Origin: Halogeometricum rufum
GTDB taxonomy: Archaea; Halobacteriota; Halobacteria; Halobacteriales; Haloferacaceae
DNA: 64,000 nucleotides
Direction of reading: 5' to 3'
Assembly (NCBI RefSeq): GCF_900112175.1
Contig: NZ_FOYT01000003.1
Location: 124,001-188,000, forward strand
Both the position numbers and the translations under genes were made by a program. The notes beneath the pieces were generated by a model. It searched no databases, was not told the origin of the DNA, and worked only from the letters and a program-made list of their open reading frames with translations. Positions 1 through 64,000 of this stretch are shown one piece after another (within the stretch, counting starts at the first letter, position 1; every line of letters starts with the position of its first letter).

Positions 1-83
1 GTAGTCCGTCGACACCTACCACCAGTCGAGAATCGTGTGGTACTTTAACACGGCTACAGGGAGTCAGTGTCGACGAGAGAGAG

Positions 84-290
84 CTATCGGACGTCGTCGA
101 GACTGACGAACGAGCCCTCTTTGGCCGTTATCCAGGTCGTCATGCGTTCGAAGTCGTCCGCATCGGGCGGGAACAGCGTACACTCGGCGGGGCGGCCCTG
201 CGAGACGACGATTTCGGCCGCCAACGCGGGGGCGGAGTCGTCGGGAGTCGGCGGTCGTTCGGCTTCGTCGTCGGTCACGCGTTCGCTCAT
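84..290 (-). CDS. Small haloarchaeal protein, DUF7511-like
   Basis: A 68-aa acidic protein of unknown function. Its C-terminal half (FERMTTWITAKEGSFVSLDD, about residues 46-65) has the W-I-x-A-x-E-G-S-F-V-S-L pattern I associate with the haloarchaeal DUF7511 family; the N-terminal half is low-complexity and acidic. I chose the ATG at 290 because upstream in-frame extension (to 647) is arginine-rich and unlike haloarchaeal protein. A weak TATA-like element lies near 345. It stands alone, with no operon partner. Function unknown; the family call rests on memory of the motif. Confidence 0.75.
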   Translation of the reverse strand: MSERVTDDEAERPPTPDDSAPALAAEIVVSQGRPAECTLFPPDADDFERMTTWITAKEGSFVSLDDVR

Positions 291-920
291 AGTAGTAAGC
301 CTCCGTGTATGTGCGGCAATCCGACGGTACAGCGGGGGAGCGTATAGTTCCCGAACTGAGTTCTCACGTGGTGGGAAGGGGCGCGCGGGGCGTCGCCTCG
401 GCGGACGTCGCCACGGGAGAACCTCGCCGTCCGAACCGCTACTCGAATAGTAGTAGTTGTATCCAGTCGCGGCGAGCGACGGGGCGAGCGACGGCGGCGC
501 CAACAGACGAAATCCGGGGCCCTGTCGCGTCGCGGTACCGGAGTCGCTGGTGAAAGCGCTTCTCTCGCGGAATATCGCGGCGATTCCCTCGTCGACGGGT
601 CGACGACCGGGCGCGAACCGCGGGCGCGTTCGCATCGTCCATCGCAAGCCGACGTGAGCGTCGATTTCGAACGCTGCCTCTCGGCACCCGTCCGCCGATA
701 TGTGGTATTTCGGCGATATCTAACCGTCCATCCACGTCCCAGTCGGCGAACGGACTCTGCCGACGGTCCACCGCCAATTAATCCAAGTATTTATACTGAT
801 GTCAGGGCCGCGTCGTCGGTCGTCTTCCCTCTCTCGGGACCCGTCGGCGGTAATTCGGTCGGAGTCGTCGCCGCCGTCGGGTCGAAGCCGTCCCGGGGGC
901 CGTCGCTCCGGACCGGCCCG
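291..920. other. Gene-free stretch (630 nt)
   Basis: I find no convincing gene here. ORFs in all frames are arginine-rich, as expected of GC-rich non-coding or antisense sequence. An AT-rich island at about 775-797 contains TTTATACT on the plus strand (TATAAATA on the minus strand). It could be a promoter, but no good coding frame follows on either side. Confidence 0.5.
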
Positions 921-1274
921 TCACGCGGGCGCGTACTGCTCGTGAATCCGGTCCATCCGCGCCGCCATCACGAAGTCGGTCTTGTGGAGGCCGTCTATCT
1001 TGTGCGTCCACATCTCGACGCGGACTTCGCCCCACTCGAGGTGGAGGTCGGGGTGGTGCCACTCCTCCTCGGCGAGTTCGCCTATCTCGTAGGTGAACTC
1101 GAGGGCGTCTCTGAAGTCCCCGAACGCGTACGTACCGTCGAGGTGGTGGTCGTCGACGACTTCCCAGACGTCGTCGTCGAGTTCGGCGAGGTAGTCGTCG
1201 TACTCGGTTTCGGTGAGCGGTTCGTCCTCTGAGGTGCACGCCTCGCACTCCTGGTCGGCCAGCGTCGATGCCAT
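921..1274 (-). CDS. Pterin-4a-carbinolamine dehydratase (PCD/DCoH family)
   Basis: A 117-aa protein that dehydrates 4a-hydroxytetrahydropterins in pterin cofactor recycling. The family signature is clear in the second half: W-H-H-P-D followed by a tryptophan, then W-T-H and a K-x-D near residue 105, matching the H-H-P...H...D active-site pattern. The length is typical of a single-domain PCD. The ATG at 1274 (MASTLADQE) is preferred over the one at 1295 because it starts the conserved part. Haloarchaea usually lack phenylalanine hydroxylase, so the partner pathway may be a molybdopterin-type or other pterin route; that is inference. Confidence 0.9.
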
Positions 1275-1429
1275 GGCAGAAAGTACGGTCGCCATCGGCT
1301 TGTATCTTCACCAGCGACGGTCCGCTCCGGGGGCGAAAGTCGGCTGAAGGGACGGTGCTAACGGACGAAACGTACCGTGTCCACGGACGCCCTCGCCGAG
1401 CGGAACGCCCCGGCGAGGGCGGCGCGCCG

Positions 1430-4400
1430 CTACAGTCGGTCGGCGACCGCTTCGACGGGGTGTGGCGGGATGCCGTCGGCGCCATCGCGGTCGCCCAGTT
1501 GCGAGCGACACGACCCCCCGGGTGCGACCACTCGCTCCCCGTCGCTCTCGTCGACTTTGTCGAACAGCAGACGGCCGATGGTCTTCGAGAGGTCGTAGTG
1601 TTCGTCGTGGTACCCGAAACTGCCGGCCATGCCGCAGCAGGTCGAATCTAACGGGTCCACCTCGTAGCCGACGCGGCGCAGGACGCCGACCGCGTGGTGG
1701 TCCTTGTTGGTCGCCTTCTGGTTGCAGTGGCCGTGATAGCTCAGCGACCCGGCCGCGCCGGGCGTCCGGTCGGCTATCGGGAGCGACTCGTCGAGTCGAA
1801 ACGCGTCGAGGTACTCCAGCACGCCGTACGCGCTGTCGGCGACGCGTTCGACCTCGGGGCCGTCGAGCAGGTCGAGGTACTCGTCCTGGAACATCACGGC
1901 GTCGGAGGGTTCGACGAACACGACGTCCCAACCGGCGGCGACGGGGCCGGCGAGTCGGTCGGTGTTCGTCCGCGCCCGGTCGGCGGCGAGGTCCAGCATC
2001 CCCGTCGAGTAGGCGGCGCGGCCCGACGGGACGGTGTCGCCGGGGACGACGACGTGGACGCCCGCCGCTTCGAGGGCTTCGACGGCCGCCTTCCCGGCCG
2101 CGGGGTACGAGTAGTTCGTGTACGTGTCGGGGAACAGCACGACTCGGCGGTCTGCGGTCGCGCGTTCGACGGTCGAGCCGCCGCGTTCGGCGAACCAGTC
2201 CCGGAGCGTCTCCCGCCGGAACGGCGGCAGTTCGCGTTCGGGTGCGATGCCGAACACCGTCTGCATGACCCGTCGCGCGCCCGGAACCGCGGTCGCCCAG
2301 TTCGACAGCGGTGCCAGCGCCGAGCCGAGTTTCGAGGCGGCGTCGATGTTCGCGAACAGTCGCTCGCGAAGGTCGACGCCCTCCTTCTGGTGGTGCTGGT
2401 GTTTCACCTCGGTCTTGAGCTTCGCCATGTCGACGCCGGTGGGGCAGTCGCTCTTGCAGCCCTTACAGCCCACGCAGAGGTCCAGCACCTCCTCCTGAAA
2501 CCGCTCGGTGTGAATCTCTTCCTCGGGGAGGTCACCGCTGATGGCCGACCGGAGCATGTTGGCGCGGCCGCGAGTCGTCTGGACCTCCTCGTTCGACGCG
2601 CGGTACGTCGGACACATCACGTCGTGTCCGGTCTGCCGGCAGGTGCCACAGCCGTTACACAGTTCGACGAGGTGGGTGAACCCGCCTTCGTCGTCGAAGT
2701 CGAGCGTCGTCTGCGGCGCGATAGACTGGTACTCCGCGCCGTACCGGAGGTGTTCGCGGTTGTCCGCGCCGACGCCGCGGTCCGCGTCGGGCCCGACGTC
2801 GTCGGGACCCGAGCGGTAGACGACGTTGCCGGGGTGCATCCACCAGTCGGGGTCGAAGGCCGTCTTGACCTCCTTGAACGCCTGCCAGAGCTCCTCGCCG
2901 TACATCTTGGGGTTGAACTCCGTCCGGGCCATCCCGTCGCCGTGTTCGCCGGAGAACGAGCCGTGGTGTTCGAGGACGAGGTCGGTCACGTCCTCCGTGA
3001 TGGAGTGCAGGTCCTCGATGCCGGACTCGCTCTTGAGGTTGAGGATGGGTCGGATGTGGAGCGTTCCCGACCCCGCGTGGGCGAAGTACGCCGCCGACGT
3101 GCCGTGGTCGTCCAGCACGTCCTCGAACTTCTGCACGTACTCGGCCAACTCCGCGGGCGGCACCGTCGCGTCCTCGATGAACGGGTACGGCTTCGCGTCG
3201 CCCTCCAGACTCATCAGCAACGGGATGGCCGCCTTGCGGAGTTTCCACAGTTTCGCCTGGTCGGCGTCGGTGTACGCCTCCACGACGTCGAACGCCGCAC
3301 CGTCGGCGACGAATCGCTCGTTCGTCGCCGCGATTGCGGCCTCGAAGTCGTCGTGGAGTTCCGAGTCGTACTCCAGCATCAGGGCGGCGTCCGCTCCGTC
3401 CGGAATCGGCTCGACGTACTCGGCGTAGCCGTCCGACTCGGCGGCCATGCGGAACACCTCGTCGTCCATCAACTCCACCGCGCTCACGTCGTACTCCAGG
3501 GCGACGGGGACGGCCTCCATCGCCTTCACCAGGTCGTCGAAGCAGTAGAGGGCCAGCGCCGTCTCCTCGGGGACCGTCACGAGCGAGAGTTCCGCCTCGA
3601 CGATGACGCCGAGGGACCCCTCGCTCCCGACGAACAGTTTCGCGAGGTTCATCACTCGCTCGCCGTCGTCGTTCTCGTACACCACCCGGTCGAGGTTGTA
3701 GCCCGACACCCGGCGCTTGAGGTCGGGGTACCGGTCGGCTATCTCGGCCTCGTTCTCCTCGACCACCTCGCGGACGGTCCGGTAGACGTGAGCCTCGCGG
3801 TCGTCTTTCGAGACGATGTCGTTCCACTCCTCGGAGTCGAGGACGACTTCGCGCGCCTCGACGACGGACCCGTCGGAGAGGACCGCCGTGACGGCTTCGG
3901 TGTACGCGTCCGTGATGCCGTACCTGACGGAGTGAGCGCCGGTGGAGTTGTTGCCGATGCCGCCGCCGACCGTCGCGCGGTTCGAGGAGGCCGGGTCGGG
4001 GGCGAACTTCAGCCCGTACTCCGAGAGGACGGCGTCCAGGTCGTCCTGCACGACGCCCGGTTGGATGCGGACGCGCTTCTCCTCGGGTCGCACCTCCACC
4101 ACGTCGTCCATGTGCCGAGACACGTCGAGGACGACGCAGCCCGGACCGACGGTCTGGCCCGCCAGCGACGACCCCGTCCCGCGCGGGAGTATCGGTACCT
4201 CGTGCCGCGTCGCCACCTCGACGGCCGCCCGCACGTCCTCGGTGTCGGTGGGATACACCACGCCCGCGGGCTTCGCGCTGTAGATGCTCCCGTCGGTCGA
4301 GTACAACACCTGCGCGTACTCGTCGAATTCGACGCCCCCGTCGACGCGGGCGCGGAGGTCACTCGCCAAGTCGCGGTACTCCGCCACGTCGGGACGGTCG

Positions 4401-4465
4401 TGGCCGAGTTCGCCGGCCGACCAGGTGGCGTCCCTGTCTTCGATCGCCATGTCGAAATCTATCAT
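1430..4465 (-). CDS. FAD-linked oxidase / Fe-S fusion, D-lactate dehydrogenase type
   Basis: A 1011-aa cytoplasmic or membrane-associated flavoprotein that fuses a GlcD-like FAD domain to a GlpC/HdrD-like Fe-S domain; relatives oxidise D-lactate or other 2-hydroxyacids and pass electrons to the quinone pool. Visible parts: FAD-binding (PCMH) domain at about residues 45-270 with PRGTGSSLAGQTVGPG and NRATVGGGIGNNSTGAHS; SGEHGDGMARTEFNP near 500; two ferredoxin-like clusters, CNGCGTCRQTGHDVMC near 600 and CVGCKGCKSDCP near 667; and a CCG cysteine motif (CCGMAGSFG) near 940. ATG at 4465 and 4450 are both possible; a TATA-like ACTTAACTAT at about 4473-4482 would suit a leaderless start at 4450. 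It is divergent from a glyoxalase-family gene, which suggests methylglyoxal-to-lactate metabolism. Confidence 0.88.
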   Translation of the reverse strand: MIDFDMAIEDRDATWSAGELGHDRPDVAEYRDLASDLRARVDGGVEFDEYAQVLYSTDGSIYSAKPAGVVYPTDTEDVRAAVEVATRHEVPILPRGTGSSLAGQTVGPGCVVLDVSRHMDDVVEVRPEEKRVRIQPGVVQDDLDAVLSEYGLKFAPDPASSNRATVGGGIGNNSTGAHSVRYGITDAYTEAVTAVLSDGSVVEAREVVLDSEEWNDIVSKDDREAHVYRTVREVVEENEAEIADRYPDLKRRVSGYNLDRVVYENDDGERVMNLAKLFVGSEGSLGVIVEAELSLVTVPEETALALYCFDDLVKAMEAVPVALEYDVSAVELMDDEVFRMAAESDGYAEYVEPIPDGADAALMLEYDSELHDDFEAAIAATNERFVADGAAFDVVEAYTDADQAKLWKLRKAAIPLLMSLEGDAKPYPFIEDATVPPAELAEYVQKFEDVLDDHGTSAAYFAHAGSGTLHIRPILNLKSESGIEDLHSITEDVTDLVLEHHGSFSGEHGDGMARTEFNPKMYGEELWQAFKEVKTAFDPDWWMHPGNVVYRSGPDDVGPDADRGVGADNREHLRYGAEYQSIAPQTTLDFDDEGGFTHLVELCNGCGTCRQTGHDVMCPTYRASNEEVQTTRGRANMLRSAISGDLPEEEIHTERFQEEVLDLCVGCKGCKSDCPTGVDMAKLKTEVKHQHHQKEGVDLRERLFANIDAASKLGSALAPLSNWATAVPGARRVMQTVFGIAPERELPPFRRETLRDWFAERGGSTVERATADRRVVLFPDTYTNYSYPAAGKAAVEALEAAGVHVVVPGDTVPSGRAAYSTGMLDLAADRARTNTDRLAGPVAAGWDVVFVEPSDAVMFQDEYLDLLDGPEVERVADSAYGVLEYLDAFRLDESLPIADRTPGAAGSLSYHGHCNQKATNKDHHAVGVLRRVGYEVDPLDSTCCGMAGSFGYHDEHYDLSKTIGRLLFDKVDESDGERVVAPGGSCRSQLGDRDGADGIPPHPVEAVADRL

Positions 4466-4492
4466 CGACAATAGTTAAGTCCTATGCTACAC

Positions 4493-4504
4493 GTAACCAG
4501 TTAC
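4493..4504. promoter_or_regulatory. Inverted repeat upstream of D-lactate dehydrogenase gene
   Basis: GTAAC-CA-GTTAC has perfect 5-bp arms around a 2-nt centre. It sits just upstream of the TATA-like sequence of the minus-strand flavoprotein gene and in the divergent region shared with the glyoxalase-family gene. A regulator site is inferred from position only. Confidence 0.35.
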
Positions 4505-4619
4505 CGCGGGTTCGGGGGCCGTCGCAAGCGCGGCACGGTACGTCACGACACAGCACGGAACGGAATCGACCCACCGCCGAGACCCACACGTATTTGACCC
4601 GGGCAGTTCAGAACCAGAT

Positions 4620-5000
4620 ATGCCCAGTGTGTCAGTACTACACGTGTGCCTGAACGTGGCGGACGCCGCGGAGTCCATCGCGTTCTACGAACAGTTCGGC
4701 TTCACCGAGTCGTGGCAGTTCACCACCCCCGACGGCGAGACGACGAACTACTACGTCAGCGACGACGACGGCGTGGAACTCCAACTCTCCGAGACGGACG
4801 GGGAGACGGAGTTCGAGATGGGAACCGGCTGGGACCACCTCGCTCTCGGCGTCGAGGACGTGGACGAGACGGTGGAACGCATCGACCACTACGGCGTCGA
4901 GAAGGAACCGGGACCGCAACCGGAAGCCGGCGCGTACACGGCGTTCGTCGCGGACCCCGACGGTCACTCCGTCGAACTCATCGAACCGCTGGAGGAGTGA
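4620..5000 (+). CDS. VOC-family protein, lactoylglutathione lyase-like
   Basis: A 126-aa member of the vicinal oxygen chelate superfamily. Two beta-alpha-beta-beta-beta modules are visible: the first begins VLHVCLNVADAAESIAFYEQ (residues 6-25), the second has WDHLALGVEDVDETVERI near residue 80 and ends FVADPDGHSVELIE. H8, E59-type and H/E residues in these strands are the usual metal ligands of glyoxalase I. Haloarchaea use gamma-glutamylcysteine, not glutathione, so the thiol partner would differ. The divergent neighbour is a D-lactate dehydrogenase-type enzyme, which supports a methylglyoxal role. It is convergent with malate synthase. Other VOC functions cannot be ruled out. Confidence 0.85.
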   Translation: MPSVSVLHVCLNVADAAESIAFYEQFGFTESWQFTTPDGETTNYYVSDDDGVELQLSETDGETEFEMGTGWDHLALGVEDVDETVERIDHYGVEKEPGPQPEAGAYTAFVADPDGHSVELIEPLEE

Positions 5001-5054
5001 AGCGCCGGCGGCGAGAACCGCCGAGAGCGAATCGATTCGCGTCGCGTCGGGCCG

Positions 5055-6359
5055 TCAGTTACCGACGTTCGTGGCGCGTTCGACGACGTCCGACCCGTAC
5101 ATCTCCTCGAGTTCCTCGTGCTGGTCCGGTCGGTGTTCGTAGACGTCCTGGAACAGCGTAATCGGCGTCTGCGCGGCCTGATAGGTTGCCTCGTCCCACA
5201 TCCGGTCCTTCTGGAGTTCGACTTCGACGCCGTCGACGACGAGCGTCGCGGACTGGGTCATCGCGATGGCGCCCTTGCCCGCCTCTTTCGCGGCTTCGAA
5301 CTCCTCCATCGAGTCCACGATGTCGTCCATGCTGGGGACGTAGGCGGTCATGTCGAGCAGTTCCTGCCGGAGTTCGTCCTCGTCGAGTTCGTGTTCCTCG
5401 CCGCCGACGCGCAGGACGTAGCCGTCGTCGGTCGACTCCAGTCCCACGTCGTCGCCGCGGTACACCTGCTTGCCGTCCTCGGCGTCGAGTTCTATCTCTC
5501 GGTCACCGACCTCCAGCAGCCAACTGCCCGTCTTCGGCGGCAGGGGGGACTTGTTCGCCTCGACGACCTGTCCGGGCGTCAGCGACCAGATGCCGAGCAT
5601 CCCCTTCGCCTGGTTCTCGACCATCCGCTCGTTGTATCCCTCCACGTCGCGGATGTCGTCGTACGGGCCGTCCACCGCGACGAGGCCGGCAGCGCTCGCA
5701 CCGCGGGAGGTGTTGTGACGGAGTTCCGGCCACGGCGGCAGTTCGCCCGTCGGCGTCATGGCTCGCATGTCCTTCGTGTAGTCGACTTCGCCGTCGACGA
5801 GGAGGAACATGCGTTCGAGGTTGTTGGCGGGCCTGCCCATCTCCGCGCGCAGGTCGCCCATCGCCAACTCGGCCTCGCCGCTCTCGACGATGACCGACAT
5901 CGACAGGCTGCCCTCTTCGAGGCCGTGCTCGTTCTCCACGATGGTGATGAACTCGTCGGCCTTCTTCCAGTCGTCGATGTCGCCGACTTCGGGCACGACG
6001 AACCCGTCGATGTGGTCGACGGCGCCGTTGTCCGGGTCGGCAATCTCCAGCATGTGCTGGAAGCCCTGATACCGTGTGCCCGGGGAGTCCCGGTGCCAGA
6101 CGATGCGCGGATGAATCTCGCCGGGGAAGTCCGCACCGTGTTCGGACACGACTTCGATGATGTTCTCGACGCCCTCGTCGCGCATCGACGGAGCCGTCGC
6201 GTCCTCGTTGTCCGGCACCCACACGTCCGGCGCCTGCATCCCGGAGAGTTGGGCCGCGCTTCGCAGCATCTTCGCGGAGTCGTCTTCGCCCTCCACCGCC
6301 GTCGGAGAGGTGAAGAACGTTCGGACGAACTCGCGCTCGTAGTGACGCTTGACGCTCAT
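5055..6359 (-). CDS. aceB: Malate synthase, haloarchaeal type
   Basis: A 434-aa enzyme that condenses glyoxylate and acetyl-CoA to malate. Length and sequence match the short haloarchaeal malate synthase (about 433 aa in Haloferax volcanii), which is distinct from the bacterial A and G isoforms. Recognisable stretches include VWVPDNEDATAPSMRDEG near residue 46, FPGEIHPRIVWHRDSPGTRY near 77, HIDGFVVPEVGDIDDW near 118, and LELFQDVYEHRP-like text near the C-terminus. No isocitrate lyase gene adjoins it, so glyoxylate may come from an unlinked aceA or from the methylaspartate cycle. The promoter is GATTAAATATC (minus strand) at 6384-6395, about 30 nt before the ATG, suggesting a leaderless mRNA. 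Confidence 0.93.
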   Translation of the reverse strand: MSVKRHYEREFVRTFFTSPTAVEGEDDSAKMLRSAAQLSGMQAPDVWVPDNEDATAPSMRDEGVENIIEVVSEHGADFPGEIHPRIVWHRDSPGTRYQGFQHMLEIADPDNGAVDHIDGFVVPEVGDIDDWKKADEFITIVENEHGLEEGSLSMSVIVESGEAELAMGDLRAEMGRPANNLERMFLLVDGEVDYTKDMRAMTPTGELPPWPELRHNTSRGASAAGLVAVDGPYDDIRDVEGYNERMVENQAKGMLGIWSLTPGQVVEANKSPLPPKTGSWLLEVGDREIELDAEDGKQVYRGDDVGLESTDDGYVLRVGGEEHELDEDELRQELLDMTAYVPSMDDIVDSMEEFEAAKEAGKGAIAMTQSATLVVDGVEVELQKDRMWDEATYQAAQTPITLFQDVYEHRPDQHEELEEMYGSDVVERATNVGN

Positions 6360-6383
6360 GTGACGTACGGAAGGCCACGTCCG

Positions 6384-6395
6384 AGATATTTAATC
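6384..6395 (-). promoter_or_regulatory. TATA box of malate synthase gene
   Basis: Minus strand reads GATTAAATATC, 25-36 nt upstream of the aceB ATG (6359), the spacing expected for a leaderless haloarchaeal promoter. Directly upstream lies a spaced inverted repeat CGAAC (6395-6399) / GTTCG (6415-6419), a possible regulator site. Confidence 0.55.
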
Positions 6396-6760
6396 GAACG
6401 TATTGTGGCAAAATGTTCGTGGACGTTGCTGACGCACCGAAACGTCACTTCTCTGTACCGTTCGAAGTGGGGAAACAGGACTCTCGGTGACGGTCGCGGT
6501 GGCGGAGCGACGTGTCGGGGAACCCCCGACGATTCCCCCATCGAACGGGACTGCTTTGGCGAGACGGACGACAATCGCGCCCACCGCTTCGCGTTCGGAA
6601 GCGTCGACGCCGACCGGCCGCGTTCGTGTCTGTTTTGGGTTATATTTCGTCTTTGCGAACGGCCGGCGGGGGCAATCGACAGAACGTCGGCTCGACCGAG
6701 CGGTCGAAACGGACGACAGACGCGGCCGGGGGCGGAGGCGAGGGCAGGTGCCGACGGTAA

Positions 6761-6767
6761 TTTTAAT
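6761..6767 (+). promoter_or_regulatory. TATA box of the IclR regulator gene
   Basis: TTTTAAT lies 27 nt upstream of the ATG at 6794, the spacing of a leaderless archaeal promoter. It is followed by a 19-nt palindrome over the predicted transcription start. Confidence 0.55.
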
Positions 6768-6784
6768 CCGCAGGGAGCGGTATC

Positions 6785-6803
6785 CGTTTCTCAATGAGAA
6801 ACG
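6785..6803. promoter_or_regulatory. 19-nt perfect palindrome over the iclR-type start codon
   Basis: CGTTTCTCA-A-TGAGAAACG: two perfect 9-bp arms around a single A, which is the A of the ATG start codon of the downstream IclR-family gene. With a TATA box 27 nt upstream, the palindrome covers the predicted transcription start. The position fits an autorepression operator. Confidence 0.6.
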
Positions 6804-7558
6804 CGAAAACGGCGTCGGTGCGGGCGACCGAGACGTCGCTGTCGGTGCTGTCGGGTATCGAGTCCCTCGGCGGCCGTGCCACCCTGGCCGAACTGGCCGA
6901 GGAACTCGACTTCGCCAAGAGCACGATATACAAGCACCTCAACACGCTGGAGAACGGCGGATTCGTCGTCTTCCGCGACGGCGAGTACCTCGTCGGCCTG
7001 CGCTGTCTGGAGTTGGGGGGCATCGCCCAGCGATACGACGGCATCTACGACGTGGCGAAGCCCGAAGTGCGACGGATGGCCGTCGAGACCGGCGAGTTGG
7101 CGAACCTGATGATAGAGGAACGCGGGTACGGAATCTACATCCACACCACGAGCGGCGACCGAGCGGTGAACCTGGACACGAGTCTGGGCAAGCGCGTGTA
7201 CCTCCACCAGACGGCCATCGGCAAGGCGTTGCTGTCGAGTCTCTCGGACGACCGGGTCGAAGAGATTCTCGACCGACGCGGCCTGCCCGGCGAGACGGAG
7301 CACACCATCACGGACCGCGAGACGCTGTTCGAGGAACTGGCGGCGATTCGGTCCGAGGGCGTCGCCTACGACAAGGAGGAACGAGTGGACGGAACCGGAT
7401 GCGTCGGTGTCCCGGTGGACACCGGTGACCGACGGGAGGCCGCCATCAGCATCACCGCGCCCATCAACCGCCTCGCGTCGGCCGAACGCGAACGAGAGAT
7501 CATCGACACGGTGAAACAGGCGGCCAACGTCATCGAGGTCAACCTCGCCCACGAGTGA
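6794..7558 (+). CDS. IclR-family transcriptional regulator
   Basis: A 254-aa regulator with an N-terminal winged helix-turn-helix (about residues 12-75: LSGIESLGGRATLAELAEEL, then DFAKSTIYKHLNTLENGGFV) and a C-terminal IclR effector domain (about 85-250; HQTAIGKALLSSLSDDRVEEIL is typical). The family usually represses small-molecule catabolic operons and is relieved by an organic acid. The next gene downstream on the same strand is an HpcH/HpaI aldolase (180-nt gap); malate synthase is divergent upstream. A perfect palindrome overlaps the start codon and may be its own operator. The effector is unknown. Confidence 0.93.
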   Translation: MRNAKTASVRATETSLSVLSGIESLGGRATLAELAEELDFAKSTIYKHLNTLENGGFVVFRDGEYLVGLRCLELGGIAQRYDGIYDVAKPEVRRMAVETGELANLMIEERGYGIYIHTTSGDRAVNLDTSLGKRVYLHQTAIGKALLSSLSDDRVEEILDRRGLPGETEHTITDRETLFEELAAIRSEGVAYDKEERVDGTGCVGVPVDTGDRREAAISITAPINRLASAEREREIIDTVKQAANVIEVNLAHE

Positions 7559-7738
7559 GTGCCGCGGACAGTCCAACGGCTCCGGGCATTACACTACTAC
7601 CGCTGTTCGCTTTCGGCGGCCGTTCGGACTCGGCGTTCGCGAAACGGCGGGCCGAACCGCCGACACACTCGCCAGCGACTGACTGTCCGCCGTCGACGCA
7701 GACAGCGTTATGACGACGGGGAGTGTCACCTGTGGGAT

Positions 7739-8542
7739 ATGACAGACACGCAGTCGACGAACGACCTGCGGGCGGCTTTCGAGAGCGGCGGCGTCGCACT
7801 CGGCGTCCTCGAGAACGCGTACAGTCCGACGCTGGTGGAGTTGTACGGTGAACTCGGCGCGGACTTCGTCTGGATCGACCTCGAACACGGCGGCCCCTCG
7901 CCCGACCACGCGCCGGCGATAGAAGAGTTGCTCCGGGCGGCCGAGCGAACCGGCACGGAACTGCTGGTCCGGGTGCCGGACACGGCGCCCGCGACGGTTC
8001 GGAAGGCGCTGGACACCGGCGTTCGGAACGTGTTCCTCCCGCGCGTGCGGGAGGCGGAGACGGTGCGGGCGGCCGTCGAGGCGGCGCGGTTCCGGTACGA
8101 GGGCGGCCCCGGGGAACGGGGACTGGCGGCCCCGCGCGCCCGCCGGTGGGGACTCGCCGACGACTACCTCGCCACCGAGGACAGAGAGACTCTGGTCGGG
8201 ACCACGATAGAGACGGCGGCGGCCGTCGAGAACGTCGAGGAGATTCTGTCCGTCCCGGAGTTGGGGTTCGTCTTCGTCGGACCGTTCGACCTCTCGGTGT
8301 CGCTCGGACACCCCGGCGAGATAGACCACCCGGAGGTGCAGGAGGCCGTCGAACGCGTCCGGTCGGCCGCCGTCGAGGCGGACGTTCCGCTCGGCGGACT
8401 CGGGTTCGGGATGGACGACGTGAACGGGAAGGCCGAGACGGGCTACCAACTCCTCCACCTCGGAAGCACGGCCGGCGTCCTCAGCGAGACGGTCAGGTCG
8501 TGGCTCGACGCGTTCGAGGGTGACCGCGCGGGGCAGACGTAG
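7739..8542 (+). CDS. HpcH/HpaI-family aldolase
   Basis: A 267-aa class II (metal-dependent) aldolase of the HpcH/HpaI/CitE superfamily. These cleave 2-keto-3-deoxy or 4-hydroxy-2-oxo acids to pyruvate and an aldehyde. Signature segments: GELGADFVWIDLEHG near residue 40, LVRVPDT near 78, VRNVFLPRV near 95 and FVGPFDLSVSLGHPG near 178, where the family has G-P-x-D-L. The ATG at 7739 is chosen because the longer frame upstream is arginine-rich. The preceding IclR gene on the same strand is a likely regulator. Substrate cannot be read from sequence; sugar-acid breakdown is one option. Confidence 0.85.
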   Translation: MTDTQSTNDLRAAFESGGVALGVLENAYSPTLVELYGELGADFVWIDLEHGGPSPDHAPAIEELLRAAERTGTELLVRVPDTAPATVRKALDTGVRNVFLPRVREAETVRAAVEAARFRYEGGPGERGLAAPRARRWGLADDYLATEDRETLVGTTIETAAAVENVEEILSVPELGFVFVGPFDLSVSLGHPGEIDHPEVQEAVERVRSAAVEADVPLGGLGFGMDDVNGKAETGYQLLHLGSTAGVLSETVRSWLDAFEGDRAGQT

Positions 8543-9228
8543 CGACGGCCGTCCCCGTCGTTCCGCACTCTCGGCTCACTTCTCCTGTGCGTCCACCGCC
8601 ACGGCGGCCGGGTCGACGACGCCGTTCACCCCGTCACCGCCCGGGTGACGTGGGCGGGTCGTCCACGCCGACGGGTATCGGTCCGACTGCTTCGGCGTCG
8701 CCCGGTCGCTGGAGCAGTCTGTAACCGGCGACGCGTACAACTGCAAATGTTTTATCGTCGGAAAGCTTTTCCGAAAACGGACGTCGGCGTACCTCGCCTT
8801 CGAGTGGTTTCGCCGAGCGAAAGCGGCTAAAGCGTCTCTTTTCACCTCGTCCGGAGGGGGTCGGCAGGCTCACTCTCGACCGGTCGGACCGACAGAGACG
8901 TAACGCTTCGGAGTCGCGTTGAGCGAACTAGAGGGCACTCTACCGCGAGAATCGGAGACTGCGTCGGCCGAACGCGGCACCGACTCGGCGCACTCGAAGT
9001 CCGTCCCGAACGAGGGTTTCGAATGTAAATAATTGTATTCAATACCTTGTCGAAGCCCGCAAGCCGTGATAGGTTTCAGTAGCCGTGTCGAGTACCGGCG
9101 CACGTCTGGCCAGTATCCGTCACTGTCGGACGTTTCCCTGATATATACCTTGTGACTCCTCTCATCTGATAAAAATTTGAGATGAAGCTTTGGTGCTCGT
9201 TATCGAATCTTACGGCGGGGAAGCAGTC
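8543..9228. other. Gene-free stretch with AT-rich promoter zone
   Basis: These 686 nt carry no intact gene that I trust. On the minus strand, two overlapping frames (around 8576-8760) each read like short pieces of haloarchaeal protein (for example PGDAEAVGPIPVGVDD and NGVVDPAAVAVDAQEK) that would join only with a frameshift, so a decayed gene is possible. CGGAAA-GCT-TTTCCG at 8759-8773 is a perfect 6-bp inverted repeat. The right end (9139-9190) is AT-rich and holds ATATATACC, a probable promoter for the next gene. Confidence 0.45.
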
Positions 9229-9681
9229 ATGTCAACGAAATCAGAAGATAACAAGCGTATCGTCCGCCGAATCCGTGACGAAGTCGAGGAGCAGGGAGAT
9301 CTCGGCGCAGTCGACGAGATATTCGCCGAGGACGTCGTGGTACACACGCCGATGGGGGAGTTCAGCGGTCGTGAGGCGATCAAAGAGATGTACGAAGGTG
9401 ACCGCAAGGCGTTTTCCGACTCCACGGAGACGATCCACGACTTCGTCGCCGAAGGGAACACCGTCGCCATTCGGATGACGGAGCGTGGCACCCACGACGG
9501 TGAGTTCATGGGGATGGAGCCGACAGGCAAGGAGTACGAGATACAGACCACCGCCTTCCTCCACCTGGAGGACGGGAAGGTCGCTGAATGGTGGATCCAA
9601 CCCGATACCCTCGGCTTCTTGCAACAACTCGGTGTGAACCCCGAGAACCTCAGTGAAGCGATGCCAGCCGAGGACGACTGA
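9229..9681 (+). CDS. SnoaL-like / ester cyclase family protein
   Basis: A 150-aa NTF2-fold protein. The pattern is typical: an N-terminal helix (DNKRIVRRIRDEVEEQGDLG), then VDEIFAEDVVVHTPMGEFSG, the GREAIKEMYEGDRKAFSD helix, and the strand block AIRMTERGTHDGEFMGMEPTGKEY. It resembles COG5485-type predicted ester cyclases that act on or bind small molecules. The ATG at 9229 is used; a TTG at 9190 would add 13 unconserved residues. Its upstream region is AT-rich with ATATATACC at 9141-9149. Codon use here is somewhat less GC-rich than its neighbours (gatctc, aagcgtatc), a faint hint of later arrival. Confidence 0.8.
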   Translation: MSTKSEDNKRIVRRIRDEVEEQGDLGAVDEIFAEDVVVHTPMGEFSGREAIKEMYEGDRKAFSDSTETIHDFVAEGNTVAIRMTERGTHDGEFMGMEPTGKEYEIQTTAFLHLEDGKVAEWWIQPDTLGFLQQLGVNPENLSEAMPAEDD

Positions 9682-9885
9682 ATCCGGTTCGTCGTCACAC
9701 CCTCACGTGAGTCGAACCAGACGTCGAAGTCTCCCTCCTCCCGTGAAACGGCGAGGCTTCGCTCGGACCGTGAACGACGCAGTCGACGACGAGTTCGCGG
9801 AACTGCTTCCGCCGGACCGGCGAGAGCGTCGGTCGCACCACGTCGGCCACTTCGTTTAGGCGCGTGGGGAGGAGATAATTAGTCG

Positions 9886-10437
9886 ATGTCAGACCGACTC
9901 GACGAGACGAACGTCGCCGTCGTCCTCGCACCGCGCGGGACCGAACAGGTAGAGTTCACGGAACCGAAGGCGACGCTGGAGAACGCCGGCGCGAACGTCG
10001 ACGTCGTCGGCACAGAGACGGGCGAGGCGCAGGCCGTCCACGACGACCTGGAGGCGGGCGACACGTTCGAGGTGGAGCGGTCGTTCACCGAGATAACCGC
10101 GGACGACTACGACGCACTCGTCGTCCCGGGCGGGACGGTCGGTGCCGACACGCTTCGCGCGAACGAGGAGGCTGTCGAGTTCGTGCGGGCGATGGCCGAC
10201 GACGACAGGCCGATGGGCGTCATCTGTCACGGCCCGTGGCTGCTGGTCGAAGCGGGCGTCGCCGAGGGCCGGACGCTCACCTCGTACCCGAGCCTCCGGA
10301 CGGACGTTCGGAACGCCGGCGGCGAGTGGGTGGACGAGGAAGTCGTGGTTGACGACGGCGTGATAACGAGCCGGAATCCGGACGACTTGGACGCCTTCTG
10401 CGACGCTCTCGTCGAGGCGTTCGGCGAGGACGCGTAG
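9886..10437 (+). CDS. DJ-1/PfpI-family protein
   Basis: A 183-aa protein of the PfpI/DJ-1 class I glutamine-amidotransferase-like fold. It begins NVAVVLAPRGTEQVEFTEP, has VVPGGTVGADTLR near residue 80 and the nucleophile elbow GVICHGPWLLVEAG near 107, where the cysteine is the catalytic or redox residue, followed by SYPSLRTDVRNAGGEW. Relatives are proteases, chaperones or deglycases acting on methylglyoxal adducts; the exact activity is not settled for archaeal members. It sits alone, preceded by AT-rich GGAGATAATTAGTCG. Confidence 0.88.
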   Translation: MSDRLDETNVAVVLAPRGTEQVEFTEPKATLENAGANVDVVGTETGEAQAVHDDLEAGDTFEVERSFTEITADDYDALVVPGGTVGADTLRANEEAVEFVRAMADDDRPMGVICHGPWLLVEAGVAEGRTLTSYPSLRTDVRNAGGEWVDEEVVVDDGVITSRNPDDLDAFCDALVEAFGEDA

Positions 10438-10545
10438 AGACGGAATCGACGGCTGCAGAACCGCCGGCGTCGCAACCGACGGCCGGCCGCCACGCGGGAA
10501 AATCTGCCGTTGCTTCTATACGCTCGGCCCGGGTCGTTGCCGACG

Positions 10546-10863
10546 ATGGCAGACGACGCAGACAGCGGCGCGACCGGCGAATCGGCCACCGAACACACGA
10601 CCGACGCGTGGGAGGCCCAGGGCGTCGTGGACGACCGCGGTGGCTACCCGGCGCACGCCTCGAAGTCAGAGGGGCAGGGCGACGAAGGACTCCTGCGGGT
10701 CGGCTTCCGCGACGACGACGAGGACCTCAAACGAATCTCGTGGGACGAGTTCCGGGATGAGTTCGAGGAGAAGGAATTGGCGCTGGCGTACTCGACTGAC
10801 GACTCGCCCGTCGAGGGCGAGAAGACGGCGACGCTGGTCGAACGCGACCACGCGGACGGCTGA
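10546..10863 (+). CDS. Small acidic haloarchaeal protein, function unknown
   Basis: A 105-aa strongly acidic protein with no motif I recognise. The first 45 residues are low-complexity and probably disordered; the rest (LLRVGFRDDDEDLKRISWDEFRDE, then KELALAYSTD) looks like a small folded domain of the kind seen in conserved haloarchaeal hypothetical proteins. I chose the ATG at 10546 (MADDADSG) because the 12 residues upstream in frame are not acidic. Acidic composition supports coding. Confidence 0.7.
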   Translation: MADDADSGATGESATEHTTDAWEAQGVVDDRGGYPAHASKSEGQGDEGLLRVGFRDDDEDLKRISWDEFRDEFEEKELALAYSTDDSPVEGEKTATLVERDHADG

Positions 10864-11025
10864 GTCGAATTCGGGTCCACGCGGGGCGACTCGAACCCGA
10901 CCTCGCGTTCGAGAGCGCGCGACGCGGTGCCGCGACGGCCATTACACCGCTACGGCTGTACGGCTAAAGTGTTGTGGCCGAGCGAACCGTCCGTTCGATG
11001 GCGGTCCGGCTCTCAGCCCTCCCTC

Positions 11026-11313
11026 TCATCGGTTCTTCGGGGCGTCCTTCGGAATCTGGCCCGTGAGGAGGTTGTAGAGGACGCCGAATCCCGACAGCAC
11101 CAGAACGAACAGGAGGTTCAGCGCCGCGTTGGGGACGACTGTCTTCGTTCGGAAGATTCGGCTCCCGCAGGACGGGCACGTCGTCTCGTCCGCGTCGAAC
11201 CGGGTGTCGCAGACGGTACAGTCGTGTGCGTCGTGCTCCCGGTCGCTGCGGACGCCGACGGGACCTCCGGCGTCGAGGCCGAGGAGTCGCTTGGCTCGGT
11301 GGGTTCGCTCCAT
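11026..11313 (-). CDS. Zinc-ribbon protein with C-terminal membrane segment
   Basis: A 95-aa protein with a four-cysteine zinc ribbon (CTVCDTRFDADETTCPSC, about residues 31-48) and one transmembrane helix (NAALNLLFVLVLSGFGVLYNLL, about 65-87). It starts 2 nt after the stop of the C2H2 zinc-finger gene, so the two are almost certainly co-transcribed, downstream of formate dehydrogenase. Function unknown; a membrane-anchored metal-binding accessory protein is one possibility. Confidence 0.75.
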   Translation of the reverse strand: MERTHRAKRLLGLDAGGPVGVRSDREHDAHDCTVCDTRFDADETTCPSCGSRIFRTKTVVPNAALNLLFVLVLSGFGVLYNLLTGQIPKDAPKNR

Positions 11314-11315
11314 CC

Positions 11316-11486
11316 TCAGCCCTCCTCGGACGGGTTCTCGACGCTGGCGTGTTCCGCCTCGACGTGGTCGCGCACCGCCGCCTCGGTGTCGAACGACTCG
11401 TGGCAGAACTGACATTCGTGGTCCTCTGCGGTCGGGTTGTCTGACTTCGCGTCCTCGGCTTCGGGGTGGTCGTATTCGTCTGACAT
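11316..11486 (-). CDS. 56-aa C2H2 zinc-finger protein
   Basis: A tiny acidic protein with one C2H2 finger: CQFCHESFDTEAAVRDHVEAEH (C-x2-C-x12-H-x4-H). Such single-finger proteins are common in haloarchaea and act as DNA- or protein-binding modules; few have known roles. It starts 26 nt after the stop of the molybdopterin subunit gene and ends 2 nt before the zinc-ribbon gene, so it appears to be part of the formate dehydrogenase operon. Confidence 0.8.
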   Translation of the reverse strand: MSDEYDHPEAEDAKSDNPTAEDHECQFCHESFDTEAAVRDHVEAEHASVENPSEEG

Positions 11487-11512
11487 GGTGTGTGGATTCG
11501 GTTTCGGGAGCG

Positions 11513-13900
11513 TCAGTCGTCCGCTTCCGACGGCGACTTCGACGAAACCGCGGTGTCCGTCGTCGTCTCCGCGTCCTCGGCGCGTTCGAGTCGGACTCTC
11601 GTCACCTTGAACTCGGGGACGTTGGCCTGTTCGTCGAGGTGTTCCTCGTCGGTGAGTTGGTTCGCGACGTCGCCGCCGAGGTAGTGCATCGGGACGAACA
11701 CGTCGTCGGGGCCGATGCGGTCGGTCACCTGCGCCATCGCCGCTATCTCCCCCTTCCGCGAGGCGATTCGAACCGTCTCGCCGTCGTCGACGCCGAGCGA
11801 TTCGGCCGTCTCGGGGTTTATCTCGACGAACAGTTCGCCGGTGTAGGAGTGAATCCCCTCTTCGCGGTCGGACATCGTGCCCGTGTGGTACTGGTAGAGC
11901 ACGCGGCCGGTCGTCAGCGAGTAGGGGTAGTCCTCGGTATCCAGGTCCGTCTCGGCGGGACCGGTGATGTCGGTGGGGAACATGTGGGCCTTCCCGTCGG
12001 CCGTGTTGAACTCGTCCAGGTAGAGGTGCGGCGTCCCGGGGTGGTCCTCGTCCCAGCACGGCCACTGGAGTTCCTCCCCCGCTTCGAGGCGTTCGTGCGT
12101 GATGCCGCCGTAGATGGGCGTGAGGTCGTTCACCTCGTCCATGACGTCGCTGGGCGAGTCGTAGTCCCAGTCGTAACCGAAGCGTTCGGCGAGTTCCTGC
12201 GTGATGACCCAGTCGGGTTTCGCCTCGCCCGGCGGGTCCACGGCGCGCTTGACGAGTTGGACGTGTCGGGTCGAACTCGTGTACGTCCCGTTCGTCTCGA
12301 CTGACGAGGTGGCCGGGAGGACGACGTCCGCGTGCTCTGCCGTCTCCGTGAGGAAGATGTCCTGCACGGCGAGGAAGTCGAGGTCCTCCGCCAGAATCTC
12401 CTCCGCGTGGTCGACGTTGGGTTCCGAGTAGACGGGGTTCTCCCCCTCGACGAACATCGCCTTGACGTTGCCCTTGTCGGCGGCGAGGAACTGTTCGGTG
12501 ATGGTGAGACCGGCCTGGTCGGGCAGGTCATCGACCCCGTACGCCTCCTCGAACTTCTCGCGGGCCTCGTCGTGCGTCACCTTCTGGTAGCCCGGGAAGT
12601 TCCCCGGAACCGGCCCCATGTCGCCGCCGCCGCCCTGCACGTTGTTCTGCCCGCGGAACGGGGCGAGGCCCGACCGTTCCGTGCCGACGTGGCCCGTCAC
12701 GAGTGCGAGATTCGCCATCGAGATGATGTTCTCCGTCCCGTGGCTGTGTTCGGTCAGGCCGAGCGTCCAGATGAACACGCAACTGTCGGCCTCGGCGATG
12801 GACTCGGCGGCGCGCTTCAGTTTCTCCGGCGGGACGCCGGTGTGTTCCTCGACGTACTCGGGCGTGAACTTCCGGACGCCCTCCTTCACCTCGTCGAAGC
12901 CGACGGTTCGCCGTTCGATGAACTCCTCGGCGTGCAGACCCTCCTCGATGATGTGCCGGGTCAGCCCGTTGAGCCAGACGGTGTCGAAGCCGGGTTCGAC
13001 CCGGGCGTACTGGGTGGCGTACTCGGCTATCTGCACCTTTCGCGGGTCGAAAACGAACGCCTCGGCGTCCGTCTCCTTGAGGTTCTGCTTGATGTCGGTC
13101 GCCAACACCGGGTGGGCTTCGGTGGTGTTCGACCCGGTGATGAGATAGCAGTCGGCGTTGCCGAGTGCCTCCGGGCCGACCGACCCGGCGCCGTAGCCGA
13201 CGGTCTGGGAGAGACCCGCGACGGTCGGCGAGTGGCAGAGCCGGTTGCAGTTGTCGATGTTGTTCGTCCCGAGGACCTGCCGGGCGAACTTCTGCATGAG
13301 GTAGTTCGCCTCGTTCGACGTCTTCGAGGAGGAGACGAGACCCAGCGCGTCGGGTCCGTGGTCGTCGGCCGTCTCCTGCAGTCCGTCGGCGACGCGGTCT
13401 AAGGCCTCCTCCCACGACGCCTCGCGGAACTCGCCGTCCTCTTTCACGAGCGGCGTCGTCAGCCTGTCCTCGTGGTTCGCGTAGCCGTAGCCGAACTTCC
13501 CCTTCACGCAGGTGGAGATGCCGTTGATGGGGGCTTTCTCGGGGTTCGGCCGGACGCCGAGTACCTCGTCGTCCTTCGAGAGCACGTCGAACCGGCAGCC
13601 CACGGCGCAGTAGCCGCAGGTGGTGTCGGTCACGTCCACCTCGGAGAGTCGGTAGTCGCTCAGGGCGTCGGCGACGTCGAACAGTCGCCCCTCCGACATC
13701 GAGTTCGCCGCGACGGACTCGGCGACGTGTTCGAGCGGTGCGAACGGCCCGCCGTGTCCCTCGTCGGTCCCGTGACTGGTCGACGTGTCGCTCCGCTGCT
13801 GTGCCGACCGCGCTTTCTCGCGGGCGCGGGCCATGAAACCCGCGACGCCGGATTTCTCGCTCGGGTCCGTCTCCGTCTGGTTCGGTTGGTGGTCGCTCAT
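11513..13900 (-). CDS. Formate dehydrogenase-type molybdopterin subunit
   Basis: A 795-aa molybdopterin oxidoreductase, catalytic subunit of a formate dehydrogenase-like complex. After about 90 disordered residues it has the [4Fe-4S] motif CGYCAVGCRFDVL (near residue 97) with CVKGKFGYGY. LCHSPTV near 220 carries cysteine at the place of selenocysteine in some FdhF proteins. GSNTTEAHPV, FVWTLGLTEH-like text and the C-terminal dinucleotide-binding domain (SLTTGRVLYQYHTGTMSDRE, about 655 onward) follow. The ATG at 13900 overlaps the upstream Fe-S gene by 4 nt (ATGA). No FdhD-type accessory gene is nearby. Formate is the likely but unproven substrate. Confidence 0.88.
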   Translation of the reverse strand: MSDHQPNQTETDPSEKSGVAGFMARAREKARSAQQRSDTSTSHGTDEGHGGPFAPLEHVAESVAANSMSEGRLFDVADALSDYRLSEVDVTDTTCGYCAVGCRFDVLSKDDEVLGVRPNPEKAPINGISTCVKGKFGYGYANHEDRLTTPLVKEDGEFREASWEEALDRVADGLQETADDHGPDALGLVSSSKTSNEANYLMQKFARQVLGTNNIDNCNRLCHSPTVAGLSQTVGYGAGSVGPEALGNADCYLITGSNTTEAHPVLATDIKQNLKETDAEAFVFDPRKVQIAEYATQYARVEPGFDTVWLNGLTRHIIEEGLHAEEFIERRTVGFDEVKEGVRKFTPEYVEEHTGVPPEKLKRAAESIAEADSCVFIWTLGLTEHSHGTENIISMANLALVTGHVGTERSGLAPFRGQNNVQGGGGDMGPVPGNFPGYQKVTHDEAREKFEEAYGVDDLPDQAGLTITEQFLAADKGNVKAMFVEGENPVYSEPNVDHAEEILAEDLDFLAVQDIFLTETAEHADVVLPATSSVETNGTYTSSTRHVQLVKRAVDPPGEAKPDWVITQELAERFGYDWDYDSPSDVMDEVNDLTPIYGGITHERLEAGEELQWPCWDEDHPGTPHLYLDEFNTADGKAHMFPTDITGPAETDLDTEDYPYSLTTGRVLYQYHTGTMSDREEGIHSYTGELFVEINPETAESLGVDDGETVRIASRKGEIAAMAQVTDRIGPDDVFVPMHYLGGDVANQLTDEEHLDEQANVPEFKVTRVRLERAEDAETTTDTAVSSKSPSEADD

Positions 13901-14856
13901 TCGTCCTCCGAAAGGTTCGGTCGCTCGTCCTTCTTCATCGGCGTCATCTGGCGGGACTGACGCTCGTAGTCCTCGCCGACGACCGTGCCGATGCTGTTCT
14001 TCTGGTTGAACCCCGGTAGGGGTATCGTCGCCACGTCGGTCAGTCCCTGCTCGACGAGTGCGCCGGTCGGACACACCGTCGCGCAGTGCCCGCAGGAGAC
14101 GCACGTCGAGTCCATCATCGTCTCCGCGCCGTTCTGGAACGCGATGCGCGTGTCCGGACCGCTCCCCTCGATGCGGAGGACGCCCTCCACCTGCACGTCG
14201 TTGCACGCCTCGACGCAGCGGTTACAGAGGATGCACTTGTTGCGGTCGATCTGGATGAACGGCGAGGAGTCGTCGATGGGTTCGTACTCCTCCCGGTCGT
14301 CGAAGACGCCGTAGCGCGGGTCTTCCACGTCCTGTTCGATGGAGGCGTCCTGCAGTTCGCACCGACCGTTCTGGCCGCAGGTCGTACACCGGAGGTTGTG
14401 GTCGGACAGGACGAGGTCGAGGTTGACCTCGCGCGTTCGCGTCGCCTCCTCGGTGTCGGTGCGGACGGTCAGTCCCTCCTCGGCCGGGAAACTGCACGAC
14501 GGAACCATCCCGTGCGCGTCCGTCTCGACGACGCACGTCCGGCACTCGCTGCGCGGGCCGATTCGCTCGGCGTCCTCGGTGTCGGCCTCGTAGTTGCAGA
14601 GTGCGGGGACGTCCTCGGCGTCGCCGACGGACGCGATGGCGTCGTAGACGGTGTCGCCCTCGGGGACGGACACCGACGCGCCGTCGACGGTTATCTGAAC
14701 CTCCTCGCGCGTCCCCACGTCCGGGTCGTTCGCCGTCCCGGGCTCGAAGTCGTCCGTCACCCGGTTGCTCGGCGTCGGGTCCGCGACGTTCGGGACGGTC
14801 GGAAGCGGTTCGGTATCGGTACCAGTCGTTCGACTCGGTGTGTGGTCCGTGCTCAT
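13897..14856 (-). CDS. Fe-S subunit of formate dehydrogenase-type complex (NuoG-N-like)
   Basis: A 319-aa electron-transfer subunit that corresponds to the N-terminal Fe-S part of larger FdhF/NuoG proteins. Domains in order: disordered N-terminus (1-50); [2Fe-2S] ferredoxin fold (about 52-130; CNYE...CRTC...C); the NuoG-type DHNLRCTTCGQNGRCELQ (about 152-169); and two [4Fe-4S] clusters, CILCNRCVEACNDVQ (near 210) and CVSCGHCATVCPTGAL (near 250). It overlaps the catalytic gene by 4 nt, so translation is coupled. Electron acceptor unknown; no diaphorase subunit is adjacent. Confidence 0.88.
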   Translation of the reverse strand: MSTDHTPSRTTGTDTEPLPTVPNVADPTPSNRVTDDFEPGTANDPDVGTREEVQITVDGASVSVPEGDTVYDAIASVGDAEDVPALCNYEADTEDAERIGPRSECRTCVVETDAHGMVPSCSFPAEEGLTVRTDTEEATRTREVNLDLVLSDHNLRCTTCGQNGRCELQDASIEQDVEDPRYGVFDDREEYEPIDDSSPFIQIDRNKCILCNRCVEACNDVQVEGVLRIEGSGPDTRIAFQNGAETMMDSTCVSCGHCATVCPTGALVEQGLTDVATIPLPGFNQKNSIGTVVGEDYERQSRQMTPMKKDERPNLSEDE

Positions 14857-15604
14857 TTCGTGTCCTCCGTGGGGTCTCGCTACGCCGCCCCGGCCGCCCG
14901 CACCCGGATGCCGCGTGAGACCGCCGGATGCTAATCGCCCGCGCTCGGGCGGCGCGGTGCCAGCGGCGCGTCCAGAGTTCGCCGGGGCAGTGGCGGAGAC
15001 CGTGCACAGCGTCTCTCGTTCGGGTCCGTGCCGCGACCGTCTCGAGACGTTAATTTACGCCACTCACCACGCGTTGTAAAGTATTTGGGCCGGTCGGTGG
15101 GCGTCCATCTCACCGTGCGTACTCGCCACCTCACGAACGCTGGGTCGCCGGCGACGACCCCGTGGCGACCGATTAGCGAGGTAATAACTTCTCGTTCCGA
15201 GGGTTACGAACCCGTTAATCGCCCGTGTTCGGCCCGTGCCGGCCGCACGAAGGGGGAGCCGTGTGCGTCAGCAGCGTCGAGAGTGAAAGGTCATCGAGAG
15301 GGTCCGAAGCCGGCGGCAATCCGGGACGCGCTGGGGTGACGGCGGCCAGTTTCGATCCGAGGGACTCGGTTGGCGAGGCAGTCGCGGACCGCGGGTGCGG
15401 GAGTCGGATTCGAGGCGGGGAGCGAGCGACCGCAACGACGGCCCTCGCCCTGTCAGACGCGGTGAGCGTGTTCCTAATCAATCATTCCGGTACACAAACT
15501 ACTTAACGCAGTCGTCACGTGGTTTACATGCTCCCTCCACGCGGCGACGACATCGCGAGCGACTCTCCAGACAGCCCCCCGTCGCCGCAGATATTCAGAC
15601 AACA
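14857..15604. other. Divergent intergenic region between fdh genes and surface glycoprotein
   Basis: These 748 nt contain no credible gene. TAAATTAAC on the minus strand (about 15048-15057) may drive the formate dehydrogenase operon with a leader of nearly 200 nt. GGGTT-ACG-AACCC at 15201-15213 is a perfect 5-bp inverted repeat. An AT-richer patch around 15470-15510 (CTACTTAACG) is a plausible promoter for the surface protein. Confidence 0.5.
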
Positions 15605-18600
15605 ATGACAGCAACCACGACTCAGTTACGCACGCTACTCCTGGCAGTGATGGTGGTGACGTCCGTGTTCGCCGGCGTACCGGCGTTCGCGGGGACGGCC
15701 GCCGCGGCCGCCGGTACCGTCTCTGGCCCGGCATCGGACGTCGAAATCGGGTCCGACGCGGACTTCACTGTCAGCGACTCCGACCAGACGACGAGCACGG
15801 AGATAGTCTACTTCAGCAGCACAGACGACACGTTCAACCAAACAGTCACGCGGGACGGTGACGGGACGAACACGACGTTCAACGTCGGCACGGTCCCCAT
15901 CGTCGACGACGACCTGGACGGACTACTCACCGACGAGGTCAACGTCTCGAACGCCTCCACGGGCGCGAAGTACAACGTGACCGGAATCGACCCGGTCGCC
16001 GGCGACGTGACCGTCGAGAACGCGCCCCCCGCGGGTACCGACAACGTCCGAATCGAGTACACCCTCGCGCCGGAGGCGCAGAGCATCAACCCCAACGGCG
16101 GGTCGACGACGGCGACCATCGGCACGTCCAGTTCGTCCTCCTCGACCGGCGACGACGTCCTGCAGGTGACCGACGGCGACACCATCACCGCCGCCTACTG
16201 GGACGATAGCGAGGGCGAGTACCAGTCCGACACCGTCGGCGTGACGGCCGCCAACACGGCGCCGACGGCGAACGACGACAGCGTGACGATAAACGCCACC
16301 GAGAGCGTCGTGATAGACGTCCTCGACAACGACGACGACGCCGACGGCAGCCTCAACGCCTCCACGGTGACCGTCGTCTCACAACCGAGCGACGGGACGA
16401 CGACGGTCTACGACAACGGCAGCATCCGGTACACCCACACCGGCGACGAGACGGACTCGACGACGGACTCGTTCACCTACGAGGTCGACGACGACGACGG
16501 CAACACGTCGAACACCGCCACCGTTGACGTGACCGTCGACGCCGCCGCGCCCGACGAGGAAGCGCCGGAGTACCTCGAGAGCGTCCACTACGACGAGGAC
16601 ACGGGCGACGACGAGACCGAGATAGAGATTTCGTTCTCCGAACCGGTCCAGAACCTCGGCGACGCGCGCCTCTACATCGACGACGCGCCGCAGGGAACGC
16701 TGTCGGAGTACGCCTCGGACATCTCGAACGACGACGGCCGGTACGTCGCGACGGTCGACAGCGACCAGGTGAACAACGGGGACATCCAGATACGCCTCAC
16801 CGACGACGTCACCGACGACTCCGGCAACGAACTGTCGAACACCGGCAACAAGACCGTCGCGACCGCACCCGTGACCGTCTCCTCGTCGCGACGGGACGTG
16901 ACGGCGTTCGTCGGGTCGAGCGTCGCCATCGTCGCCGCCGACGACCAGACGCCCGTCGAGATTACGGACGGCGACTTCTTCCGCTCCGGGTCGACAGGGC
17001 TGAACAGCAACGTCTACGTGTTCGAGACGGCGAACCGCGAGACCGACGACTACGACGTGGACGTCGGAAGCGGCGGCAGCGAGTACGACGCCGAAATCGT
17101 CCTCCGCCAACTCGGCCTCGACGTCGACGTGGACGACGAGAACGTCACCGACGAGGACGAAATCGAGGGGACCATCACCGCGAACGCCGGCAACCGACCG
17201 GTGACCGTCGAACTCCTCGACGACGACGGCGAGGTGGTCGAGGACGGGACCATCACCGGAAACCTCGACGGACAGGCCGAGTTCGAGTTCAGCTTCGACG
17301 CGTCGGACCTCGACCTCGAACCGGGCGAATACACGGTGCGAGTGACCGACGAACAGTCCGGCGTCGAGACCGAGTCCGACGACATCGTCGTCAGAGAACA
17401 GGGCGAAGGCACCGCCGACATCGGCGGCAACGGCATCTTCACCGAGAATCGCGGTGACGTGGCGGAGATAGAGATAGAGATTCGCAACACCGACACGGCG
17501 ACGCTGACCATCGGCGACGAGGACGTCGGGTTCGTGTCGAACGTGACCGTCGTGGACGACGACGGCGACGGCGAAGTCGTCCTCGAGTTCAACACGTTCG
17601 CCGTCACCGGTCTGGAGGGCGAACTCTCCAACGACCAACGCGACGCCGTCTTCGACACGGCCGACGACGCGGACGACGTCGACAGCGCCGACGTGGACGA
17701 GGAGTACTCGGTCAGCAACCTCCTCGAACGCTCCGAGTACCCCCTCGAAGTCCAGTCCGGCGAGCGGTCCGACCGGGACGACACCGAGGGCGTCGGCACC
17801 CTCGTCCTCGAAGAGCGCAACACCACGTCCGTCCAGAGTTGGACCGCGCCGTCGCGGTCCAGTCTGGACGAGAACGAGGAAGTGTACCAGGCTCTCGCCA
17901 ACAACAACCTGACGCGGGACGACGAAATCGCCTACGGTGACCTCGCGGTCCACCGAATCGAGGCGTCGGGCATCGAGGGCGCAATCGCCGCCGAGGGCGA
18001 CGACGCGACGGACGCGTTCTTCGACATGGTGAACGACGGCACGGTCCTGTTCTCGGTCGAACAGGACGACCCCGGTCCGAACCGTGACCCGTACCAGTTC
18101 GTCCTCGACGACGGGAGCGCCGACGTCGTCGCAGACGCGGACAACGACACGTACTACGTCGTCGTCGACACCGACGACGTCGAGGCGACGGAGCGAAGCG
18201 TGGGCGAGGACGACTCGCTGACGGCGAACTTCACCGTCCCCGAGAACTCCGACCTCGCCGGCGACGACGAGGAGACGGTCCTGACCGAGTACGAACTCGT
18301 CGAGGCCGAACACGAGGTGGAGGAACCCGTCGAAGTGTCCGCGACTACCGGGCAGGTCGTCCGCGGCGAGACGACCGTCGCCCCCGGGACGCGCCTCGAC
18401 ATCCGGATTCGGTCCAGCGGCGACACGCGGCCGCCGTTCATCAAGACCGGCGTCGCCTACGTCTCCGAGAACGGGTCGTTCCGCGGCACCTTCGACTTCA
18501 GCGAAGAGCAGGTCAACGACACGTTCGAGGTGGTCGTCCAGGGCGGCCCCGCAGGCACGCTCACCGTGGACGGGAGCATCGTCGACGACGGCGAGACGCC

Positions 18601-18823
18601 GACGCCGACGGACACCCCCACGGACACCGAGACGCCCACCGACACGGTGACGCCCACGGAGACGACCGACACCCCGACGGACACGCCGACCGACACCCCG
18701 ACTGACACGCCGACGGCCACACCGACGGAGACGCTGCAACCCGTCGGGACGCCCGGCTTCGGCATCCCCGTCGCCGTCGTCGCACTCCTCGCCGCGGCCC
18801 TCCTCGTGAGCCGCCGCGACTGA
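15605..18823 (+). CDS. Large secreted surface glycoprotein with PGF-CTERM anchor
   Basis: A 1072-aa cell-surface protein resembling haloarchaeal S-layer-type glycoproteins. It has a Sec signal peptide (residues 1-36, TLLLAVMVVTSVFAGVPAFA then AAA), a cadherin/Ig-like domain (about 218-313), a second Ig-like domain (about 315-425), and S-layer-like beta modules (about 430-930). Many N-x-S/T sequons are present. The end is a Thr/Pro stalk of TDTP repeats (about 997-1045), then TPGFGIPVAVVALLAAALLV and SRRD, the PGF-CTERM signal that archaeosortase A processes in Haloferax before lipid anchoring. The start at 15605 is fixed by the signal peptide. A CPBP protease gene follows 51 nt downstream. 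Confidence 0.88.
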   Translation: MTATTTQLRTLLLAVMVVTSVFAGVPAFAGTAAAAAGTVSGPASDVEIGSDADFTVSDSDQTTSTEIVYFSSTDDTFNQTVTRDGDGTNTTFNVGTVPIVDDDLDGLLTDEVNVSNASTGAKYNVTGIDPVAGDVTVENAPPAGTDNVRIEYTLAPEAQSINPNGGSTTATIGTSSSSSSTGDDVLQVTDGDTITAAYWDDSEGEYQSDTVGVTAANTAPTANDDSVTINATESVVIDVLDNDDDADGSLNASTVTVVSQPSDGTTTVYDNGSIRYTHTGDETDSTTDSFTYEVDDDDGNTSNTATVDVTVDAAAPDEEAPEYLESVHYDEDTGDDETEIEISFSEPVQNLGDARLYIDDAPQGTLSEYASDISNDDGRYVATVDSDQVNNGDIQIRLTDDVTDDSGNELSNTGNKTVATAPVTVSSSRRDVTAFVGSSVAIVAADDQTPVEITDGDFFRSGSTGLNSNVYVFETANRETDDYDVDVGSGGSEYDAEIVLRQLGLDVDVDDENVTDEDEIEGTITANAGNRPVTVELLDDDGEVVEDGTITGNLDGQAEFEFSFDASDLDLEPGEYTVRVTDEQSGVETESDDIVVREQGEGTADIGGNGIFTENRGDVAEIEIEIRNTDTATLTIGDEDVGFVSNVTVVDDDGDGEVVLEFNTFAVTGLEGELSNDQRDAVFDTADDADDVDSADVDEEYSVSNLLERSEYPLEVQSGERSDRDDTEGVGTLVLEERNTTSVQSWTAPSRSSLDENEEVYQALANNNLTRDDEIAYGDLAVHRIEASGIEGAIAAEGDDATDAFFDMVNDGTVLFSVEQDDPGPNRDPYQFVLDDGSADVVADADNDTYYVVVDTDDVEATERSVGEDDSLTANFTVPENSDLAGDDEETVLTEYELVEAEHEVEEPVEVSATTGQVVRGETTVAPGTRLDIRIRSSGDTRPPFIKTGVAYVSENGSFRGTFDFSEEQVNDTFEVVVQGGPAGTLTVDGSIVDDGETPTPTDTPTDTETPTDTVTPTETTDTPTDTPTDTPTDTPTATPTETLQPVGTPGFGIPVAVVALLAAALLVSRRD
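18595..18745 (+). repeat. Thr/Pro/Asp-rich tandem repeat inside the surface glycoprotein
   Basis: Imperfect 12-nt units (GACACCCCGACG and synonyms) encode TDTP/TPTE repeats. This is the O-glycosylation-prone stalk before the membrane anchor in haloarchaeal surface proteins. Codon variation between units shows selection on the peptide, not the DNA. Confidence 0.8.
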
Positions 18824-18874
18824 GGACGCACCGCCTCCCAAACGGTTTTCTCGCCGTCGCGCGACGAGAGAGAC

Positions 18875-19585
18875 ATGGAACTGTCCGTTCGCGCGCGCGG
18901 CGTGGCCCGTCCGGCGCTCGAAGTCGTCGGACTCACCGTCGTGGCGTTTCTCGTCGCGCTGGTGGCCGGCGTGGTGTTCATCGTACCGCTGGTGGCGCTG
19001 GGCTACGACGTCCGAACCACCGCGGTGCTGCTCGGCGCGACGGCCGTCGGACAGGCGGGCTTTCTCGCCGTCGGTTACGCGTACGCACGGGTTCGGGACG
19101 TGCGCGTCTCGGTCGCACTGCCGTCCGTCCGCGACGTGGCCGCCGTCGCCGTCGGAACGATCGTCGCGCTGGTTCTGGCCGTCGCCCTCTCGGTGCTGCT
19201 GTCGGTTCTCGGACTGGTGCCCGAGTCGGTCATCGGCGAGGCGGGGATGGAAGACCCGACGTTCCTGCTCGGATTGGCCGCGCTCTCGGTGGTGCTCGTC
19301 GCACCCGCCGAGGAGTGGCTGTTCCGGGGCGTGATTCAGGGGCGCCTGCGCCAGCGTGTCGGGCCGGTTCCGGCGGTGGTCGGGTCCAGCCTCCTGTTCG
19401 GGTCGATGCACCTCACGAACTACACGGGCGCGCTCGCGCCCATCGTCGCGGGCGCGGCGCTCATCGCCGTCGTCGGCGGCGTCTTCGGGGCGCTGTACGA
19501 GTACACCGACAACCTCGCGGTGCCCATCGCCGCGCACGCCGTCTACAACGTCGTGTTACTGTCGGTGTCGTACGCGGCGATGTAG
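18875..19585 (+). CDS. CPBP-family intramembrane glutamic endopeptidase
   Basis: A 236-aa polytopic membrane protein with about seven helices and the CPBP (Abi/Rce1-like) motifs: EEWLFRGVIQ near residue 147 (E-E-x3-R), a histidine in SMHLTNY near 175, and HAVYN near the C-terminus. Family members cleave CAAX-type or other membrane peptides, and some confer bacteriocin immunity. It lies 51 nt after the surface glycoprotein and 94 nt before a GH15 gene on the same strand. A role in processing secreted protein is possible but unproven. Confidence 0.88.
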   Translation: MELSVRARGVARPALEVVGLTVVAFLVALVAGVVFIVPLVALGYDVRTTAVLLGATAVGQAGFLAVGYAYARVRDVRVSVALPSVRDVAAVAVGTIVALVLAVALSVLLSVLGLVPESVIGEAGMEDPTFLLGLAALSVVLVAPAEEWLFRGVIQGRLRQRVGPVPAVVGSSLLFGSMHLTNYTGALAPIVAGAALIAVVGGVFGALYEYTDNLAVPIAAHAVYNVVLLSVSYAAM

Positions 19586-19679
19586 GGCGGGCGGAGGCAG
19601 AAGCGGAGAAGACGACGGAGCGGGGAACAACCCGGCGAGGCGACCAATTTTTCCCCGGTCCCGCGCAACGTGGTGTCGA

Positions 19680-21728
19680 ATGTCGTACGAGGAGTACGTG
19701 GTCCGGCAACCCAGCGACAAGGACGCCATCGTCAGCGCCCCCCTCGGCGAGGGGATGGAGGTGCTCGCGACGGTCAACCAGTACGCGCAAGTAGACGACC
19801 GAGGGTGGAACGGCGCGCTGGTCGAGGAGACGTCGGCGTTCAGACTCGACATCGAGCAGTTCTACGACATGCACACGCTGTTGTGGGACGAGGCCTGCGG
19901 GCAGACGCTGGACGTCCGCAACGACGCCGTCGAGAGCAGTGTCGACTACGAGTCGAGCCGCGTCCCCGAAGTCCACCTCTACAACGCCTTCGAGTTCGAC
20001 GACGGGACGACGGCGACGCTGGACCAGGACGTTCTCGTCACTCCCGACACCGCCGCGCTGTTCGTCCAGAACCGCGCGCGGTTCTCCGCGCCGTCGAACC
20101 GGACGATATTCACGCTGTTCGGACTGGGGATTCACGACGGGACGGGGTCAGACGACGTCGACGAAGCGTACGTCGTCCACGACCACGGCTACGACTTCGT
20201 CGTCGCCCACGACTCCGGTCGGTACCTTGCCATCGCACAGCGTCGGCCCTCGACGGGTCGGACCACGTTCGACGGCCACCGGGTCGGCAGACAGGGAGTG
20301 ACCACGGGGGCCGACAAGAGCGCGTGGCAGGACATCTACGAGGAGAACGAGGGGCGGATAACGGAGAACGACCGACTGGAGGGAAAGGTCGACGCCGGGT
20401 TCGGCCTCTCCGTCGGCGACGACACGGACGTGCGCTGGGTGACCGCCATCGGGTTCGGTCACAGCGAGCAGAGCGCAATCGAGCACGCGTTGACGAGCAT
20501 GTGGAACGGCTACCACGCGGAACGGTCCACGTTCGCCGCCGTCTGGGAGAGTTGGCACGAGAACAACGCGCAGAGTCCCGTCGACGACGCCTACGCGACG
20601 GCGATGTACGAGATGTCGCTGACGAGCATGAAGTGCGCGCAGGACCGGCGCGGCGGCATCATCGCCGGCGCGTTCAAGCCGAAGGAGTTCGCCTACCGGT
20701 TCGTCTGGCCGCGCGACCTCGTCGCCGACATCCAGGCGTTCCTCTCGGCCGGGGCCGTCGTCGAGGCCCTCGAAGCGCTCGATTGGCTCTCGCACGCGCA
20801 GATAACCGACGACGTGACCGACAGGCGCGGCATCGAGCGCCGGGGGACGTGGTGGCAGAACTACTACGGCAACCTCGACCCTCACTGGGTCGAACTGCAA
20901 CTCGACCAGGTCGGCGGGCCGATATACGCGCACTGGCTCTGCTGGCGGCAGACGGGCGACGACTCCGTCCTCGACGCGTACTATCGGACGAGTCGCCTCG
21001 CCGCCGACTTCCTCCTCGGGTGGGGCGAGGAGTTCCCCCGCAAGCACCAGGACCCGTGGGAGGAAGTGTGGGGCCACTCCACGGAGGGGAGCGCGGCGGC
21101 CATCGCCGGACTGCGGTCGATGGCCGAGTTGGCCGAGGCGGCGGGCGACGAAGAGTACGCCGCACGCTGTCGCGACAGAGCGTCCGCGTGGGCGTCGAAC
21201 TTCGAGGCGCACTGTTTCAAACGGGACGCGCTCCTGGGCGACCACTACGTCACCGCCGACGACCCGGAGACGACCGAGTCCCCGGCCGCCGACCGACGCC
21301 CCGACGCGGCGGCGTTCATGGCGTACTGGCCGTGGAACGTCGTCGACGCCGACAGCGAGGCGATGCGGTCGACCGTCTCGCACGCGGACGACGCACGGTG
21401 GCGTGCCAGCCGGAACCCCTGCGTCGGACGCTACCCCGGCGACGACTACACGCCGACGGGGAGGGACGAGGACGGCGGGTGGCCGCTCTGCGAGGCGTAC
21501 GCTGACGTGGTCCGCTGGCAGTCGGGCGTGGACGAGGACGCCGTCGCCGACTACGTGTTCGACGACAGTCGGGCGTGGCGGACCGCCGCCGGGTTGCTCC
21601 CCGAACGCGTCGACGGCGACGGCAGGGTGCGCTGGAACTCGAACCTCCAGTGGAGTCAGGCGATGTACGTCCTCCTCGCCGAGAGTCACGCGCGTGGGAA
21701 GCCGTTCGGGTTCGCGCCGGGGGAGTGA
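19680..21728 (+). CDS. Glycoside hydrolase family 15 protein (copy 1)
   Basis: A 682-aa cytoplasmic-type protein (no signal peptide) with an N-terminal beta-sandwich (about 1-270) and an (alpha/alpha)6 barrel (about 290-680). GH15 landmarks: YRFVWPRDL near 340, GTWWQNYYG near 390, and WEEVWGHSTEGSAAAIAGLR near 460, where the acid glutamate is expected. At the C-terminus, classical glucoamylases have W-x-H-x-E-[YF] with the base; here it reads LQWSQAMYV, so that glutamate is methionine. The start MSYEEYVV is preferred because the longer frame runs into the CPBP gene. A second GH15 of identical length is at 59748-61796. Substrates of this family include maltooligosaccharides and trehalose. Confidence 0.87.
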   Translation: MSYEEYVVRQPSDKDAIVSAPLGEGMEVLATVNQYAQVDDRGWNGALVEETSAFRLDIEQFYDMHTLLWDEACGQTLDVRNDAVESSVDYESSRVPEVHLYNAFEFDDGTTATLDQDVLVTPDTAALFVQNRARFSAPSNRTIFTLFGLGIHDGTGSDDVDEAYVVHDHGYDFVVAHDSGRYLAIAQRRPSTGRTTFDGHRVGRQGVTTGADKSAWQDIYEENEGRITENDRLEGKVDAGFGLSVGDDTDVRWVTAIGFGHSEQSAIEHALTSMWNGYHAERSTFAAVWESWHENNAQSPVDDAYATAMYEMSLTSMKCAQDRRGGIIAGAFKPKEFAYRFVWPRDLVADIQAFLSAGAVVEALEALDWLSHAQITDDVTDRRGIERRGTWWQNYYGNLDPHWVELQLDQVGGPIYAHWLCWRQTGDDSVLDAYYRTSRLAADFLLGWGEEFPRKHQDPWEEVWGHSTEGSAAAIAGLRSMAELAEAAGDEEYAARCRDRASAWASNFEAHCFKRDALLGDHYVTADDPETTESPAADRRPDAAAFMAYWPWNVVDADSEAMRSTVSHADDARWRASRNPCVGRYPGDDYTPTGRDEDGGWPLCEAYADVVRWQSGVDEDAVADYVFDDSRAWRTAAGLLPERVDGDGRVRWNSNLQWSQAMYVLLAESHARGKPFGFAPGE

Positions 21729-21766
21729 GCGAGCGCTCTGCCTGCCGGTCCGTCCTCCCGACGGGG

Positions 21767-22501
21767 TCACTCGGGGAGGGCGGACTCGATGGAGTCGACG
21801 AGAGCGCCTTCGAGGCCCGTCCGGACGAAACTCGGGCACGGGTTGAGGTCGACGGCGTACCAGCGGTCGTCCGTCCGAATCAGGTCGACGCCGATGGCGC
21901 GCATGTCGAGTCGGTCCATGAGCGAGGTGATTCGGTCCGCGTGGTCGGGCACCGGGTCGACCGCCCCGAGGACGCGCTTTTGCCCCCACAGCTTCGAGGT
22001 GACGCGCAGCACCACCGTGCGGTACGTCGACCCGTCGTGGACGACGTAGTACTTGTAGTCGACCGGGTCCGCGGAGAGGAGTTCCTCGTACACGTCGCCC
22101 TCGCCGTTCACCTCGGGGGACATGTCCCAGTGGTAGAGCGCCTTGGCGACGTAGTCGCCGTCGGGCCTCGTCCGCGACGCTGTCGGGACGGCGAAGCCGA
22201 CGCCCGAGAGGAGGCACAGCTGCGAGAACCGCGAGACGCAGGCGACGACGCCGGTGGCGCTGTTCCACGTCGGGACGCCGAGTCGTTCGGCCGCGAGGAG
22301 CGCGCGGACCGACGCCGGACGCGTCTGCTTGGTGACGAACAGCGCGAGTCGTTCGAGTTCGTCGGGGGCTATCGACGCGTTCGGGTCGTAGTTGGTGACG
22401 CGGTGTCCCCGCTCCCGCAGGCGTTCGCCGACCACCGAGAACACCGGGTGGTCGTCCGGGCAAGTGATGCCGATTCGCGGGGGGTTACCGGTCGGCGACA
22501 C
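21767..22501 (-). CDS. RimK-like ATP-grasp protein
   Basis: A 244-aa protein that looks like a compact ATP-grasp ligase. The N-terminus (PRIGITCPDDHPVFSVVGERLRERGHRV) is a pre-ATP-grasp alpha/beta domain; central GDYVAKALYHW and YKYYVVHDG fit nucleotide-binding strands; the C-terminal AIGVDLIRTDDRWYAVDLNPCPSF has the D...E/D-x-N magnesium ligands. It lies 6 nt after a TIM-barrel isomerase-like gene and is probably co-translated with it. It may attach an amino acid to a small metabolite, but the substrate is unknown. Confidence 0.75.
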   Translation of the reverse strand: MSPTGNPPRIGITCPDDHPVFSVVGERLRERGHRVTNYDPNASIAPDELERLALFVTKQTRPASVRALLAAERLGVPTWNSATGVVACVSRFSQLCLLSGVGFAVPTASRTRPDGDYVAKALYHWDMSPEVNGEGDVYEELLSADPVDYKYYVVHDGSTYRTVVLRVTSKLWGQKRVLGAVDPVPDHADRITSLMDRLDMRAIGVDLIRTDDRWYAVDLNPCPSFVRTGLEGALVDSIESALPE

Positions 22502-22507
22502 GCCGTC

Positions 22508-23269
22508 TCACCCCGCGACGCATCGCTCGACGTCGGCGAGCGACTTCATCTCGAGCACGTTGTACTCGGCGCCGATGCGCTCTGCGACCCGTTCGTACTC
22601 GGGGAGGGGGTCGTGGTGGTCGCCGGAGCCGTCGTTGTCGTGCAGGTGGACGACGCGAATCCGGTCGCCGAACGCCTCGACGAACTCCTCGACGGCGACG
22701 CCCGTCACCTTCGCATGGCCGACGTCGAGCGTCACGCCCAGGTAGTCCGAGTCGACGTCTATCTCGTCGAGGAAGGACGCCAGTCGCGCCGGCGTCTCCG
22801 TGTTCCGCAGGTGCGCCGCCTTCCGGCGCTGGTTCTCGATGCAGAGGGGCATCCCGACGTCGTCGGCGTGGCGCGCGCACTCGCGGAGCGACCGGACGGC
22901 CTGCCGCCGGGAGTGTCGGCGGACGTGGTCCGGGTAGCGCCGCGGGACGGACCCGCCGTGGACGACGACGGCGCCGGCCCCCGCGGCGACGGCCGCGTCG
23001 AGGGTTCGCCTGACGCCCTCGGCGGCCGCGCGGCGGAGCGGTTCGTTGAGGTTCCCGAGGTTCGCGGCGCGGAACGGCGCGTGGAACGTGTACGTGACGC
23101 CCGTCGAGTCGGCGAGTTCCGCGAGTTCCCGCGGCGAGGGCGCCTCGGGGTCGACGTCGAGGTAGCCCTGCCGCAGTTCGACGTGGTCGAGGCCGAGGTC
23201 CACGAGAAACTCGACGAACTCGGTGACCGACTCGGTGAATCGAAGGTCGAGCGACGCCCCGAACCGCAC
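22508..23269 (-). CDS. Sugar-phosphate isomerase/epimerase-like TIM barrel
   Basis: A 253-aa protein of the xylose isomerase-like / AP endonuclease 2 fold. Metal-ligand positions of the family are visible: FHAPFRAANLGN (near residue 62), VVHGGSVP (near 100), CIENQRRKAAH (near 140, the conserved E), GVTLDVGHAKVTG (near 180, D and H) and RVVHLHDNDGSGDHHDPLP (near 207). It ends 6 nt before the ATP-grasp gene. The reaction may be isomerisation or epimerisation of a polyol or sugar derivative; the pairing with an ATP-grasp ligase is unusual. Confidence 0.83.
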   Translation of the reverse strand: MRFGASLDLRFTESVTEFVEFLVDLGLDHVELRQGYLDVDPEAPSPRELAELADSTGVTYTFHAPFRAANLGNLNEPLRRAAAEGVRRTLDAAVAAGAGAVVVHGGSVPRRYPDHVRRHSRRQAVRSLRECARHADDVGMPLCIENQRRKAAHLRNTETPARLASFLDEIDVDSDYLGVTLDVGHAKVTGVAVEEFVEAFGDRIRVVHLHDNDGSGDHHDPLPEYERVAERIGAEYNVLEMKSLADVERCVAG

Positions 23270-23832
23270 TACCGACCACCCGTCCGCGCCGACGTGTCTC
23301 CGTCGTACATACGCTCTCGTGGCGTCGGAGCACCTTCACGCTTCGTCTCGGTCCGCGTTCGACTGCGTCTCGTGGACTGCCGAAGCGACCGCACGCACCG
23401 CGTTCGCGAACGGTGACCGAATCGACGCCCGAAGCGAGGTGGCCGAGCGCGCCGCCGCCGCCCTCGCGGGCATCGAATAAGTTCTGTGGTAGTTTCAGAT
23501 TCCATAGACGAGGCGGCCGGGAGAGCCCATCTCTCGCGTTCGGCCTCGGACGGATTCCCGCTTTTCAGCCCCCTTTGTCCCTTTTACTGGCGTCTCGCAG
23601 AACACTTCTCCCGTCGCGCCGCATCTCGGAGTCGTTACGCGAATAGTGATGTAATTGGATTCCGTACTGTCAGCCTGAGTAACGTACGTTCTACCGGCGA
23701 ACCGAACCGCGAACGAGCGGAGGCGGCGACGCCGCGGACGGCCCCGCTCGGAACCCGAAGAGGGCGTAGCGAACCGCCAACAATCGGGTGGTATTACTAA
23801 GGTATATTACCTCCGAGTCGGTACGGACCGGT
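23270..23832. other. Intergenic region before the tenA operon
   Basis: This is the 563-nt divergent region between the TIM-barrel gene and tenA. A weak GTG-started frame (23319-23480, 53 aa, ending DARSEVAERAAAALAGIE) looks slightly protein-like but has no start signal I trust. The right end is AT-rich: GTATTACTAA then GGTATATTACC (23801-23811), which overlaps the expected TATA position of tenA. Confidence 0.45.
23801..23811 (+). promoter_or_regulatory. TATA/operator element of the tenA operon
   Basis: GGTATATTACC is an inverted repeat (GGTA/TACC arms) 22-32 nt before the tenA ATG at 23833, at the TATA position of a leaderless promoter. A similar element, GGTGATATTACC, lies before the Nramp-like gene (27095-27106). 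The shared part ATATTACC may be a common regulator site or chance overlap with TATA. Confidence 0.4.
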
Positions 23833-24498
23833 ATGACGTTCACCGACGAACTCGCGCCCGTGGCCGACCCCGTGTGGGACGCCATCCTCGACCACCCGAT
23901 GGTCCGGCAGTTGGGCGACGGGAGCCTCGACACAGAACCGTTCGAGTACTGGGTCAAGCAGGACTACGTCTACCTCGTGGACTACGCTCGGGTGTTCGCC
24001 TACGGCGCGGCGACGGCGCCGGACCTGGAGACGATGGGGACGTTCGCGGACCTGTTGGACTCGACTATCGACACCGAGATGGACCTCCACCGCGCGTACG
24101 CCGCGGAGTTCGGCATCACCGAGTCGGAGTTGGAGGCGACGACGGCGTCGCCGACGACGCGGGCCTACACGGACTTCCTCGTCCGCGTCGCCGCGACGGG
24201 GACGTTCGGTGACCTCGTGGCCGTCCTCCTCCCGTGCATGTGGGGGTTCAACGAGACGGGTCTGCGACTGGCCGCGGACGGGATGCCGGACGACGACCGG
24301 TACGCCGAGTGGATACGGACGTACTCGGGCGAGGAGTTCACCGAACTGACGACCTGGTGCAAGGAGTTGATGGACGAGGTGGCCGCCGGCGCGGGCGAGG
24401 AGGCGAGAGACCGCTTCCGCGACCTGTTCTACACCTCCGCCCGGTACGAGTACAGGTTCTGGGACGCCGCGTGGCGGCAGGAGGACTGGGAGCTATGA
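23833..24498 (+). CDS. tenA: TenA-family aminopyrimidine aminohydrolase (thiaminase II, Cys type)
   Basis: A 221-aa TenA protein that hydrolyses amino-HMP to HMP in salvage of degraded thiamine. Visible residues: WVKQDYVYLVDYARVFAYGA (near residue 35), the catalytic cysteine in AVLLPCMWGFNETG (near 135), SGEEF (near 162) and ARYEYRFWDAAW at the C-terminus with its conserved Y/E. Length matches bacterial TenA. The ATG at 23833 follows a TATA-like element by about 25 nt. The next gene, a Cys-less TenA, overlaps it by 4 nt. Confidence 0.92.
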   Translation: MTFTDELAPVADPVWDAILDHPMVRQLGDGSLDTEPFEYWVKQDYVYLVDYARVFAYGAATAPDLETMGTFADLLDSTIDTEMDLHRAYAAEFGITESELEATTASPTTRAYTDFLVRVAATGTFGDLVAVLLPCMWGFNETGLRLAADGMPDDDRYAEWIRTYSGEEFTELTTWCKELMDEVAAGAGEEARDRFRDLFYTSARYEYRFWDAAWRQEDWEL

Positions 24499-25340
24499 CC
24501 GGCGACGACGCCTCCCGCGACGAGAGCGCGTCGTCGGGCGACGCTCCGTCGTCGAACGGCGGCCCGGCCGACGAGAGCGACGCCCCCGCCCCGGTTCCGG
24601 AGACGTTCGAGGCGTACGCCGAGACGGTCGAAGCGCCTCGGTTCACCGACTGGCTCCGCGAACGCGCCGAACCCGACTGGTCGGCGGCGACGACGCATCC
24701 GTTCACGCGCGAACTGGGCCGAGACGAACTCGACGACGACGCGTTCCGGCGCTATCTCGTGCAGGACTACGCCTTTCTGGAGACGCTGGTCGGACTCGTC
24801 GGCCACTCCGTCGGCGACGCGCCGACGATGGCCTCGAAGGCGCGACTCGCCGACTTCCTCGGGACGCTGACGGCCGAGGAGAACGACTACTTCGAGCGCT
24901 CGTTCGACGCCTTGGGCGTCCCGCCGGAGACGTACGAGGACCCCGAGCGGACGCCCGTCACGCTGGCGATGGAGGACCTGCTCGAACGCGCGGCGCGAGA
25001 GGGCGGGTACGCCGAGACGCTGGCCGTCCTCGTCCCCGCCGAGTGGATGTATCGGGAGTGGGCGACGGCCGTCGCCGACGCGTCGCCGTCGCGGTTCTAC
25101 CTCGACGAGTGGATACGACTGCACGCCGTCGAGGAGTTCCGGACGTTCGTGGGGTGGATTCGCGAGGAACTGGACCGCGAGGGCGCCGCCGCGTCGCCCC
25201 GCCGCAGGCGGCGTCTCGACCGCCTGTTCCGGCGGACGGCGTCGCTGGAAGTCGCGTTCTTCGACGCGGCGTACGAACCCGGCGACGCGAGACCGACCGG
25301 GGAGACGGACGACTCGTCGGAGGGTGAGCGCCGATGGTGA
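24495..25340 (+). CDS. Second TenA-family protein lacking the catalytic cysteine
   Basis: A 281-aa TenA-fold protein with an acidic disordered N-terminus (about 35 residues). Conserved positions: HPFTRELG, FRRYLVQDYAFLETLVGL (near residue 92) and AVLVPAEWMYREWA (near 180), where the catalytic cysteine of TenA is replaced by A-E, and ASLEVAFFDAAY near the end. This resembles the TenA_E group known from plants and bacteria, in which a glutamate replaces the cysteine and formylamino- or aminopyrimidines are hydrolysed. It overlaps tenA (ATGA) and the symporter gene by 7 nt, so the three are translated as a unit. Confidence 0.85.
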   Translation: MTGDDASRDESASSGDAPSSNGGPADESDAPAPVPETFEAYAETVEAPRFTDWLRERAEPDWSAATTHPFTRELGRDELDDDAFRRYLVQDYAFLETLVGLVGHSVGDAPTMASKARLADFLGTLTAEENDYFERSFDALGVPPETYEDPERTPVTLAMEDLLERAAREGGYAETLAVLVPAEWMYREWATAVADASPSRFYLDEWIRLHAVEEFRTFVGWIREELDREGAAASPRRRRRLDRLFRRTASLEVAFFDAAYEPGDARPTGETDDSSEGERRW

Positions 25341-26950
25341 GTTCGGGGGTCGCACTCGCGCTCACCGTCGCCACGCTCGCCGTCTTCACCGGTCTGGGCG
25401 TCTGGTTCTCGCGGGGGAAGGTCGGCTCCGTGGAGGACCTCATCACCGCCCGGAACGAGACGGGCGAGGGGCAGTTGAGCGCGACGCTCGTCGCCTCGGT
25501 GATGGGCGTGTGGATACTCCTCTCGGCACCCGAGGCCGGCGCGCTGTACGGCATCGCGGCCGTCGTCGGCTACGGCGTCGGCGAGGCGGTTCCGATGCTC
25601 GCGTACTCGCGACTCGGCCCGCGGATTCGAGCGCTGATTCCCGAGGGGCACTCGCTGACGGAGTACGCCTACGCCCGCTACGGCGGGGCGATGTACGCGT
25701 TCGTCATCGTCGTCAGCGTCCTCTACATGTTCGTCTTCCTCGCCGCCGAGTTGACGGGTATCTCGCTGGCGCTGAACTACGTCGCCGGCGTGCCGCAGTG
25801 GCAGACGGCGCTGCTCGTCGGCGGGTTCGTCCTCCTCTACACCGGGTACGGCGGCCTCCGCGCGAGCATCTTCACCGACACCGTGCAGACGGTGGTGATA
25901 CTGCCGTTGCTCGTCCTCAGCGTCGGCGCGGTGGTGCTGACGCTCGGCGGCACCGGCGCGATTCACGAGGGCGTCGTCGCGGCGAACCCGACGCTCCTGG
26001 ACCCCGGGTTCGTCCCCGGACTCAGGTTCGGAGTCGCGCTCGTCTTCGCCGTCCTCGGCGCGGAACTGGTCAACCAGACGTGGTGGCAGCGCATCTACGC
26101 GGCGACCGACTCGGGCGTGGTCGAACGCGGCTTCCGCACCGCGACGGTGGCGAACGGGCTCGTCCTCGTGTTGGCGACGCTGCTCGGCATCGTCGCCGTC
26201 GGCGGCGCCGACGTGGTGATGCGACTCGGGAGCGCCGACTACAACGCCGGCATCGCCTTCTTCGTCCTGCTGGACGGGACGTTCGCCGACCCCCTCGTCC
26301 TCGTCGTCCTCCTCCTCGCCGTCGCACTCGTGATGAGCACGGCCGACACGCTGTTCAACGCGCTTTCGAGCCTCGTCACCGCGGACCTGCCGCGACTCCT
26401 CTCCGACCCGGACGACCGGACGCTCCGCCTCGGCGCGCGGGCGGTGACCGTCGTCGTCGCCGTCGGGGCCGTCGCCGTCAGCCTCCGCGCGCAGAGCGTC
26501 CTCCGACTGTTCTTCGTCGCCGACTTGCTCGGCGCCGCCGTCGGCTTCCCCCTCGTCTACGGCCTGTTCACCGGTCGACTCACCGGCGGCGGCGCGCTGG
26601 CGAGCAGTCTCGGCGGACTCGCGGCGGGAAGCGCGTTCTTCCCCTTCCCGTTCGGACTGCACGGCGCGGCGGACTCGCTCCTCGGCGGCGCGCTTCCCGC
26701 CCCGGACCCGACGTACCTGCTCCCGTTCGCGGGCGCGTTCCTCGTCTCGACGGTGCTGGCGCTGACCGCCGCCCGACTGTCGAGCGACGAGTTCGACCTG
26801 AGCCGACTCTCCGGGGAGATTCGCCGCCTCGACGAACCCGTGGCCGACGGCGGACGCGTCGGTGGTGGCGGACGTGCCGGCGGTAGCGGGCGCGTAGGCG
26901 ACGGCCGCGGGGAGTCGGAGGCGGCCGACGCCGAGGAGGTGCGCGACTGA
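25334..26950 (+). CDS. Sodium:solute symporter (SSS), putative thiamine-precursor transporter
   Basis: A 538-aa protein with about 13 transmembrane helices and the SSS pattern. ALTVATLAVFTGLGVWFSRG is helix 1, LISATLVASVMGVWIL-type text is helix 2, and GLRASIFTDTVQTVVILPLL (near residue 175) is the family motif. The C-terminal 70 residues are Gly/Arg-rich and probably cytoplasmic. It starts inside the end of the second tenA gene, with a Shine-Dalgarno GGAGGGTGA at 25319-25327. Its place in a tenA operon points to uptake of HMP or another thiamine fragment; SSS proteins linked to thiamine genes in haloarchaea have been predicted as thiV-type transporters. Confidence 0.82.
   Translation: MVSSGVALALTVATLAVFTGLGVWFSRGKVGSVEDLITARNETGEGQLSATLVASVMGVWILLSAPEAGALYGIAAVVGYGVGEAVPMLAYSRLGPRIRALIPEGHSLTEYAYARYGGAMYAFVIVVSVLYMFVFLAAELTGISLALNYVAGVPQWQTALLVGGFVLLYTGYGGLRASIFTDTVQTVVILPLLVLSVGAVVLTLGGTGAIHEGVVAANPTLLDPGFVPGLRFGVALVFAVLGAELVNQTWWQRIYAATDSGVVERGFRTATVANGLVLVLATLLGIVAVGGADVVMRLGSADYNAGIAFFVLLDGTFADPLVLVVLLLAVALVMSTADTLFNALSSLVTADLPRLLSDPDDRTLRLGARAVTVVVAVGAVAVSLRAQSVLRLFFVADLLGAAVGFPLVYGLFTGRLTGGGALASSLGGLAAGSAFFPFPFGLHGAADSLLGGALPAPDPTYLLPFAGAFLVSTVLALTAARLSSDEFDLSRLSGEIRRLDEPVADGGRVGGGGRAGGSGRVGDGRGESEAADAEEVRD
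26933..26940 (+). promoter_or_regulatory. Shine-Dalgarno of the 40-aa membrane peptide
   Basis: GAGGAGGT lies inside the end of the symporter gene, 9 nt before the ATG at 26950. It is a near-perfect match to the anti-SD and supports translation of the tiny downstream ORF. Confidence 0.65.
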
Positions 26951-27072
26951 TGGCCGTACTCGGCCCGACGGCGTTCGGGGTGCTCCTCTGGGGGAGCCTC
27001 GTCGGCGTGTTCTGCGTCTTCGTCTACGAGGTGTACGCCCTGCTCGGGCGGCCGGGAACCGCGGAGAGCTGA
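26950..27072 (+). CDS. 40-aa single-pass membrane peptide next to the symporter
   Basis: A short ORF encoding a peptide with one hydrophobic helix (GVLLWGSLVGVFCVFVYEVY, about residues 9-28) and a short acidic tail. Its ATG overlaps the symporter stop by 1 nt (TGATG) and is preceded by a strong Shine-Dalgarno. Several bacterial SSS transporters have small membrane partners (for example DUF997/DUF3311 proteins), so this may be an accessory subunit of the symporter. No family recognised. Confidence 0.7.
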   Translation: MAVLGPTAFGVLLWGSLVGVFCVFVYEVYALLGRPGTAES

Positions 27073-27080
27073 GGAACAGG

Positions 27081-27106
27081 CTTTTTTATTAGTTGGTGAT
27101 ATTACC
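27081..27106 (+). promoter_or_regulatory. Promoter and palindrome of the Nramp-like gene
   Basis: A T-rich TATA element (CTTTTTTATT, 27081-27090) lies about 26 nt before the ATG at 27112. GGTGATATTACC (27095-27106), a 12-nt palindrome with one mismatch, lies between it and the start codon. The layout suggests a leaderless transcript repressed by a dimeric regulator. Confidence 0.5.
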
Positions 27107-27111
27107 CATAT

Positions 27112-28437
27112 ATGAGCCAACAAACGACCGACCTCACCGCCGTGAGTCGCGGCACGGTCAGAGAGTACGTCGACGAGATGGGGCCTTCGTGGGTGGCGGG
27201 CGCCATCGCCGCCGGGCCGGCGACGATGGCGAGTCTGATAACCGCCGGCGCGGGGTTCGGCTACTCGCTCCTGTGGGTGGTGGTGCTCTCCGCCGTCGCA
27301 GGGACGGTGGCCCAGTACCTCGCGATGCGCCTGGGTTTGCTCTCGGGCGACGGCATCGTGAGCGTCGTGGAGTCGAACCTCGGCGAGTCGTGGGCGTGGG
27401 TGCTCGTCGCCGACGTCGTCGTCGCCGCCGGCGTCGCGCAACTGGTCATCATGAAGACCGTCGCCACCGTCTCGGCGACGATGACGGGCGTCGACGCGCG
27501 GATGTGGGGCGTCGCGTGGGCCGTGATTCTCCTCGTCGGACTGGCGGGGCGGGGGTACCGGTTGCTGGAGTGGGCGGCGAAACTGCTCGTCGCCGCCGTC
27601 GTCGTCGCGTTCGTCGCCTCGTCGCTCGTGGTCCGCGTCGACGCCGGGGCGGCCGTCGGCGGACTCGTCCCGACGCTCCCGTCCGGGAGCGCTCTCGTCG
27701 CCGCGGGCATCCTCGGCGGCGCCGTCCACATCACGCTCGTCACGATGCACTCGTACACGATGCAGGCCCGCGGGTGGACGGAGTCGGACTACGGGCTGGC
27801 AACCTTCGACGTCGTCGCCTCGATGCTCGTCGCGTTCGGCGTCTACAGCGTCGCCATCTTCCTCGTCGCCGCGAGCGTCCTCACCGACCCCGGCCTGACG
27901 ACTGTCGGCGCGGCGCAGGCGCTCGGCCCCGTCGCCGGCGAGAGCGCGCGGTGGTTGTTCCTCCTCGGTCTGGGCGGCGCGGCGGTGTCGACGCTCGGCG
28001 GCAACACCGTCGTCCCGCCGTTCGTCGTCGCCGACAAACTCGGCTGGGGGACGACGGTGGAGGACGGGCGCTATCGGGCGCTCCTGGCTGCGTTCGCTCT
28101 CCTGTCGGCACCCGGCGCGTTCGTCGGCGGCGAGGTGCTCGGCCAACTCGTCCTCGTCCTCGCCCTCGGGACGGTGGGCACGCCGTTCGCCATCGGCGTC
28201 GTCCTCTACCTCCTGAACTCCGAGGCGGTGTCTCGGCCGAACTCGACGCTCGCGAACGTCGCCGGCGTCGGCATCCTCCTCGTCTCGGGGACGCTGGCGG
28301 CGAACTTCGTCCGCGAACAGGTCGCCGGCGGCGTCGGGTCGCTGTCGGGCGCCGTCCTCGCGTTCGCCGTCGTCCTCGGCGTCGCTCTCGTCGCTCTCGC
28401 CGGGAAGTTCGTCCGCGAGGAGGCGTTCGCCGCCTGA
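27112..28437 (+). CDS. Nramp-family transporter with non-canonical metal site
   Basis: A 441-aa protein with about 11 transmembrane helices. The Nramp fold is recognisable from GPSWVAGAIAAGPATMASLI (residues 23-42, helix 1) followed by TAGAGFGYSLLWVVVL, and from helix 6, GAVHITLVTMHSYTMQARGW (near 205). Canonical Nramp proteins have D-P-G-N in helix 1 and M-P-H in helix 6 to bind Mn/Fe; here these read G-P-A-T and H-I-T. The protein therefore probably does not move Mn/Fe in the usual way. It is a separate unit 39 nt after the TenA/symporter operon. Substrate unknown; Mg, another cation or an organic solute are options. Confidence 0.78.
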   Translation: MSQQTTDLTAVSRGTVREYVDEMGPSWVAGAIAAGPATMASLITAGAGFGYSLLWVVVLSAVAGTVAQYLAMRLGLLSGDGIVSVVESNLGESWAWVLVADVVVAAGVAQLVIMKTVATVSATMTGVDARMWGVAWAVILLVGLAGRGYRLLEWAAKLLVAAVVVAFVASSLVVRVDAGAAVGGLVPTLPSGSALVAAGILGGAVHITLVTMHSYTMQARGWTESDYGLATFDVVASMLVAFGVYSVAIFLVAASVLTDPGLTTVGAAQALGPVAGESARWLFLLGLGGAAVSTLGGNTVVPPFVVADKLGWGTTVEDGRYRALLAAFALLSAPGAFVGGEVLGQLVLVLALGTVGTPFAIGVVLYLLNSEAVSRPNSTLANVAGVGILLVSGTLAANFVREQVAGGVGSLSGAVLAFAVVLGVALVALAGKFVREEAFAA

Positions 28438-28521
28438 CGGCCCGACCCTCCTCCCCGAGTGTCGGGGCGTCGCCTCCACCGCGCGTAAGACTCACAAGCG
28501 AAGGAGTCGCTACGTTCGAAC

Positions 28522-28695
28522 ATGTACCGCGTGCTGATACAGACGGGGAGCATCGAGTGCGACGACTACCAGCACACCGACCACGGCATCGAACTGCACG
28601 AGGACGGCGAGTTCGTCGCGTTCGTCCCGTACGAGACGCTCACCGCGGTGGTGGACGAGTCGCGGAAGTCCGCGGAGGACCGAGCGATACTCTGA
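28522..28695 (+). CDS. 57-aa conserved-looking haloarchaeal protein
   Basis: A short ORF reading MYRVLIQTGSIECDDYQH and ending in an acidic helix (VVDESRKSAEDRAIL). Alternating hydrophobic residues suggest a small beta-sheet (RVLIQTG, FVAFVPYETLTAVV). Composition is acidic, GC3 is high and no other frame is better. I do not know a function. It is separated from the Nramp-like gene by 84 nt and faces the minus-strand zinc-ribbon gene. Confidence 0.65.
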   Translation: MYRVLIQTGSIECDDYQHTDHGIELHEDGEFVAFVPYETLTAVVDESRKSAEDRAIL

Positions 28696-28722
28696 CCCGA
28701 CCGCCGAGCGACGGATACCTCG

Positions 28723-28959
28723 TCAGGTGCTCAGTCCGGACCCGGGCTGAAGGTCGCCGTGTCGATGCAGGAACACGTCGATACCGACGTTCGGGTCACG
28801 AGCCGCCCGCTTGGCCGCATCGGGGTCCGGGCAGATGCGCGCGTAGGTGTTGAACAGGCTGGCGGGTGGCGGCCCGAACGCGTTCTCGTAGCGGTCGCCC
28901 GTCTCGACGGTGATTCGGTCGCTGAACGGCGCGCCGCAGTTCGGACAGTCGTCCGTCAT
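28723..28959 (-). CDS. 78-aa zinc-ribbon-like protein
   Basis: A small protein starting MTDDCPNCGAPFSDRI, with half a zinc ribbon (C-P-x-C-G) at residues 5-8. A further single cysteine (ARICPDPDAAKRAARDP) could complete a site in a dimer. The rest (GIDVFLHRHGDLQPGS) has no motif I know. Convergent with the 57-aa gene. Function unknown. Confidence 0.65.
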   Translation of the reverse strand: MTDDCPNCGAPFSDRITVETGDRYENAFGPPPASLFNTYARICPDPDAAKRAARDPNVGIDVFLHRHGDLQPGSGLST

Positions 28960-29064
28960 ACGCGTTCGTCGGTGTCGAGCACTGAAGTGCCTGCTGCAGG
29001 CATATTCGTCGACGGCCGAGAGTCGCCGGCGGTGGCTCCGCGGTGACGCCTCCCTGATGCCGCC

Positions 29065-30381
29065 TCAGTCCTCCCAGTTGTGGAGTGCGTCGAGGAAGAT
29101 GTCGCGCACGTCGTCCTCGGTCACCGGACGCGGGTTACACCGGAGCAGTCGCTGCTGCGTCTCGACGGTCTGTCTGGCCAGCCAATCGACGTCCTCCTCG
29201 GTGATGTCGGCGAGTTCGGCGAGTCCGCTCGGCAGGACGTTCTGGTCCTGTTGAAGCTGGACGTACTGCGATTGGAGGGCGTCTGCGGCCTCCCTGTCGG
29301 TCATGCCGGTCGTGTCGACGCCGAACATCTCCGCCACGTCGGCGAATCGGCCGGGGTCGCTCGCGGCGTTGTAGTCGATGGTACTGGCGGGCGTGAGGAC
29401 GGCGATGGTCTCGCCGTGTTTCGTGTGGTAGCGATTGCCGACCGGGTACGCCATCGCGTGGCAGAGGCTCGCGCCGGCGGTCAGCCCCGCGATTGCACCG
29501 AACAGCGCCCCCTGCAGCATGTTCTCGCGCGTCTCCAGGTCGTCGCCGTTGTGGACCGCCGCCCGGACGTTGTTCGACAGCAGGTCGATGGCCTTCTCGG
29601 AGAACATCTCCGTCAGGGGCGTCCGCCCGGCGTAGACGGGTCGGTCCGCCGGGTCCGTCGGTCGCAGGAGCGAGTCGTACTCGTGCGTCGTGTACCCTTC
29701 GATGGCGTGCCCGAGGGCGTCCATCGCCGTCTTGGCGGTGAGGTCCGGCGGGAGCGTCGTCGTGAGCGTCGGGTCGAGGACGGCGGCGTCGGCGCGCACG
29801 TGGTTGCTGGAGATGCCCTCCTTTATCTCCTTCTCGGGGACCGAGAGGATGGCGACGGGCGAGATCTCCGCGCCCGTGCCGGCCGTCGTCGGCATCAGTA
29901 CGAGGGGGTCGCCGGACTCCGTCAGCGCCTTCCCGTCGCCGGTCGGTTCGGCGATGTAGTCGAGGGGCGACCCGCCGTTGGCGATGACCGCGCGCGCCAC
30001 CTTCGCGGTGTCCATGCAACTGCCGCCGCCGAGGCCGACGTAGAAGTCGTACCCCGCCTCGCCCGCGGACTCGCGGACGTACTCGATGCAGCGTTCGGCG
30101 GCCTCGACGGACGGTTCCCGCTCGGACTCGTCGTAGACGTCGACCGAGAGGCCGGCCGCCTCCAGATGCTCGGTGACGCGGTCGGCGTGGCCGATGTCGA
30201 CGAGGGTCTCGTCGGTGACGACGAGTCCGTGCGCGTCGTCGTCGACGCCGAGGTCACGGAGTTGGAACGCGAGTTCGTCCGTCGAGTCGCGGCCGAACCG
30301 AATCTCGGGCATCGTGACGTGCCAGACCGTCTCGGTCGAGAGTTCGTGGTTCGGCGCGGAGACCGACCGCTCGTACCCCAT
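29065..30381 (-). CDS. Iron-containing alcohol dehydrogenase (hydroxyacid-oxoacid transhydrogenase type)
   Basis: A 438-aa group III (iron-dependent) dehydrogenase. NAD-binding GLGGGSCMDTAKVAR is near residue 116, LVLMPTTAGTGAEISPVAIL near 160, and the metal site uses D/H residues in MDALGHAIEGYTTHE (near 223) and CHAMAYPVGNRYHTKHGE (near 315). The closest familiar type is the 4-hydroxybutyrate dehydrogenase / hydroxyacid-oxoacid transhydrogenase group. Its ATG directly follows the stop of the lactonase gene (no gap). Together they match 4-hydroxybutyrate made from gamma-butyrolactone and oxidised to succinate semialdehyde. Substrate is inferred. Confidence 0.87.
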   Translation of the reverse strand: MGYERSVSAPNHELSTETVWHVTMPEIRFGRDSTDELAFQLRDLGVDDDAHGLVVTDETLVDIGHADRVTEHLEAAGLSVDVYDESEREPSVEAAERCIEYVRESAGEAGYDFYVGLGGGSCMDTAKVARAVIANGGSPLDYIAEPTGDGKALTESGDPLVLMPTTAGTGAEISPVAILSVPEKEIKEGISSNHVRADAAVLDPTLTTTLPPDLTAKTAMDALGHAIEGYTTHEYDSLLRPTDPADRPVYAGRTPLTEMFSEKAIDLLSNNVRAAVHNGDDLETRENMLQGALFGAIAGLTAGASLCHAMAYPVGNRYHTKHGETIAVLTPASTIDYNAASDPGRFADVAEMFGVDTTGMTDREAADALQSQYVQLQQDQNVLPSGLAELADITEEDVDWLARQTVETQQRLLRCNPRPVTEDDVRDIFLDALHNWED

Positions 30382-31185
30382 CTACGACCACCCCGACCGA
30401 ATCTCCTCGAACTGCTCGGGGTCGTGCCCGTACACCACCTCGGCGTCGTGACGCCGCTGGAGGTCTCTGAGCGTCTGCAGGCTGTCGAACCAGTGGCGTC
30501 CGCTCCAGAGGAGGCCCGCGCCGAGGGGCACCTCGTCCTCGTAGTTGACGTCCTGATAGATTTCGTCGCCGGCGAACAGCAGTGTGCCGTGGTCGTCGAG
30601 GTGAATCATCGTCCCGGTGAGGCCGGGCGTGTGGCCCGGGAGACGCAGGAACTCGACGTCCTCGAAGTGCGTCTCGCGGTCCTGATGGAGCACCTGCCAG
30701 TTCAGGTCGTGGTCGAAGTCGTCGAGGACGTACGCGGCGCTTCCCTCGTCGGTCTTCGCGGAGTAGTAGGCGAACTTCAGTTCCTCCTCGTGGACGTACA
30801 CGGGCACGTCCGTGCCGTCGAAGTGGTGCAGGCCGCCGGCGTGGTCGAGGTGCAGGTGCGTCTGGAAGACGGCGTCGATGTCCGAGAGGTCGTAGCCCGC
30901 GTCAGCGAGGTCACCGTCGAGGGAGTGTTCCCGCGCGTCGTGCGGATAGAACGCCTGCGTGAGTCCCTCGGGCCAGTGGCCGTCGAGGGCGTCCTCGTGG
31001 TTGCCGGTGTCCCACAGAATCGTCGCCTCGGGGTGGTCGATGACGAGGTTCCACACCGGAATCTCGACGTAGTCCGTGTCCGGATTCGGTTCGTCGTGCG
31101 ACCCGAGGGTGTTCCCCTCGACGAGGTAGTTCAGGTCGCACTCCAGTCCGCCGCGATGGATGACGTCGATGGTCGCCTCTACCAT
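30382..31185 (-). CDS. Metallo-beta-lactamase-fold lactonase (AHL lactonase / BlcC family)
   Basis: A 267-aa metallo-hydrolase of the N-acyl homoserine lactonase family. The zinc motif THLHLDHAGGLHHF (H-x-H-x-D-H) is near residue 107; later histidine/aspartate ligands lie in LPGHTPGLTGTMI (near 178) and FAGDEIYQD (near 200), with a final YGHDP (near 256). The family includes AiiA (quorum quenching) and BlcC/AttM (gamma-butyrolactone). Context favours the latter, because an iron-alcohol dehydrogenase gene starts at the next base. The ATG at 31185 is preceded by a perfect 12-nt palindrome and a T-rich TATA region. Confidence 0.87.
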   Translation of the reverse strand: MVEATIDVIHRGGLECDLNYLVEGNTLGSHDEPNPDTDYVEIPVWNLVIDHPEATILWDTGNHEDALDGHWPEGLTQAFYPHDAREHSLDGDLADAGYDLSDIDAVFQTHLHLDHAGGLHHFDGTDVPVYVHEEELKFAYYSAKTDEGSAAYVLDDFDHDLNWQVLHQDRETHFEDVEFLRLPGHTPGLTGTMIHLDDHGTLLFAGDEIYQDVNYEDEVPLGAGLLWSGRHWFDSLQTLRDLQRRHDAEVVYGHDPEQFEEIRSGWS

Positions 31186-31195
31186 GTTCCGAACT

Positions 31196-31207
31196 ATCGT
31201 TAACGAT
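31196..31207. promoter_or_regulatory. Perfect palindrome at the lactonase promoter
   Basis: ATCGTTAACGAT is a perfect 12-nt palindrome 10 nt upstream of the lactonase ATG (31185). On the minus strand a TATA-like CTTTTTACA (about 31208-31216) directly precedes it, so the palindrome covers the region between TATA and the predicted transcription start. Repressor operator inferred. Confidence 0.5.
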
Positions 31208-31329
31208 GTAAAAAGATTAGCACGGTTACAGAAGCAGTAGTGTATGTTTCGGCGAAATTCTTTGTTCTGGAAATTAGGCAGCCGACGAGACGGCGTCGTC
31301 GCCACACCTCTCGAACCGGGACCGAGTGT

Positions 31330-32187
31330 CTACTCGGCGGGTGACCCTCGTCCGGGCGGGGCGGTGCCGGGACGGGACGAACGCATCGTCTCGCCGTCGA
31401 GTGCGACCAGGAGGAGTGCGGCGGCCCAGACGACGGCCGCCGACGCCGCGGGCGCGAGGAGCGGCGACTCGCCGCTCAGCGCGAACAACACGCCGCTGTC
31501 GAAGACGTTCCACTGCGCGTGGAAGACGGCGGCGAGGAGGACGCTCCCCTTCGCCCGGACGTAGAGCCACGCCAGCACGACGGAGAGGCCGACGACGCCG
31601 AGCAGGTAGACGGCGAAGGGACCGCTCTGTCTCGTCCCCTGAACGAAGAACAGGGGGAGGTGCCAGACGGCCCAGCCGACGCCGACGACGAGTGCCGCGG
31701 CGGTGGTGCTGTAGCGTTCGAGCAGGTGCGGGAGCGCGTAGCCGCGCCAGCCCATCTCCTCGCCGAACCCCCCGCGGAGGAGGAGGACGTAGAGGAACAC
31801 CGTCGCGTAGACGACGGGCAGCGTTCCGCTCGCGAGACTGAACGACGCGCCGGAGAGCGCGACGTAGACGCCGTAGCCCGCGAGCGACAGGAGGGGCGCG
31901 CCGAGGAGGGCCACCAGCCACCATCGGGCACCCGTCCGCCACCGAACGGCCTGCGCGGCCCACGCGCGGAGGTCACCGTCGCGCCAACTCAGGATGCCGG
32001 CGGCGACCAGCGGTCCGAAGCCGGCCAGCGTACTCAGTATCGGCCACGCGCCGGCGGTCGTTCCGAGGAACGCTCCGAGTCCCCACAGGACCCACGAGAC
32101 GAGGAACGTCAGCGCGAAGAACTCCGCGACTCGAACGAGCGGCCGCGAACTCGCCGACCGCTCCGAGGAGGGGGTGTGTTCGGTCAT
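31330..32187 (-). CDS. CPBP-family intramembrane protease (type with EEMGWRG)
   Basis: A 285-aa polytopic membrane protein, about eight helices. CPBP motif 1 is GFGEEMGWRGYALPHLLER (near residue 155), motif 2 is AVWHLPLFF (near 187), and a further histidine/asparagine motif is in FHAQWNVF (near 240). The ATG at 32187 (MTEHTPSSERS) is preferred over a GTG at 32199. It stands alone between the lactonase operon and a plus-strand gene. It is one of three CPBP proteins in the window, all of different subtypes. Target unknown. Confidence 0.88.
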   Translation of the reverse strand: MTEHTPSSERSASSRPLVRVAEFFALTFLVSWVLWGLGAFLGTTAGAWPILSTLAGFGPLVAAGILSWRDGDLRAWAAQAVRWRTGARWWLVALLGAPLLSLAGYGVYVALSGASFSLASGTLPVVYATVFLYVLLLRGGFGEEMGWRGYALPHLLERYSTTAAALVVGVGWAVWHLPLFFVQGTRQSGPFAVYLLGVVGLSVVLAWLYVRAKGSVLLAAVFHAQWNVFDSGVLFALSGESPLLAPAASAAVVWAAALLLVALDGETMRSSRPGTAPPGRGSPAE

Positions 32188-32344
32188 CGTCGCGTTCACA
32201 TTCTACATCTGACAGTAAATAACCGGCCAGTGATTGCCGACGCCCGAGAAGCGGTCGGTTCGCCGTTCGAGCGGCGGCCACTTCGGGTCGACAGTAGGAG
32301 AGAGTTCAATAGAGTTAATCGGCTCCCGGCGGGCGTTCTTCGTG

Positions 32345-32995
32345 ATGCCCTCCACGAACGAAGTCGAACGACCGCGGGAAGCGGTGACCGTCGCGAAGCG
32401 ATACCTCAGACGTGAGCGCCCTCTGAACGTACTCGTCGTCACGCTCGCGGTATCGGTGTTTCTGGGGACCTATCTGACGGCGTCGATGCTGTCGGCGATA
32501 GCCGTCGCAGCCGTCCTCGTCGTCGCCGCACGCGCGCCGGTCTTCCGGTCCCGCGGGACGTTCCGGCTCCGGACGGACGACCCGCCGGCGGCGGTGGTCG
32601 AAGAGTTCGCCGGTCCGACGCCGCCGGTGCTCGCGCTTCAGTGGGGAATCGCGGACGGGGTGTCCGTCGGCGACGACGCGGTGCGGTACCGGACGTCGTA
32701 CTTGTTCGGCCTGCGCTCAGTGACGGTGGCGGTTCGGACGCGGACCGACACCGCCGCAGACGGAGAGCGACGGGTCGAGTTGGAACTCACGGCGGACGAC
32801 CGGCCGTGGGCGACGTACACCGCGACGGTGAGCGGCGAGGGCGACGGAACGGTCGTCGACGTCGAATACGAGTCGGACCGGCGTTTCGGAGTGCGGCGCG
32901 TTCCGCAGCAGTTCGTCGCGGAACGGTACCGCGACGACGTGCTCACTGCACAGGGGTACACGGTCGTCGAACGCGACGCGAAGTTCGGTCTCTGA
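32345..32995 (+). CDS. Haloarchaeal membrane protein, function unknown
   Basis: A 216-aa protein with two hydrophobic helices near the N-terminus (PLNVLVVTLAVSVFLGTYL and AIAVAAVLVVAARAPVF, about residues 26-62), then a soluble beta-rich domain (FRLRTDDPPAAVVEEFAG to the end). The latter resembles haloarchaeal membrane-associated hypothetical proteins with START-like or polyketide-cyclase-like beta strands, but I cannot name the family. The ATG at 32345 follows an in-frame upstream extension that is not acidic, so I discarded the longer start. Confidence 0.7.
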   Translation: MPSTNEVERPREAVTVAKRYLRRERPLNVLVVTLAVSVFLGTYLTASMLSAIAVAAVLVVAARAPVFRSRGTFRLRTDDPPAAVVEEFAGPTPPVLALQWGIADGVSVGDDAVRYRTSYLFGLRSVTVAVRTRTDTAADGERRVELELTADDRPWATYTATVSGEGDGTVVDVEYESDRRFGVRRVPQQFVAERYRDDVLTAQGYTVVERDAKFGL

Positions 32996-33036
32996 GGGGA
33001 TTCGTCGCGTCGTGACCCGCCGAGCGACGGACCCCG

Positions 33037-33924
33037 TCAGGCCGTCGGTCGAACCTCGTCCGAGGACTGCGGCCCGGAACCGCGTGAACCCGAGACGACC
33101 GGCCAGACGACGACGAGGACGACGGCCAAGACGACGGTGAGGAAGTTTCCCGACACCGGCGTCTCCACCAGCATCGTGGGCGCGTTGCCGACGGCGTGAA
33201 CGCCGACGGCGACGAGGAGGTTCCCCGTCCGGTGGTAGACCAGCGCGAACAGCAGTCCCATCAGGAACAGCATCCCGAGACTGACGAGGAGCGCGTCGAG
33301 CGGGAACCCCTGATAGAGCCGGTTGGGGACGTGCAGAAGCGAGAACACCGCCTGCGACCCCACGAGTGCGAGCAGGAAGCCGCGCCTGCGGTGCCGGAGC
33401 TTCAGCACCAGTTGGTCGAGCAACACGGCGCGGTAGAGCACCTCCTCGAACAGCGCGTTTCCGAACAACTGAGCGACGAGGAGTCCCAGCACGGCACCGA
33501 CGCCGGCCGTCGACCAGAGGGGGTCGAGCGCGACCGACCCGGTCTGGACGTACGCCACCGCCGCGCCGACGACCTGAATCGTCGCCCAGAGCCCGGCGGT
33601 GACCGCCGCCGCGAGCGGGAGTTTCGAGCGTTCCAGCCCGAGGTCACGGAGGCGCAGTCCGCCGACGAGTATCAGCAGACCCACCAAGACGAGCAGGACG
33701 TTCACGGCGTTCACCAGGAGCGTGGGACCCACCAGCCCGCCGGTGGCGACGAAGACGGGCCTGAACACCGTCTCGAGGAACCACTCGCTCCGGAAGACGA
33801 CCAGATTGAACGCCGCGCTCAGAACGACTTCGACGGCGAGGACGGCGGCGAGGAGGCGCCAACTGATCACCCGCCGGTCGGACAGGTCGACCGCCACGTG
33901 GGGGATTCGGACGTTTCGGTTCAT
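33037..33924 (-). CDS. CPBP-family intramembrane protease (third copy)
   Basis: A 295-aa membrane protein with about eight helices. CPBP motifs: NALFEEVLYRAVLLDQL (near residue 155; E-E-x3-R), FSLLHVPNRLYQG (near 200, histidine) and VGVHAVGNAPTM (near 240, H-x3-N). A short cytoplasmic tail ends the protein. It is unrelated in detail to the CPBP proteins at 18875 and 31330. Convergent with the membrane gene at 32345. Function unknown. Confidence 0.87.
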   Translation of the reverse strand: MNRNVRIPHVAVDLSDRRVISWRLLAAVLAVEVVLSAAFNLVVFRSEWFLETVFRPVFVATGGLVGPTLLVNAVNVLLVLVGLLILVGGLRLRDLGLERSKLPLAAAVTAGLWATIQVVGAAVAYVQTGSVALDPLWSTAGVGAVLGLLVAQLFGNALFEEVLYRAVLLDQLVLKLRHRRRGFLLALVGSQAVFSLLHVPNRLYQGFPLDALLVSLGMLFLMGLLFALVYHRTGNLLVAVGVHAVGNAPTMLVETPVSGNFLTVVLAVVLVVVWPVVSGSRGSGPQSSDEVRPTA

Positions 33925-34052
33925 GTGAGACGATACGCGAGCGAGCGAGGTAACGGCAGTCGCTGGTTCTCAGTTCGCTGGAGACGGAGGCGCGTCCCAC
34001 ACGCGTCGTGTCCCCGCGGCACCGTTCCTATCCGATGGCGATGACCGCCACC

Positions 34053-34061
34053 GTTTATATC
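34053..34061 (+). promoter_or_regulatory. TATA box of the tandem universal stress protein gene
   Basis: GTTTATATC lies about 32-40 nt before the ATG at 34093 and is the clearest TATA box in this part of the window. It supports the 34093 start with a very short leader. Confidence 0.6.
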
Positions 34062-34092
34062 TAGACGTGTTCGATACGTGAGTAGAACGACG

Positions 34093-34986
34093 ATGTACGA
34101 CACCATTCTCATCCCGACGGACGGTAGCGAGCACGCGGTTCGCGCGGCCGAACACGGCCGATACCTCGCGCGACTGTTCGACGCGACAGTACACGTCGTC
34201 AACGTCGCGGACGTGCAGGCGGCGGCCGGCGTGTTCGGCGCCGGCGGCGTGGACGAGGAGTTCATGTCGCGACTGGACGCGAAGGGCGAGGAGGCTATCG
34301 AAGCGGTCGAAGACGCCCTCGCGGACGCCGACTCCGTAGAGACGGCAATCGTCAGAGGCGACCCCAGAGAGGCGATACTGGAGTACGCCGAGAAGCACGA
34401 CGTCGAACTCCTCGCGATGGGAACGCACGGCCGAACCGGACTGAGCCGGTACATCACCGGGAGCGTGACGGAACACGTGGTTCGAACGGCCGAGGTACCC
34501 GTCCTCACGGTTCGAGCGACCGACCGGAGCGAAGTCGTCGACGGCTACGACGAGATTCTCGTGCCGACGGACGGGAGCGAACCGGCGAGTGCGGCGGTCG
34601 AACACGCCATCGCCATCGCGCAGAAGGCCGGCGCGCGCGTCCACGCGGTGAACGTGGTGGACGTGGGCAACGTGACGGCCAGTCCGACGTACACGCTCCC
34701 CTCGGAGGTGATAGCGGAGCTAGAGGAGAACGGGCAGACGATGACGGAGGGCATCGCCTCGCAGGCCCGCGCGGCCGGACTCGACGCCGTCACCGAGGTC
34801 CGTGAAGGGTTCGCGGCGCGAACGCTCCTCGACTACGCCGAGGAGAACGACGTCGACGCGATAGCGATGGGGACGGCAGGGCGGACGGGGCTCGACCGAT
34901 ACCTGCTCGGGAGTACGACCGAACGCGTCATCAGACACTCGGACGTGCCCGTGCTGGCGGTCAACGCCCGAGAACGCTCGGACTGA
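34093..34986 (+). CDS. Tandem universal stress protein (two UspA domains)
   Basis: A 297-aa protein made of two UspA domains: residues 1-143 (MYDTILIPTDGSEHAVRAA ... GTHGRTGLSRYITGSVTEHV) and 150-297 (DEILVPTDGSEPASAAVEHA ... GTAGRTGLDRYLLGSTTERV). Both keep the G-x2-G-x9-G-[ST] ATP-binding pattern. Roles in the family range from ATP binding to stress tolerance and regulation of transporters. No operon partner; the next gene is on the other strand. Confidence 0.92.
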   Translation: MYDTILIPTDGSEHAVRAAEHGRYLARLFDATVHVVNVADVQAAAGVFGAGGVDEEFMSRLDAKGEEAIEAVEDALADADSVETAIVRGDPREAILEYAEKHDVELLAMGTHGRTGLSRYITGSVTEHVVRTAEVPVLTVRATDRSEVVDGYDEILVPTDGSEPASAAVEHAIAIAQKAGARVHAVNVVDVGNVTASPTYTLPSEVIAELEENGQTMTEGIASQARAAGLDAVTEVREGFAARTLLDYAEENDVDAIAMGTAGRTGLDRYLLGSTTERVIRHSDVPVLAVNARERSD

Positions 34987-35007
34987 GTCGTCGAATCGGC
35001 ACTCCGC

Positions 35008-35442
35008 TCAGTTCGTGCGCTCGTCGCGGGGGGCGCCCGGGAAACGTCCCCCGAACTGGTCGGCGCACGGGCGGTGAGAGACGCGCAGTTCCATCTCGCC
35101 GCAGGAGTCGATGGAGATGACGACGTCCTCGACGACGCGGGCGTACTCGCTGGCGTGCTTCCCGGAGCGACGGATGCGCGTCCGCTCTTCGACCAGACCC
35201 GCGTCGGTGAGTTGGTCGAGTTTCCGGTACGCCGTCGAGAGCGGGAGGTCGCACGCCTCCGAAATCTCGTTCGTGGACAGCGCTTCGTCGCTGGTCGCGT
35301 CGAGAATCGCGCGGGACCCGGCGTCGTTGAACGCGTCGAGGAGGTCCTGAATCGCGTCCTCGTCCCGAACCACCGTCTCCTCGGTGGACGACTGTCCGTC
35401 GGCGAACTGAACTGACGAGGGGACCATCGGTGACTGGCTCAT
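35008..35442 (-). CDS. Winged-helix transcriptional regulator (ArsR-like)
   Basis: A 144-aa DNA-binding protein. The winged helix lies at about residues 33-100 (LLDAFNDAGSRAILDATSDE, then LSTNEISEACDLPLSTAYRK and LDQLTDAGLVEERTRI). The C-terminal part (EYARVVEDVVISIDSCGEME) is a short beta module, with two cysteines (S-C-G, P-C-A) that could bind metal or sense redox. Its TATA (CTTATAAACC on the minus strand) is near 35500-35510. The divergent neighbour upstream is a second regulator. Target unknown. Confidence 0.85.
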   Translation of the reverse strand: MSQSPMVPSSVQFADGQSSTEETVVRDEDAIQDLLDAFNDAGSRAILDATSDEALSTNEISEACDLPLSTAYRKLDQLTDAGLVEERTRIRRSGKHASEYARVVEDVVISIDSCGEMELRVSHRPCADQFGGRFPGAPRDERTN

Positions 35443-35538
35443 ACCTACTGCTGATGCGGTACAGTGAGAGTAACGGACCGCCCCAACATCCGGGGAGGTT
35501 TATAAGCTCCACCCGGGCGTGCCGTTCTCGAACCGCCG

Positions 35539-36174
35539 CTACAAGATGTCCGTGAACAGTTTCGACTGCGCGGCAGAGAGATGCTCGGCGAACGTCGACG
35601 GGGAGATGCCGAGTGCCGCCGCAACCTCCGTCGCGTTGGCTCGCCGCGGCCGTTCGAAGTACCCCATCTGGTGTGCCGTTTCGAGCACTTCGAGCTGTCG
35701 CGAAGTGAGTTTGCTCCGGTCGACGAAGACGCTGTCCCGGCTCTGTTCGCCCGCCGGCGAGCGAACGAACCGCTTGATGTCGACGTCGGGAAACCGCTCG
35801 CGGAGTTCCGCGACGACGTCCCGGAGTTCCTCGTAGTCCGCGGCGTGGAAGACGAGCGTCAACTCCCCGTCCTGTGCGACGTACCGGGCGACCGGACACC
35901 CGAACTGCCCGAGGCACTCACACGGGCACGTCACGCCGTCGTCGTGCGTGAACCGGTATCGGTTCGTGCCCCCGTGCGAGAACACCGGCGTGAGGTCCGC
36001 CTCGGCGTCGCAGTCCGCGTCGACAGAGAACTCGGTCACGCTCTCGTCGTCGCCGGACGGCGTCACGTTCGTCGTCACCGAGTCGATAGTCGTCTCGGCG
36101 GTGTTCGAGAGTTCGACTATCGGACAGATGTCGGGCGTCGTGAACGCCACCGTCGCACGGATTCCAGTGGGCAT
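35539..36174 (-). CDS. Bacterio-opsin-activator-type HTH regulator with cysteine cluster
   Basis: A 211-aa regulator with a C-terminal HTH_10 domain (about residues 157-208: LTSRQLEVLETAHQMGYFE, then ATEVAAALGISPSTFAEHL). The N-terminal sensor half has ICPIVELSNTAETTIDSV and, near residue 82, a dense cysteine cluster TCPCECLGQFGCPV, which suggests binding of a metal, Fe-S cluster or redox signal. The ATG at 36174 (MPTGIRATVAF) matches related haloarchaeal proteins. It precedes no obvious target operon; autoregulation or control of neighbouring stress genes is possible. Confidence 0.87.
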   Translation of the reverse strand: MPTGIRATVAFTTPDICPIVELSNTAETTIDSVTTNVTPSGDDESVTEFSVDADCDAEADLTPVFSHGGTNRYRFTHDDGVTCPCECLGQFGCPVARYVAQDGELTLVFHAADYEELRDVVAELRERFPDVDIKRFVRSPAGEQSRDSVFVDRSKLTSRQLEVLETAHQMGYFERPRRANATEVAAALGISPSTFAEHLSAAQSKLFTDIL

Positions 36175-36249
36175 CGACGCTGAGAGCTTCGTCGAGCACT
36201 CACTTGAACCCACAGGTGGCGAACGGGGACCGCGACCGGACGGAGTCTC

Positions 36250-36699
36250 CTACTCCCGTTCGACCTCGACCCGGCGGCCGCTCAGTTCGTCCGGTTCGAG
36301 CTGATAGAGCTGGACGTCGAGGTTGCGCTTCGATTCGCCCCATATCTCGAACAGGGGGCGCTTGGCCTCGCCGTACTGTTCGACGTGCTCGACGGTCAAC
36401 TCGTCCTTCGATATCTCTTCCAGCGTCCCGATGGCGACGACGCTCCGGTAGACGGGTTCGGCCTCCTCGTACACGACGAGTCGAGCCTTCGGCGAGGAGG
36501 CGAGAAATTCCCGCTTCTCGCTCTGCGGCGTCGAGACGAGTCGGAGATAGAAGCGACGCGTCTCGGAGTCGTAGCCGTAGGAGATGGGAATCGAATACGG
36601 GTCGTCGTCCCGCGCCAGCGCCAACACGCCCGTCTCGTGACGGGCGAGTAGCGCGTCCGTCTCCTCACGGGAAAGTCCGGTCTCCTGGTCCAGCGTCAT
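36250..36699 (-). CDS. Pyridoxamine 5'-phosphate oxidase-family FMN-binding protein
   Basis: A 149-aa split-barrel protein. The family pattern is visible: LSREETDALLARHETGVLAL, then DDPYSIPISYGYDSETRRFY, EKREFLASSPKARLVVYE and YRSVVAIGTLEEI. Such haloarchaeal proteins bind FMN or F420 and are often called general stress or nitroreductase-like, but the substrate is unknown. Transcribed alone; its start at 36699 is followed upstream by AT-rich sequence. Confidence 0.85.
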   Translation of the reverse strand: MTLDQETGLSREETDALLARHETGVLALARDDDPYSIPISYGYDSETRRFYLRLVSTPQSEKREFLASSPKARLVVYEEAEPVYRSVVAIGTLEEISKDELTVEHVEQYGEAKRPLFEIWGESKRNLDVQLYQLEPDELSGRRVEVERE

Positions 36700-36821
36700 G
36701 CTCTTGTATGACGTGAGACGGGAGGTGAACTAATACCTGTCTGTGGGCGGCCGCGGTCGCGTCGTGCCGAAATCGACCACTCCGGCCGGTCGAGACGGTC
36801 ACGCGTGCGTGTTTCGGAGGG

Positions 36822-36992
36822 CTACGGACAGTCGGTCGAAGAGACGACCGTGAACGCGTCGCTCGTGACCGGGGCTCCGCAGAGGACGCACCCACGTTCG
36901 ACGAGCGCGGTTTTCATGGAGTCGTTCACCTCCAGCGCCTCGTCGCACTCCGGGCAGCGGAAGGTGTAGTCCCCGTCGTTTTCGCAACTCAT
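36822..36992 (-). CDS. 56-aa zinc-ribbon protein (DUF7560-like)
   Basis: A short ORF: MSCENDGDYTFRCPECDEAL, then a helix (EVNDSMKTALVERG) and CVLCGAPV. The two C-x2-C pairs (C13/C16 and C35/C38) form a zinc ribbon. This layout resembles small haloarchaeal zinc-ribbon proteins I know as DUF7560. The ATG has GGAG 8 nt upstream, and TTTATTA (minus strand, 37017-37023) about 25 nt before it serves as TATA. Function unknown. Confidence 0.8.
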   Translation of the reverse strand: MSCENDGDYTFRCPECDEALEVNDSMKTALVERGCVLCGAPVTSDAFTVVSSTDCP

Positions 36993-37154
36993 CACGTTCA
37001 CTCCTGCGTAGTCCAGTAATAAAGGGTATCCTATTTTTCCGAGCTGGTGAGAACACGTGCTGACGTGTTCGTCTGCGGGCGACGCCGGGACGAGGCGGGG
37101 AGACGCGAAACACGGGGGAATCTATTAGGGCCGTAGATACCATCGTCTCGGTGG

Positions 37155-38573
37155 ATGAGCGAACCAGAGACGGGAGGCGATTCGACGGCGGAGGGGCCGC
37201 CCGGTTCGACCGCCGAGACGGTGGACGAGGCAACCATCTACGACGACGAACTCGAACTGGAGCGGACCATCGACCTTCGCGGCGGCATCGCCATCGGCGT
37301 GGGGACGATGATCGGTGCCGGCATCTTCGTGTTCCCCGGCCTCGCGGCGGGACGTGCCGGACCCGCCGCCGCCGTCTCGTTCGCGCTCGGAGCCGTCGTC
37401 GCCCTCCTCGTCGCGCTCCCGACGTCAGAGCTGGCGACGGCGATGCCCCAGAGCGGCGGCGGCTACTACTTCATCTCCCGCGGGATGGGAACCGCCTACG
37501 GCGCGGTGGTGGGGCTGAGCCTGTGGCTGGGGCTGGTGTTCGCCTCGGCGTTCTACCTCGTCGGCTTCGGGCAGTACGCCGCGGCGATACTGGCGGAAGT
37601 CGGTATCGACGTCGGCGCGGGGATACTCGCACCCGCGCTGGCCGTCCTCGTCGGGGTGGCGCTGACCGCGTCGAGCATCGTCGGCACCGAGAACACGGCG
37701 AAACTCCAGAACGTCATCGTGGGCCTCCTACTCGGTATCCTGTCGGTGTTTCTCGTCTACGGCGGACTCGACACGCTCGGGTTCTTCGGCCGACAGACCG
37801 TCCCCGAGGCGTTCGCCCCGTTCGGCGTCTTCCCCATCCTGACGACGACGGCGTTCGTGTTCACCGCCTACCTCGGCTTCGCGCAGGTGGCAACCGTCGC
37901 CGGCGACATCAAGCGCCCGGGTCGGAACCTCCCGCTGGCGATGATCGGGTCCGTGGTCCTCGTCGCGGTGTTCAACGTCGTCACCGTGCTGGTCGCCACC
38001 AGCGCGTTCGGGAGCGGGCGACTGGCCGCCTTCGGCGAAACCGCCCTCGTCGAAGTCGCGCGGAGTTACGTCGGCATCGGCGGCGCGGTGATCATTCTCA
38101 TCGCCGGCCTGCTGGCGACCGTCTCCAGCGCGAACGCGTCGATTCTGAGTTCGTCGCGCGCGCTGTACGCGCTCAGCCGCGACGCGATCGTTCCCTCGAA
38201 GGCCGGGACGCTCAACCGAAAGTACAACACGCCGCACGTGGCCCTGAGCCTCGCGGGGGGGCCGGTGCTCTTCCTGGTGGTGTTCGGTCCCGTCGAGGTG
38301 CTGGCGGAGGTTGCGTCGTTCCTCCACCTCCTGATGTACGGGCTGATGTGCGTCACGCTCGTCGTCCTCCGGCGGCAGTCGCCCGAGTGGTACGACCCCG
38401 ACTATCGCATCCCGGGCTACCCCGCGTTGCCGATACTCGGCGCGGTCGCCAGTTTCGCCCTCCTCGCACTCATGCAACCGCTGTCGCAGGCCATCGGAGT
38501 GGCCGTCATGCTCGCGGCCGCGGTATGGCAACGGTTCTATGCCGCGGACGTCGAACTGAGAGGTGTGCTCTAA
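37155..38573 (+). CDS. APC-family amino-acid permease
   Basis: A 472-aa transporter of the amino acid-polyamine-organocation family with 12 predicted helices. Helix 1 has the family signature [20 protein letters not shown] (about residues 46-65), followed by [13 protein letters not shown] (near 98) and [20 protein letters not shown] (near 240). The N-terminal 35 residues are acidic and cytoplasmic. The gene for a universal stress protein starts 2 nt after the stop, so they form an operon; Usp proteins often accompany haloarchaeal APC carriers, possibly as regulators. Substrate not determinable. Confidence 0.9.
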
Positions 38574-38575
38574 CG

Positions 38576-39361
38576 ATGACCGAACGCATCGACACCGGGG
38601 AAGGACTGACCGTTCTCGTCCCCGTCCGGACGTTCGAAGGCGAACAGGTCCCGACCGCGCTGGTGGAACTGCTCACGGCGGCGTCGATTCCGGTCGTGTT
38701 GCTGGGCTACCACGTCATCCCCGAACAGACCGCGCCCGAACAGGCGCGCGAGCAGTTCGGCGAACAGGCGCGGGCGGAGCTAGACGACCTGGCCGACGCG
38801 TTTCGCGAGACGGACGGCACAGTCGAGACGCGGTTCGTCTTCACGCGAGACCCGACGCAGACGTTCGAACGCGTCGCCGTCGACGAGCGAGTCGACGCGA
38901 TTCTGTTGCTCAACCCCGCGCCGAGCGTCGACAGAATCTTCGTCCCGCTCAGCGCGGGAATCAACACCGACCGAATCACCGCGTTCGCCTCCGCGCTGGC
39001 GGTCGGTTCGGACGTCACGGTGAGGCTGGTCCACGTCGCCGACTCCGAGGAGGCGCGCCCGGCGGGTGACCGACTGCTCGAGGAGGCGGCCGACGCCCTC
39101 TCTGCGAACGGCGTCCCGCCAGACGCCATCGAGCGAACCGTGGCGGTGAGTCAGGCACCCCTGCAGGCGCTGAGCGAGATGGCGTCCGACGACACGGACC
39201 TCATCGTCCTCGGCGAGAGCCAGCCCACGGTGCGAGAACTCGTCTTCGGCGAACCGTCGGAGCGACTCGCGGAGCGAACGCTCGCGCCGGTCCTCGTCGT
39301 GCGGCGACTCCCGGCCGTCGAGTCGGCGGACGGGACGGCCGAGGAGTCGAAAGACGAGTGA
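38576..39361 (+). CDS. Universal stress protein, permease-linked
   Basis: A 261-aa protein with two degenerate UspA-like halves. The first (TVLVPVRTFEGEQVPTALVE) resembles Usp strand 1 without the ATP-binding loop. The second (RIFVPLSAGINTDRITAFAS ... LIVLGESQPTVRELVFGEPS) keeps the G-[EQ]-S...G-x-P-S tail of the fold. The start lies 2 nt after the permease stop (TAACGATG), so translation is coupled. A regulatory role for the amino-acid permease is likely but inferred. Confidence 0.85.
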   Translation: MTERIDTGEGLTVLVPVRTFEGEQVPTALVELLTAASIPVVLLGYHVIPEQTAPEQAREQFGEQARAELDDLADAFRETDGTVETRFVFTRDPTQTFERVAVDERVDAILLLNPAPSVDRIFVPLSAGINTDRITAFASALAVGSDVTVRLVHVADSEEARPAGDRLLEEAADALSANGVPPDAIERTVAVSQAPLQALSEMASDDTDLIVLGESQPTVRELVFGEPSERLAERTLAPVLVVRRLPAVESADGTAEESKDE

Positions 39362-39450
39362 GCGACGGGCGGGGAGCGAACCCCCAGCGGTGACGCCCTT
39401 GGAGTCGGCTCGGCCGTGCGAGGAGCTCTCACCGAGTAGGAATCGACCCG

Positions 39451-39460
39451 AAAGATTATT
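39451..39460 (+). promoter_or_regulatory. TATA box of the halocyanin gene
   Basis: AAAGATTATT lies about 28 nt before the ATG at 39484 and fits a leaderless transcript from that ATG. Confidence 0.45.
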
Positions 39461-39483
39461 GACATGGTGAGGGACCACTACGC

Positions 39484-40086
39484 ATGGACGGGAACCCGAC
39501 CACCATGTCGCGACGGGGGTTCGTGCGAACCGCGGGCGGTGTGGCCGCACTGAGCGCCGCCGCGGGAACCGCGACGGCACAGGAGGGACAGCGCCACACG
39601 GTCGATATGACGGACGAACTGGTGTTCGACCCGGATGCGATCACCGTCGCGCCGGGCGACACGGTGGTCTGGGAGAACGTCGGAACCATCGGTCACTCCG
39701 TCACTGCGTACGAGGACGACATCCCCGGGGAGGCCGAATACTGGGCCTCGGGGGGATTCGACTCCGAAGACGCGGCCAGGAGGGCCTACTCGTCCGGTGA
39801 CCCCGACAGCGGCGACGTCGGCGGCGGCGAGACGTACGAGCACACGTTCGAGGTCGAGGGCACGCACGAGTACTTCTGCATCCCCCACGAATCCGTCGGG
39901 ATGCTCGGGAGCGTGACCGTCCAACCGGGCGGGGCGACCGAAGCGTCGGGCCCGGAGGTCCCGCAAGTTCCGGATTCGGCTCGAACGCTGGCCATCGCGA
40001 CGGGCATCGCTCTGGTGAGCGTCATCGCCCTCGCGTACTTCTTCGTGAAGTACGGCGGCGACTACGAGGTCGGCGACGAGGAGTAG
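39484..40086 (+). CDS. Halocyanin-like blue copper protein, Tat-exported
   Basis: A 200-aa type 1 copper protein, an electron carrier at the outer face of the membrane. It has a Tat signal (SRRGFVRTAGGVAALSAAAG, residues 9-28), a plastocyanin-like domain (about 38-152) with copper ligands H in TIGHSVTAY, and C, H and M in EYFCIPHESVGM, and a C-terminal transmembrane anchor (LAIATGIALVSVIALAYFFV). It may donate electrons to a ba3-type oxidase like the one encoded at 47872-50395. A TATA element 28 nt before the ATG suits a leaderless mRNA. Confidence 0.9.
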   Translation: MDGNPTTMSRRGFVRTAGGVAALSAAAGTATAQEGQRHTVDMTDELVFDPDAITVAPGDTVVWENVGTIGHSVTAYEDDIPGEAEYWASGGFDSEDAARRAYSSGDPDSGDVGGGETYEHTFEVEGTHEYFCIPHESVGMLGSVTVQPGGATEASGPEVPQVPDSARTLAIATGIALVSVIALAYFFVKYGGDYEVGDEE

Positions 40087-40159
40087 TCTGCCCCCCACCG
40101 TCGGACCCCCACGGTGCGACGGGCACACTTTACTCGTCGGACCCTGTTGGGCCGGATAG

Positions 40160-41077
40160 ATGCTGGTCGAACTGGGAGGGTTCGTCGTCGGTCTGGTCGT
40201 CCTCCTCGTGGGTGCCGACAGGACGGTCCGGGCGGCGGCCGAACTCGCCCTCTACTACGGCGTCTCGAGCTTCTTCATCGGTGTGACTGTCGTCTCCATC
40301 GGAACGTCGGTGCCGGAGATGACCACCTCGCTGTACGCCGCCTACTACGGCGCCGGCGACATCGTCGTGGGGAACATCGTCGGGTCGGAGACGGCACAGA
40401 TAACGGTGGGAATCGGCGTCGTCGCCCTCGTCGCGCCGATCGTCGCCGAACGGAAGAACGTGCTCGTCTACGGGGGCGCGATGCTGCTGTCGATGATAAT
40501 CATGATTCTCACCCTCGAAGACGGAATCACGCGGTCGGAGGGGTTCCTGATGATGCTGGCGTACGCCATCTTCGTCCACGACCTCTACTCGAGCGAGGGG
40601 GGCGAAGAGATAACCGAGGAGGTCATAGAGGAGGAGGAACCGCCGAAGCGGACGATTCCGTGGATACTGTTCGGACTCCTGCTGGTCGTGGGCGGCGGGC
40701 ATCTGATGGTGACGAACGGCATCGCAGTCGCGACGGTCGTCGGGATTCCGCCCTACCTCGTCGGAATTCTGACCGGACTGGGCACGACGACACCGGAGAT
40801 AGCCGTCGCGGGCGTCGCCGCCAGAGACGGCGAAGAGGGCATCTCGGTCGGGTCGTTGCTCGGGAGCAACATCACCGACCCGGTGTTCTCTCTGGGCATC
40901 GGCGCACTCGTCGCCGACGTGACCCTGAGCGACCCCGAGGCGGTGCTACCGTCGGTCGGCTACATGTTGACCGTCTCGCTCGTGGTCCTCGCGGTGCTGT
41001 ACTGGCGGCGGGGTATCGACCGGCGCGCGGCGGTCGGCTGTCTGCTCCTGTACCTCCCGTCGTTCGTCGTCCTCTGA
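40160..41077 (+). CDS. Sodium/calcium exchanger (CaCA family)
   Basis: A 305-aa exchanger with about 10 helices. The two inverted alpha repeats are clear: alpha-1 VVSIGTSVPEMTTSLYAAYY with GNIVGSETAQI, and alpha-2 LTGLGTTTPEIAVAGVAARD with GSLLGSNITDPVFSLGIG. The acidic residues in S-V-P-E and T-T-P-E are the ion-binding glutamates. The middle loop (SSEGGEEITEEVIEEEEP) is strongly acidic and could sense calcium or salt. Stands alone, 73 nt after halocyanin. Confidence 0.92.
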   Translation: MLVELGGFVVGLVVLLVGADRTVRAAAELALYYGVSSFFIGVTVVSIGTSVPEMTTSLYAAYYGAGDIVVGNIVGSETAQITVGIGVVALVAPIVAERKNVLVYGGAMLLSMIIMILTLEDGITRSEGFLMMLAYAIFVHDLYSSEGGEEITEEVIEEEEPPKRTIPWILFGLLLVVGGGHLMVTNGIAVATVVGIPPYLVGILTGLGTTTPEIAVAGVAARDGEEGISVGSLLGSNITDPVFSLGIGALVADVTLSDPEAVLPSVGYMLTVSLVVLAVLYWRRGIDRRAAVGCLLLYLPSFVVL

Positions 41078-41163
41078 CCCTCCGTCGAAAAATGCGAACC
41101 GGCGTTCGGCGACCGCGCCGGCGTTTTGCCCCCGAGGCCCCCGTCAGGAGTCGTCCGGCCCGG

Positions 41164-42375
41164 TCAGGCGACCTCTTCGAGTATCCAGCCGAAGCGTTTC
41201 TCCCAGAACGCCTCGTCGGGGTGCTTCTTGGTCCGTCCGTGGGTCTTCTTGTCCCGGAGTTGCCGCTGGAGGATGTCGAGCGCCTCGTCGAGCGCTTGCT
41301 TCGCGCCGTAGCCCTCGCCGGAGGCGATGTACATTCCGCCGTCGGTGTACAGGCGGACGCGGGCGAGGAGCAACGGCGTCCCGCGGAGCGTCTCGTCGTG
41401 CTCGTGGAGGTGGACTTTCGCGTCCAGCACGTTCGTTCCGTGGTCCTTGTCGTCGAACGAGTCGACCATCGCCACGAGGTCCTCGTAGCTGACGTCGTCC
41501 AGCAGGTCGGCCCCGTATATCTGGACCGCCCTGTTGCCCTCGGCCTCCCACGTCAACGAGTCGAGGACGTCCGTCTTCGTGACGATACCGACGGGGCGTC
41601 CCTCCTCCACGACGACCAGCGAGGAGGCGTCCGCGTCGAACATCGCCTCGACCGCCGCGTCGAGGGTCTCGCTCGGTTCGATAGTGCGGACCGGCGACAC
41701 CATCACGTCGCGGACCGGGAGGTCGAACGCCCGGTCGGTTTCGCCCTCGCGGGCGCCGAACCCGCCGCGGCGAGTGCGACCGGAACCGCCCCCGAACGCG
41801 TCTCGACCGCTCGGGTCGCCCCCTTGACTCCCCGTCTCGGGGCGGACCGTGAGGTCCACGATGTCGTAGAGGCTGAGGATGCCGACCGCCGCGTCGTCCT
41901 CGACGACGGGGAGGTGCGTGAAGTGGTGTTCGCGGAACCGGCTGACGGCCTCGCCGACCGTCGAAGTGGACGCGACCGAGACGAGTTCGTCCGAGTAGGC
42001 GTCTCCGACGCTGGCGGCGTCGAGGAACGGCGCGACCGCATCGAGGAGGTCGTCGGCGGTGACGACGCCGACGAGATCGTCGCCCTCGAAGACGGGGAGG
42101 ACGTGCGAGTCGCTATCTATCATCAACTGGGCGACCTTGCGCACGTCCTCGGTGGGGGCGAGTCGAGGAACGTGCCAGACGAGCGACCCGACCTTCTGGT
42201 CGGGCGGGTGACGGGAGGTGGTGAGTTGCCGCCGCGTGACGACGCCCTCGAACTCGTCGCCGCGGACGACGACTCCCTTGACCGTCGGGTCCTCGAACGC
42301 ACCGACGAGTTTCGAGACTTCGGTCTCGGGGTCGAATTCGACGTACTCCTTCGAAACGATATCAGTTATATCCAT
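41164..42375 (-). CDS. CBS-domain protein with HPF/S30AE-like C-terminal domain
   Basis: A 403-aa protein with four CBS motifs (two Bateman pairs, about residues 1-125 and 130-275; e.g. VFEGDDLVGVVTADDLLDAV, LPVVEDDAAVGILSLYDIVD and VVEEGRPVGIVTKTDVLDSL), separated by a Gly/Arg-rich linker. A C-terminal domain (about 290-403) of the hibernation-promoting factor type (DAKVHLHEHDETLRGTPLLL, then RVRLYTDGGMYIASGEGYGA, QALDEALDILQRQL) follows. Nucleotide binding by the CBS pairs may control ribosome or RNA binding by the tail. No operon partner. Confidence 0.82.
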   Translation of the reverse strand: MDITDIVSKEYVEFDPETEVSKLVGAFEDPTVKGVVVRGDEFEGVVTRRQLTTSRHPPDQKVGSLVWHVPRLAPTEDVRKVAQLMIDSDSHVLPVFEGDDLVGVVTADDLLDAVAPFLDAASVGDAYSDELVSVASTSTVGEAVSRFREHHFTHLPVVEDDAAVGILSLYDIVDLTVRPETGSQGGDPSGRDAFGGGSGRTRRGGFGAREGETDRAFDLPVRDVMVSPVRTIEPSETLDAAVEAMFDADASSLVVVEEGRPVGIVTKTDVLDSLTWEAEGNRAVQIYGADLLDDVSYEDLVAMVDSFDDKDHGTNVLDAKVHLHEHDETLRGTPLLLARVRLYTDGGMYIASGEGYGAKQALDEALDILQRQLRDKKTHGRTKKHPDEAFWEKRFGWILEEVA

Positions 42376-42726
42376 AGCTGTGGTTTGTGTCCGGCTTCAG
42401 TCACGCGCTGTACAGTCGGTCGTCGGGCGGATGCCCTACGGATAGGAGTTGGAGGGACGACTGCAAGTACGGGTCGCTCGTTCTCAGAATCTGATATCCA
42501 CCGAAGCCGTTCAACCCAGTCTTTATTTTACCATCCGTGCAAGTTCGATTTCGGAGCGGAAGGGGTCGCCTCATCCGGGTTCGAGATTCCGAGGGAGTCT
42601 GAAGGGCTCCGGTCGCAGATTTTGATGGATGCGTGCGCCCCGGAAGATGTCTCCCCGTGCGCGTTCGACAGTAGTATTGTCCATACTATGCAAAACTAAA
42701 AGGGGCGGGGGTGCGTACGTTCGACC
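42376..42726. other. Intergenic region with a promoter-proximal palindrome
   Basis: This 351-nt divergent region between the CBS gene and the amidotransferase gene is AT-richer than average (CTTTATTTTACC near 42519). No gene visible. A perfect inverted repeat TAGTAT-TGTCC-ATACTA at 42672-42688 lies just upstream of a TATA-like ACTAAAA (42695-42701) of the amidotransferase gene. Confidence 0.55.
42672..42688. promoter_or_regulatory. Inverted repeat upstream of the glutamine amidotransferase gene
   Basis: TAGTAT-TGTCC-ATACTA: perfect 6-bp arms with a 5-nt spacer, 38-55 nt before the ATG at 42727 and immediately upstream of the predicted TATA box, where activators or repressors of archaeal promoters often bind. 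Confidence 0.5.
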
Positions 42727-43431
42727 ATGAGCGCGACAATCGCACTCCTCGACGCGTCCGTCGGCGACACACCCGCAGAGCGGAACTTCAGGCGCGTCCT
42801 CGACGCCGAGGTGACGACGTTCAAACTGAGCGACGGCGAACTCCCCCCGCCGGTGTCTTCGCGGGCGTGGACGTACGACGGCGTGGTGATAAGCGGGTCG
42901 CAGACGTCCGTCTACGACGACCACGAGTGGATTCACGAGGTCACCGACTGGTTCCGCCGCGCGCACGCCGCGGGCGTCCCGACGCTCGGCGTCTGCTGGG
43001 GGCACCAGTTCGTCGCGCAGGCTCTCGGCGGACGTATCGTGGACGTGGCCGAGTACGAACTCGGGTACCGCCGTATCACTCGCGTGGGCGAAGACGACCT
43101 GTTCGAAAACGTCCCGCGGACGTTCACCGCGTTCGAGACGCACTCCGACCGGGTGGCCGAACTCCCGTCCGGGGCGGTGACCCTCGCGCGCAACGACTTC
43201 GGCGTGCAGGCGTTCCGCGACGGCGCCGCCTACGGCGTCCAGTTCCACCCCGAGTACGACCGCGAGACGGCCGAGTGGGTGACGAAGAACAAGGAGTTGC
43301 CCGACGAACGCATCCGGTCCGTCCTCGACGGCATCACGGACGAGACTGCCGCGGCGGCCGAGGCGGCGGCGCGGGTGTTCGACAACTTCCTGCGACTGGT
43401 GGAGACGCAGTCGCCGGTGGAACGGCGGTGA
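42727..43431 (+). CDS. Type 1 (class I) glutamine amidotransferase
   Basis: A 234-aa triad amidotransferase. The nucleophile loop is LGVCWGHQFVAQALGG (near residue 87), and GVQFHPEYDRET (near 172) has the catalytic H and E. The stand-alone form resembles GMP-synthase-like or uncharacterised amidotransferases (COG0518) that release ammonia from glutamine for an unknown partner; no synthase gene is adjacent. An inverted repeat lies upstream of the promoter. Convergent with the YjbQ gene. Confidence 0.88.
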   Translation: MSATIALLDASVGDTPAERNFRRVLDAEVTTFKLSDGELPPPVSSRAWTYDGVVISGSQTSVYDDHEWIHEVTDWFRRAHAAGVPTLGVCWGHQFVAQALGGRIVDVAEYELGYRRITRVGEDDLFENVPRTFTAFETHSDRVAELPSGAVTLARNDFGVQAFRDGAAYGVQFHPEYDRETAEWVTKNKELPDERIRSVLDGITDETAAAAEAAARVFDNFLRLVETQSPVERR

Positions 43432-43461
43432 GCGCTCGCTCGTCGCCGGGCGACAGGAGCA

Positions 43462-43854
43462 CTACGACGGCGTCGTCGTGACTCGCAGTCGGCGCGTCCG
43501 CGGCCCGTCGCACTCGACGAACAGCACCGACTGCCACGTTCCGAGGGCCAACTCGCCGTCTTCGACCGGTATCGAGACGTTCGAACCGAGAAGGGTCGCC
43601 CGCAGGTGCGCGTCCGCGTTGTCGTCGATGGCGTCGTGGTCGTAGTCGTCGCCGCGGGGGGCCAGTTCGGCGAGCAGTCGTTCGACGTCGCGCAGCAGTC
43701 GGCTCTCGTTCTCGTTGACGACGACGCCAGCCGTCGTGTGGGGCACGAAGACGGTGCAGACGCCCGCGTCGAGTTCCTCGGGGACGGCCGCGGCCACCTC
43801 CGAGGTGACGTCGAGGAGTTCCACTCGCTCGTCGGTCGAAATTTCGAGTGACAC
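43462..43854 (-). CDS. YjbQ/UPF0047-family protein (secondary thiamine-phosphate synthase)
   Basis: A 130-aa member of the YjbQ family. The signature is present: DAGVCTVFVPHTTAGVVVNE (near residue 35), the D-x8-LA motif SRLLRDVERLLAELA, and the C-terminal GTWQSVLFVECDGPRTRRL. Family members show thiamine-phosphate synthase-like activity in vitro; the physiological role is debated. It is not linked to the tenA operon at 23833. Convergent with the amidotransferase. Confidence 0.9.
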   Translation of the reverse strand: MSLEISTDERVELLDVTSEVAAAVPEELDAGVCTVFVPHTTAGVVVNENESRLLRDVERLLAELAPRGDDYDHDAIDDNADAHLRATLLGSNVSIPVEDGELALGTWQSVLFVECDGPRTRRLRVTTTPS

Positions 43855-43942
43855 GGCCGCCGGTACGGTCGCTCGACGGAAAAGTGCGGCAGTCGCCTCA
43901 GCGAACGAGCGTCACGGTGACAGTCGCCCGCCGCGCGGCGGT

Positions 43943-44272
43943 TCAGTCGCGTTCGCCGCCGACCGTCGCGCGGCGGTCCGGTTCGGGAGCGAGACCGTCG
44001 AGGTACGACTGGACGGCCGACGCGACGGCGTCCGCGCGGGTGTAGCTCTCGCCGAGACCGACCTCGACCCGCGTCCAGTCCTCGCCGTCGCGTTCGTACA
44101 CGTCGACCCACCAGTACAGCGACAGCCCTCGGGAGAACTCGGTTATCTGGACGCGGCGCGTCCCGCCGGGCGACTCGTACGTCGTCCTGTCGCCCTCGGT
44201 GACGGCGGTCCAACCGTCCGGGAGGTCGATGCGGTACGGGTCGTCCGCGCCTCGGGTGTCCTCGTCGGGCAT
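43943..44272 (-). CDS. 109-aa conserved-looking protein, function unknown
   Basis: A small soluble protein. Segments YRIDLPDGWTAVTEGDRT and RVQITEFSRGLSLYWWVDVY suggest a beta-sheet domain of the type found in haloarchaeal hypothetical proteins; the last 30 residues form a helix (TRADAVASAVQSYLDGLAPE) and acidic tail. No family recognised. It lies between the P-type ATPase operon and the YjbQ gene on the same strand, with 88 and 85 nt gaps. Confidence 0.65.
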   Translation of the reverse strand: MPDEDTRGADDPYRIDLPDGWTAVTEGDRTTYESPGGTRRVQITEFSRGLSLYWWVDVYERDGEDWTRVEVGLGESYTRADAVASAVQSYLDGLAPEPDRRATVGGERD

Positions 44273-44357
44273 CGGGTCGTGCCGAGTTGTCGCCCCGACG
44301 GCCTAAATCACACCCTACCGGCACGACCCGCCGCCTCGCGCCCGGCGTCGCCCCGAC

Positions 44358-46751
44358 TCACTCCACCGACCGAGAGGAGTTGAGGACCACGAGGAGGCTG
44401 CTCGTCCCCATCGCGACGGCGGCGAGCAGGGGGTTGAGCAGGCCGAAGGCGGCCAGCGGGATGGCGACGAGGTTGTAGACGAACGCCCACGCGAGGTTCT
44501 CCCGGATGCGCCGGTGCGTCCCGGCGGCGACGGCGAACACCGTCGGGACGGCTTCGAGGCCGCGTTCGACCACGACGGCGTCGGCGGCGCTCCCGGCGAG
44601 GTCGGTGCCGGACCCGAAGGCGATGCCCACGTCCGCCGCGGCGAGTGCGGGGGCGTCGTTGGAGCCGTCGCCGACCATGGCGACGGTGCCGCGCGAGCGG
44701 AGGCGTTCGACCGTCTGGGCCTTCGCCTCCGGCGGGACGCCCGCGAACACTTCGTCGACCGCGGGGTGCGAGCGGAACTGCGCCGCCGCGCGTTCGTCGT
44801 CGCCGGTGAGGACGACTATCTCCCGGCCGGTGCCGAGTTCCGACAGCGTCTCGTCCCACGTCGCCCGGGGCGCGTCGCCCACGTCGAGGACGGCGCGCGC
44901 GGTCCGGTCCCACCCGACGAACACCGGCACGCGGCCGTCGTCGCGAACCGACTCGCCGGCGGCCGCGAGCGTCGCCGGAACCGAGAGCCCCTCCTCGCGG
45001 AGGAGGTCCGGATGGCCGACAACGACGCGCCGGCCGTCGACGGTCCCCGCCGCGCCTCGCCGGTGAATCGACGAGTCCGTCACCTCGGGGAGGCGGTCCG
45101 GGGCGCGTTCGACGACGGCCTTCGCGACCGGGTGGGCGGCGTGGCGTTCGACGGCCGCGGCCAGTTCGACCGCCGTCGCCTCGTCGGCCTCGCCGGTGGT
45201 CACGCCGCGGACGTGCATCCGGCCGTCGGTCAGCGTCCCCGTCTTGTCGAAGACGAGCACGTCCGCGTCGGGCGCGTCCTCGAAGACGGCGTCGGAGGCG
45301 ACGACGACGCCCGCGTCGGCCGCGTCGCGGACGCCCGAGGCGACGGCCAGCGGCGTCGCCAACCCCAGCGCGCACGGACAGGAGACGACGAGGACCGTCA
45401 GCCCGTTCAGCAGGGCGTCCGCCGGCGACGACCCCAGCGCGAGGAAGCCCGCCGTCGTCACCGCCGCGAGGACGAGGACGAGGGGGACGAACACCGTCGC
45501 CAGCTTGTCTGCGAGTCGCTGCGCGCCGCCGCGGGAGGACTGAATCTCCCACAGCAGTTCCACGAGGCGGTCGAGCGTGCTCGTCGCGTCGGCGCCGACT
45601 TCGACCGTCAGGGAGTCGTCGGTGACGACGGAGCCGCCGACGACGGGGTCGCCCGGGCCGCGGGTGGTGGGCAGCGACTCGCCGGTGACGAGCGACTCGT
45701 CCACGGCGGCGCGCCCGTCGACGACGACGCCGTCCACCGGGACGCGTTCGCCGGGGCGGACGAGGACCCGGTCGCCGGGGGCGAGGGAGTCGACGGCGAC
45801 GGACTCGGTCCGGCCGTCGTCGGTCACGCGCGTCGCGTCGGTCACGCGAGCGCTCGTCAGGTCGGTCAGCCGACTCGCGGCGCGGCGCTTTATGCGGTCC
45901 TCGTAGTAGTTGCCGAGCGTCACGACGAGGACGATTGCGACGCTCACGTCGAAGTAGACGTGCGTGCGGCCGACGAGCATCGACCCCACGCTGAAGACGT
46001 AGGCCGCGACGGCCGCGAGTGCGACGAGGAGGTCCATGTTCGGTTGTCGGGCGACGAGGCTCACGTACGCTCCCCGGAGGATGGGGTACCCGGTGTAGAA
46101 CAGGACGATGGACGACATCACCCAGACGTTGGCGACGAGGTACAGTCCGTCGAATCCGTCGAGGCCGACGATGGGCTCGAAGCCGAGGTACGTCGGGTAG
46201 AGGAACAGCACGTACCAGACCATCACCATCATGCCGAAGACGCCGCCGCCGATGAGGAACGTCGCCAGCCCGGACTCCTCTTCGCCGTCGGTCGCCGCGT
46301 CGGGGTCGGCGGCGTCGTAGCCGTAGCGGCCGAGTCGGCCGACGAGCCCGTCGAGGTCGGTCCGGTCGGGGTCGTACGTGACCCGGAGCATGTCCGTCGC
46401 GTACGACGCCTCGGCGCCGTAGACGCCGTCGTCGCCGGCGGCGGTGGACTCGATGAACGTCTCGCAGGTGGCGCAGTGCATCCCGTCGACGGAGAGGAAC
46501 GTCCGTTCGGCGTCCGCGGGGGCGTCCTCGCCGTCGTCGGGGGCGAGTTCCCGTTCGACGTCGGCCTCACCGACGGCGTCGGGGCCGCCGAGTGCGCGCG
46601 ACACTTCGAGACAGCCGCGACAGCAGTACGCCCCGGGGACGTCGTCGCCGGTGACCGGGTCGTCGGGCGTCGGGAGGTCACAGAGCGAACACGCGCCGTC
46701 GCTCCGTTCGTCGGTCGACTCGCCGCGGAGCGCCCGTGAATCGTTGCTCAC
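44358..46751 (-). CDS. Copper-type P1B ATPase, CcoI/FixI-like
   Basis: A 797-aa heavy-metal P-type ATPase. In order: an N-terminal metal-binding domain with C-x2-C and CCRGC (about residues 21-48; the type found in CcoI/FixI copper pumps), an HMA domain with GMHCATCE (near 88), eight helices including CPC in LVVSCPCALGLATPLAV (near 458), the phosphorylation motif DKTGTLTDG (near 500), HP in HAAHPVAKA (near 533) and GDGSNDAPALAAADVGIA (near 695). It likely loads copper for oxidase assembly, because it is the last gene of an operon divergent from cbaDBAC: small subunit, SafE-like, then this gene, with 3- and 7-nt gaps. Confidence 0.9.
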   Translation of the reverse strand: MSNDSRALRGESTDERSDGACSLCDLPTPDDPVTGDDVPGAYCCRGCLEVSRALGGPDAVGEADVERELAPDDGEDAPADAERTFLSVDGMHCATCETFIESTAAGDDGVYGAEASYATDMLRVTYDPDRTDLDGLVGRLGRYGYDAADPDAATDGEEESGLATFLIGGGVFGMMVMVWYVLFLYPTYLGFEPIVGLDGFDGLYLVANVWVMSSIVLFYTGYPILRGAYVSLVARQPNMDLLVALAAVAAYVFSVGSMLVGRTHVYFDVSVAIVLVVTLGNYYEDRIKRRAASRLTDLTSARVTDATRVTDDGRTESVAVDSLAPGDRVLVRPGERVPVDGVVVDGRAAVDESLVTGESLPTTRGPGDPVVGGSVVTDDSLTVEVGADATSTLDRLVELLWEIQSSRGGAQRLADKLATVFVPLVLVLAAVTTAGFLALGSSPADALLNGLTVLVVSCPCALGLATPLAVASGVRDAADAGVVVASDAVFEDAPDADVLVFDKTGTLTDGRMHVRGVTTGEADEATAVELAAAVERHAAHPVAKAVVERAPDRLPEVTDSSIHRRGAAGTVDGRRVVVGHPDLLREEGLSVPATLAAAGESVRDDGRVPVFVGWDRTARAVLDVGDAPRATWDETLSELGTGREIVVLTGDDERAAAQFRSHPAVDEVFAGVPPEAKAQTVERLRSRGTVAMVGDGSNDAPALAAADVGIAFGSGTDLAGSAADAVVVERGLEAVPTVFAVAAGTHRRIRENLAWAFVYNLVAIPLAAFGLLNPLLAAVAMGTSSLLVVLNSSRSVE

Positions 46752-46758
46752 CGTCGTC

Positions 46759-47562
46759 TCACCCCAGCGGTTGGTACACCGGTATCATCGGGTGCGGGAG
46801 GTGGATGCCGACGAGCATCAGTCCGTGCGCCAACGGCAGGTAGCCGAGGACGAGGAACGCCGCCCCGAGCACGCGGTGCAGCGAGCGACGGCGACCGACC
46901 GACAGCGACCCGAGCGCCGTCCCGTAGACGAACAGCGTCGGGATGGTCCCGAGGCCGAGCAGGGAGAGCAGGAAGGCGGCCCGGACCGGGTCGGCCGTCG
47001 CGAACGCGTACAGGTACGCGGGGTAGGTAATCGGGCAGGGGAGGAACGCGTGTCCGACCCCCAGTCCGGCGATTCGCGCGTCGCCCACGAGGGAGTCGAC
47101 TCGCCTCGTGAGCGCGGCGCTGACGCGCCTGAACGGAGCCGAGAGCGCGTCCGGGAGGCGAGCGGTCCCGCCGCCGGTCCCGCCGCGGAGGTACGAGACG
47201 CCGGTCGCCATGATGAGGACGCCGACGAGGACGCCCGTCGTCGCGCGGACCCCCGTTCCGAGGGCGACGACGGCGTCCAACGCGCCGACGGTGACCGCGC
47301 CGACGGCCGCGAGGACGGCACCGACGACGGCGTAGCCCGCCGCGCGCCCGAGGTTGAACAGGCCGTGCTGTCTGACCTGTCTGACGGTGAGTGCGGCGTC
47401 GCCGCCCTCGGTCTCCCGGAGTCGGTCGGCGTAGACGCTCACGAGCGGGCCACACATCCCCAGGCAGTGTGCGCCGCCGAGGGCGCCGACGACGAGGAAG
47501 ACACCGGCCTCGACGCCCGTCGCCGGGAGCGACATCCCGCCGTGAGTGGAGAGCGGTACCAT
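46759..47562 (-). CDS. SafE/TauE-like membrane protein of the oxidase assembly operon
   Basis: A 267-aa protein with about seven helices; the first has the signature GAHCLGMCGPLVSVYADRL (residues 30-48), whose C-x3-C pair is typical of UreH-type/SafE proteins that accompany copper P-type ATPases in cytochrome oxidase loci. It probably moves or chaperones copper or thiols for oxidase assembly. The start at 47562 lies 3 nt after the stop of the small subunit gene; a second ATG at 47535 is possible. The gene ends 7 nt before the ATPase. Confidence 0.85.
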   Translation of the reverse strand: MVPLSTHGGMSLPATGVEAGVFLVVGALGGAHCLGMCGPLVSVYADRLRETEGGDAALTVRQVRQHGLFNLGRAAGYAVVGAVLAAVGAVTVGALDAVVALGTGVRATTGVLVGVLIMATGVSYLRGGTGGGTARLPDALSAPFRRVSAALTRRVDSLVGDARIAGLGVGHAFLPCPITYPAYLYAFATADPVRAAFLLSLLGLGTIPTLFVYGTALGSLSVGRRRSLHRVLGAAFLVLGYLPLAHGLMLVGIHLPHPMIPVYQPLG

Positions 47563-47565
47563 GAC

Positions 47566-47772
47566 CTACGGGGAGGGGCCGTGCTCGGTCGCGTCGTGGT
47601 CGTCGTGGCCGTTCTCGGTGGGTGACAGCAAGAGATAGAGGCTGTAGGTGATGATGAGGACGTTCACGAACGTCACCGCCCCCGCCCACCACGTCCGTCC
47701 GAGTCCGAAGAGGACGACCGGGAGGAGTGCGAGCAGTGCAATCATCCCCGCGACCCGCGGTGTAAAGCGCAT
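47566..47772 (-). CDS. Small membrane subunit near the ba3 oxidase
   Basis: A 68-aa protein with two helices (VAGMIALLALLPVVLFGLGR and TFVNVLIITYSLYLLLSP) and a histidine/aspartate-rich tail (NGHDDHDATEHGP). It resembles small haloarchaeal proteins annotated as cytochrome ba3 oxidase subunits. The ATG at 47772 is 99 nt from cbaD on the other strand. The operon runs away from cbaDBAC and continues with the SafE-like protein. A copper-binding role for the His-rich tail is inference. Confidence 0.75.
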   Translation of the reverse strand: MRFTPRVAGMIALLALLPVVLFGLGRTWWAGAVTFVNVLIITYSLYLLLSPTENGHDDHDATEHGPSP

Positions 47773-47871
47773 ATCGGCAGATAGCACGGGGTAAGGTTGC
47801 TGCCTTCGCTGATTCCCATTCAGTTAGAATCTACGTTCTCGTTGAAGGGACATCAGTCGATACCGAACTGT

Positions 47872-48153
47872 ATGGCAGCTGAATCGGACGAGGGGTTGGA
47901 CGAAACGAACCCCGTTCGTGGGGAATCTGGAGCGACCGAACCGGTCGCCGCACCGGACGCCGACCTGTCAGACCAGACGGGTTACGTCATCGGGTCCGGC
48001 GGGACCGGCATCGAACGACGAATCGGTCACGACGACTTCGACCCGGTGGGGACGCTCGTCCTCATCGGCATCTACATGGCGATTCTGGCGGCGATGTGGG
48101 TGTTCATGTACTTCATCGAGTTCCTGGGCGGCGACCTCACGGTGATCGGGTGA
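47872..48153 (+). CDS. cbaD: CbaD-like small subunit of the ba3 oxidase
   Basis: A 93-aa protein with a soluble acidic N-terminus and one transmembrane helix near the C-terminus (PVGTLVLIGIYMAILAAMWVF). It precedes cbaB by 4 nt and fits CbaD of Natronomonas pharaonis, a small subunit of the ba3-type oxidase (gene order cbaD-B-A-C). The start at 47872 (MAAESDEG) is chosen because the frame upstream is not acidic. Sequence alone is weak; gene order carries the call. Confidence 0.82.
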   Translation: MAAESDEGLDETNPVRGESGATEPVAAPDADLSDQTGYVIGSGGTGIERRIGHDDFDPVGTLVLIGIYMAILAAMWVFMYFIEFLGGDLTVIG

Positions 48154-48157
48154 CACG

Positions 48158-48673
48158 ATGGAGATACACAAATACGAGAAACTCTGGCTTGCGGGCGCAC
48201 TACTGCTCATCGTCGGCTTCATCGCCACCGTCTCGTACGGGGCGGTCGGGGCCGGCGTCGAGATGATCGATAACGACGGGGGACAGGTCGACCCCGACTC
48301 GCTCGACCAGCATCCGAAGTTCGGCGAACCGGGAACGTACGCGTCAGAGGACGGCGACTACGACGTCTACGTCGTCGCCCAGCAGTTCGCCTTCGTCCCG
48401 GGGACGGAAGAGCCCGTTCGGGTACCGGCGAACTCGGAGGTGACGTTCCACGTCACGTCGCGCGACGTCATCCACGGCTACGAAATCGTCGGCACGAACG
48501 CGAACACGATGGCCATCCCCGGTCAGGTGGCGACGATGACCGTCGAGTTCAACGAGGCGGGCGAGTACGGCCTGCTGTGTAACGAGTACTGCGGGTCGGC
48601 GCACCACGCCATGGAGGGGAAGATAGTCGTGGTCCCGCAGGACGAGTGGAACGAGAGCATGGAGGTGAACTGA
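48158..48673 (+). CDS. cbaB: Cytochrome c oxidase subunit II (CuA), CbaB
   Basis: A 171-aa subunit with one N-terminal transmembrane helix (LAGALLLIVGFIATVSYGAV) and a cupredoxin domain. The CuA site is seen in FHVTSRDVIHGYEIVG (H) and LLCNEYCGSAHHAMEGKIVV (C-x3-C-x3-H-x3-M, near residues 143-155). It accepts electrons, probably from a halocyanin, and passes them to subunit I. Ends with a perfect Shine-Dalgarno (GGAGGTGA) for the next gene. Confidence 0.92.
   Translation: MEIHKYEKLWLAGALLLIVGFIATVSYGAVGAGVEMIDNDGGQVDPDSLDQHPKFGEPGTYASEDGDYDVYVVAQQFAFVPGTEEPVRVPANSEVTFHVTSRDVIHGYEIVGTNANTMAIPGQVATMTVEFNEAGEYGLLCNEYCGSAHHAMEGKIVVVPQDEWNESMEVN
48661..48668 (+). promoter_or_regulatory. Shine-Dalgarno of cbaA
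   Basis: GGAGGTGA is embedded in the last codons of cbaB and lies 5 nt before the ATG of cbaA at 48674, so the oxidase subunit I is translated by internal initiation in an otherwise leaderless-rich genome. Confidence 0.7.
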
Positions 48674-50395
48674 ATGTCTACGTTCGTCGATGACTACCCC
48701 GAGGAGTCGAAAATCGTACAGGCGTCGCTGGCGGTCGCGTTCGTCGCGTTAGGTATCGGTGCGTTCTTCGGCCTGATACAGGCGCTGCACCGCACGAACG
48801 TCCTCCGCATCTTCAGTTCGGTGGACTACTACACGTTGCTGACGGGCCACGGCGTGCTGTTGGCCATCGTGTTCACCATCTTCTTCCTCGTCGGCCTGTT
48901 CACGTGGGCCGTCACCAAGAGCCTGGACAGACCGGCCCCGGACATCCGCCTGACGTGGGCGTGGTTCGGGCTGATGACGACGGGCGCGACGCTCGTCGCC
49001 GTCGCCATCCTCTCCGGTCTGTTCCCCAGCATCCCGATGAGCGCGGACGTGCTCTACACGTTCTACGCGCCGTTGCAGGCGCACCCGGTGTTCTACATCG
49101 GACTGGCGATGTTCATCGTGGGGACGTGGATGGCGGGCGCCGACTGGTTCCTCGCCTACCGCGAGTGGCGCGGCGAGAACCCCGGCGAGCGGATTCCGCT
49201 CCAGACGTTCATGGTGCTGACGACGATGATAATGTGGTACATCGCGACGCTCGGCGTCGCCGTGAGCGTCGTCGTCTTCCTCATCCCGTGGTCGATGGGG
49301 CTGGTCGACTCTGTGAACCCGCTCCTCACCAGGACGCTGTTCTGGTACTTCGGGCACCCCATCGTCTACTTCTGGCTGATGCCGGCGTACCTGCTGTGGT
49401 ACACCGTCCTGCCGAAACTCGCGGGCGGCCGACTGTTCAGCGACCCGCTCGCACGCGTGGTGTTCGTGCTGTTCCTCCTGCTGTCGACGCCGGTGGGCAT
49501 CCACCACCAGTACCTCGACCCCGGCATCGCGGAGGGCTTCAAGTTCATCGCGATGACGAACACGATGTTCCTCCTGCTGCCGTCGCTGTTGACCGCGTTC
49601 ACCGTCGTCGCCAGCATGGAACACGGCGCGCGGCAACGCGGCGGCGAGGGCTACCTCGGCTGGCTCGGCGCACTCCCGTGGCGCGACCCGGCGTTCACCG
49701 GGATGGCGCTCGCGGGGCTGATGTTCGCCGCCGGCGGCTTCTCCGGCATGGTGAACGCCGGGATGAACATCAACTACCTCGTCCACAACACGCTGTGGGT
49801 ACCCGGTCACTTCCACATGACCGTCGGCACCGCCGTCGCCCTCACCATGATGGCGGGAACGTACTGGCTGCTCCCACAGATAACGGGCAAGAAGGTCTAC
49901 AGCCGACCCATCGGCCTCCTGCAGGTCGTGATGTGGTTCGTCGGCATGGTGTTCATGTCCAACGCGATGCACCGCGGCGGACTGCTGGGCATCCCCCGGC
50001 GGACCGCAGAGCCGCAGTACACGAACTTCGACTTCGTCACCGCCGTCGGGAGTATCGGCGAGATTCGAATGCAGATAGCGCTCGGCGGGACGCTGCTGTT
50101 CCTCAGCGTCGTCCTGTTCCTGTTCAACGTCGCCGCGACGTGGGCGGACGACCGCACCGAGACGCCCGTCGACGACTACCTGCCCGAACCGCTGTCGGGT
50201 CCGAGCGGGTCGCCGGTGGTCCTCGACAACCTCGCGCTGTGGACGGGTATCGCCATCGTGCTCGTCGTCCTCGCGTACACGCTTCCGCTCGCGAGCATCA
50301 TCGGCGACGCCGGCCTGTTCGGCAGTAGCGGCGGCTTCCCGGCCACCGTCACGCTGGACGGACTCGTGCGGATCATCGCGGGGGTGATGGGCTGA
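48674..50395 (+). CDS. cbaA: Cytochrome c oxidase subunit I (ba3 type), CbaA
   Basis: A 573-aa heme-copper oxidase subunit with about 13 helices. Ligands are in place: LTGHGVLLAIVFTIFF (heme b histidine, near residue 58), WYFGHPIVYFWLMPAY (near 230; CuB H and the cross-linked Y), TPVGIHHQYLDPG (near 275; two CuB histidines) and VPGHFHMTVGTA (near 375; heme histidines). The sequence belongs to the B-type (ba3) group that lacks the K/D channel residues of A-type oxidases. It overlaps cbaC by 1 nt (TGATG). Confidence 0.94.
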   Translation: MSTFVDDYPEESKIVQASLAVAFVALGIGAFFGLIQALHRTNVLRIFSSVDYYTLLTGHGVLLAIVFTIFFLVGLFTWAVTKSLDRPAPDIRLTWAWFGLMTTGATLVAVAILSGLFPSIPMSADVLYTFYAPLQAHPVFYIGLAMFIVGTWMAGADWFLAYREWRGENPGERIPLQTFMVLTTMIMWYIATLGVAVSVVVFLIPWSMGLVDSVNPLLTRTLFWYFGHPIVYFWLMPAYLLWYTVLPKLAGGRLFSDPLARVVFVLFLLLSTPVGIHHQYLDPGIAEGFKFIAMTNTMFLLLPSLLTAFTVVASMEHGARQRGGEGYLGWLGALPWRDPAFTGMALAGLMFAAGGFSGMVNAGMNINYLVHNTLWVPGHFHMTVGTAVALTMMAGTYWLLPQITGKKVYSRPIGLLQVVMWFVGMVFMSNAMHRGGLLGIPRRTAEPQYTNFDFVTAVGSIGEIRMQIALGGTLLFLSVVLFLFNVAATWADDRTETPVDDYLPEPLSGPSGSPVVLDNLALWTGIAIVLVVLAYTLPLASIIGDAGLFGSSGGFPATVTLDGLVRIIAGVMG

Positions 50396-50610
50396 TGCGC
50401 CGGCTCTCGCCCGCACTGCTCATGGTACTCGCGGCGTTCACCGTTCCGGTCGCCATCGAGATGCGGACGGTGGCCGGGTTCTTCGGCTACGACCTCCCGC
50501 TCGTCGCCGTCGCCGGGTTCGAACTCCTGTTGCTCGGCGTCCTGCTCGTCGTCTACCTGCTCGGCGAGACCGAACCGGCCGACGACGCCGACTCCGCCTC
50601 GCCGCGGTAG
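50395..50610 (+). CDS. cbaC: CbaC-like small membrane subunit
   Basis: A 71-aa protein with two helices (PALLMVLAAFTVPVAIEMRT and VAVAGFELLLLGVLLVVYLL) and an acidic tail. Its ATG overlaps the cbaA stop by 1 nt, so it is translated together with subunit I; position and size match CbaC in the archaeal cbaDBAC operon. No catalytic residues are expected. Confidence 0.83.
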   Translation: MRRLSPALLMVLAAFTVPVAIEMRTVAGFFGYDLPLVAVAGFELLLLGVLLVVYLLGETEPADDADSASPR

Positions 50611-50641
50611 CGCCGACGACCGAACGCCTCCGTCCACGCAC

Positions 50642-51301
50642 ATGACCGAGACGACGACACGACCGACCGCGCTCGCTCGCGGCCCGACGCGGACGCTCCG
50701 CCTCCTCGCGAGTCTCGTCGCCGTCGAGACGCTGCTCGTCGTCGGGTACCTGCTGGTGTCGGAGACGACGGTGCTGTCGGTTCGCTACGTCTCGTACCCG
50801 CTCGTGTGGGTGAACCTCGGCGTCCTCGCCGTCGACGCGGTGGACGTCCCCCGGCCGACCGACCGGCGGACGCTCGTCGCCGCCGTCGTCGCCGCCGTCT
50901 ACTTCGCCGTCCTCGCGTGGACCACCGGCCTCGTCGGACCCGGCACGGGCGACCCGTTCTCGGTCCGTCTGCTCTGGGCCGTCCCCGGGTGGGGGCCGGT
51001 CCTCCTCGTCGGCGGCCCGGTGAGTCTGGCGCTCGTCCCGTTCGAGGCCATCGGGTACGGCTGTCTGGCCGTCCTCGTCTACGGCAGTCTCGTGCGCGCG
51101 ACGGCGGGCGCGCTCTCCGGCGCACTCGGACTGGCGACGTGCGTGAGTTGCGTCGGCCCCGTCGTCGCGGGTGCCGTCGCGGGGGTCGGCGGCGGCGTGT
51201 CGACCGCGGTCGCGGGCGCGGCGAACGGGCCGTTCGCCTACGACCTCTCGACGGCGCTGTTCGTCGTCACCGTCGGCGCGCTGTGGTACACGCTTCGCTG
51301 A
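50642..51301 (+). CDS. Membrane protein linked to the oxidase locus (DUF7546-like)
   Basis: A 219-aa protein with about six helices and a G/A-rich core (LATCVSCVGPVVAGAVAGVG, near residue 165, has a C-x2-C pair in a helix). It follows cbaC by 31 nt on the same strand and probably shares its transcript. It resembles haloarchaeal membrane proteins of the cox cluster (DUF7546-type, from memory). The paired cysteines may bind metal during oxidase assembly; this is inference. Confidence 0.75.
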   Translation: MTETTTRPTALARGPTRTLRLLASLVAVETLLVVGYLLVSETTVLSVRYVSYPLVWVNLGVLAVDAVDVPRPTDRRTLVAAVVAAVYFAVLAWTTGLVGPGTGDPFSVRLLWAVPGWGPVLLVGGPVSLALVPFEAIGYGCLAVLVYGSLVRATAGALSGALGLATCVSCVGPVVAGAVAGVGGGVSTAVAGAANGPFAYDLSTALFVVTVGALWYTLR

Positions 51302-51639
51302 GAGTGTTCCGTCCGTCGTTTGCTCGGATACGTCTCTCGAAATACGTGTTGCACACCGACACAGAAGATACGCCACGGGAGCCTCTGTTCCGTAAACAGG
51401 CGACGGAATTCCGTCTCGAACCGCCTTCGAACGACGATACTGGCCCGTGTCTATCAGTTGACGAGGCGTATCGAGGATGTCGTCGAGCGATTCACGAGTC
51501 GCGCCGGCCGACAGTCAGTCCCGTGTGAGCGCCCGAGCGTGGCGACAGGTCCGCCGTGACGGCCGAGTGTCTCGGAGCGGAGGTGACGGCGGAGAACTGG
51601 AGAAGCGACGGTCGGACGAACGGGCGAACGAGCGAACGA
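51302..51639. other. Intergenic region after the oxidase locus
   Basis: In these 338 nt between convergent genes I see no convincing ORF, repeat or hairpin; reading frames are short and arginine-rich. It probably holds the terminators of the two flanking transcripts. Confidence 0.5.
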
Positions 51640-51867
51640 TTACCGGGCGGGGGTGGCGCGGTGGACGGCGGCCGCGGTGACGACGAGGAGGATGCCGAAG
51701 ACGAGCGTCATCCCCAGTTCGGCCGACATGGTCGCCAGCCCACCGACGGACTGGAGAATCGCGTAGCCGGCGATTGCCGTCAACACGACGCCGAGGACGA
51801 CGAAGACGCCGAGGGCGGTTTTGATGGGGTCGATGCCGACGGAACGGGTGGGTTGACTGTGACTCAT
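51640..51867 (-). CDS. 75-aa two-helix membrane protein
   Basis: A small protein with two transmembrane helices (TALGVFVVLGVVLTAIAGYA and LGMTLVFGILLVVTAAAVHR) and a short polar N-terminus (MSHSQPTRSVGID). The ATG at 51867 is preferred over one at 51897 whose extra residues are unlike the rest. It is divergent from the VTT-domain gene (112-nt gap). No family recognised. Confidence 0.68.
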   Translation of the reverse strand: MSHSQPTRSVGIDPIKTALGVFVVLGVVLTAIAGYAILQSVGGLATMSAELGMTLVFGILLVVTAAAVHRATPAR

Positions 51868-51979
51868 CTCGTCTCTGTCTACGATGCGGAATATCATATA
51901 GAGCCGAAACGTTTCCCAGATTCCGAGAATCGGGTCGTCACGGCAGCATAAGTACCAGGCGCGCGTCGGGAGACGCACA

Positions 51980-52714
51980 GTGGCAACGGACGGGTTCTTC
52001 CGGCGGTTGTGGACACGGGTCGACTCGATACAGGTGTTCGCGTCGCGCCGAAAGCGACGGCGATTCCTCCTGCACCTCGTCCTCGCCGTCCTCGCCCTCG
52101 CCGTCGTCGCGGTCCTGGCGCGCCGGCACCTCGTGTTCCTGACGGACGCGGACGAACTGCGCGCGTTCATCCGAGGCTACGGCGTCTGGGCTCCGGTCGT
52201 CCTCGTCTCCCTCCAGGCTCTGCAGGTCGTCGCGGCGCCGGTTCCGGGGCAGATTCTGGCGCTCGTGGCCGGCTACCTGTTCGGCGCCTGGTGGGGGACG
52301 CTCTACAACGTCGTCGGCATCACCATCGGTAGCACCGTCGCCTTCTGGCTCTCGCGGCGGTTCGGTCGAGCGTACGTCGAAGGGATAGTACACGAGGACG
52401 CGCTCGCCCGCTTCGACGCTATCGACGACGACCACGCCCGTCTGGCGCTGTTCGTGTTCTTCCTCGTTCCCGGCCTGCCGGACGACGTGCTCTGCTTCGC
52501 CGGTGGCCTCACCCGCATCCCGCTGTGGCAACTGGTCGCACTCGCCATCGTCGGCCGGACGCCGGCGTTCTTCCTCACGAACGTCGTCGGCGGCCTCCTC
52601 GGGACGAATCGAATCGGTCCCGCACTCGGTCTCGCGGCCCTCATCGTCGTCGCGTCGGTGCTGGGGTACCTGAACCGCGACCGACTGATCGGCCTCCTGA
52701 GCGACGACCGGTAG
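51980..52714 (+). CDS. TVP38/TMEM64 (VTT-domain) membrane protein
   Basis: A 244-aa protein of the DedA/VTT superfamily, about six helices. Signature: GQILALVAGYLFGAWWGTLY (near residue 92), GITIGSTVAFWLSRRFGRAY, and LVPGLPDDVLCFAGGLTRIP (near 161). Members are thought to act as lipid scramblases or flippases and in membrane homeostasis. The N-terminus is basic and contains RRKRRRFLL, which suits inside orientation. No operon partner. Confidence 0.88.
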   Translation: MATDGFFRRLWTRVDSIQVFASRRKRRRFLLHLVLAVLALAVVAVLARRHLVFLTDADELRAFIRGYGVWAPVVLVSLQALQVVAAPVPGQILALVAGYLFGAWWGTLYNVVGITIGSTVAFWLSRRFGRAYVEGIVHEDALARFDAIDDDHARLALFVFFLVPGLPDDVLCFAGGLTRIPLWQLVALAIVGRTPAFFLTNVVGGLLGTNRIGPALGLAALIVVASVLGYLNRDRLIGLLSDDR

Positions 52715-52803
52715 TCCCCACCGGCCGACGTCGTGACCCCCGAACGTGTCGACCACTCCATCGGATAGTCGTCCGAGTATCTCTCGTGATATTTTGAACG
52801 AAG

Positions 52804-52817
52804 ATTCTATATAGAAT
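52804..52817. promoter_or_regulatory. 14-nt perfect palindrome / TATA region upstream of the chemoreceptor gene
   Basis: ATTCTATATAGAAT is a perfect palindrome that includes a TATATAG core. It lies 24-33 nt before an ATG at 52837 (start of a 38-codon ORF) and 133-146 nt before the chemoreceptor start at 52950. It probably combines TATA box and operator. Confidence 0.5.
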
Positions 52818-52949
52818 ATATCTCACTCTTGGACTAATGTTACACATACGGTCGAAGCGTGAGGGCGACGGCCGAATATCGACGGAGTCGGAGGGAAGAC
52901 CAGAGCGGCGGTCTGCGATGGCGAATATCAGTCGAAGGTGTCGTCAGCG

Positions 52950-55898
52950 ATGAACATTCGAACGAAGCTCATCGCGCTGTGCCTCGTCATCTCGTTGGTT
53001 CCCGTCTCCGTCGTCGGGGGAGCGGGGATACAAGAAATGAATAGTATTGGGAACTACGCACAGGATCAGAGTGCCAGACACATGGAGGCGCAGGTGACGG
53101 GTGAACTGAACAACACCGTCGTCGCGAGACAGGAGCAGATACAGAACGTTTTGGACGTCCGCCGCGTCGACGCGCGGTCGCTGGCCGACTCCTCGCCGGT
53201 GCAGAACTATCAGGCCGCGAGGGCGGGCGAGTGGGAACTCGTGCAGCGACAGAGTCGGACGCAACTCGGTCACATGGCGCTTCAGATGCGGACGACCGTC
53301 GAGAGCACGAAAGAGACCGTTCTGCGGGAGAAGTACGGCGGGCGGTCCTGGGAGGAACTCTCGCCGGCGGAGCAGCGTCGAGTCGAAGACGAGGTGGAGC
53401 GAATCGTCGCCGGCAAGGCCGGAGACGGGACGCGTTCGGACGGCACCGCGTCCAAGATGTTCCAACCGGGGTACATCGGTGACACGGGGTACGCCTACAT
53501 CACCGACCGCGACTCGAACATCGTCGTCCACCACAACCTCGAAGACGGATTCAACCTCGTGGACAACGCCTCCCTGACGGTGTTCGACGAGGTGGCGACG
53601 ACCATCGACGAGGAGCAGGCGATTCGGAACGGCACGAGGTGGGGTATCGCCGAGTACGAGTGGGAGGACACCACACAGGCGGGCAACCCGGTGGAGAAGA
53701 AGTTCGTCGCGTACGCCTACCACGAGGACTTCGACTGGGTCCTCGCGCCGAGCGTCTACTACTACGAACTCCAGACCACCGCGAGCGAGAGTGCCAAGGA
53801 CCGAATCAACGCCTCCTTCGAGAGCTACCTGAACACCCGGTCGGTGTCGGTTCGGGGGGAGGAGCGGCCGGCGTACGACGAGATAATCCTGACCGACGAG
53901 GACGGACAGGGCGTCGTGCGGGCGGTGCGGACGGACGACGGCGTCGTCACGGAGTCCGTCGAACGCGTCTCCTACGCCGACACCGACTGGTTCGCGGGCG
54001 GCGAGTCGATGGCCGAGGGCGAGGTACACGTCGGCGACGTGCGAACCGTTGACGGCGAACGAGTCGTCTACCTCTCGACGCCGGTGTATCAGGACGGCGA
54101 GTTCTCGGGAACCGTCGCGCTCAGGTTCGATTACGGCATCCTCTCGGCGATGACGAACGGGGTGACTGTCGGCGAAACCGGACATCTGAGCATCGTGAAC
54201 GGCGAGGGACGGATACTGAGCCACCCCAACGCGTCCGTCGTCGAGTCCGGAGCACGGATAACCGACGAGTCACACGCGGGTGGCCTCGCCAGCGTGGCCG
54301 AGAACCGAATTCTCGCGGGTGAACGCGGACTCAGCACGTACGCGCGAGGCACCGAGGGGGGCGGCGACCGATACTACGTCGGGTACGCCCCACTGGAGTT
54401 CGGGACCGAACAGTTCGCGTTGCTCGCGACGGTCCCCGAAGAGGACGTGACGGGGGCGAGCGACGCACTCGGTCGCGAACTGAGCGACCGCACGTCGTCG
54501 GCGCTGACGTTCTTCCTGCTCCTGATCGGCGGTGCCGCCGTGGCGGTCATCGGGCTGGGATACGCCGCGGCGCGGTACTTCTCGGAACCAATCGAACAGC
54601 TTCGAGACCACGCGACGGCACTCGCTCGGGGGCGGTTCGACGGCGACGTCGACATCGAAGCGCCCGACGACGAAATCGGCGAACTCGTCGAGGCGTTCGA
54701 CGAGATGCAGTCGAACCTCAGACGGCAAGTGACGGAACTGCGGACCGTCAGCCAGAACCTCGGCGACGGCGACCTGAACCAGACGGTCAGAACCGACCTG
54801 CCCGGCGAGTTCGGGGCCATCATGTCCGACCTCGACGACGGAATCGAGAAGATACGGCAGAGCCTCGTGGAGGTCAACGACGTCGCCGACCGGTTCGCGG
54901 AGGTGAGCAGCGAGACGGTCGTGAGCGCCGAGGAGATAGAGGCGGCGAGTCAGGCCACCGCCCAGTCGGTCGAGGAGATAGCGCACGGCGCCGAACAGCA
55001 GACCGAGCAACTGCAGGTCGCAGCGGGCGAGATGAACGACCTCTCGGCGACCATCGAGGAGGTGGCCGCGTCGGCCGACGGCGTGGTCGAGACGGCGAAC
55101 GAAGCCGTCTCACTGGCGGACCGCGGGAGAGAGCACGCCGCGGACGCGACGCGGGAGATTTCGGCCATCGAGAGCGAGACGGCCACCGCCGTCTCGCAGG
55201 TCGAAGCGCTCAGCGACCGCATCGACGAGATAAACGACATCGTCCAGCTCATCACCGACATCACCGAGCAGACCGACCTGCTGGCGCTCAACGCGTCTAT
55301 CGAGGCCGCCCGCGCCGGCGAGGTCGGGCAGGGCTTCGCCGTCGTCGCCAACGAGATACAGGGACTGGCGAACGAGGCCGAGGAGGCGACCGAACAGGTC
55401 GAGGACCTCATCGACGAGATACGGGACGACACCGACGAAACGGTCGAGGACATCCAGTCGATGCGAGAACGCGTCGAGAGCGGTGCCGAGACCATCGAGG
55501 ACGCCATCGAGATGTTCGACGACATCGCGGAGGCGAGCGAGGAAGCCGAACACGGCGTCCGGGAGATATCCGAGTCGACGGAGGACCAGGCGCGGTCGAC
55601 GGAGGAAGTCGTGTCGATGGTGGACGACGTCTCCAGCGTGAGCGAGGAGACGGCCTCGGAGGCCAGCACGGTATCGGCCGCGACGGAAGAACAGACCGCC
55701 TCCATCAACGAGGTCACCCAGAACGTCCAGACCGTCTCCGAATCGGCACAGTCGCTCCGAGAACTCGTGACGCAGTTCGACGTCGGCAGGGGGGGCGAGT
55801 CACTCGACGGGGGCGCGAGTGAGTCTTCTTCCGCACCCGCCGCCTCGGAGGCGGTGGCAGTCGGCGACGACGCGGGGCCGTCGGGAGCGAGCGACTGA
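52950..55898 (+). CDS. Methyl-accepting chemotaxis transducer with dCache sensor
   Basis: A 982-aa transmembrane chemoreceptor. Layout: TM1 (residues 8-28), extracellular double-Cache sensor (about 40-505; [35 protein letters not shown]), TM2 (about 515-540, [20 protein letters not shown]), HAMP and a second HAMP-like segment (about 545-660), and the signalling coiled coil (about 670-940) with the hairpin tip [20 protein letters not shown] (near 773). The last 30 residues are an acidic flexible tail. No che genes are adjacent, so it feeds a distant pathway. Ligand unknown; dCache domains bind amino acids or other small molecules. Confidence 0.93.
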
Positions 55899-56078
55899 CG
55901 CGCGAGTCCATCGGCCGCGTCCGACGACGCATCGGCCGAAGCGGATACAGGTCGCGACGGAGTATCCTCGTCTCGAGGACTCTTTCGATGCAACTGCGGA
56001 GACGATGTCGGCGACGACGGACCGGGCGGCCGAAAGAACAGGGTTTAGTGACGCGTCGTCGTTCGTGGAAACCGACAC

Positions 56079-57191
56079 ATGGTTGAAATCGCAACGCTCG
56101 GTCGGCTGTTCGCCGGAGTCGTGCTCCTACTCGGCAACGCCTACTTCGTCACTATCGAGTTCGCGATGACCCGCGTCCGTCAGTTCACCGAGGACCAGTT
56201 CCAGGGGTCCCGGGGACTCGAACGCGCGTGGAGCATGACCGAACGGCTGGAGATATTCCTCTCCGGCTGTCAGCTCGGCATCACCATCTGTAGCGTCGGG
56301 CTGGGCGTCGTCGCCGAACCAGCCCTCGCCGCGGTTCTGGACCCGGTGATACGGAGTCTCGGCCTCCAGGGCGTTCTCGGGTCGGGTGGTGAGGGCGGAC
56401 ACGCGGCGCTGTCCGCGATAACCGCGTTGGCGTTCATCAACATCCTCCACTTGACCGTCGGCGAGCAAGCGCCGACGTACCTCGGAATCGAGCGGTCCAA
56501 GCAGGTGGCGAAGTACGGGGCTCCCATCCTCTACTGGTGGACGCGGATATTCTCCCCGGTCATCCGCTTCGCCGACTGGCTGGCGAAGGCCATCCTCTCT
56601 CTGTTCGGCGTCAGCATCACCCGCTCCTGGGCCGAAGAGGAGGTGGAGGGCGAGGAGACGCCGTCGCGAGGGGAACTCCTCAGCGACATGGGCGACGCGC
56701 TGGCGCAGTTGGACATGCCCGAGGACCGCAGAGACGAGGTTCTCAACGCCGTCGCCATCGACCGGGTTCGGACTTCGGACATCATGGTCGACCGCGACGA
56801 CATCGTCTCCGTCTCGACGGAACGCTCGACCGAAGAGAACCTCGAGACGGTGCGGTCGAACTCCCACACGCGCTTTCCGCTCGTCGGCGAGAGCGTCGAC
56901 GACGTGGTCGGGACCATCTACCTCCCCGCGCTCGTGCAGGCGATGGACGCCATCGAACGGGGCGAGACGGCGTTCGCCGACATCGCCTCGGAGCCGATGA
57001 CCGTCGCTCCGGACGTCCCCGTCGCCGACCTCATCGACGAGTTTCAGGCGGCCGAGCAAGAGATAGCTCTCGTCGTCGAGGAGGGTCGGACGGTCGGGCT
57101 GATAACCGCCACCGACGCGTTCGAGACCATCACGGGCGAACTCGAGGACCCGATGGACGAGGACGCGGACCGCGACGAACCGGCGTCGTAA
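56079..57191 (+). CDS. CNNM (DUF21) transporter with CBS pair
   Basis: A 370-aa hemolysin-C-like protein. The N-terminal CNNM/DUF21 domain has three or four helices (VVLLLGNAYFVTIEFAMTRV at residues 13-32, SGCQLGITICSVGLGVVAEP near 62, LHLTVGEQAPTYLGIERSK near 124). A cytoplasmic linker follows, then two CBS repeats (RTSDIMVDRDDIVSVS near 230 and ASEPMTVAPDVPVADLIDEF near 302). This family exports Mg2+ or Na+/Mg2+; the CBS pair binds nucleotides. Stands alone; convergent with the next gene. Confidence 0.88.
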   Translation: MVEIATLGRLFAGVVLLLGNAYFVTIEFAMTRVRQFTEDQFQGSRGLERAWSMTERLEIFLSGCQLGITICSVGLGVVAEPALAAVLDPVIRSLGLQGVLGSGGEGGHAALSAITALAFINILHLTVGEQAPTYLGIERSKQVAKYGAPILYWWTRIFSPVIRFADWLAKAILSLFGVSITRSWAEEEVEGEETPSRGELLSDMGDALAQLDMPEDRRDEVLNAVAIDRVRTSDIMVDRDDIVSVSTERSTEENLETVRSNSHTRFPLVGESVDDVVGTIYLPALVQAMDAIERGETAFADIASEPMTVAPDVPVADLIDEFQAAEQEIALVVEEGRTVGLITATDAFETITGELEDPMDEDADRDEPAS

Positions 57192-57239
57192 CGCGCCGCG
57201 GCGTGAGGACGTTCTCTCGACTGGGTGGACCGACGCGAT

Positions 57240-58250
57240 TCAACCGCGATACGTGAGCCACAGCGTCGCGCTCCCGCCGACCGGGAGGACGAACCAGAAG
57301 CTCGCGACGCGGTAGAGGAGCGCTATCGCGGCGGCCGTCGCCGTATCGACGCCCGCGAGTGCGACGAGCAGGCCCGTGACGGCGGCTTCGACGCCGCCCA
57401 GACCGCCCGGCGTCGGCACCAGACTCGCCATCGCGCTCGCGGGGACGACGAACGCGACCAACTGGAGCGGGAGCGAGACGCCGACGGCCCACGCGGCCAG
57501 CCACAACGGGAGTGCGAAAAACACCCATCCGACGTAGGCGAACGCGAGCGTCTCGGCCACCCACGACCGGCGTGCGCCGAGGTCACCGAGCAACGAGAAG
57601 AACTGCGCGGCGCGTTGTTCGATGCTCTCGCTGTCCACGAACCGGACGCGGGAGGCTATCGGGTCCAGTATCCGACTGAGCCACCGCGTCGCCGCCCCGC
57701 GGGCCCGCCAGACGCCGTATCCGACGAGCGGGAGACACAGTGCCATCACGCCGAGTCCGTACACCAGCGCGCGGACGTTCCTCGGGACGCTCCCGGTGAG
57801 TCCGAGCACGACTACGCCGACGCCGGCGAACGAGAAGAACGGCAGGAGGTTCAGCGCGTCGGTGGTCACGACGCTCGCGAGCGACTCCTCGTAGCTCGCG
57901 TCGTGGTCCGCCGACAGCACCGCCGCTACGAACGGGCCGCCACCGGCCTTCCCGAACGGCGTGACGTAGTCGGCGAACGTCGCGGCGAAGTACGTCGGGA
58001 CGAGGTCCCGATACGGCACGTCGACGTTCAGCGATGCGAGCACCGTCTCCCAGCCTTTCGCCCAGAGCGAGAGCGCGACGAGCGAACTCGCGCAGGCGAG
58101 GACGACTGGCGTCGGGTCGGCCGAGGCCAGCGCAGAGAGGATCGACTGCCACCCGAGGACGTAGCCGAACGCGTACAGCAGTGCCGCGGCGACGAGAAAC
58201 CCGACGAGAGACTTCGCGACGGCCCGACGGTCGAACGCTGACTCGCTCAT
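57240..58250 (-). CDS. UPF0104 / lysylphosphatidylglycerol synthase TM-region protein
   Basis: A 336-aa integral membrane protein with about eight helices of the LPG_synthase_TM (UPF0104, AglD-type) family. The conserved FGKAGGGPFVAAVLSADHDA (near residue 98) and the C-terminal PTPGGLGGVEAAVTGLLVAL (near 287) are diagnostic. Members transfer or flip lipid-linked groups; in haloarchaea some act in N-glycosylation. No glycosyltransferase gene adjoins it, so substrate is open. The ATG at 58250 is preferred to a GTG at 58265. It faces the sulfurtransferase upstream, 85 nt away on the same strand. Confidence 0.87.
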   Translation of the reverse strand: MSESAFDRRAVAKSLVGFLVAAALLYAFGYVLGWQSILSALASADPTPVVLACASSLVALSLWAKGWETVLASLNVDVPYRDLVPTYFAATFADYVTPFGKAGGGPFVAAVLSADHDASYEESLASVVTTDALNLLPFFSFAGVGVVVLGLTGSVPRNVRALVYGLGVMALCLPLVGYGVWRARGAATRWLSRILDPIASRVRFVDSESIEQRAAQFFSLLGDLGARRSWVAETLAFAYVGWVFFALPLWLAAWAVGVSLPLQLVAFVVPASAMASLVPTPGGLGGVEAAVTGLLVALAGVDTATAAAIALLYRVASFWFVLPVGGSATLWLTYRG

Positions 58251-58335
58251 CGCAGGGGCGTTCACACAGCGAACGGAAAAGTCAGATGGCGGGCGGTCTC
58301 CCGGGCGGCGGGCGACTCAGCGGACGACGGGCGGT

Positions 58336-59229
58336 TCAGCCCTTGTTCGCACGGGACGCGGGGTCGTCAATCTCGACTTCGATGGGCGAGCGAATGAGGT
58401 TGCCCCACTCGGTCCACGACCCGTCGTAGTTCCGCACGTCGTCCCAGCCGAGCAGTTCGTGCAGCGTGAACCACGTGATGGACGAGCGCTCGCCGATTCG
58501 GCAGTAGGTGACGACTTGGCTGTCGCCCTCGATGCCGTACTCGGCGTACATCTCCTCCAGTTCATCGCGCCCCTTGAAGCGGCCGTCGTCGGCGAGGTTC
58601 TCGCTCCACGTGACGTTCTCCGCGCCGGGGATGTGACCGGCACGCTGGGCGGTTTCGGGGCTGCCCTCGGGCGCTATCTTCTCGCCGCGGTACTCCTCGC
58701 CGCTTCGAACGTCCACGAGGGGAACGTCCAGTTCGAGCGCGTCGTCGACGCCCTCGCGGTAGATTCGGAGGCCGTCGAACGGGCCGCTGGCGTCGTACTC
58801 CCGTTCGGGAAAGTCGGGCTCCTCGGTGCTCGTCGGGTAGTCGTTCTCCATCCAGTACGGGCGGCCCCCGTCGAGCAGTCGAACGTCGTCGTGGCCGTAG
58901 TACTTGAACTGCCAGTAGGTGTAAGCGGCCCACTGGTTGGACTCGTCGCCGTACAGGACGACGGTCGAGTCCTCGGTGATGCCGGCCTCGCCCATCATCT
59001 CCGCGAAGTCCTCCTTGTGGAGGATGTCGCGCTGGACCGAATCCTGGAGGTGCTGCCCCCAGCGGAACCCCACGGCGTTCGGGATATGCGACTCCCCGTA
59101 CGACTCCTCGTAGTCGATGTCGGCCTCGACGAGGCGGTAGTCCGGGTCGTCGCTCCCGAACTGTTCGAGGTGGTCTTCGACCCAGTCGGCGGTGACGAGG
59201 GCGTCGCTGGCATAGTCTCGGGAACTCAT
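58336..59229 (-). CDS. Thiosulfate sulfurtransferase (tandem rhodanese)
   Basis: A 297-aa enzyme with two rhodanese domains. The N-terminal inactive one spans about residues 8-135 (YRLVEADIDYEESYGESHIP); the C-terminal active one (about 160-290) has VPLVDVRSGEEYRG and the loop VTYCRIGERSSITWF, where C245-type cysteine carries the persulfide and C-R-x-G-E-R marks a thiosulfate sulfurtransferase. It can move sulfane sulfur from thiosulfate to cyanide or to a cellular acceptor. The ATG at 59229 is chosen from the conserved start MSSRDYASDALVTADWVE. Confidence 0.93.
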   Translation of the reverse strand: MSSRDYASDALVTADWVEDHLEQFGSDDPDYRLVEADIDYEESYGESHIPNAVGFRWGQHLQDSVQRDILHKEDFAEMMGEAGITEDSTVVLYGDESNQWAAYTYWQFKYYGHDDVRLLDGGRPYWMENDYPTSTEEPDFPEREYDASGPFDGLRIYREGVDDALELDVPLVDVRSGEEYRGEKIAPEGSPETAQRAGHIPGAENVTWSENLADDGRFKGRDELEEMYAEYGIEGDSQVVTYCRIGERSSITWFTLHELLGWDDVRNYDGSWTEWGNLIRSPIEVEIDDPASRANKG

Positions 59230-59402
59230 GAGTACGTCCGACGCTGGTCTCGCCACGTCCAATAATCATTGGGCCGAGCGCACGGACAGACGGCGTCGGG
59301 GAACGTTCACCTCAGCGGGGCCGAATCGAGCGTAGACGACGAATTTCGTCGGTCTCGAAGGGCCACAGAGCATTTGTGAGTCGATACCGAACCACAGACC
59401 GA

Positions 59403-59723
59403 ATGACCGACGCAGAACAGCGCCGGAGCCGCGAACTGGGCATCGAATTCGGCGAATTGAGCGAGAAACTGGAGTCCCACGAGTACCGGGCGACGAAAGC
59501 GGAACTCGTGAGCGAGTACGGAGAGCGGACGCTACGGCTCCCCGGCGGCGAGACGACGTTCGCGGAGACGCTGTCGCCCTACGACGCCGACGAGTCGTTC
59601 GCGTCCGCGGGCGAAGTCCGGCGAGCGGTGGTCACGACAGTCGGGTCAGACGCGGTCGGTCGCGAGCGGTACAGCGACCGCGGAATCGGGAACAGGCTGG
59701 ACGAGGACGACGAGTCCGTCTGA
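59403..59723 (+). CDS. DUF5789-family haloarchaeal protein
   Basis: A 106-aa acidic protein. The family layout is visible: ELGIEFGELSEKLESHEYRA, TKAELVSEYGERTLRLPGGE, then [20 protein letters not shown] and VGRERYSDRGIGNR at the end, which I recognise as DUF5789, common in halobacteria. Function unknown. The ATG at 59403 is the first in a new frame after a weak TATA; convergent with the GH15 gene. Confidence 0.82.
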   Translation: MTDAEQRRSRELGIEFGELSEKLESHEYRATKAELVSEYGERTLRLPGGETTFAETLSPYDADESFASAGEVRRAVVTTVGSDAVGRERYSDRGIGNRLDEDDESV

Positions 59724-59747
59724 GCGGTTCGCTCGAAGGTCCAAGCC

Positions 59748-61796
59748 TCACTCGGGCGCCATCGCCACCGCCTCCTCGCGGACGTGCGTCTCGGTCAGGA
59801 GGACGTACATCGCCTGACTCCACTGGAGGTTCGCGTTCCAGTAGACCCCCCCGTCGCCGGTTATCTGTTCGGAGAGCAGCCCGGCCGCCGTCGTCCACGA
59901 CGGGGCGTCCTCGAAGACGTACTCCCGGAGAGCGTCCTCGTCGCCGTCGAGCCAGCGGACCACGTCCGCGGCCGCCTCGCAGAGGGGCCACCCGCCGTCC
60001 TCGGGTTCGCCCGTGGGCGTGAAGTCGTCTTCCGGGTAGCGGCCGACGCACGCCGTCTCCGAGGCGCACCACGCACCGTCGGTCGCGAGTTCGACGGTCG
60101 AACGCATCTCGTCGCTGTCGGCGGCGACGACGTTCCACGGCCACGTCGCCATGAACGCGGCCGCGTCGGGCCGGTGGTCGGGCGCCACCTCGTCGTCCCG
60201 GTCCGGGCTGTCGGCCGTGACGTAGTGGTCGCCGAGGTAGGCGTCCTCGCGGAAGCAGTAGTCGTCGAAACAGTCGGCCCAGACGGCGGCCCGTTCGCGA
60301 CAGTCTTCGGCGAACGCGTCGTCGCCGCGCGCCTCGGCCATCTCGGCCATCGCCCGCAGGCCGGCGATGGCGGCGGCGCTCCCCTCCGTGGAGTGGCCCC
60401 ACACCTCCTCCCACGGGTCCTGCGACTTGCCGGGGAACCCGTTCCCGTTGTCGTACTCCAGGAGGAACTCCGCGGCGGCGCGACTCATCTCGTAGTGGGC
60501 GTCGAGCACGTCGTCGCCCGTGTGCTGCCAGAGCAACCAGTGGGCGTAGACGGGGCCGCCCACCTGGTCGAGTTGGAGCGCCGTCCAGTGGGGTTTCCCG
60601 TCTGTCCGGTAGTTCTGCCACCACGTCCCCTCGCGGGGGATGTCCCGGTCGTCCGACACGTCGTCGGTTATCTGCTTGTCGTCCAGCCATTCGAGCGCCG
60701 TTCGGGCCTCGTCGACGGCGTCGCCGGCGAGCAACGCCGAGACGAGGAATACCTGGTCGCGCGGCCACACGAACCGGTAGCCCTGGTCGTTCGGTTCGAA
60801 GGCGCCCGCAATCATCGCGCCGCAGGGGTCCTGCGCGCACTTCATGCTCGTCAGCGACCGCTCGTACATCGCGTTCACCGTCTCGTCGTCCGTCGGTCCG
60901 TCGGCGACGCCCTCGTGCCACGCCTCCCACGCGTCGGCGAACGCGTCGCGTTCGGCCTCGTACCCGCTGTCGAGGGCGGTGGCGACGGCGTCGAGGGCGT
61001 CGTCCTCGGTGCGACCGAAGCCGACGGCGGTGAGCCAGGTCGCCTCGTCGGCGTCGCCGACGTGGAGGCCGAACCCGAGGTCGACGTGGCCCGACAGTTC
61101 CTCGTTCGAGTCGATGTAGCCGTCGTTCTCGCCGTAGATGTCGTGCCACGCGCTCTTGTCGTCGCCCTCGGTCTCACCGAGGCGACCGATTCGGCGGCCG
61201 TCGAAGACGCGCTGACCGGTCTCGGGCCGGTAGAGCCCGACGGCGAAGTAGCGCTCCCCGTCGTGCGAGACGAGGCACTCGTACTCGCCGTCGTCTCCCG
61301 CGACGGTGGCGACGTGCGCCTCGTCGCCGTCGTCGGCTTCCTCCGCCGCGGTGATGGAGGAGTTGAGGACGGAGAACAGCGTTCGCTCGCCCGCCGCGCC
61401 GAACTCGGCGCGGTTCCGCAGCAGGAGTGCGGGTTCGTCGGCGCTGACGAGGAGGTCCTGCCGGAGTGTCGCCGCCGTGCCGTCGGCGAACTCGAACTCG
61501 TTCTCGACGTGCACCTCCGGGACGCGCGGCGACTCGTACGTCACGTCGCTCTCGACGGCGTCGTTGCGCACGTCCAGCGTCTGCTCTCTGTCCGCGTCCC
61601 ACAGGAGGGTGTGGAAGTCGCCGAACTGTTCGACGTCCGCGCGGAACGCGGAGGTGTCCTCGACGACGGCGCCGTGCCAGTCCTCGCCGGCGGCGTGCGA
61701 GGGGTACTGGTTCACCGTGGATAGCACGTAGCCGCCGTTCTCGTCCGGCGCGCTACAGATAGCGTCTTTGTCACTCGGCGGGTGTCGCCCGTCCAT
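59748..61796 (-). CDS. Glycoside hydrolase family 15 protein (copy 2)
   Basis: A 682-aa GH15 protein of exactly the same length as the copy at 19680. The two agree over the whole length by eye, with identical stretches such as WEEVWGHSTEGSAAAIAGLR, KSAWxDIYxEN, VGGPxYAHWLxW and NLQWSQAMYVLL. It keeps YRFVWPRDQ and GTWWQNYRT but, like copy 1, has M where classical glucoamylases have the C-terminal base E. No signal peptide. It lies 77 nt after a type II NADH dehydrogenase gene on the same strand and may share its transcript. Confidence 0.87.
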   Translation of the reverse strand: MDGRHPPSDKDAICSAPDENGGYVLSTVNQYPSHAAGEDWHGAVVEDTSAFRADVEQFGDFHTLLWDADREQTLDVRNDAVESDVTYESPRVPEVHVENEFEFADGTAATLRQDLLVSADEPALLLRNRAEFGAAGERTLFSVLNSSITAAEEADDGDEAHVATVAGDDGEYECLVSHDGERYFAVGLYRPETGQRVFDGRRIGRLGETEGDDKSAWHDIYGENDGYIDSNEELSGHVDLGFGLHVGDADEATWLTAVGFGRTEDDALDAVATALDSGYEAERDAFADAWEAWHEGVADGPTDDETVNAMYERSLTSMKCAQDPCGAMIAGAFEPNDQGYRFVWPRDQVFLVSALLAGDAVDEARTALEWLDDKQITDDVSDDRDIPREGTWWQNYRTDGKPHWTALQLDQVGGPVYAHWLLWQHTGDDVLDAHYEMSRAAAEFLLEYDNGNGFPGKSQDPWEEVWGHSTEGSAAAIAGLRAMAEMAEARGDDAFAEDCRERAAVWADCFDDYCFREDAYLGDHYVTADSPDRDDEVAPDHRPDAAAFMATWPWNVVAADSDEMRSTVELATDGAWCASETACVGRYPEDDFTPTGEPEDGGWPLCEAAADVVRWLDGDEDALREYVFEDAPSWTTAAGLLSEQITGDGGVYWNANLQWSQAMYVLLTETHVREEAVAMAPE

Positions 61797-61873
61797 AGGT
61801 TTCGTATCCGAAACGGTCGGCCGCCTTGGTTAGGTGCCTTACGGCCGAGTCGGGGGTGGAGTTTACACCGCGG

Positions 61874-63085
61874 TCACATCGAGTCCCAGGCCGCCGCCGC
61901 GCGTTCGACGCCCGCGACTTTCACCAGCCACCGGGCGGAGATAGCCTTCTTCAGCACCTCCGCGGGCCGACCGCTGAACGTGTTCACGGGCGACCCGACG
62001 ACGCCGTGAGCGACGGCGTCGTCGCCGACGGAGACGAGCGTTCCCTTGTTGATGTACGACCAGTGGACCGGTTCCTCGCCGGCGATGGTCCGCGCGACGT
62101 TCTGCCCGACGTGCTTTCCTTCCTCCATGGCCGCCTCCGCCGTCGGCGGCGGCGAGGAGTCCGCGTCCGGGTGGACCACCTGCTCCCACAGGTCGTGTTC
62201 GGAGGGTGGGCCGCCGTCGGCGTCCTGGTCGACGAGTGCCGCGTCACCGATGGCGAACACCCGGTCGTCGCTCGTCTTGAACGTCGAGTCCGCGTACGCG
62301 CGGTTGTGGTCCGTCTCGACGTCCACCTCGGACATCGAGTCCTGACCGGTGACGCCGCCCGCCCAGACGAGGACGTCGTAGTCGAGGCTGTCGCCGCCGT
62401 CGAACTGGATGGCGTCCTCGTCGACTTCGGAGATGGCCCTCCCGGTGTCTATCTCCACGTCGTGACGCTCCAGTTCGTTCTGGATGGCGCCCTGGAACTC
62501 GTGGTCGTGCCCGGGGAAAATCTCGTCGCTCTGTTCGACGAGGTGCACCTCCACGTGCGAGTCCGTCCAGTCGCGGAGGGCGGCGACTTCGCCCGCCGTC
62601 TGGATACCCGTCAGGCCCGCGCCGCCGACGACGACCCGAGCGGAGTCGGTTCGCGAGGCGTCGGTGGCGGCGGCTTTTATCGACTCGTGGATGCTCAGAG
62701 CGTCGCCGAGGCTCTCGACGGTGTGAGCGTGGTCCTCCAGTCCGTCGATGCCGTAGAAGACGGTCTGACTCCCGAGGCAGACGACGCAGTAGTCGTAGTC
62801 GAGGTCCGACTCGTCTTCGAGTCGGACGGTCCGGTCGTCCACGTCGACGTCGGTGACGCGTCCCTGCACGAACTCCGTCTCCTCGTCGGCTATCTCGTCG
62901 ACGTCGACGGTCACGTGGTCGCGGACCGAGGGGTCGCGGATGCAGCGGTGGACCTCGTGGAGGACCAGGTGGTAGGGGTCCTCGGAGACCCACGTGAGGT
63001 CCGCGTCCTCGTCCAGTTCGTCTTCGAGACTCCGAACGGCCGCACACCCGGCGTATCCCGAGCCGAGGACGACGACTCGCGTCAT
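61874..63085 (-). CDS. NAD(P)/FAD-dependent oxidoreductase, type II NADH dehydrogenase
   Basis: A 403-aa flavoprotein of the NDH-2 family that moves electrons from NADH to quinone at the membrane surface. It shows FAD-binding VVVLGSGYAGCAAVRSLE (residues 4-21), a second Rossmann motif VVVGGAGLTGIQTAGEVA (near 148), the YDVLVWAGGVTG (near 245) and FAIGDAALVDQDADG (near 282) flavin/quinone segments, and the C-terminal SYINKGTLVSVGDDAVAHGV typical of NDH-2. No transmembrane helix. The ATG at 63085 is used (63097 would add four residues). Divergent from an enolase-superfamily gene. Confidence 0.88.
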   Translation of the reverse strand: MTRVVVLGSGYAGCAAVRSLEDELDEDADLTWVSEDPYHLVLHEVHRCIRDPSVRDHVTVDVDEIADEETEFVQGRVTDVDVDDRTVRLEDESDLDYDYCVVCLGSQTVFYGIDGLEDHAHTVESLGDALSIHESIKAAATDASRTDSARVVVGGAGLTGIQTAGEVAALRDWTDSHVEVHLVEQSDEIFPGHDHEFQGAIQNELERHDVEIDTGRAISEVDEDAIQFDGGDSLDYDVLVWAGGVTGQDSMSEVDVETDHNRAYADSTFKTSDDRVFAIGDAALVDQDADGGPPSEHDLWEQVVHPDADSSPPPTAEAAMEEGKHVGQNVARTIAGEEPVHWSYINKGTLVSVGDDAVAHGVVGSPVNTFSGRPAEVLKKAISARWLVKVAGVERAAAAWDSM

Positions 63086-63208
63086 TGTTACAGTCATCGG
63101 GTGAACGAATGGAAGTGGCTTAAGCGCGGTGGCGACGGGGAGAGGACGCCGCCGTATCGTGCGACGCCGGCCGACCGAACTTTCCGGGGAGACGGCGAAC
63201 GACGACGC

Positions 63209-64000
63209 ATGGCACCGGAGATTACGCGCATCGAGACGACGGAGTTCAGCTATCCGCTCACGGACGTCGGCACGGACGGCGGGTACAACCTCGCCTACGA
63301 CCCGGGAGCGACGACCGAACGGCGGTTGTTCGCCATCGAGGTGCTCACCGACGAGGGCGTGACGGGCGAGTTCGTCGGGGGCAACTCCCCCGCGTTCGCG
63401 CAGATACACGAGGTGGCCGACCACCTCGTCGGGGCGAACCCGCTTCGCCGCGAACGGCACTGGAGCGAGATCAAGCGCGCCCTCCGGAAGTACGACCGGA
63501 TGGGCATCGGCCCCCTCGACATCGCCCTGTGGGACCTCGCGGGCGAGTACTACGACGCGCCCATCCACGAACTCCTCGGGACGTACCGGGAGCGTCTGCC
63601 CGCGTACGCCTCCACCTACCACGCCGACGACGAGGGGGGCCTCGACTCCCCCGAGGCGTACGCCGACTTCGCCGAGGAGTGTCTGGAGATGGGCTACGGC
63701 GGCTTCAAGATTCACGGCTGGGGCGGCAGCGACGACAGGCGGAACGTCGGACGGGAGGTCGAGACGGTCCACGCCGTCGGCGAACGCGTCGGCGACGAGA
63801 TGGACCTCATGATAGACCCGGCCTGCGAGTACGAGACGTTCGCCGACGCCCTCCGCGTGGGGCGCGCCTGCGACGAACAGAACTACTTCTGGTACGAGGA
63901 CCCCTACCGCGACGGGGGCATCTCCCAGCACGCCCACCGAAAGCTCTGCGAGAAGATACGGACCCCCCTCCTGCAGACCGAACACGTCCGCGGACTCGAA
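63209..64000 (+). CDS. Enolase-superfamily protein (mandelate racemase/muconate-lactonising type), partial
   Basis: An open frame that runs off the window end; 264 codons are visible. The N-terminal capping domain (MAPEITRIETTEFSYPLTDV, residues 1-20, to about 125) is followed by the start of the TIM barrel. The barrel shows FKIHGWGG (near 170, catalytic lysine type), MIDPACEYE (near 205, metal D), FWYEDPYRDG (near 229, metal E) and LQTEHVRGLE at the cut. These fit a mandelate racemase-subgroup dehydratase or epimerase acting on a sugar acid. The stop and the last metal/catalytic residues lie beyond 64000. Specific substrate cannot be given. Confidence 0.85.
   Translation, partial: MAPEITRIETTEFSYPLTDVGTDGGYNLAYDPGATTERRLFAIEVLTDEGVTGEFVGGNSPAFAQIHEVADHLVGANPLRRERHWSEIKRALRKYDRMGIGPLDIALWDLAGEYYDAPIHELLGTYRERLPAYASTYHADDEGGLDSPEAYADFAEECLEMGYGGFKIHGWGGSDDRRNVGREVETVHAVGERVGDEMDLMIDPACEYETFADALRVGRACDEQNYFWYEDPYRDGGISQHAHRKLCEKIRTPLLQTEHVRGLE

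Follow-up and report, generated by a model that had tools for sequence, protein, structure and literature searches.

The window, a stretch of 64,000 nucleotides (G000:C3:124001-188000) from a 4.19 Mb genome of the order Halobacteriales, contains on its minus strand a lactonase gene and an iron-containing alcohol dehydrogenase gene that adjoin without a gap (Table 1). A preliminary description had already placed a zero-gap lactonase/dehydrogenase pair at these positions, and both open reading frames and the junction were verified in the sequence and with Pfam. An A+T-rich stretch near 31200-31212 could represent a weak candidate for a TATA element. No motif common to the relatives was obvious when the upstream sequences were compared by eye.

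Table 1. Features of the lactonase/dehydrogenase pair (nucleotide positions in the window; residue numbers in the encoded proteins).
Feature	Position	Strand	Details
Lactonase gene	30382..31185	-	267 aa, ATG start; Pfam Lactamase_B 70.7 bits (cut-off 22.7)
Iron-containing alcohol dehydrogenase gene	29065..30381	-	438 aa; Pfam Fe-ADH 133.4 bits (cut-off 31.3) and ADH_Fe_C
Zero-gap junction	30379..30384	-	Lactonase TAG (30382-30384), dehydrogenase ATG at the very next base; read from the sequence itself
Upstream intergenic region	31186..31329	-	Likely promoter of the pair, inferred from sequence
Lactonase active-site features	H110/H112/D114/H115 (HLHLDH motif), H185, D207, Y210, H254		GcL/AaL/AiiA-type fold
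Dehydrogenase features	118-121 (GGGS); D221/H225/H308/H322; D57		D221/H225/H308/H322 are the metal ligands; D57 occupies the position that decides between NAD and NADP

The lactonase is a member of the metallo-beta-lactamase superfamily, within which its best relatives are AHL lactonases (Pfam, NCBIfam). Its predicted structure (pLDDT 85) matches the fold of GcL, AaL, and AiiA, and the best PDB matches and nearest solved relatives are GcL (Foldseek E 5e-26) and AaL. The likeness to GcL, AaL, AhlS, and AiiA extends to the seven metal ligands and the catalytic tyrosine, all of which are invariant in 35 paired homologues. However, the haloarchaeal lactonase differs from these enzymes in overall sequence (about 24-28% identity in structural alignment), in its scores below all curated equivalog cut-offs (AhlS, AiiA, AttM, AidB, and YtnP; the best is AhlS, at 150 versus 475 bits), and in the acyl-binding patch of AaL, where the haloarchaeal lactonases have invariant tyrosines in place of W26 and F87 and a proline in place of W200. 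Since AaL hydrolyses gamma-butyrolactone (kcat/KM 1.4e5), delta-lactones (about 4.5e5), and AHLs as well or better (PMC6062542), the fold leaves the substrate of the lactonase undecided. A literature search on haloarchaeal AHL lactonases yielded passing mentions at most. Solo lactonases, encoded without the dehydrogenase, are found in many haloarchaea and form a clade of their own (100/99 support). The window genome carries one as its second lactonase (G000:C1:1671867-1672664, within locus L072, G000:C1:1661868-1681867), 61% identical to the paired enzyme and adjoining an SDR gene, at a locus that also includes genes for an acyl-CoA dehydrogenase and an acyl-CoA ligase. A second recurring arrangement, in which a solo lactonase gene is divergent from an AMP-binding acyl-CoA ligase gene, was observed in loci L077, L078, L084, L085, and L100.

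The dehydrogenase has the features expected of an iron-containing alcohol dehydrogenase, with G118-S121, D221, H225, H308, and H322 invariant in 35 paired enzymes. Its orthologues are named hydroxyacid-oxoacid transhydrogenase (HOT) by RefSeq/NCBI, and the enzyme joins the HOT-type proteins in a 12-row clade of the tree (96/86); both results agree with the wording "hydroxyacid type" in the preliminary description, which had hinted at this HOT-like nature. All HOT proteins carry two insertions (PMC5125639). The window dehydrogenase and its relatives carry the first of these, 19 residues between helices 5 and 6, as the block EYDSLLRPTDPADRPVYAGRTP, which is found in neither BlcB nor FucO. Unlike the HOT subfamily (ADHFE1, cd08190), the paired haloarchaeal enzymes lack the 13-residue insertion between helices 8 and 9, which is missing in every one with a readable region; the window enzyme has 5 residues between the VGN motif and HG, where Deinococcus HOT carries the 13-residue insert. 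Strict HOT membership was rejected because of this missing second insertion, and the dehydrogenase is, as far as its sequence tells, HOT-like, failing one defining feature. Under the position rules for the coenzyme given in the same review (PMC5125639), D57 predicts a preference for NAD+. An AlphaFold prediction for the dehydrogenase had a pLDDT of 51 and was set aside. HOT is the most active animal enzyme oxidising 4-hydroxybutyrate, and HOT-type activity outside animals was described as unknown in that 2016 review of the iron dehydrogenase family (PMC5125639). No paper on a haloarchaeal HOT was found in a literature search.

The distribution of the pair was surveyed in a sample of 293 Halobacteriales genomes drawn from the order. 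An orthologous lactonase (71-100% identity) is present in 47 of them, counting a partial copy at 76% in G156, and an orthologous dehydrogenase (66-100% identity) in 55. Both occur in 45 genomes (Fisher p about 1e-40, a value overstated since genomes share ancestry), and match coordinates place the two genes next to each other on one strand in every one of these 45, which belong to seven haloarchaeal families. Synteny, the check proposed in advance for this pair, is therefore conserved in the sampled Halobacteriales, and the combination of co-occurrence and adjacency indicates that the pair is a conserved module, beyond chance. Gene calls in 20-kb neighbourhoods give junction lengths that are mostly -13 to +3 bp in the relatives; the few junctions of 65-69 bp are apparent start-site choices of the simple gene caller. 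The pair and its conservation are observed directly, and we infer that the two genes are co-transcribed as one transcription unit. Two genomes have the lactonase without a dehydrogenase match. Decaying copies were observed at two places: in one of these two genomes (G175, L192:4280-5314), an intact lactonase is followed directly downstream by a 77-residue dehydrogenase remnant, and at G156:C34:19027-20864 the dehydrogenase is in two pieces beside the partial lactonase. Outside the haloarchaea, the search returned just weak lactonase matches in other parts of the phylum.

Amongst the named genomes, the nearest pair is that of Halogeometricum pallidum (lactonase 90%, dehydrogenase 87% identity). 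DNA similarity to the window ends at the borders of the pair in this genome (31216-29069), in G248 (31186-29062), and in G183 (31185-29065); a separate universal-stress-protein DNA match between the window and H. pallidum lies apart from the pair. Pairwise distances for the lactonase and the dehydrogenase are correlated (Mantel r 0.71, a value reached in 0 of 999 permutations). The window lactonase clusters in the tree with sequences of other families, and the pair is absent from the one other sampled genome of the window's genus. The pair thus seems to move as a unit.

A third gene accompanies the pair in three relatives (G183, Halolamina salifodinae, and Halobacterium hubeiense), where an SSADH-type aldehyde dehydrogenase begins 23-24 bp downstream of the dehydrogenase on the same strand. 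The loci of Halolamina and Halobacterium hubeiense hold the full set of lactonase, dehydrogenase, and SSADH-type gene, and that of Halobacterium hubeiense is located on plasmid pSTJ001. The earlier remark that no aldehyde dehydrogenase is nearby is correct for the window, in which no such gene was found near the pair, but does not extend to these relatives. The in-operon enzyme, encoded by HHUB_RS13390 in Halobacterium hubeiense, is named NAD-dependent succinate-semialdehyde dehydrogenase by RefSeq; its best NCBIfam model is PRK09406 (592-604 bits versus a 730-bit cut-off), and it falls under every curated SSADH cut-off. Its nearest homologue in the window genome is on another contig (C6:167323-168678; 68% identical, best model PRK09406). 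Homologues are common with or without the pair (191 of 293 genomes), and because the family is this widespread in haloarchaea, presence in the window genome alone proves nothing and co-occurrence with the pair was dropped as evidence.

Other neighbours are less constant. An AMP-forming acyl-CoA ligase gene lies within 6.5 kb of the pair in about eleven species, in several arrangements, whereas the majority of pair loci, that of the window among them, lack a ligase at that distance. Compared with its relative G049, genome G123 is missing both lactonase and ligase and keeps the dehydrogenase, indicating that this enzyme can use a hydroxyacid of other origin. Thiolase, OB-fold (ChsH2-type), and HMG-CoA-synthase-like genes were observed around the pair or the dehydrogenase in L037 (4417-13432), L046, and L036, in two sets in L037 and L046. 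Further conserved neighbours (ribosomal genes, TctA, UDP-sugar dehydrogenase, integrase, and others) were rejected, as they look like lineage-specific position effects, and no transporter or regulator is consistently linked among the pair loci.

The locus had been proposed as a blc-like operon, and Agrobacterium C58 blcABC (attKLM; NC_003064.2 143235-146707) served as the reference for this comparison. Both systems combine a metallo-beta-lactamase-fold lactonase, an iron alcohol dehydrogenase and, in some haloarchaea, an SSADH-type dehydrogenase in one operon. Unlike blcABC, the haloarchaeal genes are in reversed order with the lactonase first, the neighbours that were scanned include no BlcR-like IclR regulator, and each component belongs to a different branch of its family from its Blc counterpart, the aldehyde dehydrogenase being closer to PRK09406 than to PRK11241. 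Identity between the lactonase and BlcC is 29%; with the AttM model (NCBIfam NF045700; cut-off 390 bits) the lactonase reaches 107 bits and BlcC itself 486, and the tree separates the lactonase from BlcC and the BlcC-like proteins of Desulfovibrio and Desulfonatronum (100/100). The dehydrogenase is 32% identical to BlcB, which sits in a proteobacterial FeADH clade (100/100), whereas the haloarchaeal enzyme groups with HOT-like enzymes. Orthology with BlcC and BlcB was rejected on identity, curated scores, and trees, and the claim that these are the "same two family members" as in Agrobacterium was not supported; what survives of the blc-like proposal is an operon conserved in seven families, with an SSADH-type third step in the three relatives. 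The simplest account is convergent assembly, in which the haloarchaeal pair would function like Blc yet falls outside the Blc operon family on membership tests.

Several bacterial contigs offer related arrangements. A Desulfovibrio sp. contig (L131:3318-5326) carries an iron alcohol dehydrogenase gene followed by a BlcC-like lactonase gene (49% identity to BlcC), which parallels the haloarchaeal pair in bacteria, and a Desulfonatronum contig has an iron alcohol dehydrogenase and a BlcC-type lactonase about 2 kb apart. A Peribacillus plasmid (L094:2504-9167) encodes in a row an aldehyde dehydrogenase, HOT, another iron alcohol dehydrogenase, an MFS transporter, and a succinate-semialdehyde dehydrogenase, and is likely a 4-hydroxybutyrate cluster without a lactonase.

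Given the SSADH-type gene directly downstream of the pair in three relatives, a Blc-like chain is the best reading of the haloarchaeal locus. The pair would be a lactone-catabolism operon leading from a lactone through a hydroxyacid to a semialdehyde, most likely with gamma-butyrolactone and 4-hydroxybutyrate; we infer its substrate, cofactor, and flux, and place the probability of this reading at roughly 60%. The dinuclear-metal lactonase would open the lactone ring to give an omega- or gamma-hydroxyacid, and the HOT-like iron alcohol dehydrogenase would oxidise the hydroxyl group, yielding a semialdehyde, with NAD+ as probable cofactor (D57) and possibly by transhydrogenation to 2-oxoglutarate. 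The SSADH-type aldehyde dehydrogenase, encoded within the operon in Halolamina and Halobacterium hubeiense, would then form a dicarboxylate, so that the likeliest route would run from gamma-butyrolactone to 4-hydroxybutyrate, succinate semialdehyde, and succinate. Three observations favour gamma-butyrolactone as the substrate: the link of HOT to 4-hydroxybutyrate, the SSADH-type neighbour, and the activity of AaL. Haloferax mediterranei converts gamma-butyrolactone into the 4HB units of a 4HB-containing PHA (PMC3880725), which demonstrates that a haloarchaeon can open this ring. Against a gamma-butyrolactone operon stand the restriction of the adjacent SSADH to three species and the acyl-CoA ligase found instead in about eleven, which could divert the hydroxyacid into CoA metabolism. 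The AHL activity of AaL, the persistence of the dehydrogenase in G123, and the absence of a consistently linked transporter or regulator also count against it. That haloarchaea evolved a gamma-butyrolactone/4-hydroxybutyrate operon independently of bacterial blcABC, by bringing together a GcL-like lactonase and a HOT-like dehydrogenase, is a tentative proposal to which we give somewhat less than even odds.

The same chemistry could serve a different natural substrate, such as delta-valerolactone, epsilon-caprolactone, or a substituted gamma-lactone. The activity of AaL is higher on delta-lactones than on gamma-butyrolactone (PMC6062542), the in-operon aldehyde dehydrogenase does not reach any curated SSADH cut-off, and in some species the pair has thiolase, HMG-CoA-synthase-like, and acyl-CoA ligase genes on its flanks; yet RefSeq assigns that aldehyde dehydrogenase to succinate semialdehyde and HOT-type enzymes are known for 4-hydroxybutyrate, and we regard degradation of another lactone or hydroxyacid as unlikely. 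It is quite improbable that the lactonase is a quorum-quenching AHL lactonase whose partner is merely co-transcribed or cleans up by-products. This role would fit the NCBI name of the protein (N-acyl homoserine lactonase family protein), the AHL lactonases that are its closest solved structures, and the qsd operon of Rhodococcus (QsdA lactonase, QsdC acyl-CoA ligase), which resembles the haloarchaeal loci where a lactonase lies beside an acyl-CoA ligase. However, QsdA is a phosphotriesterase-like lactonase and, unlike in the haloarchaeal pair, no iron dehydrogenase is described with it (PMC6262395). The constancy of the iron dehydrogenase as partner in all 45 double-positive genomes makes AHL opening less likely, since that reaction leaves the dehydrogenase unexplained; no linked amidase was seen, and the acyl-binding residues of AaL are replaced.

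The constancy of the dehydrogenase, rather than of the ligase, also counts against a role in acyl-CoA/PHA metabolism, in which the lactonase and a linked AMP-forming ligase would produce hydroxyacyl-CoA and the dehydrogenase would be a side branch. Ligase cluster c2 adjoins both paired and solo lactonases, often divergently, the lactonase and ligase are missing together from G123 and present together in G049, and gamma-butyrolactone is a source of PHA in Haloferax mediterranei (PMC3880725). Nevertheless, with most pair loci free of a nearby ligase, we consider this role very improbable.

The partnership with a lactonase, and with an SSADH in some species, points HOT-type enzymes to lactone or 4-hydroxybutyrate metabolism. 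If the gamma-butyrolactone operon did arise independently, it would provide the first physiological role for an ADHFE1/HOT-branch enzyme from prokaryotes, and much of what is annotated as "AHL lactonase" in haloarchaea would be catabolic rather than quorum quenching. The name "N-acyl homoserine lactonase", given automatically to many haloarchaeal proteins, may mislead searches for archaeal quorum quenching. Genes that open and drain gamma-butyrolactone are also of practical interest, as a haloarchaeon fed this lactone makes 4HB-containing bioplastic.

Two further groups of genes were observed in the window. Upstream of the pair, two Rce1-like (CPBP) membrane protease genes are located near one another on the minus strand (31330-32187 and 33037-33924). 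On the plus strand, a tightly overlapping set of two TenA/THI-4 family genes and one sodium:solute symporter gene (23833-26950) possibly forms an operon for the salvage of thiamine precursors.
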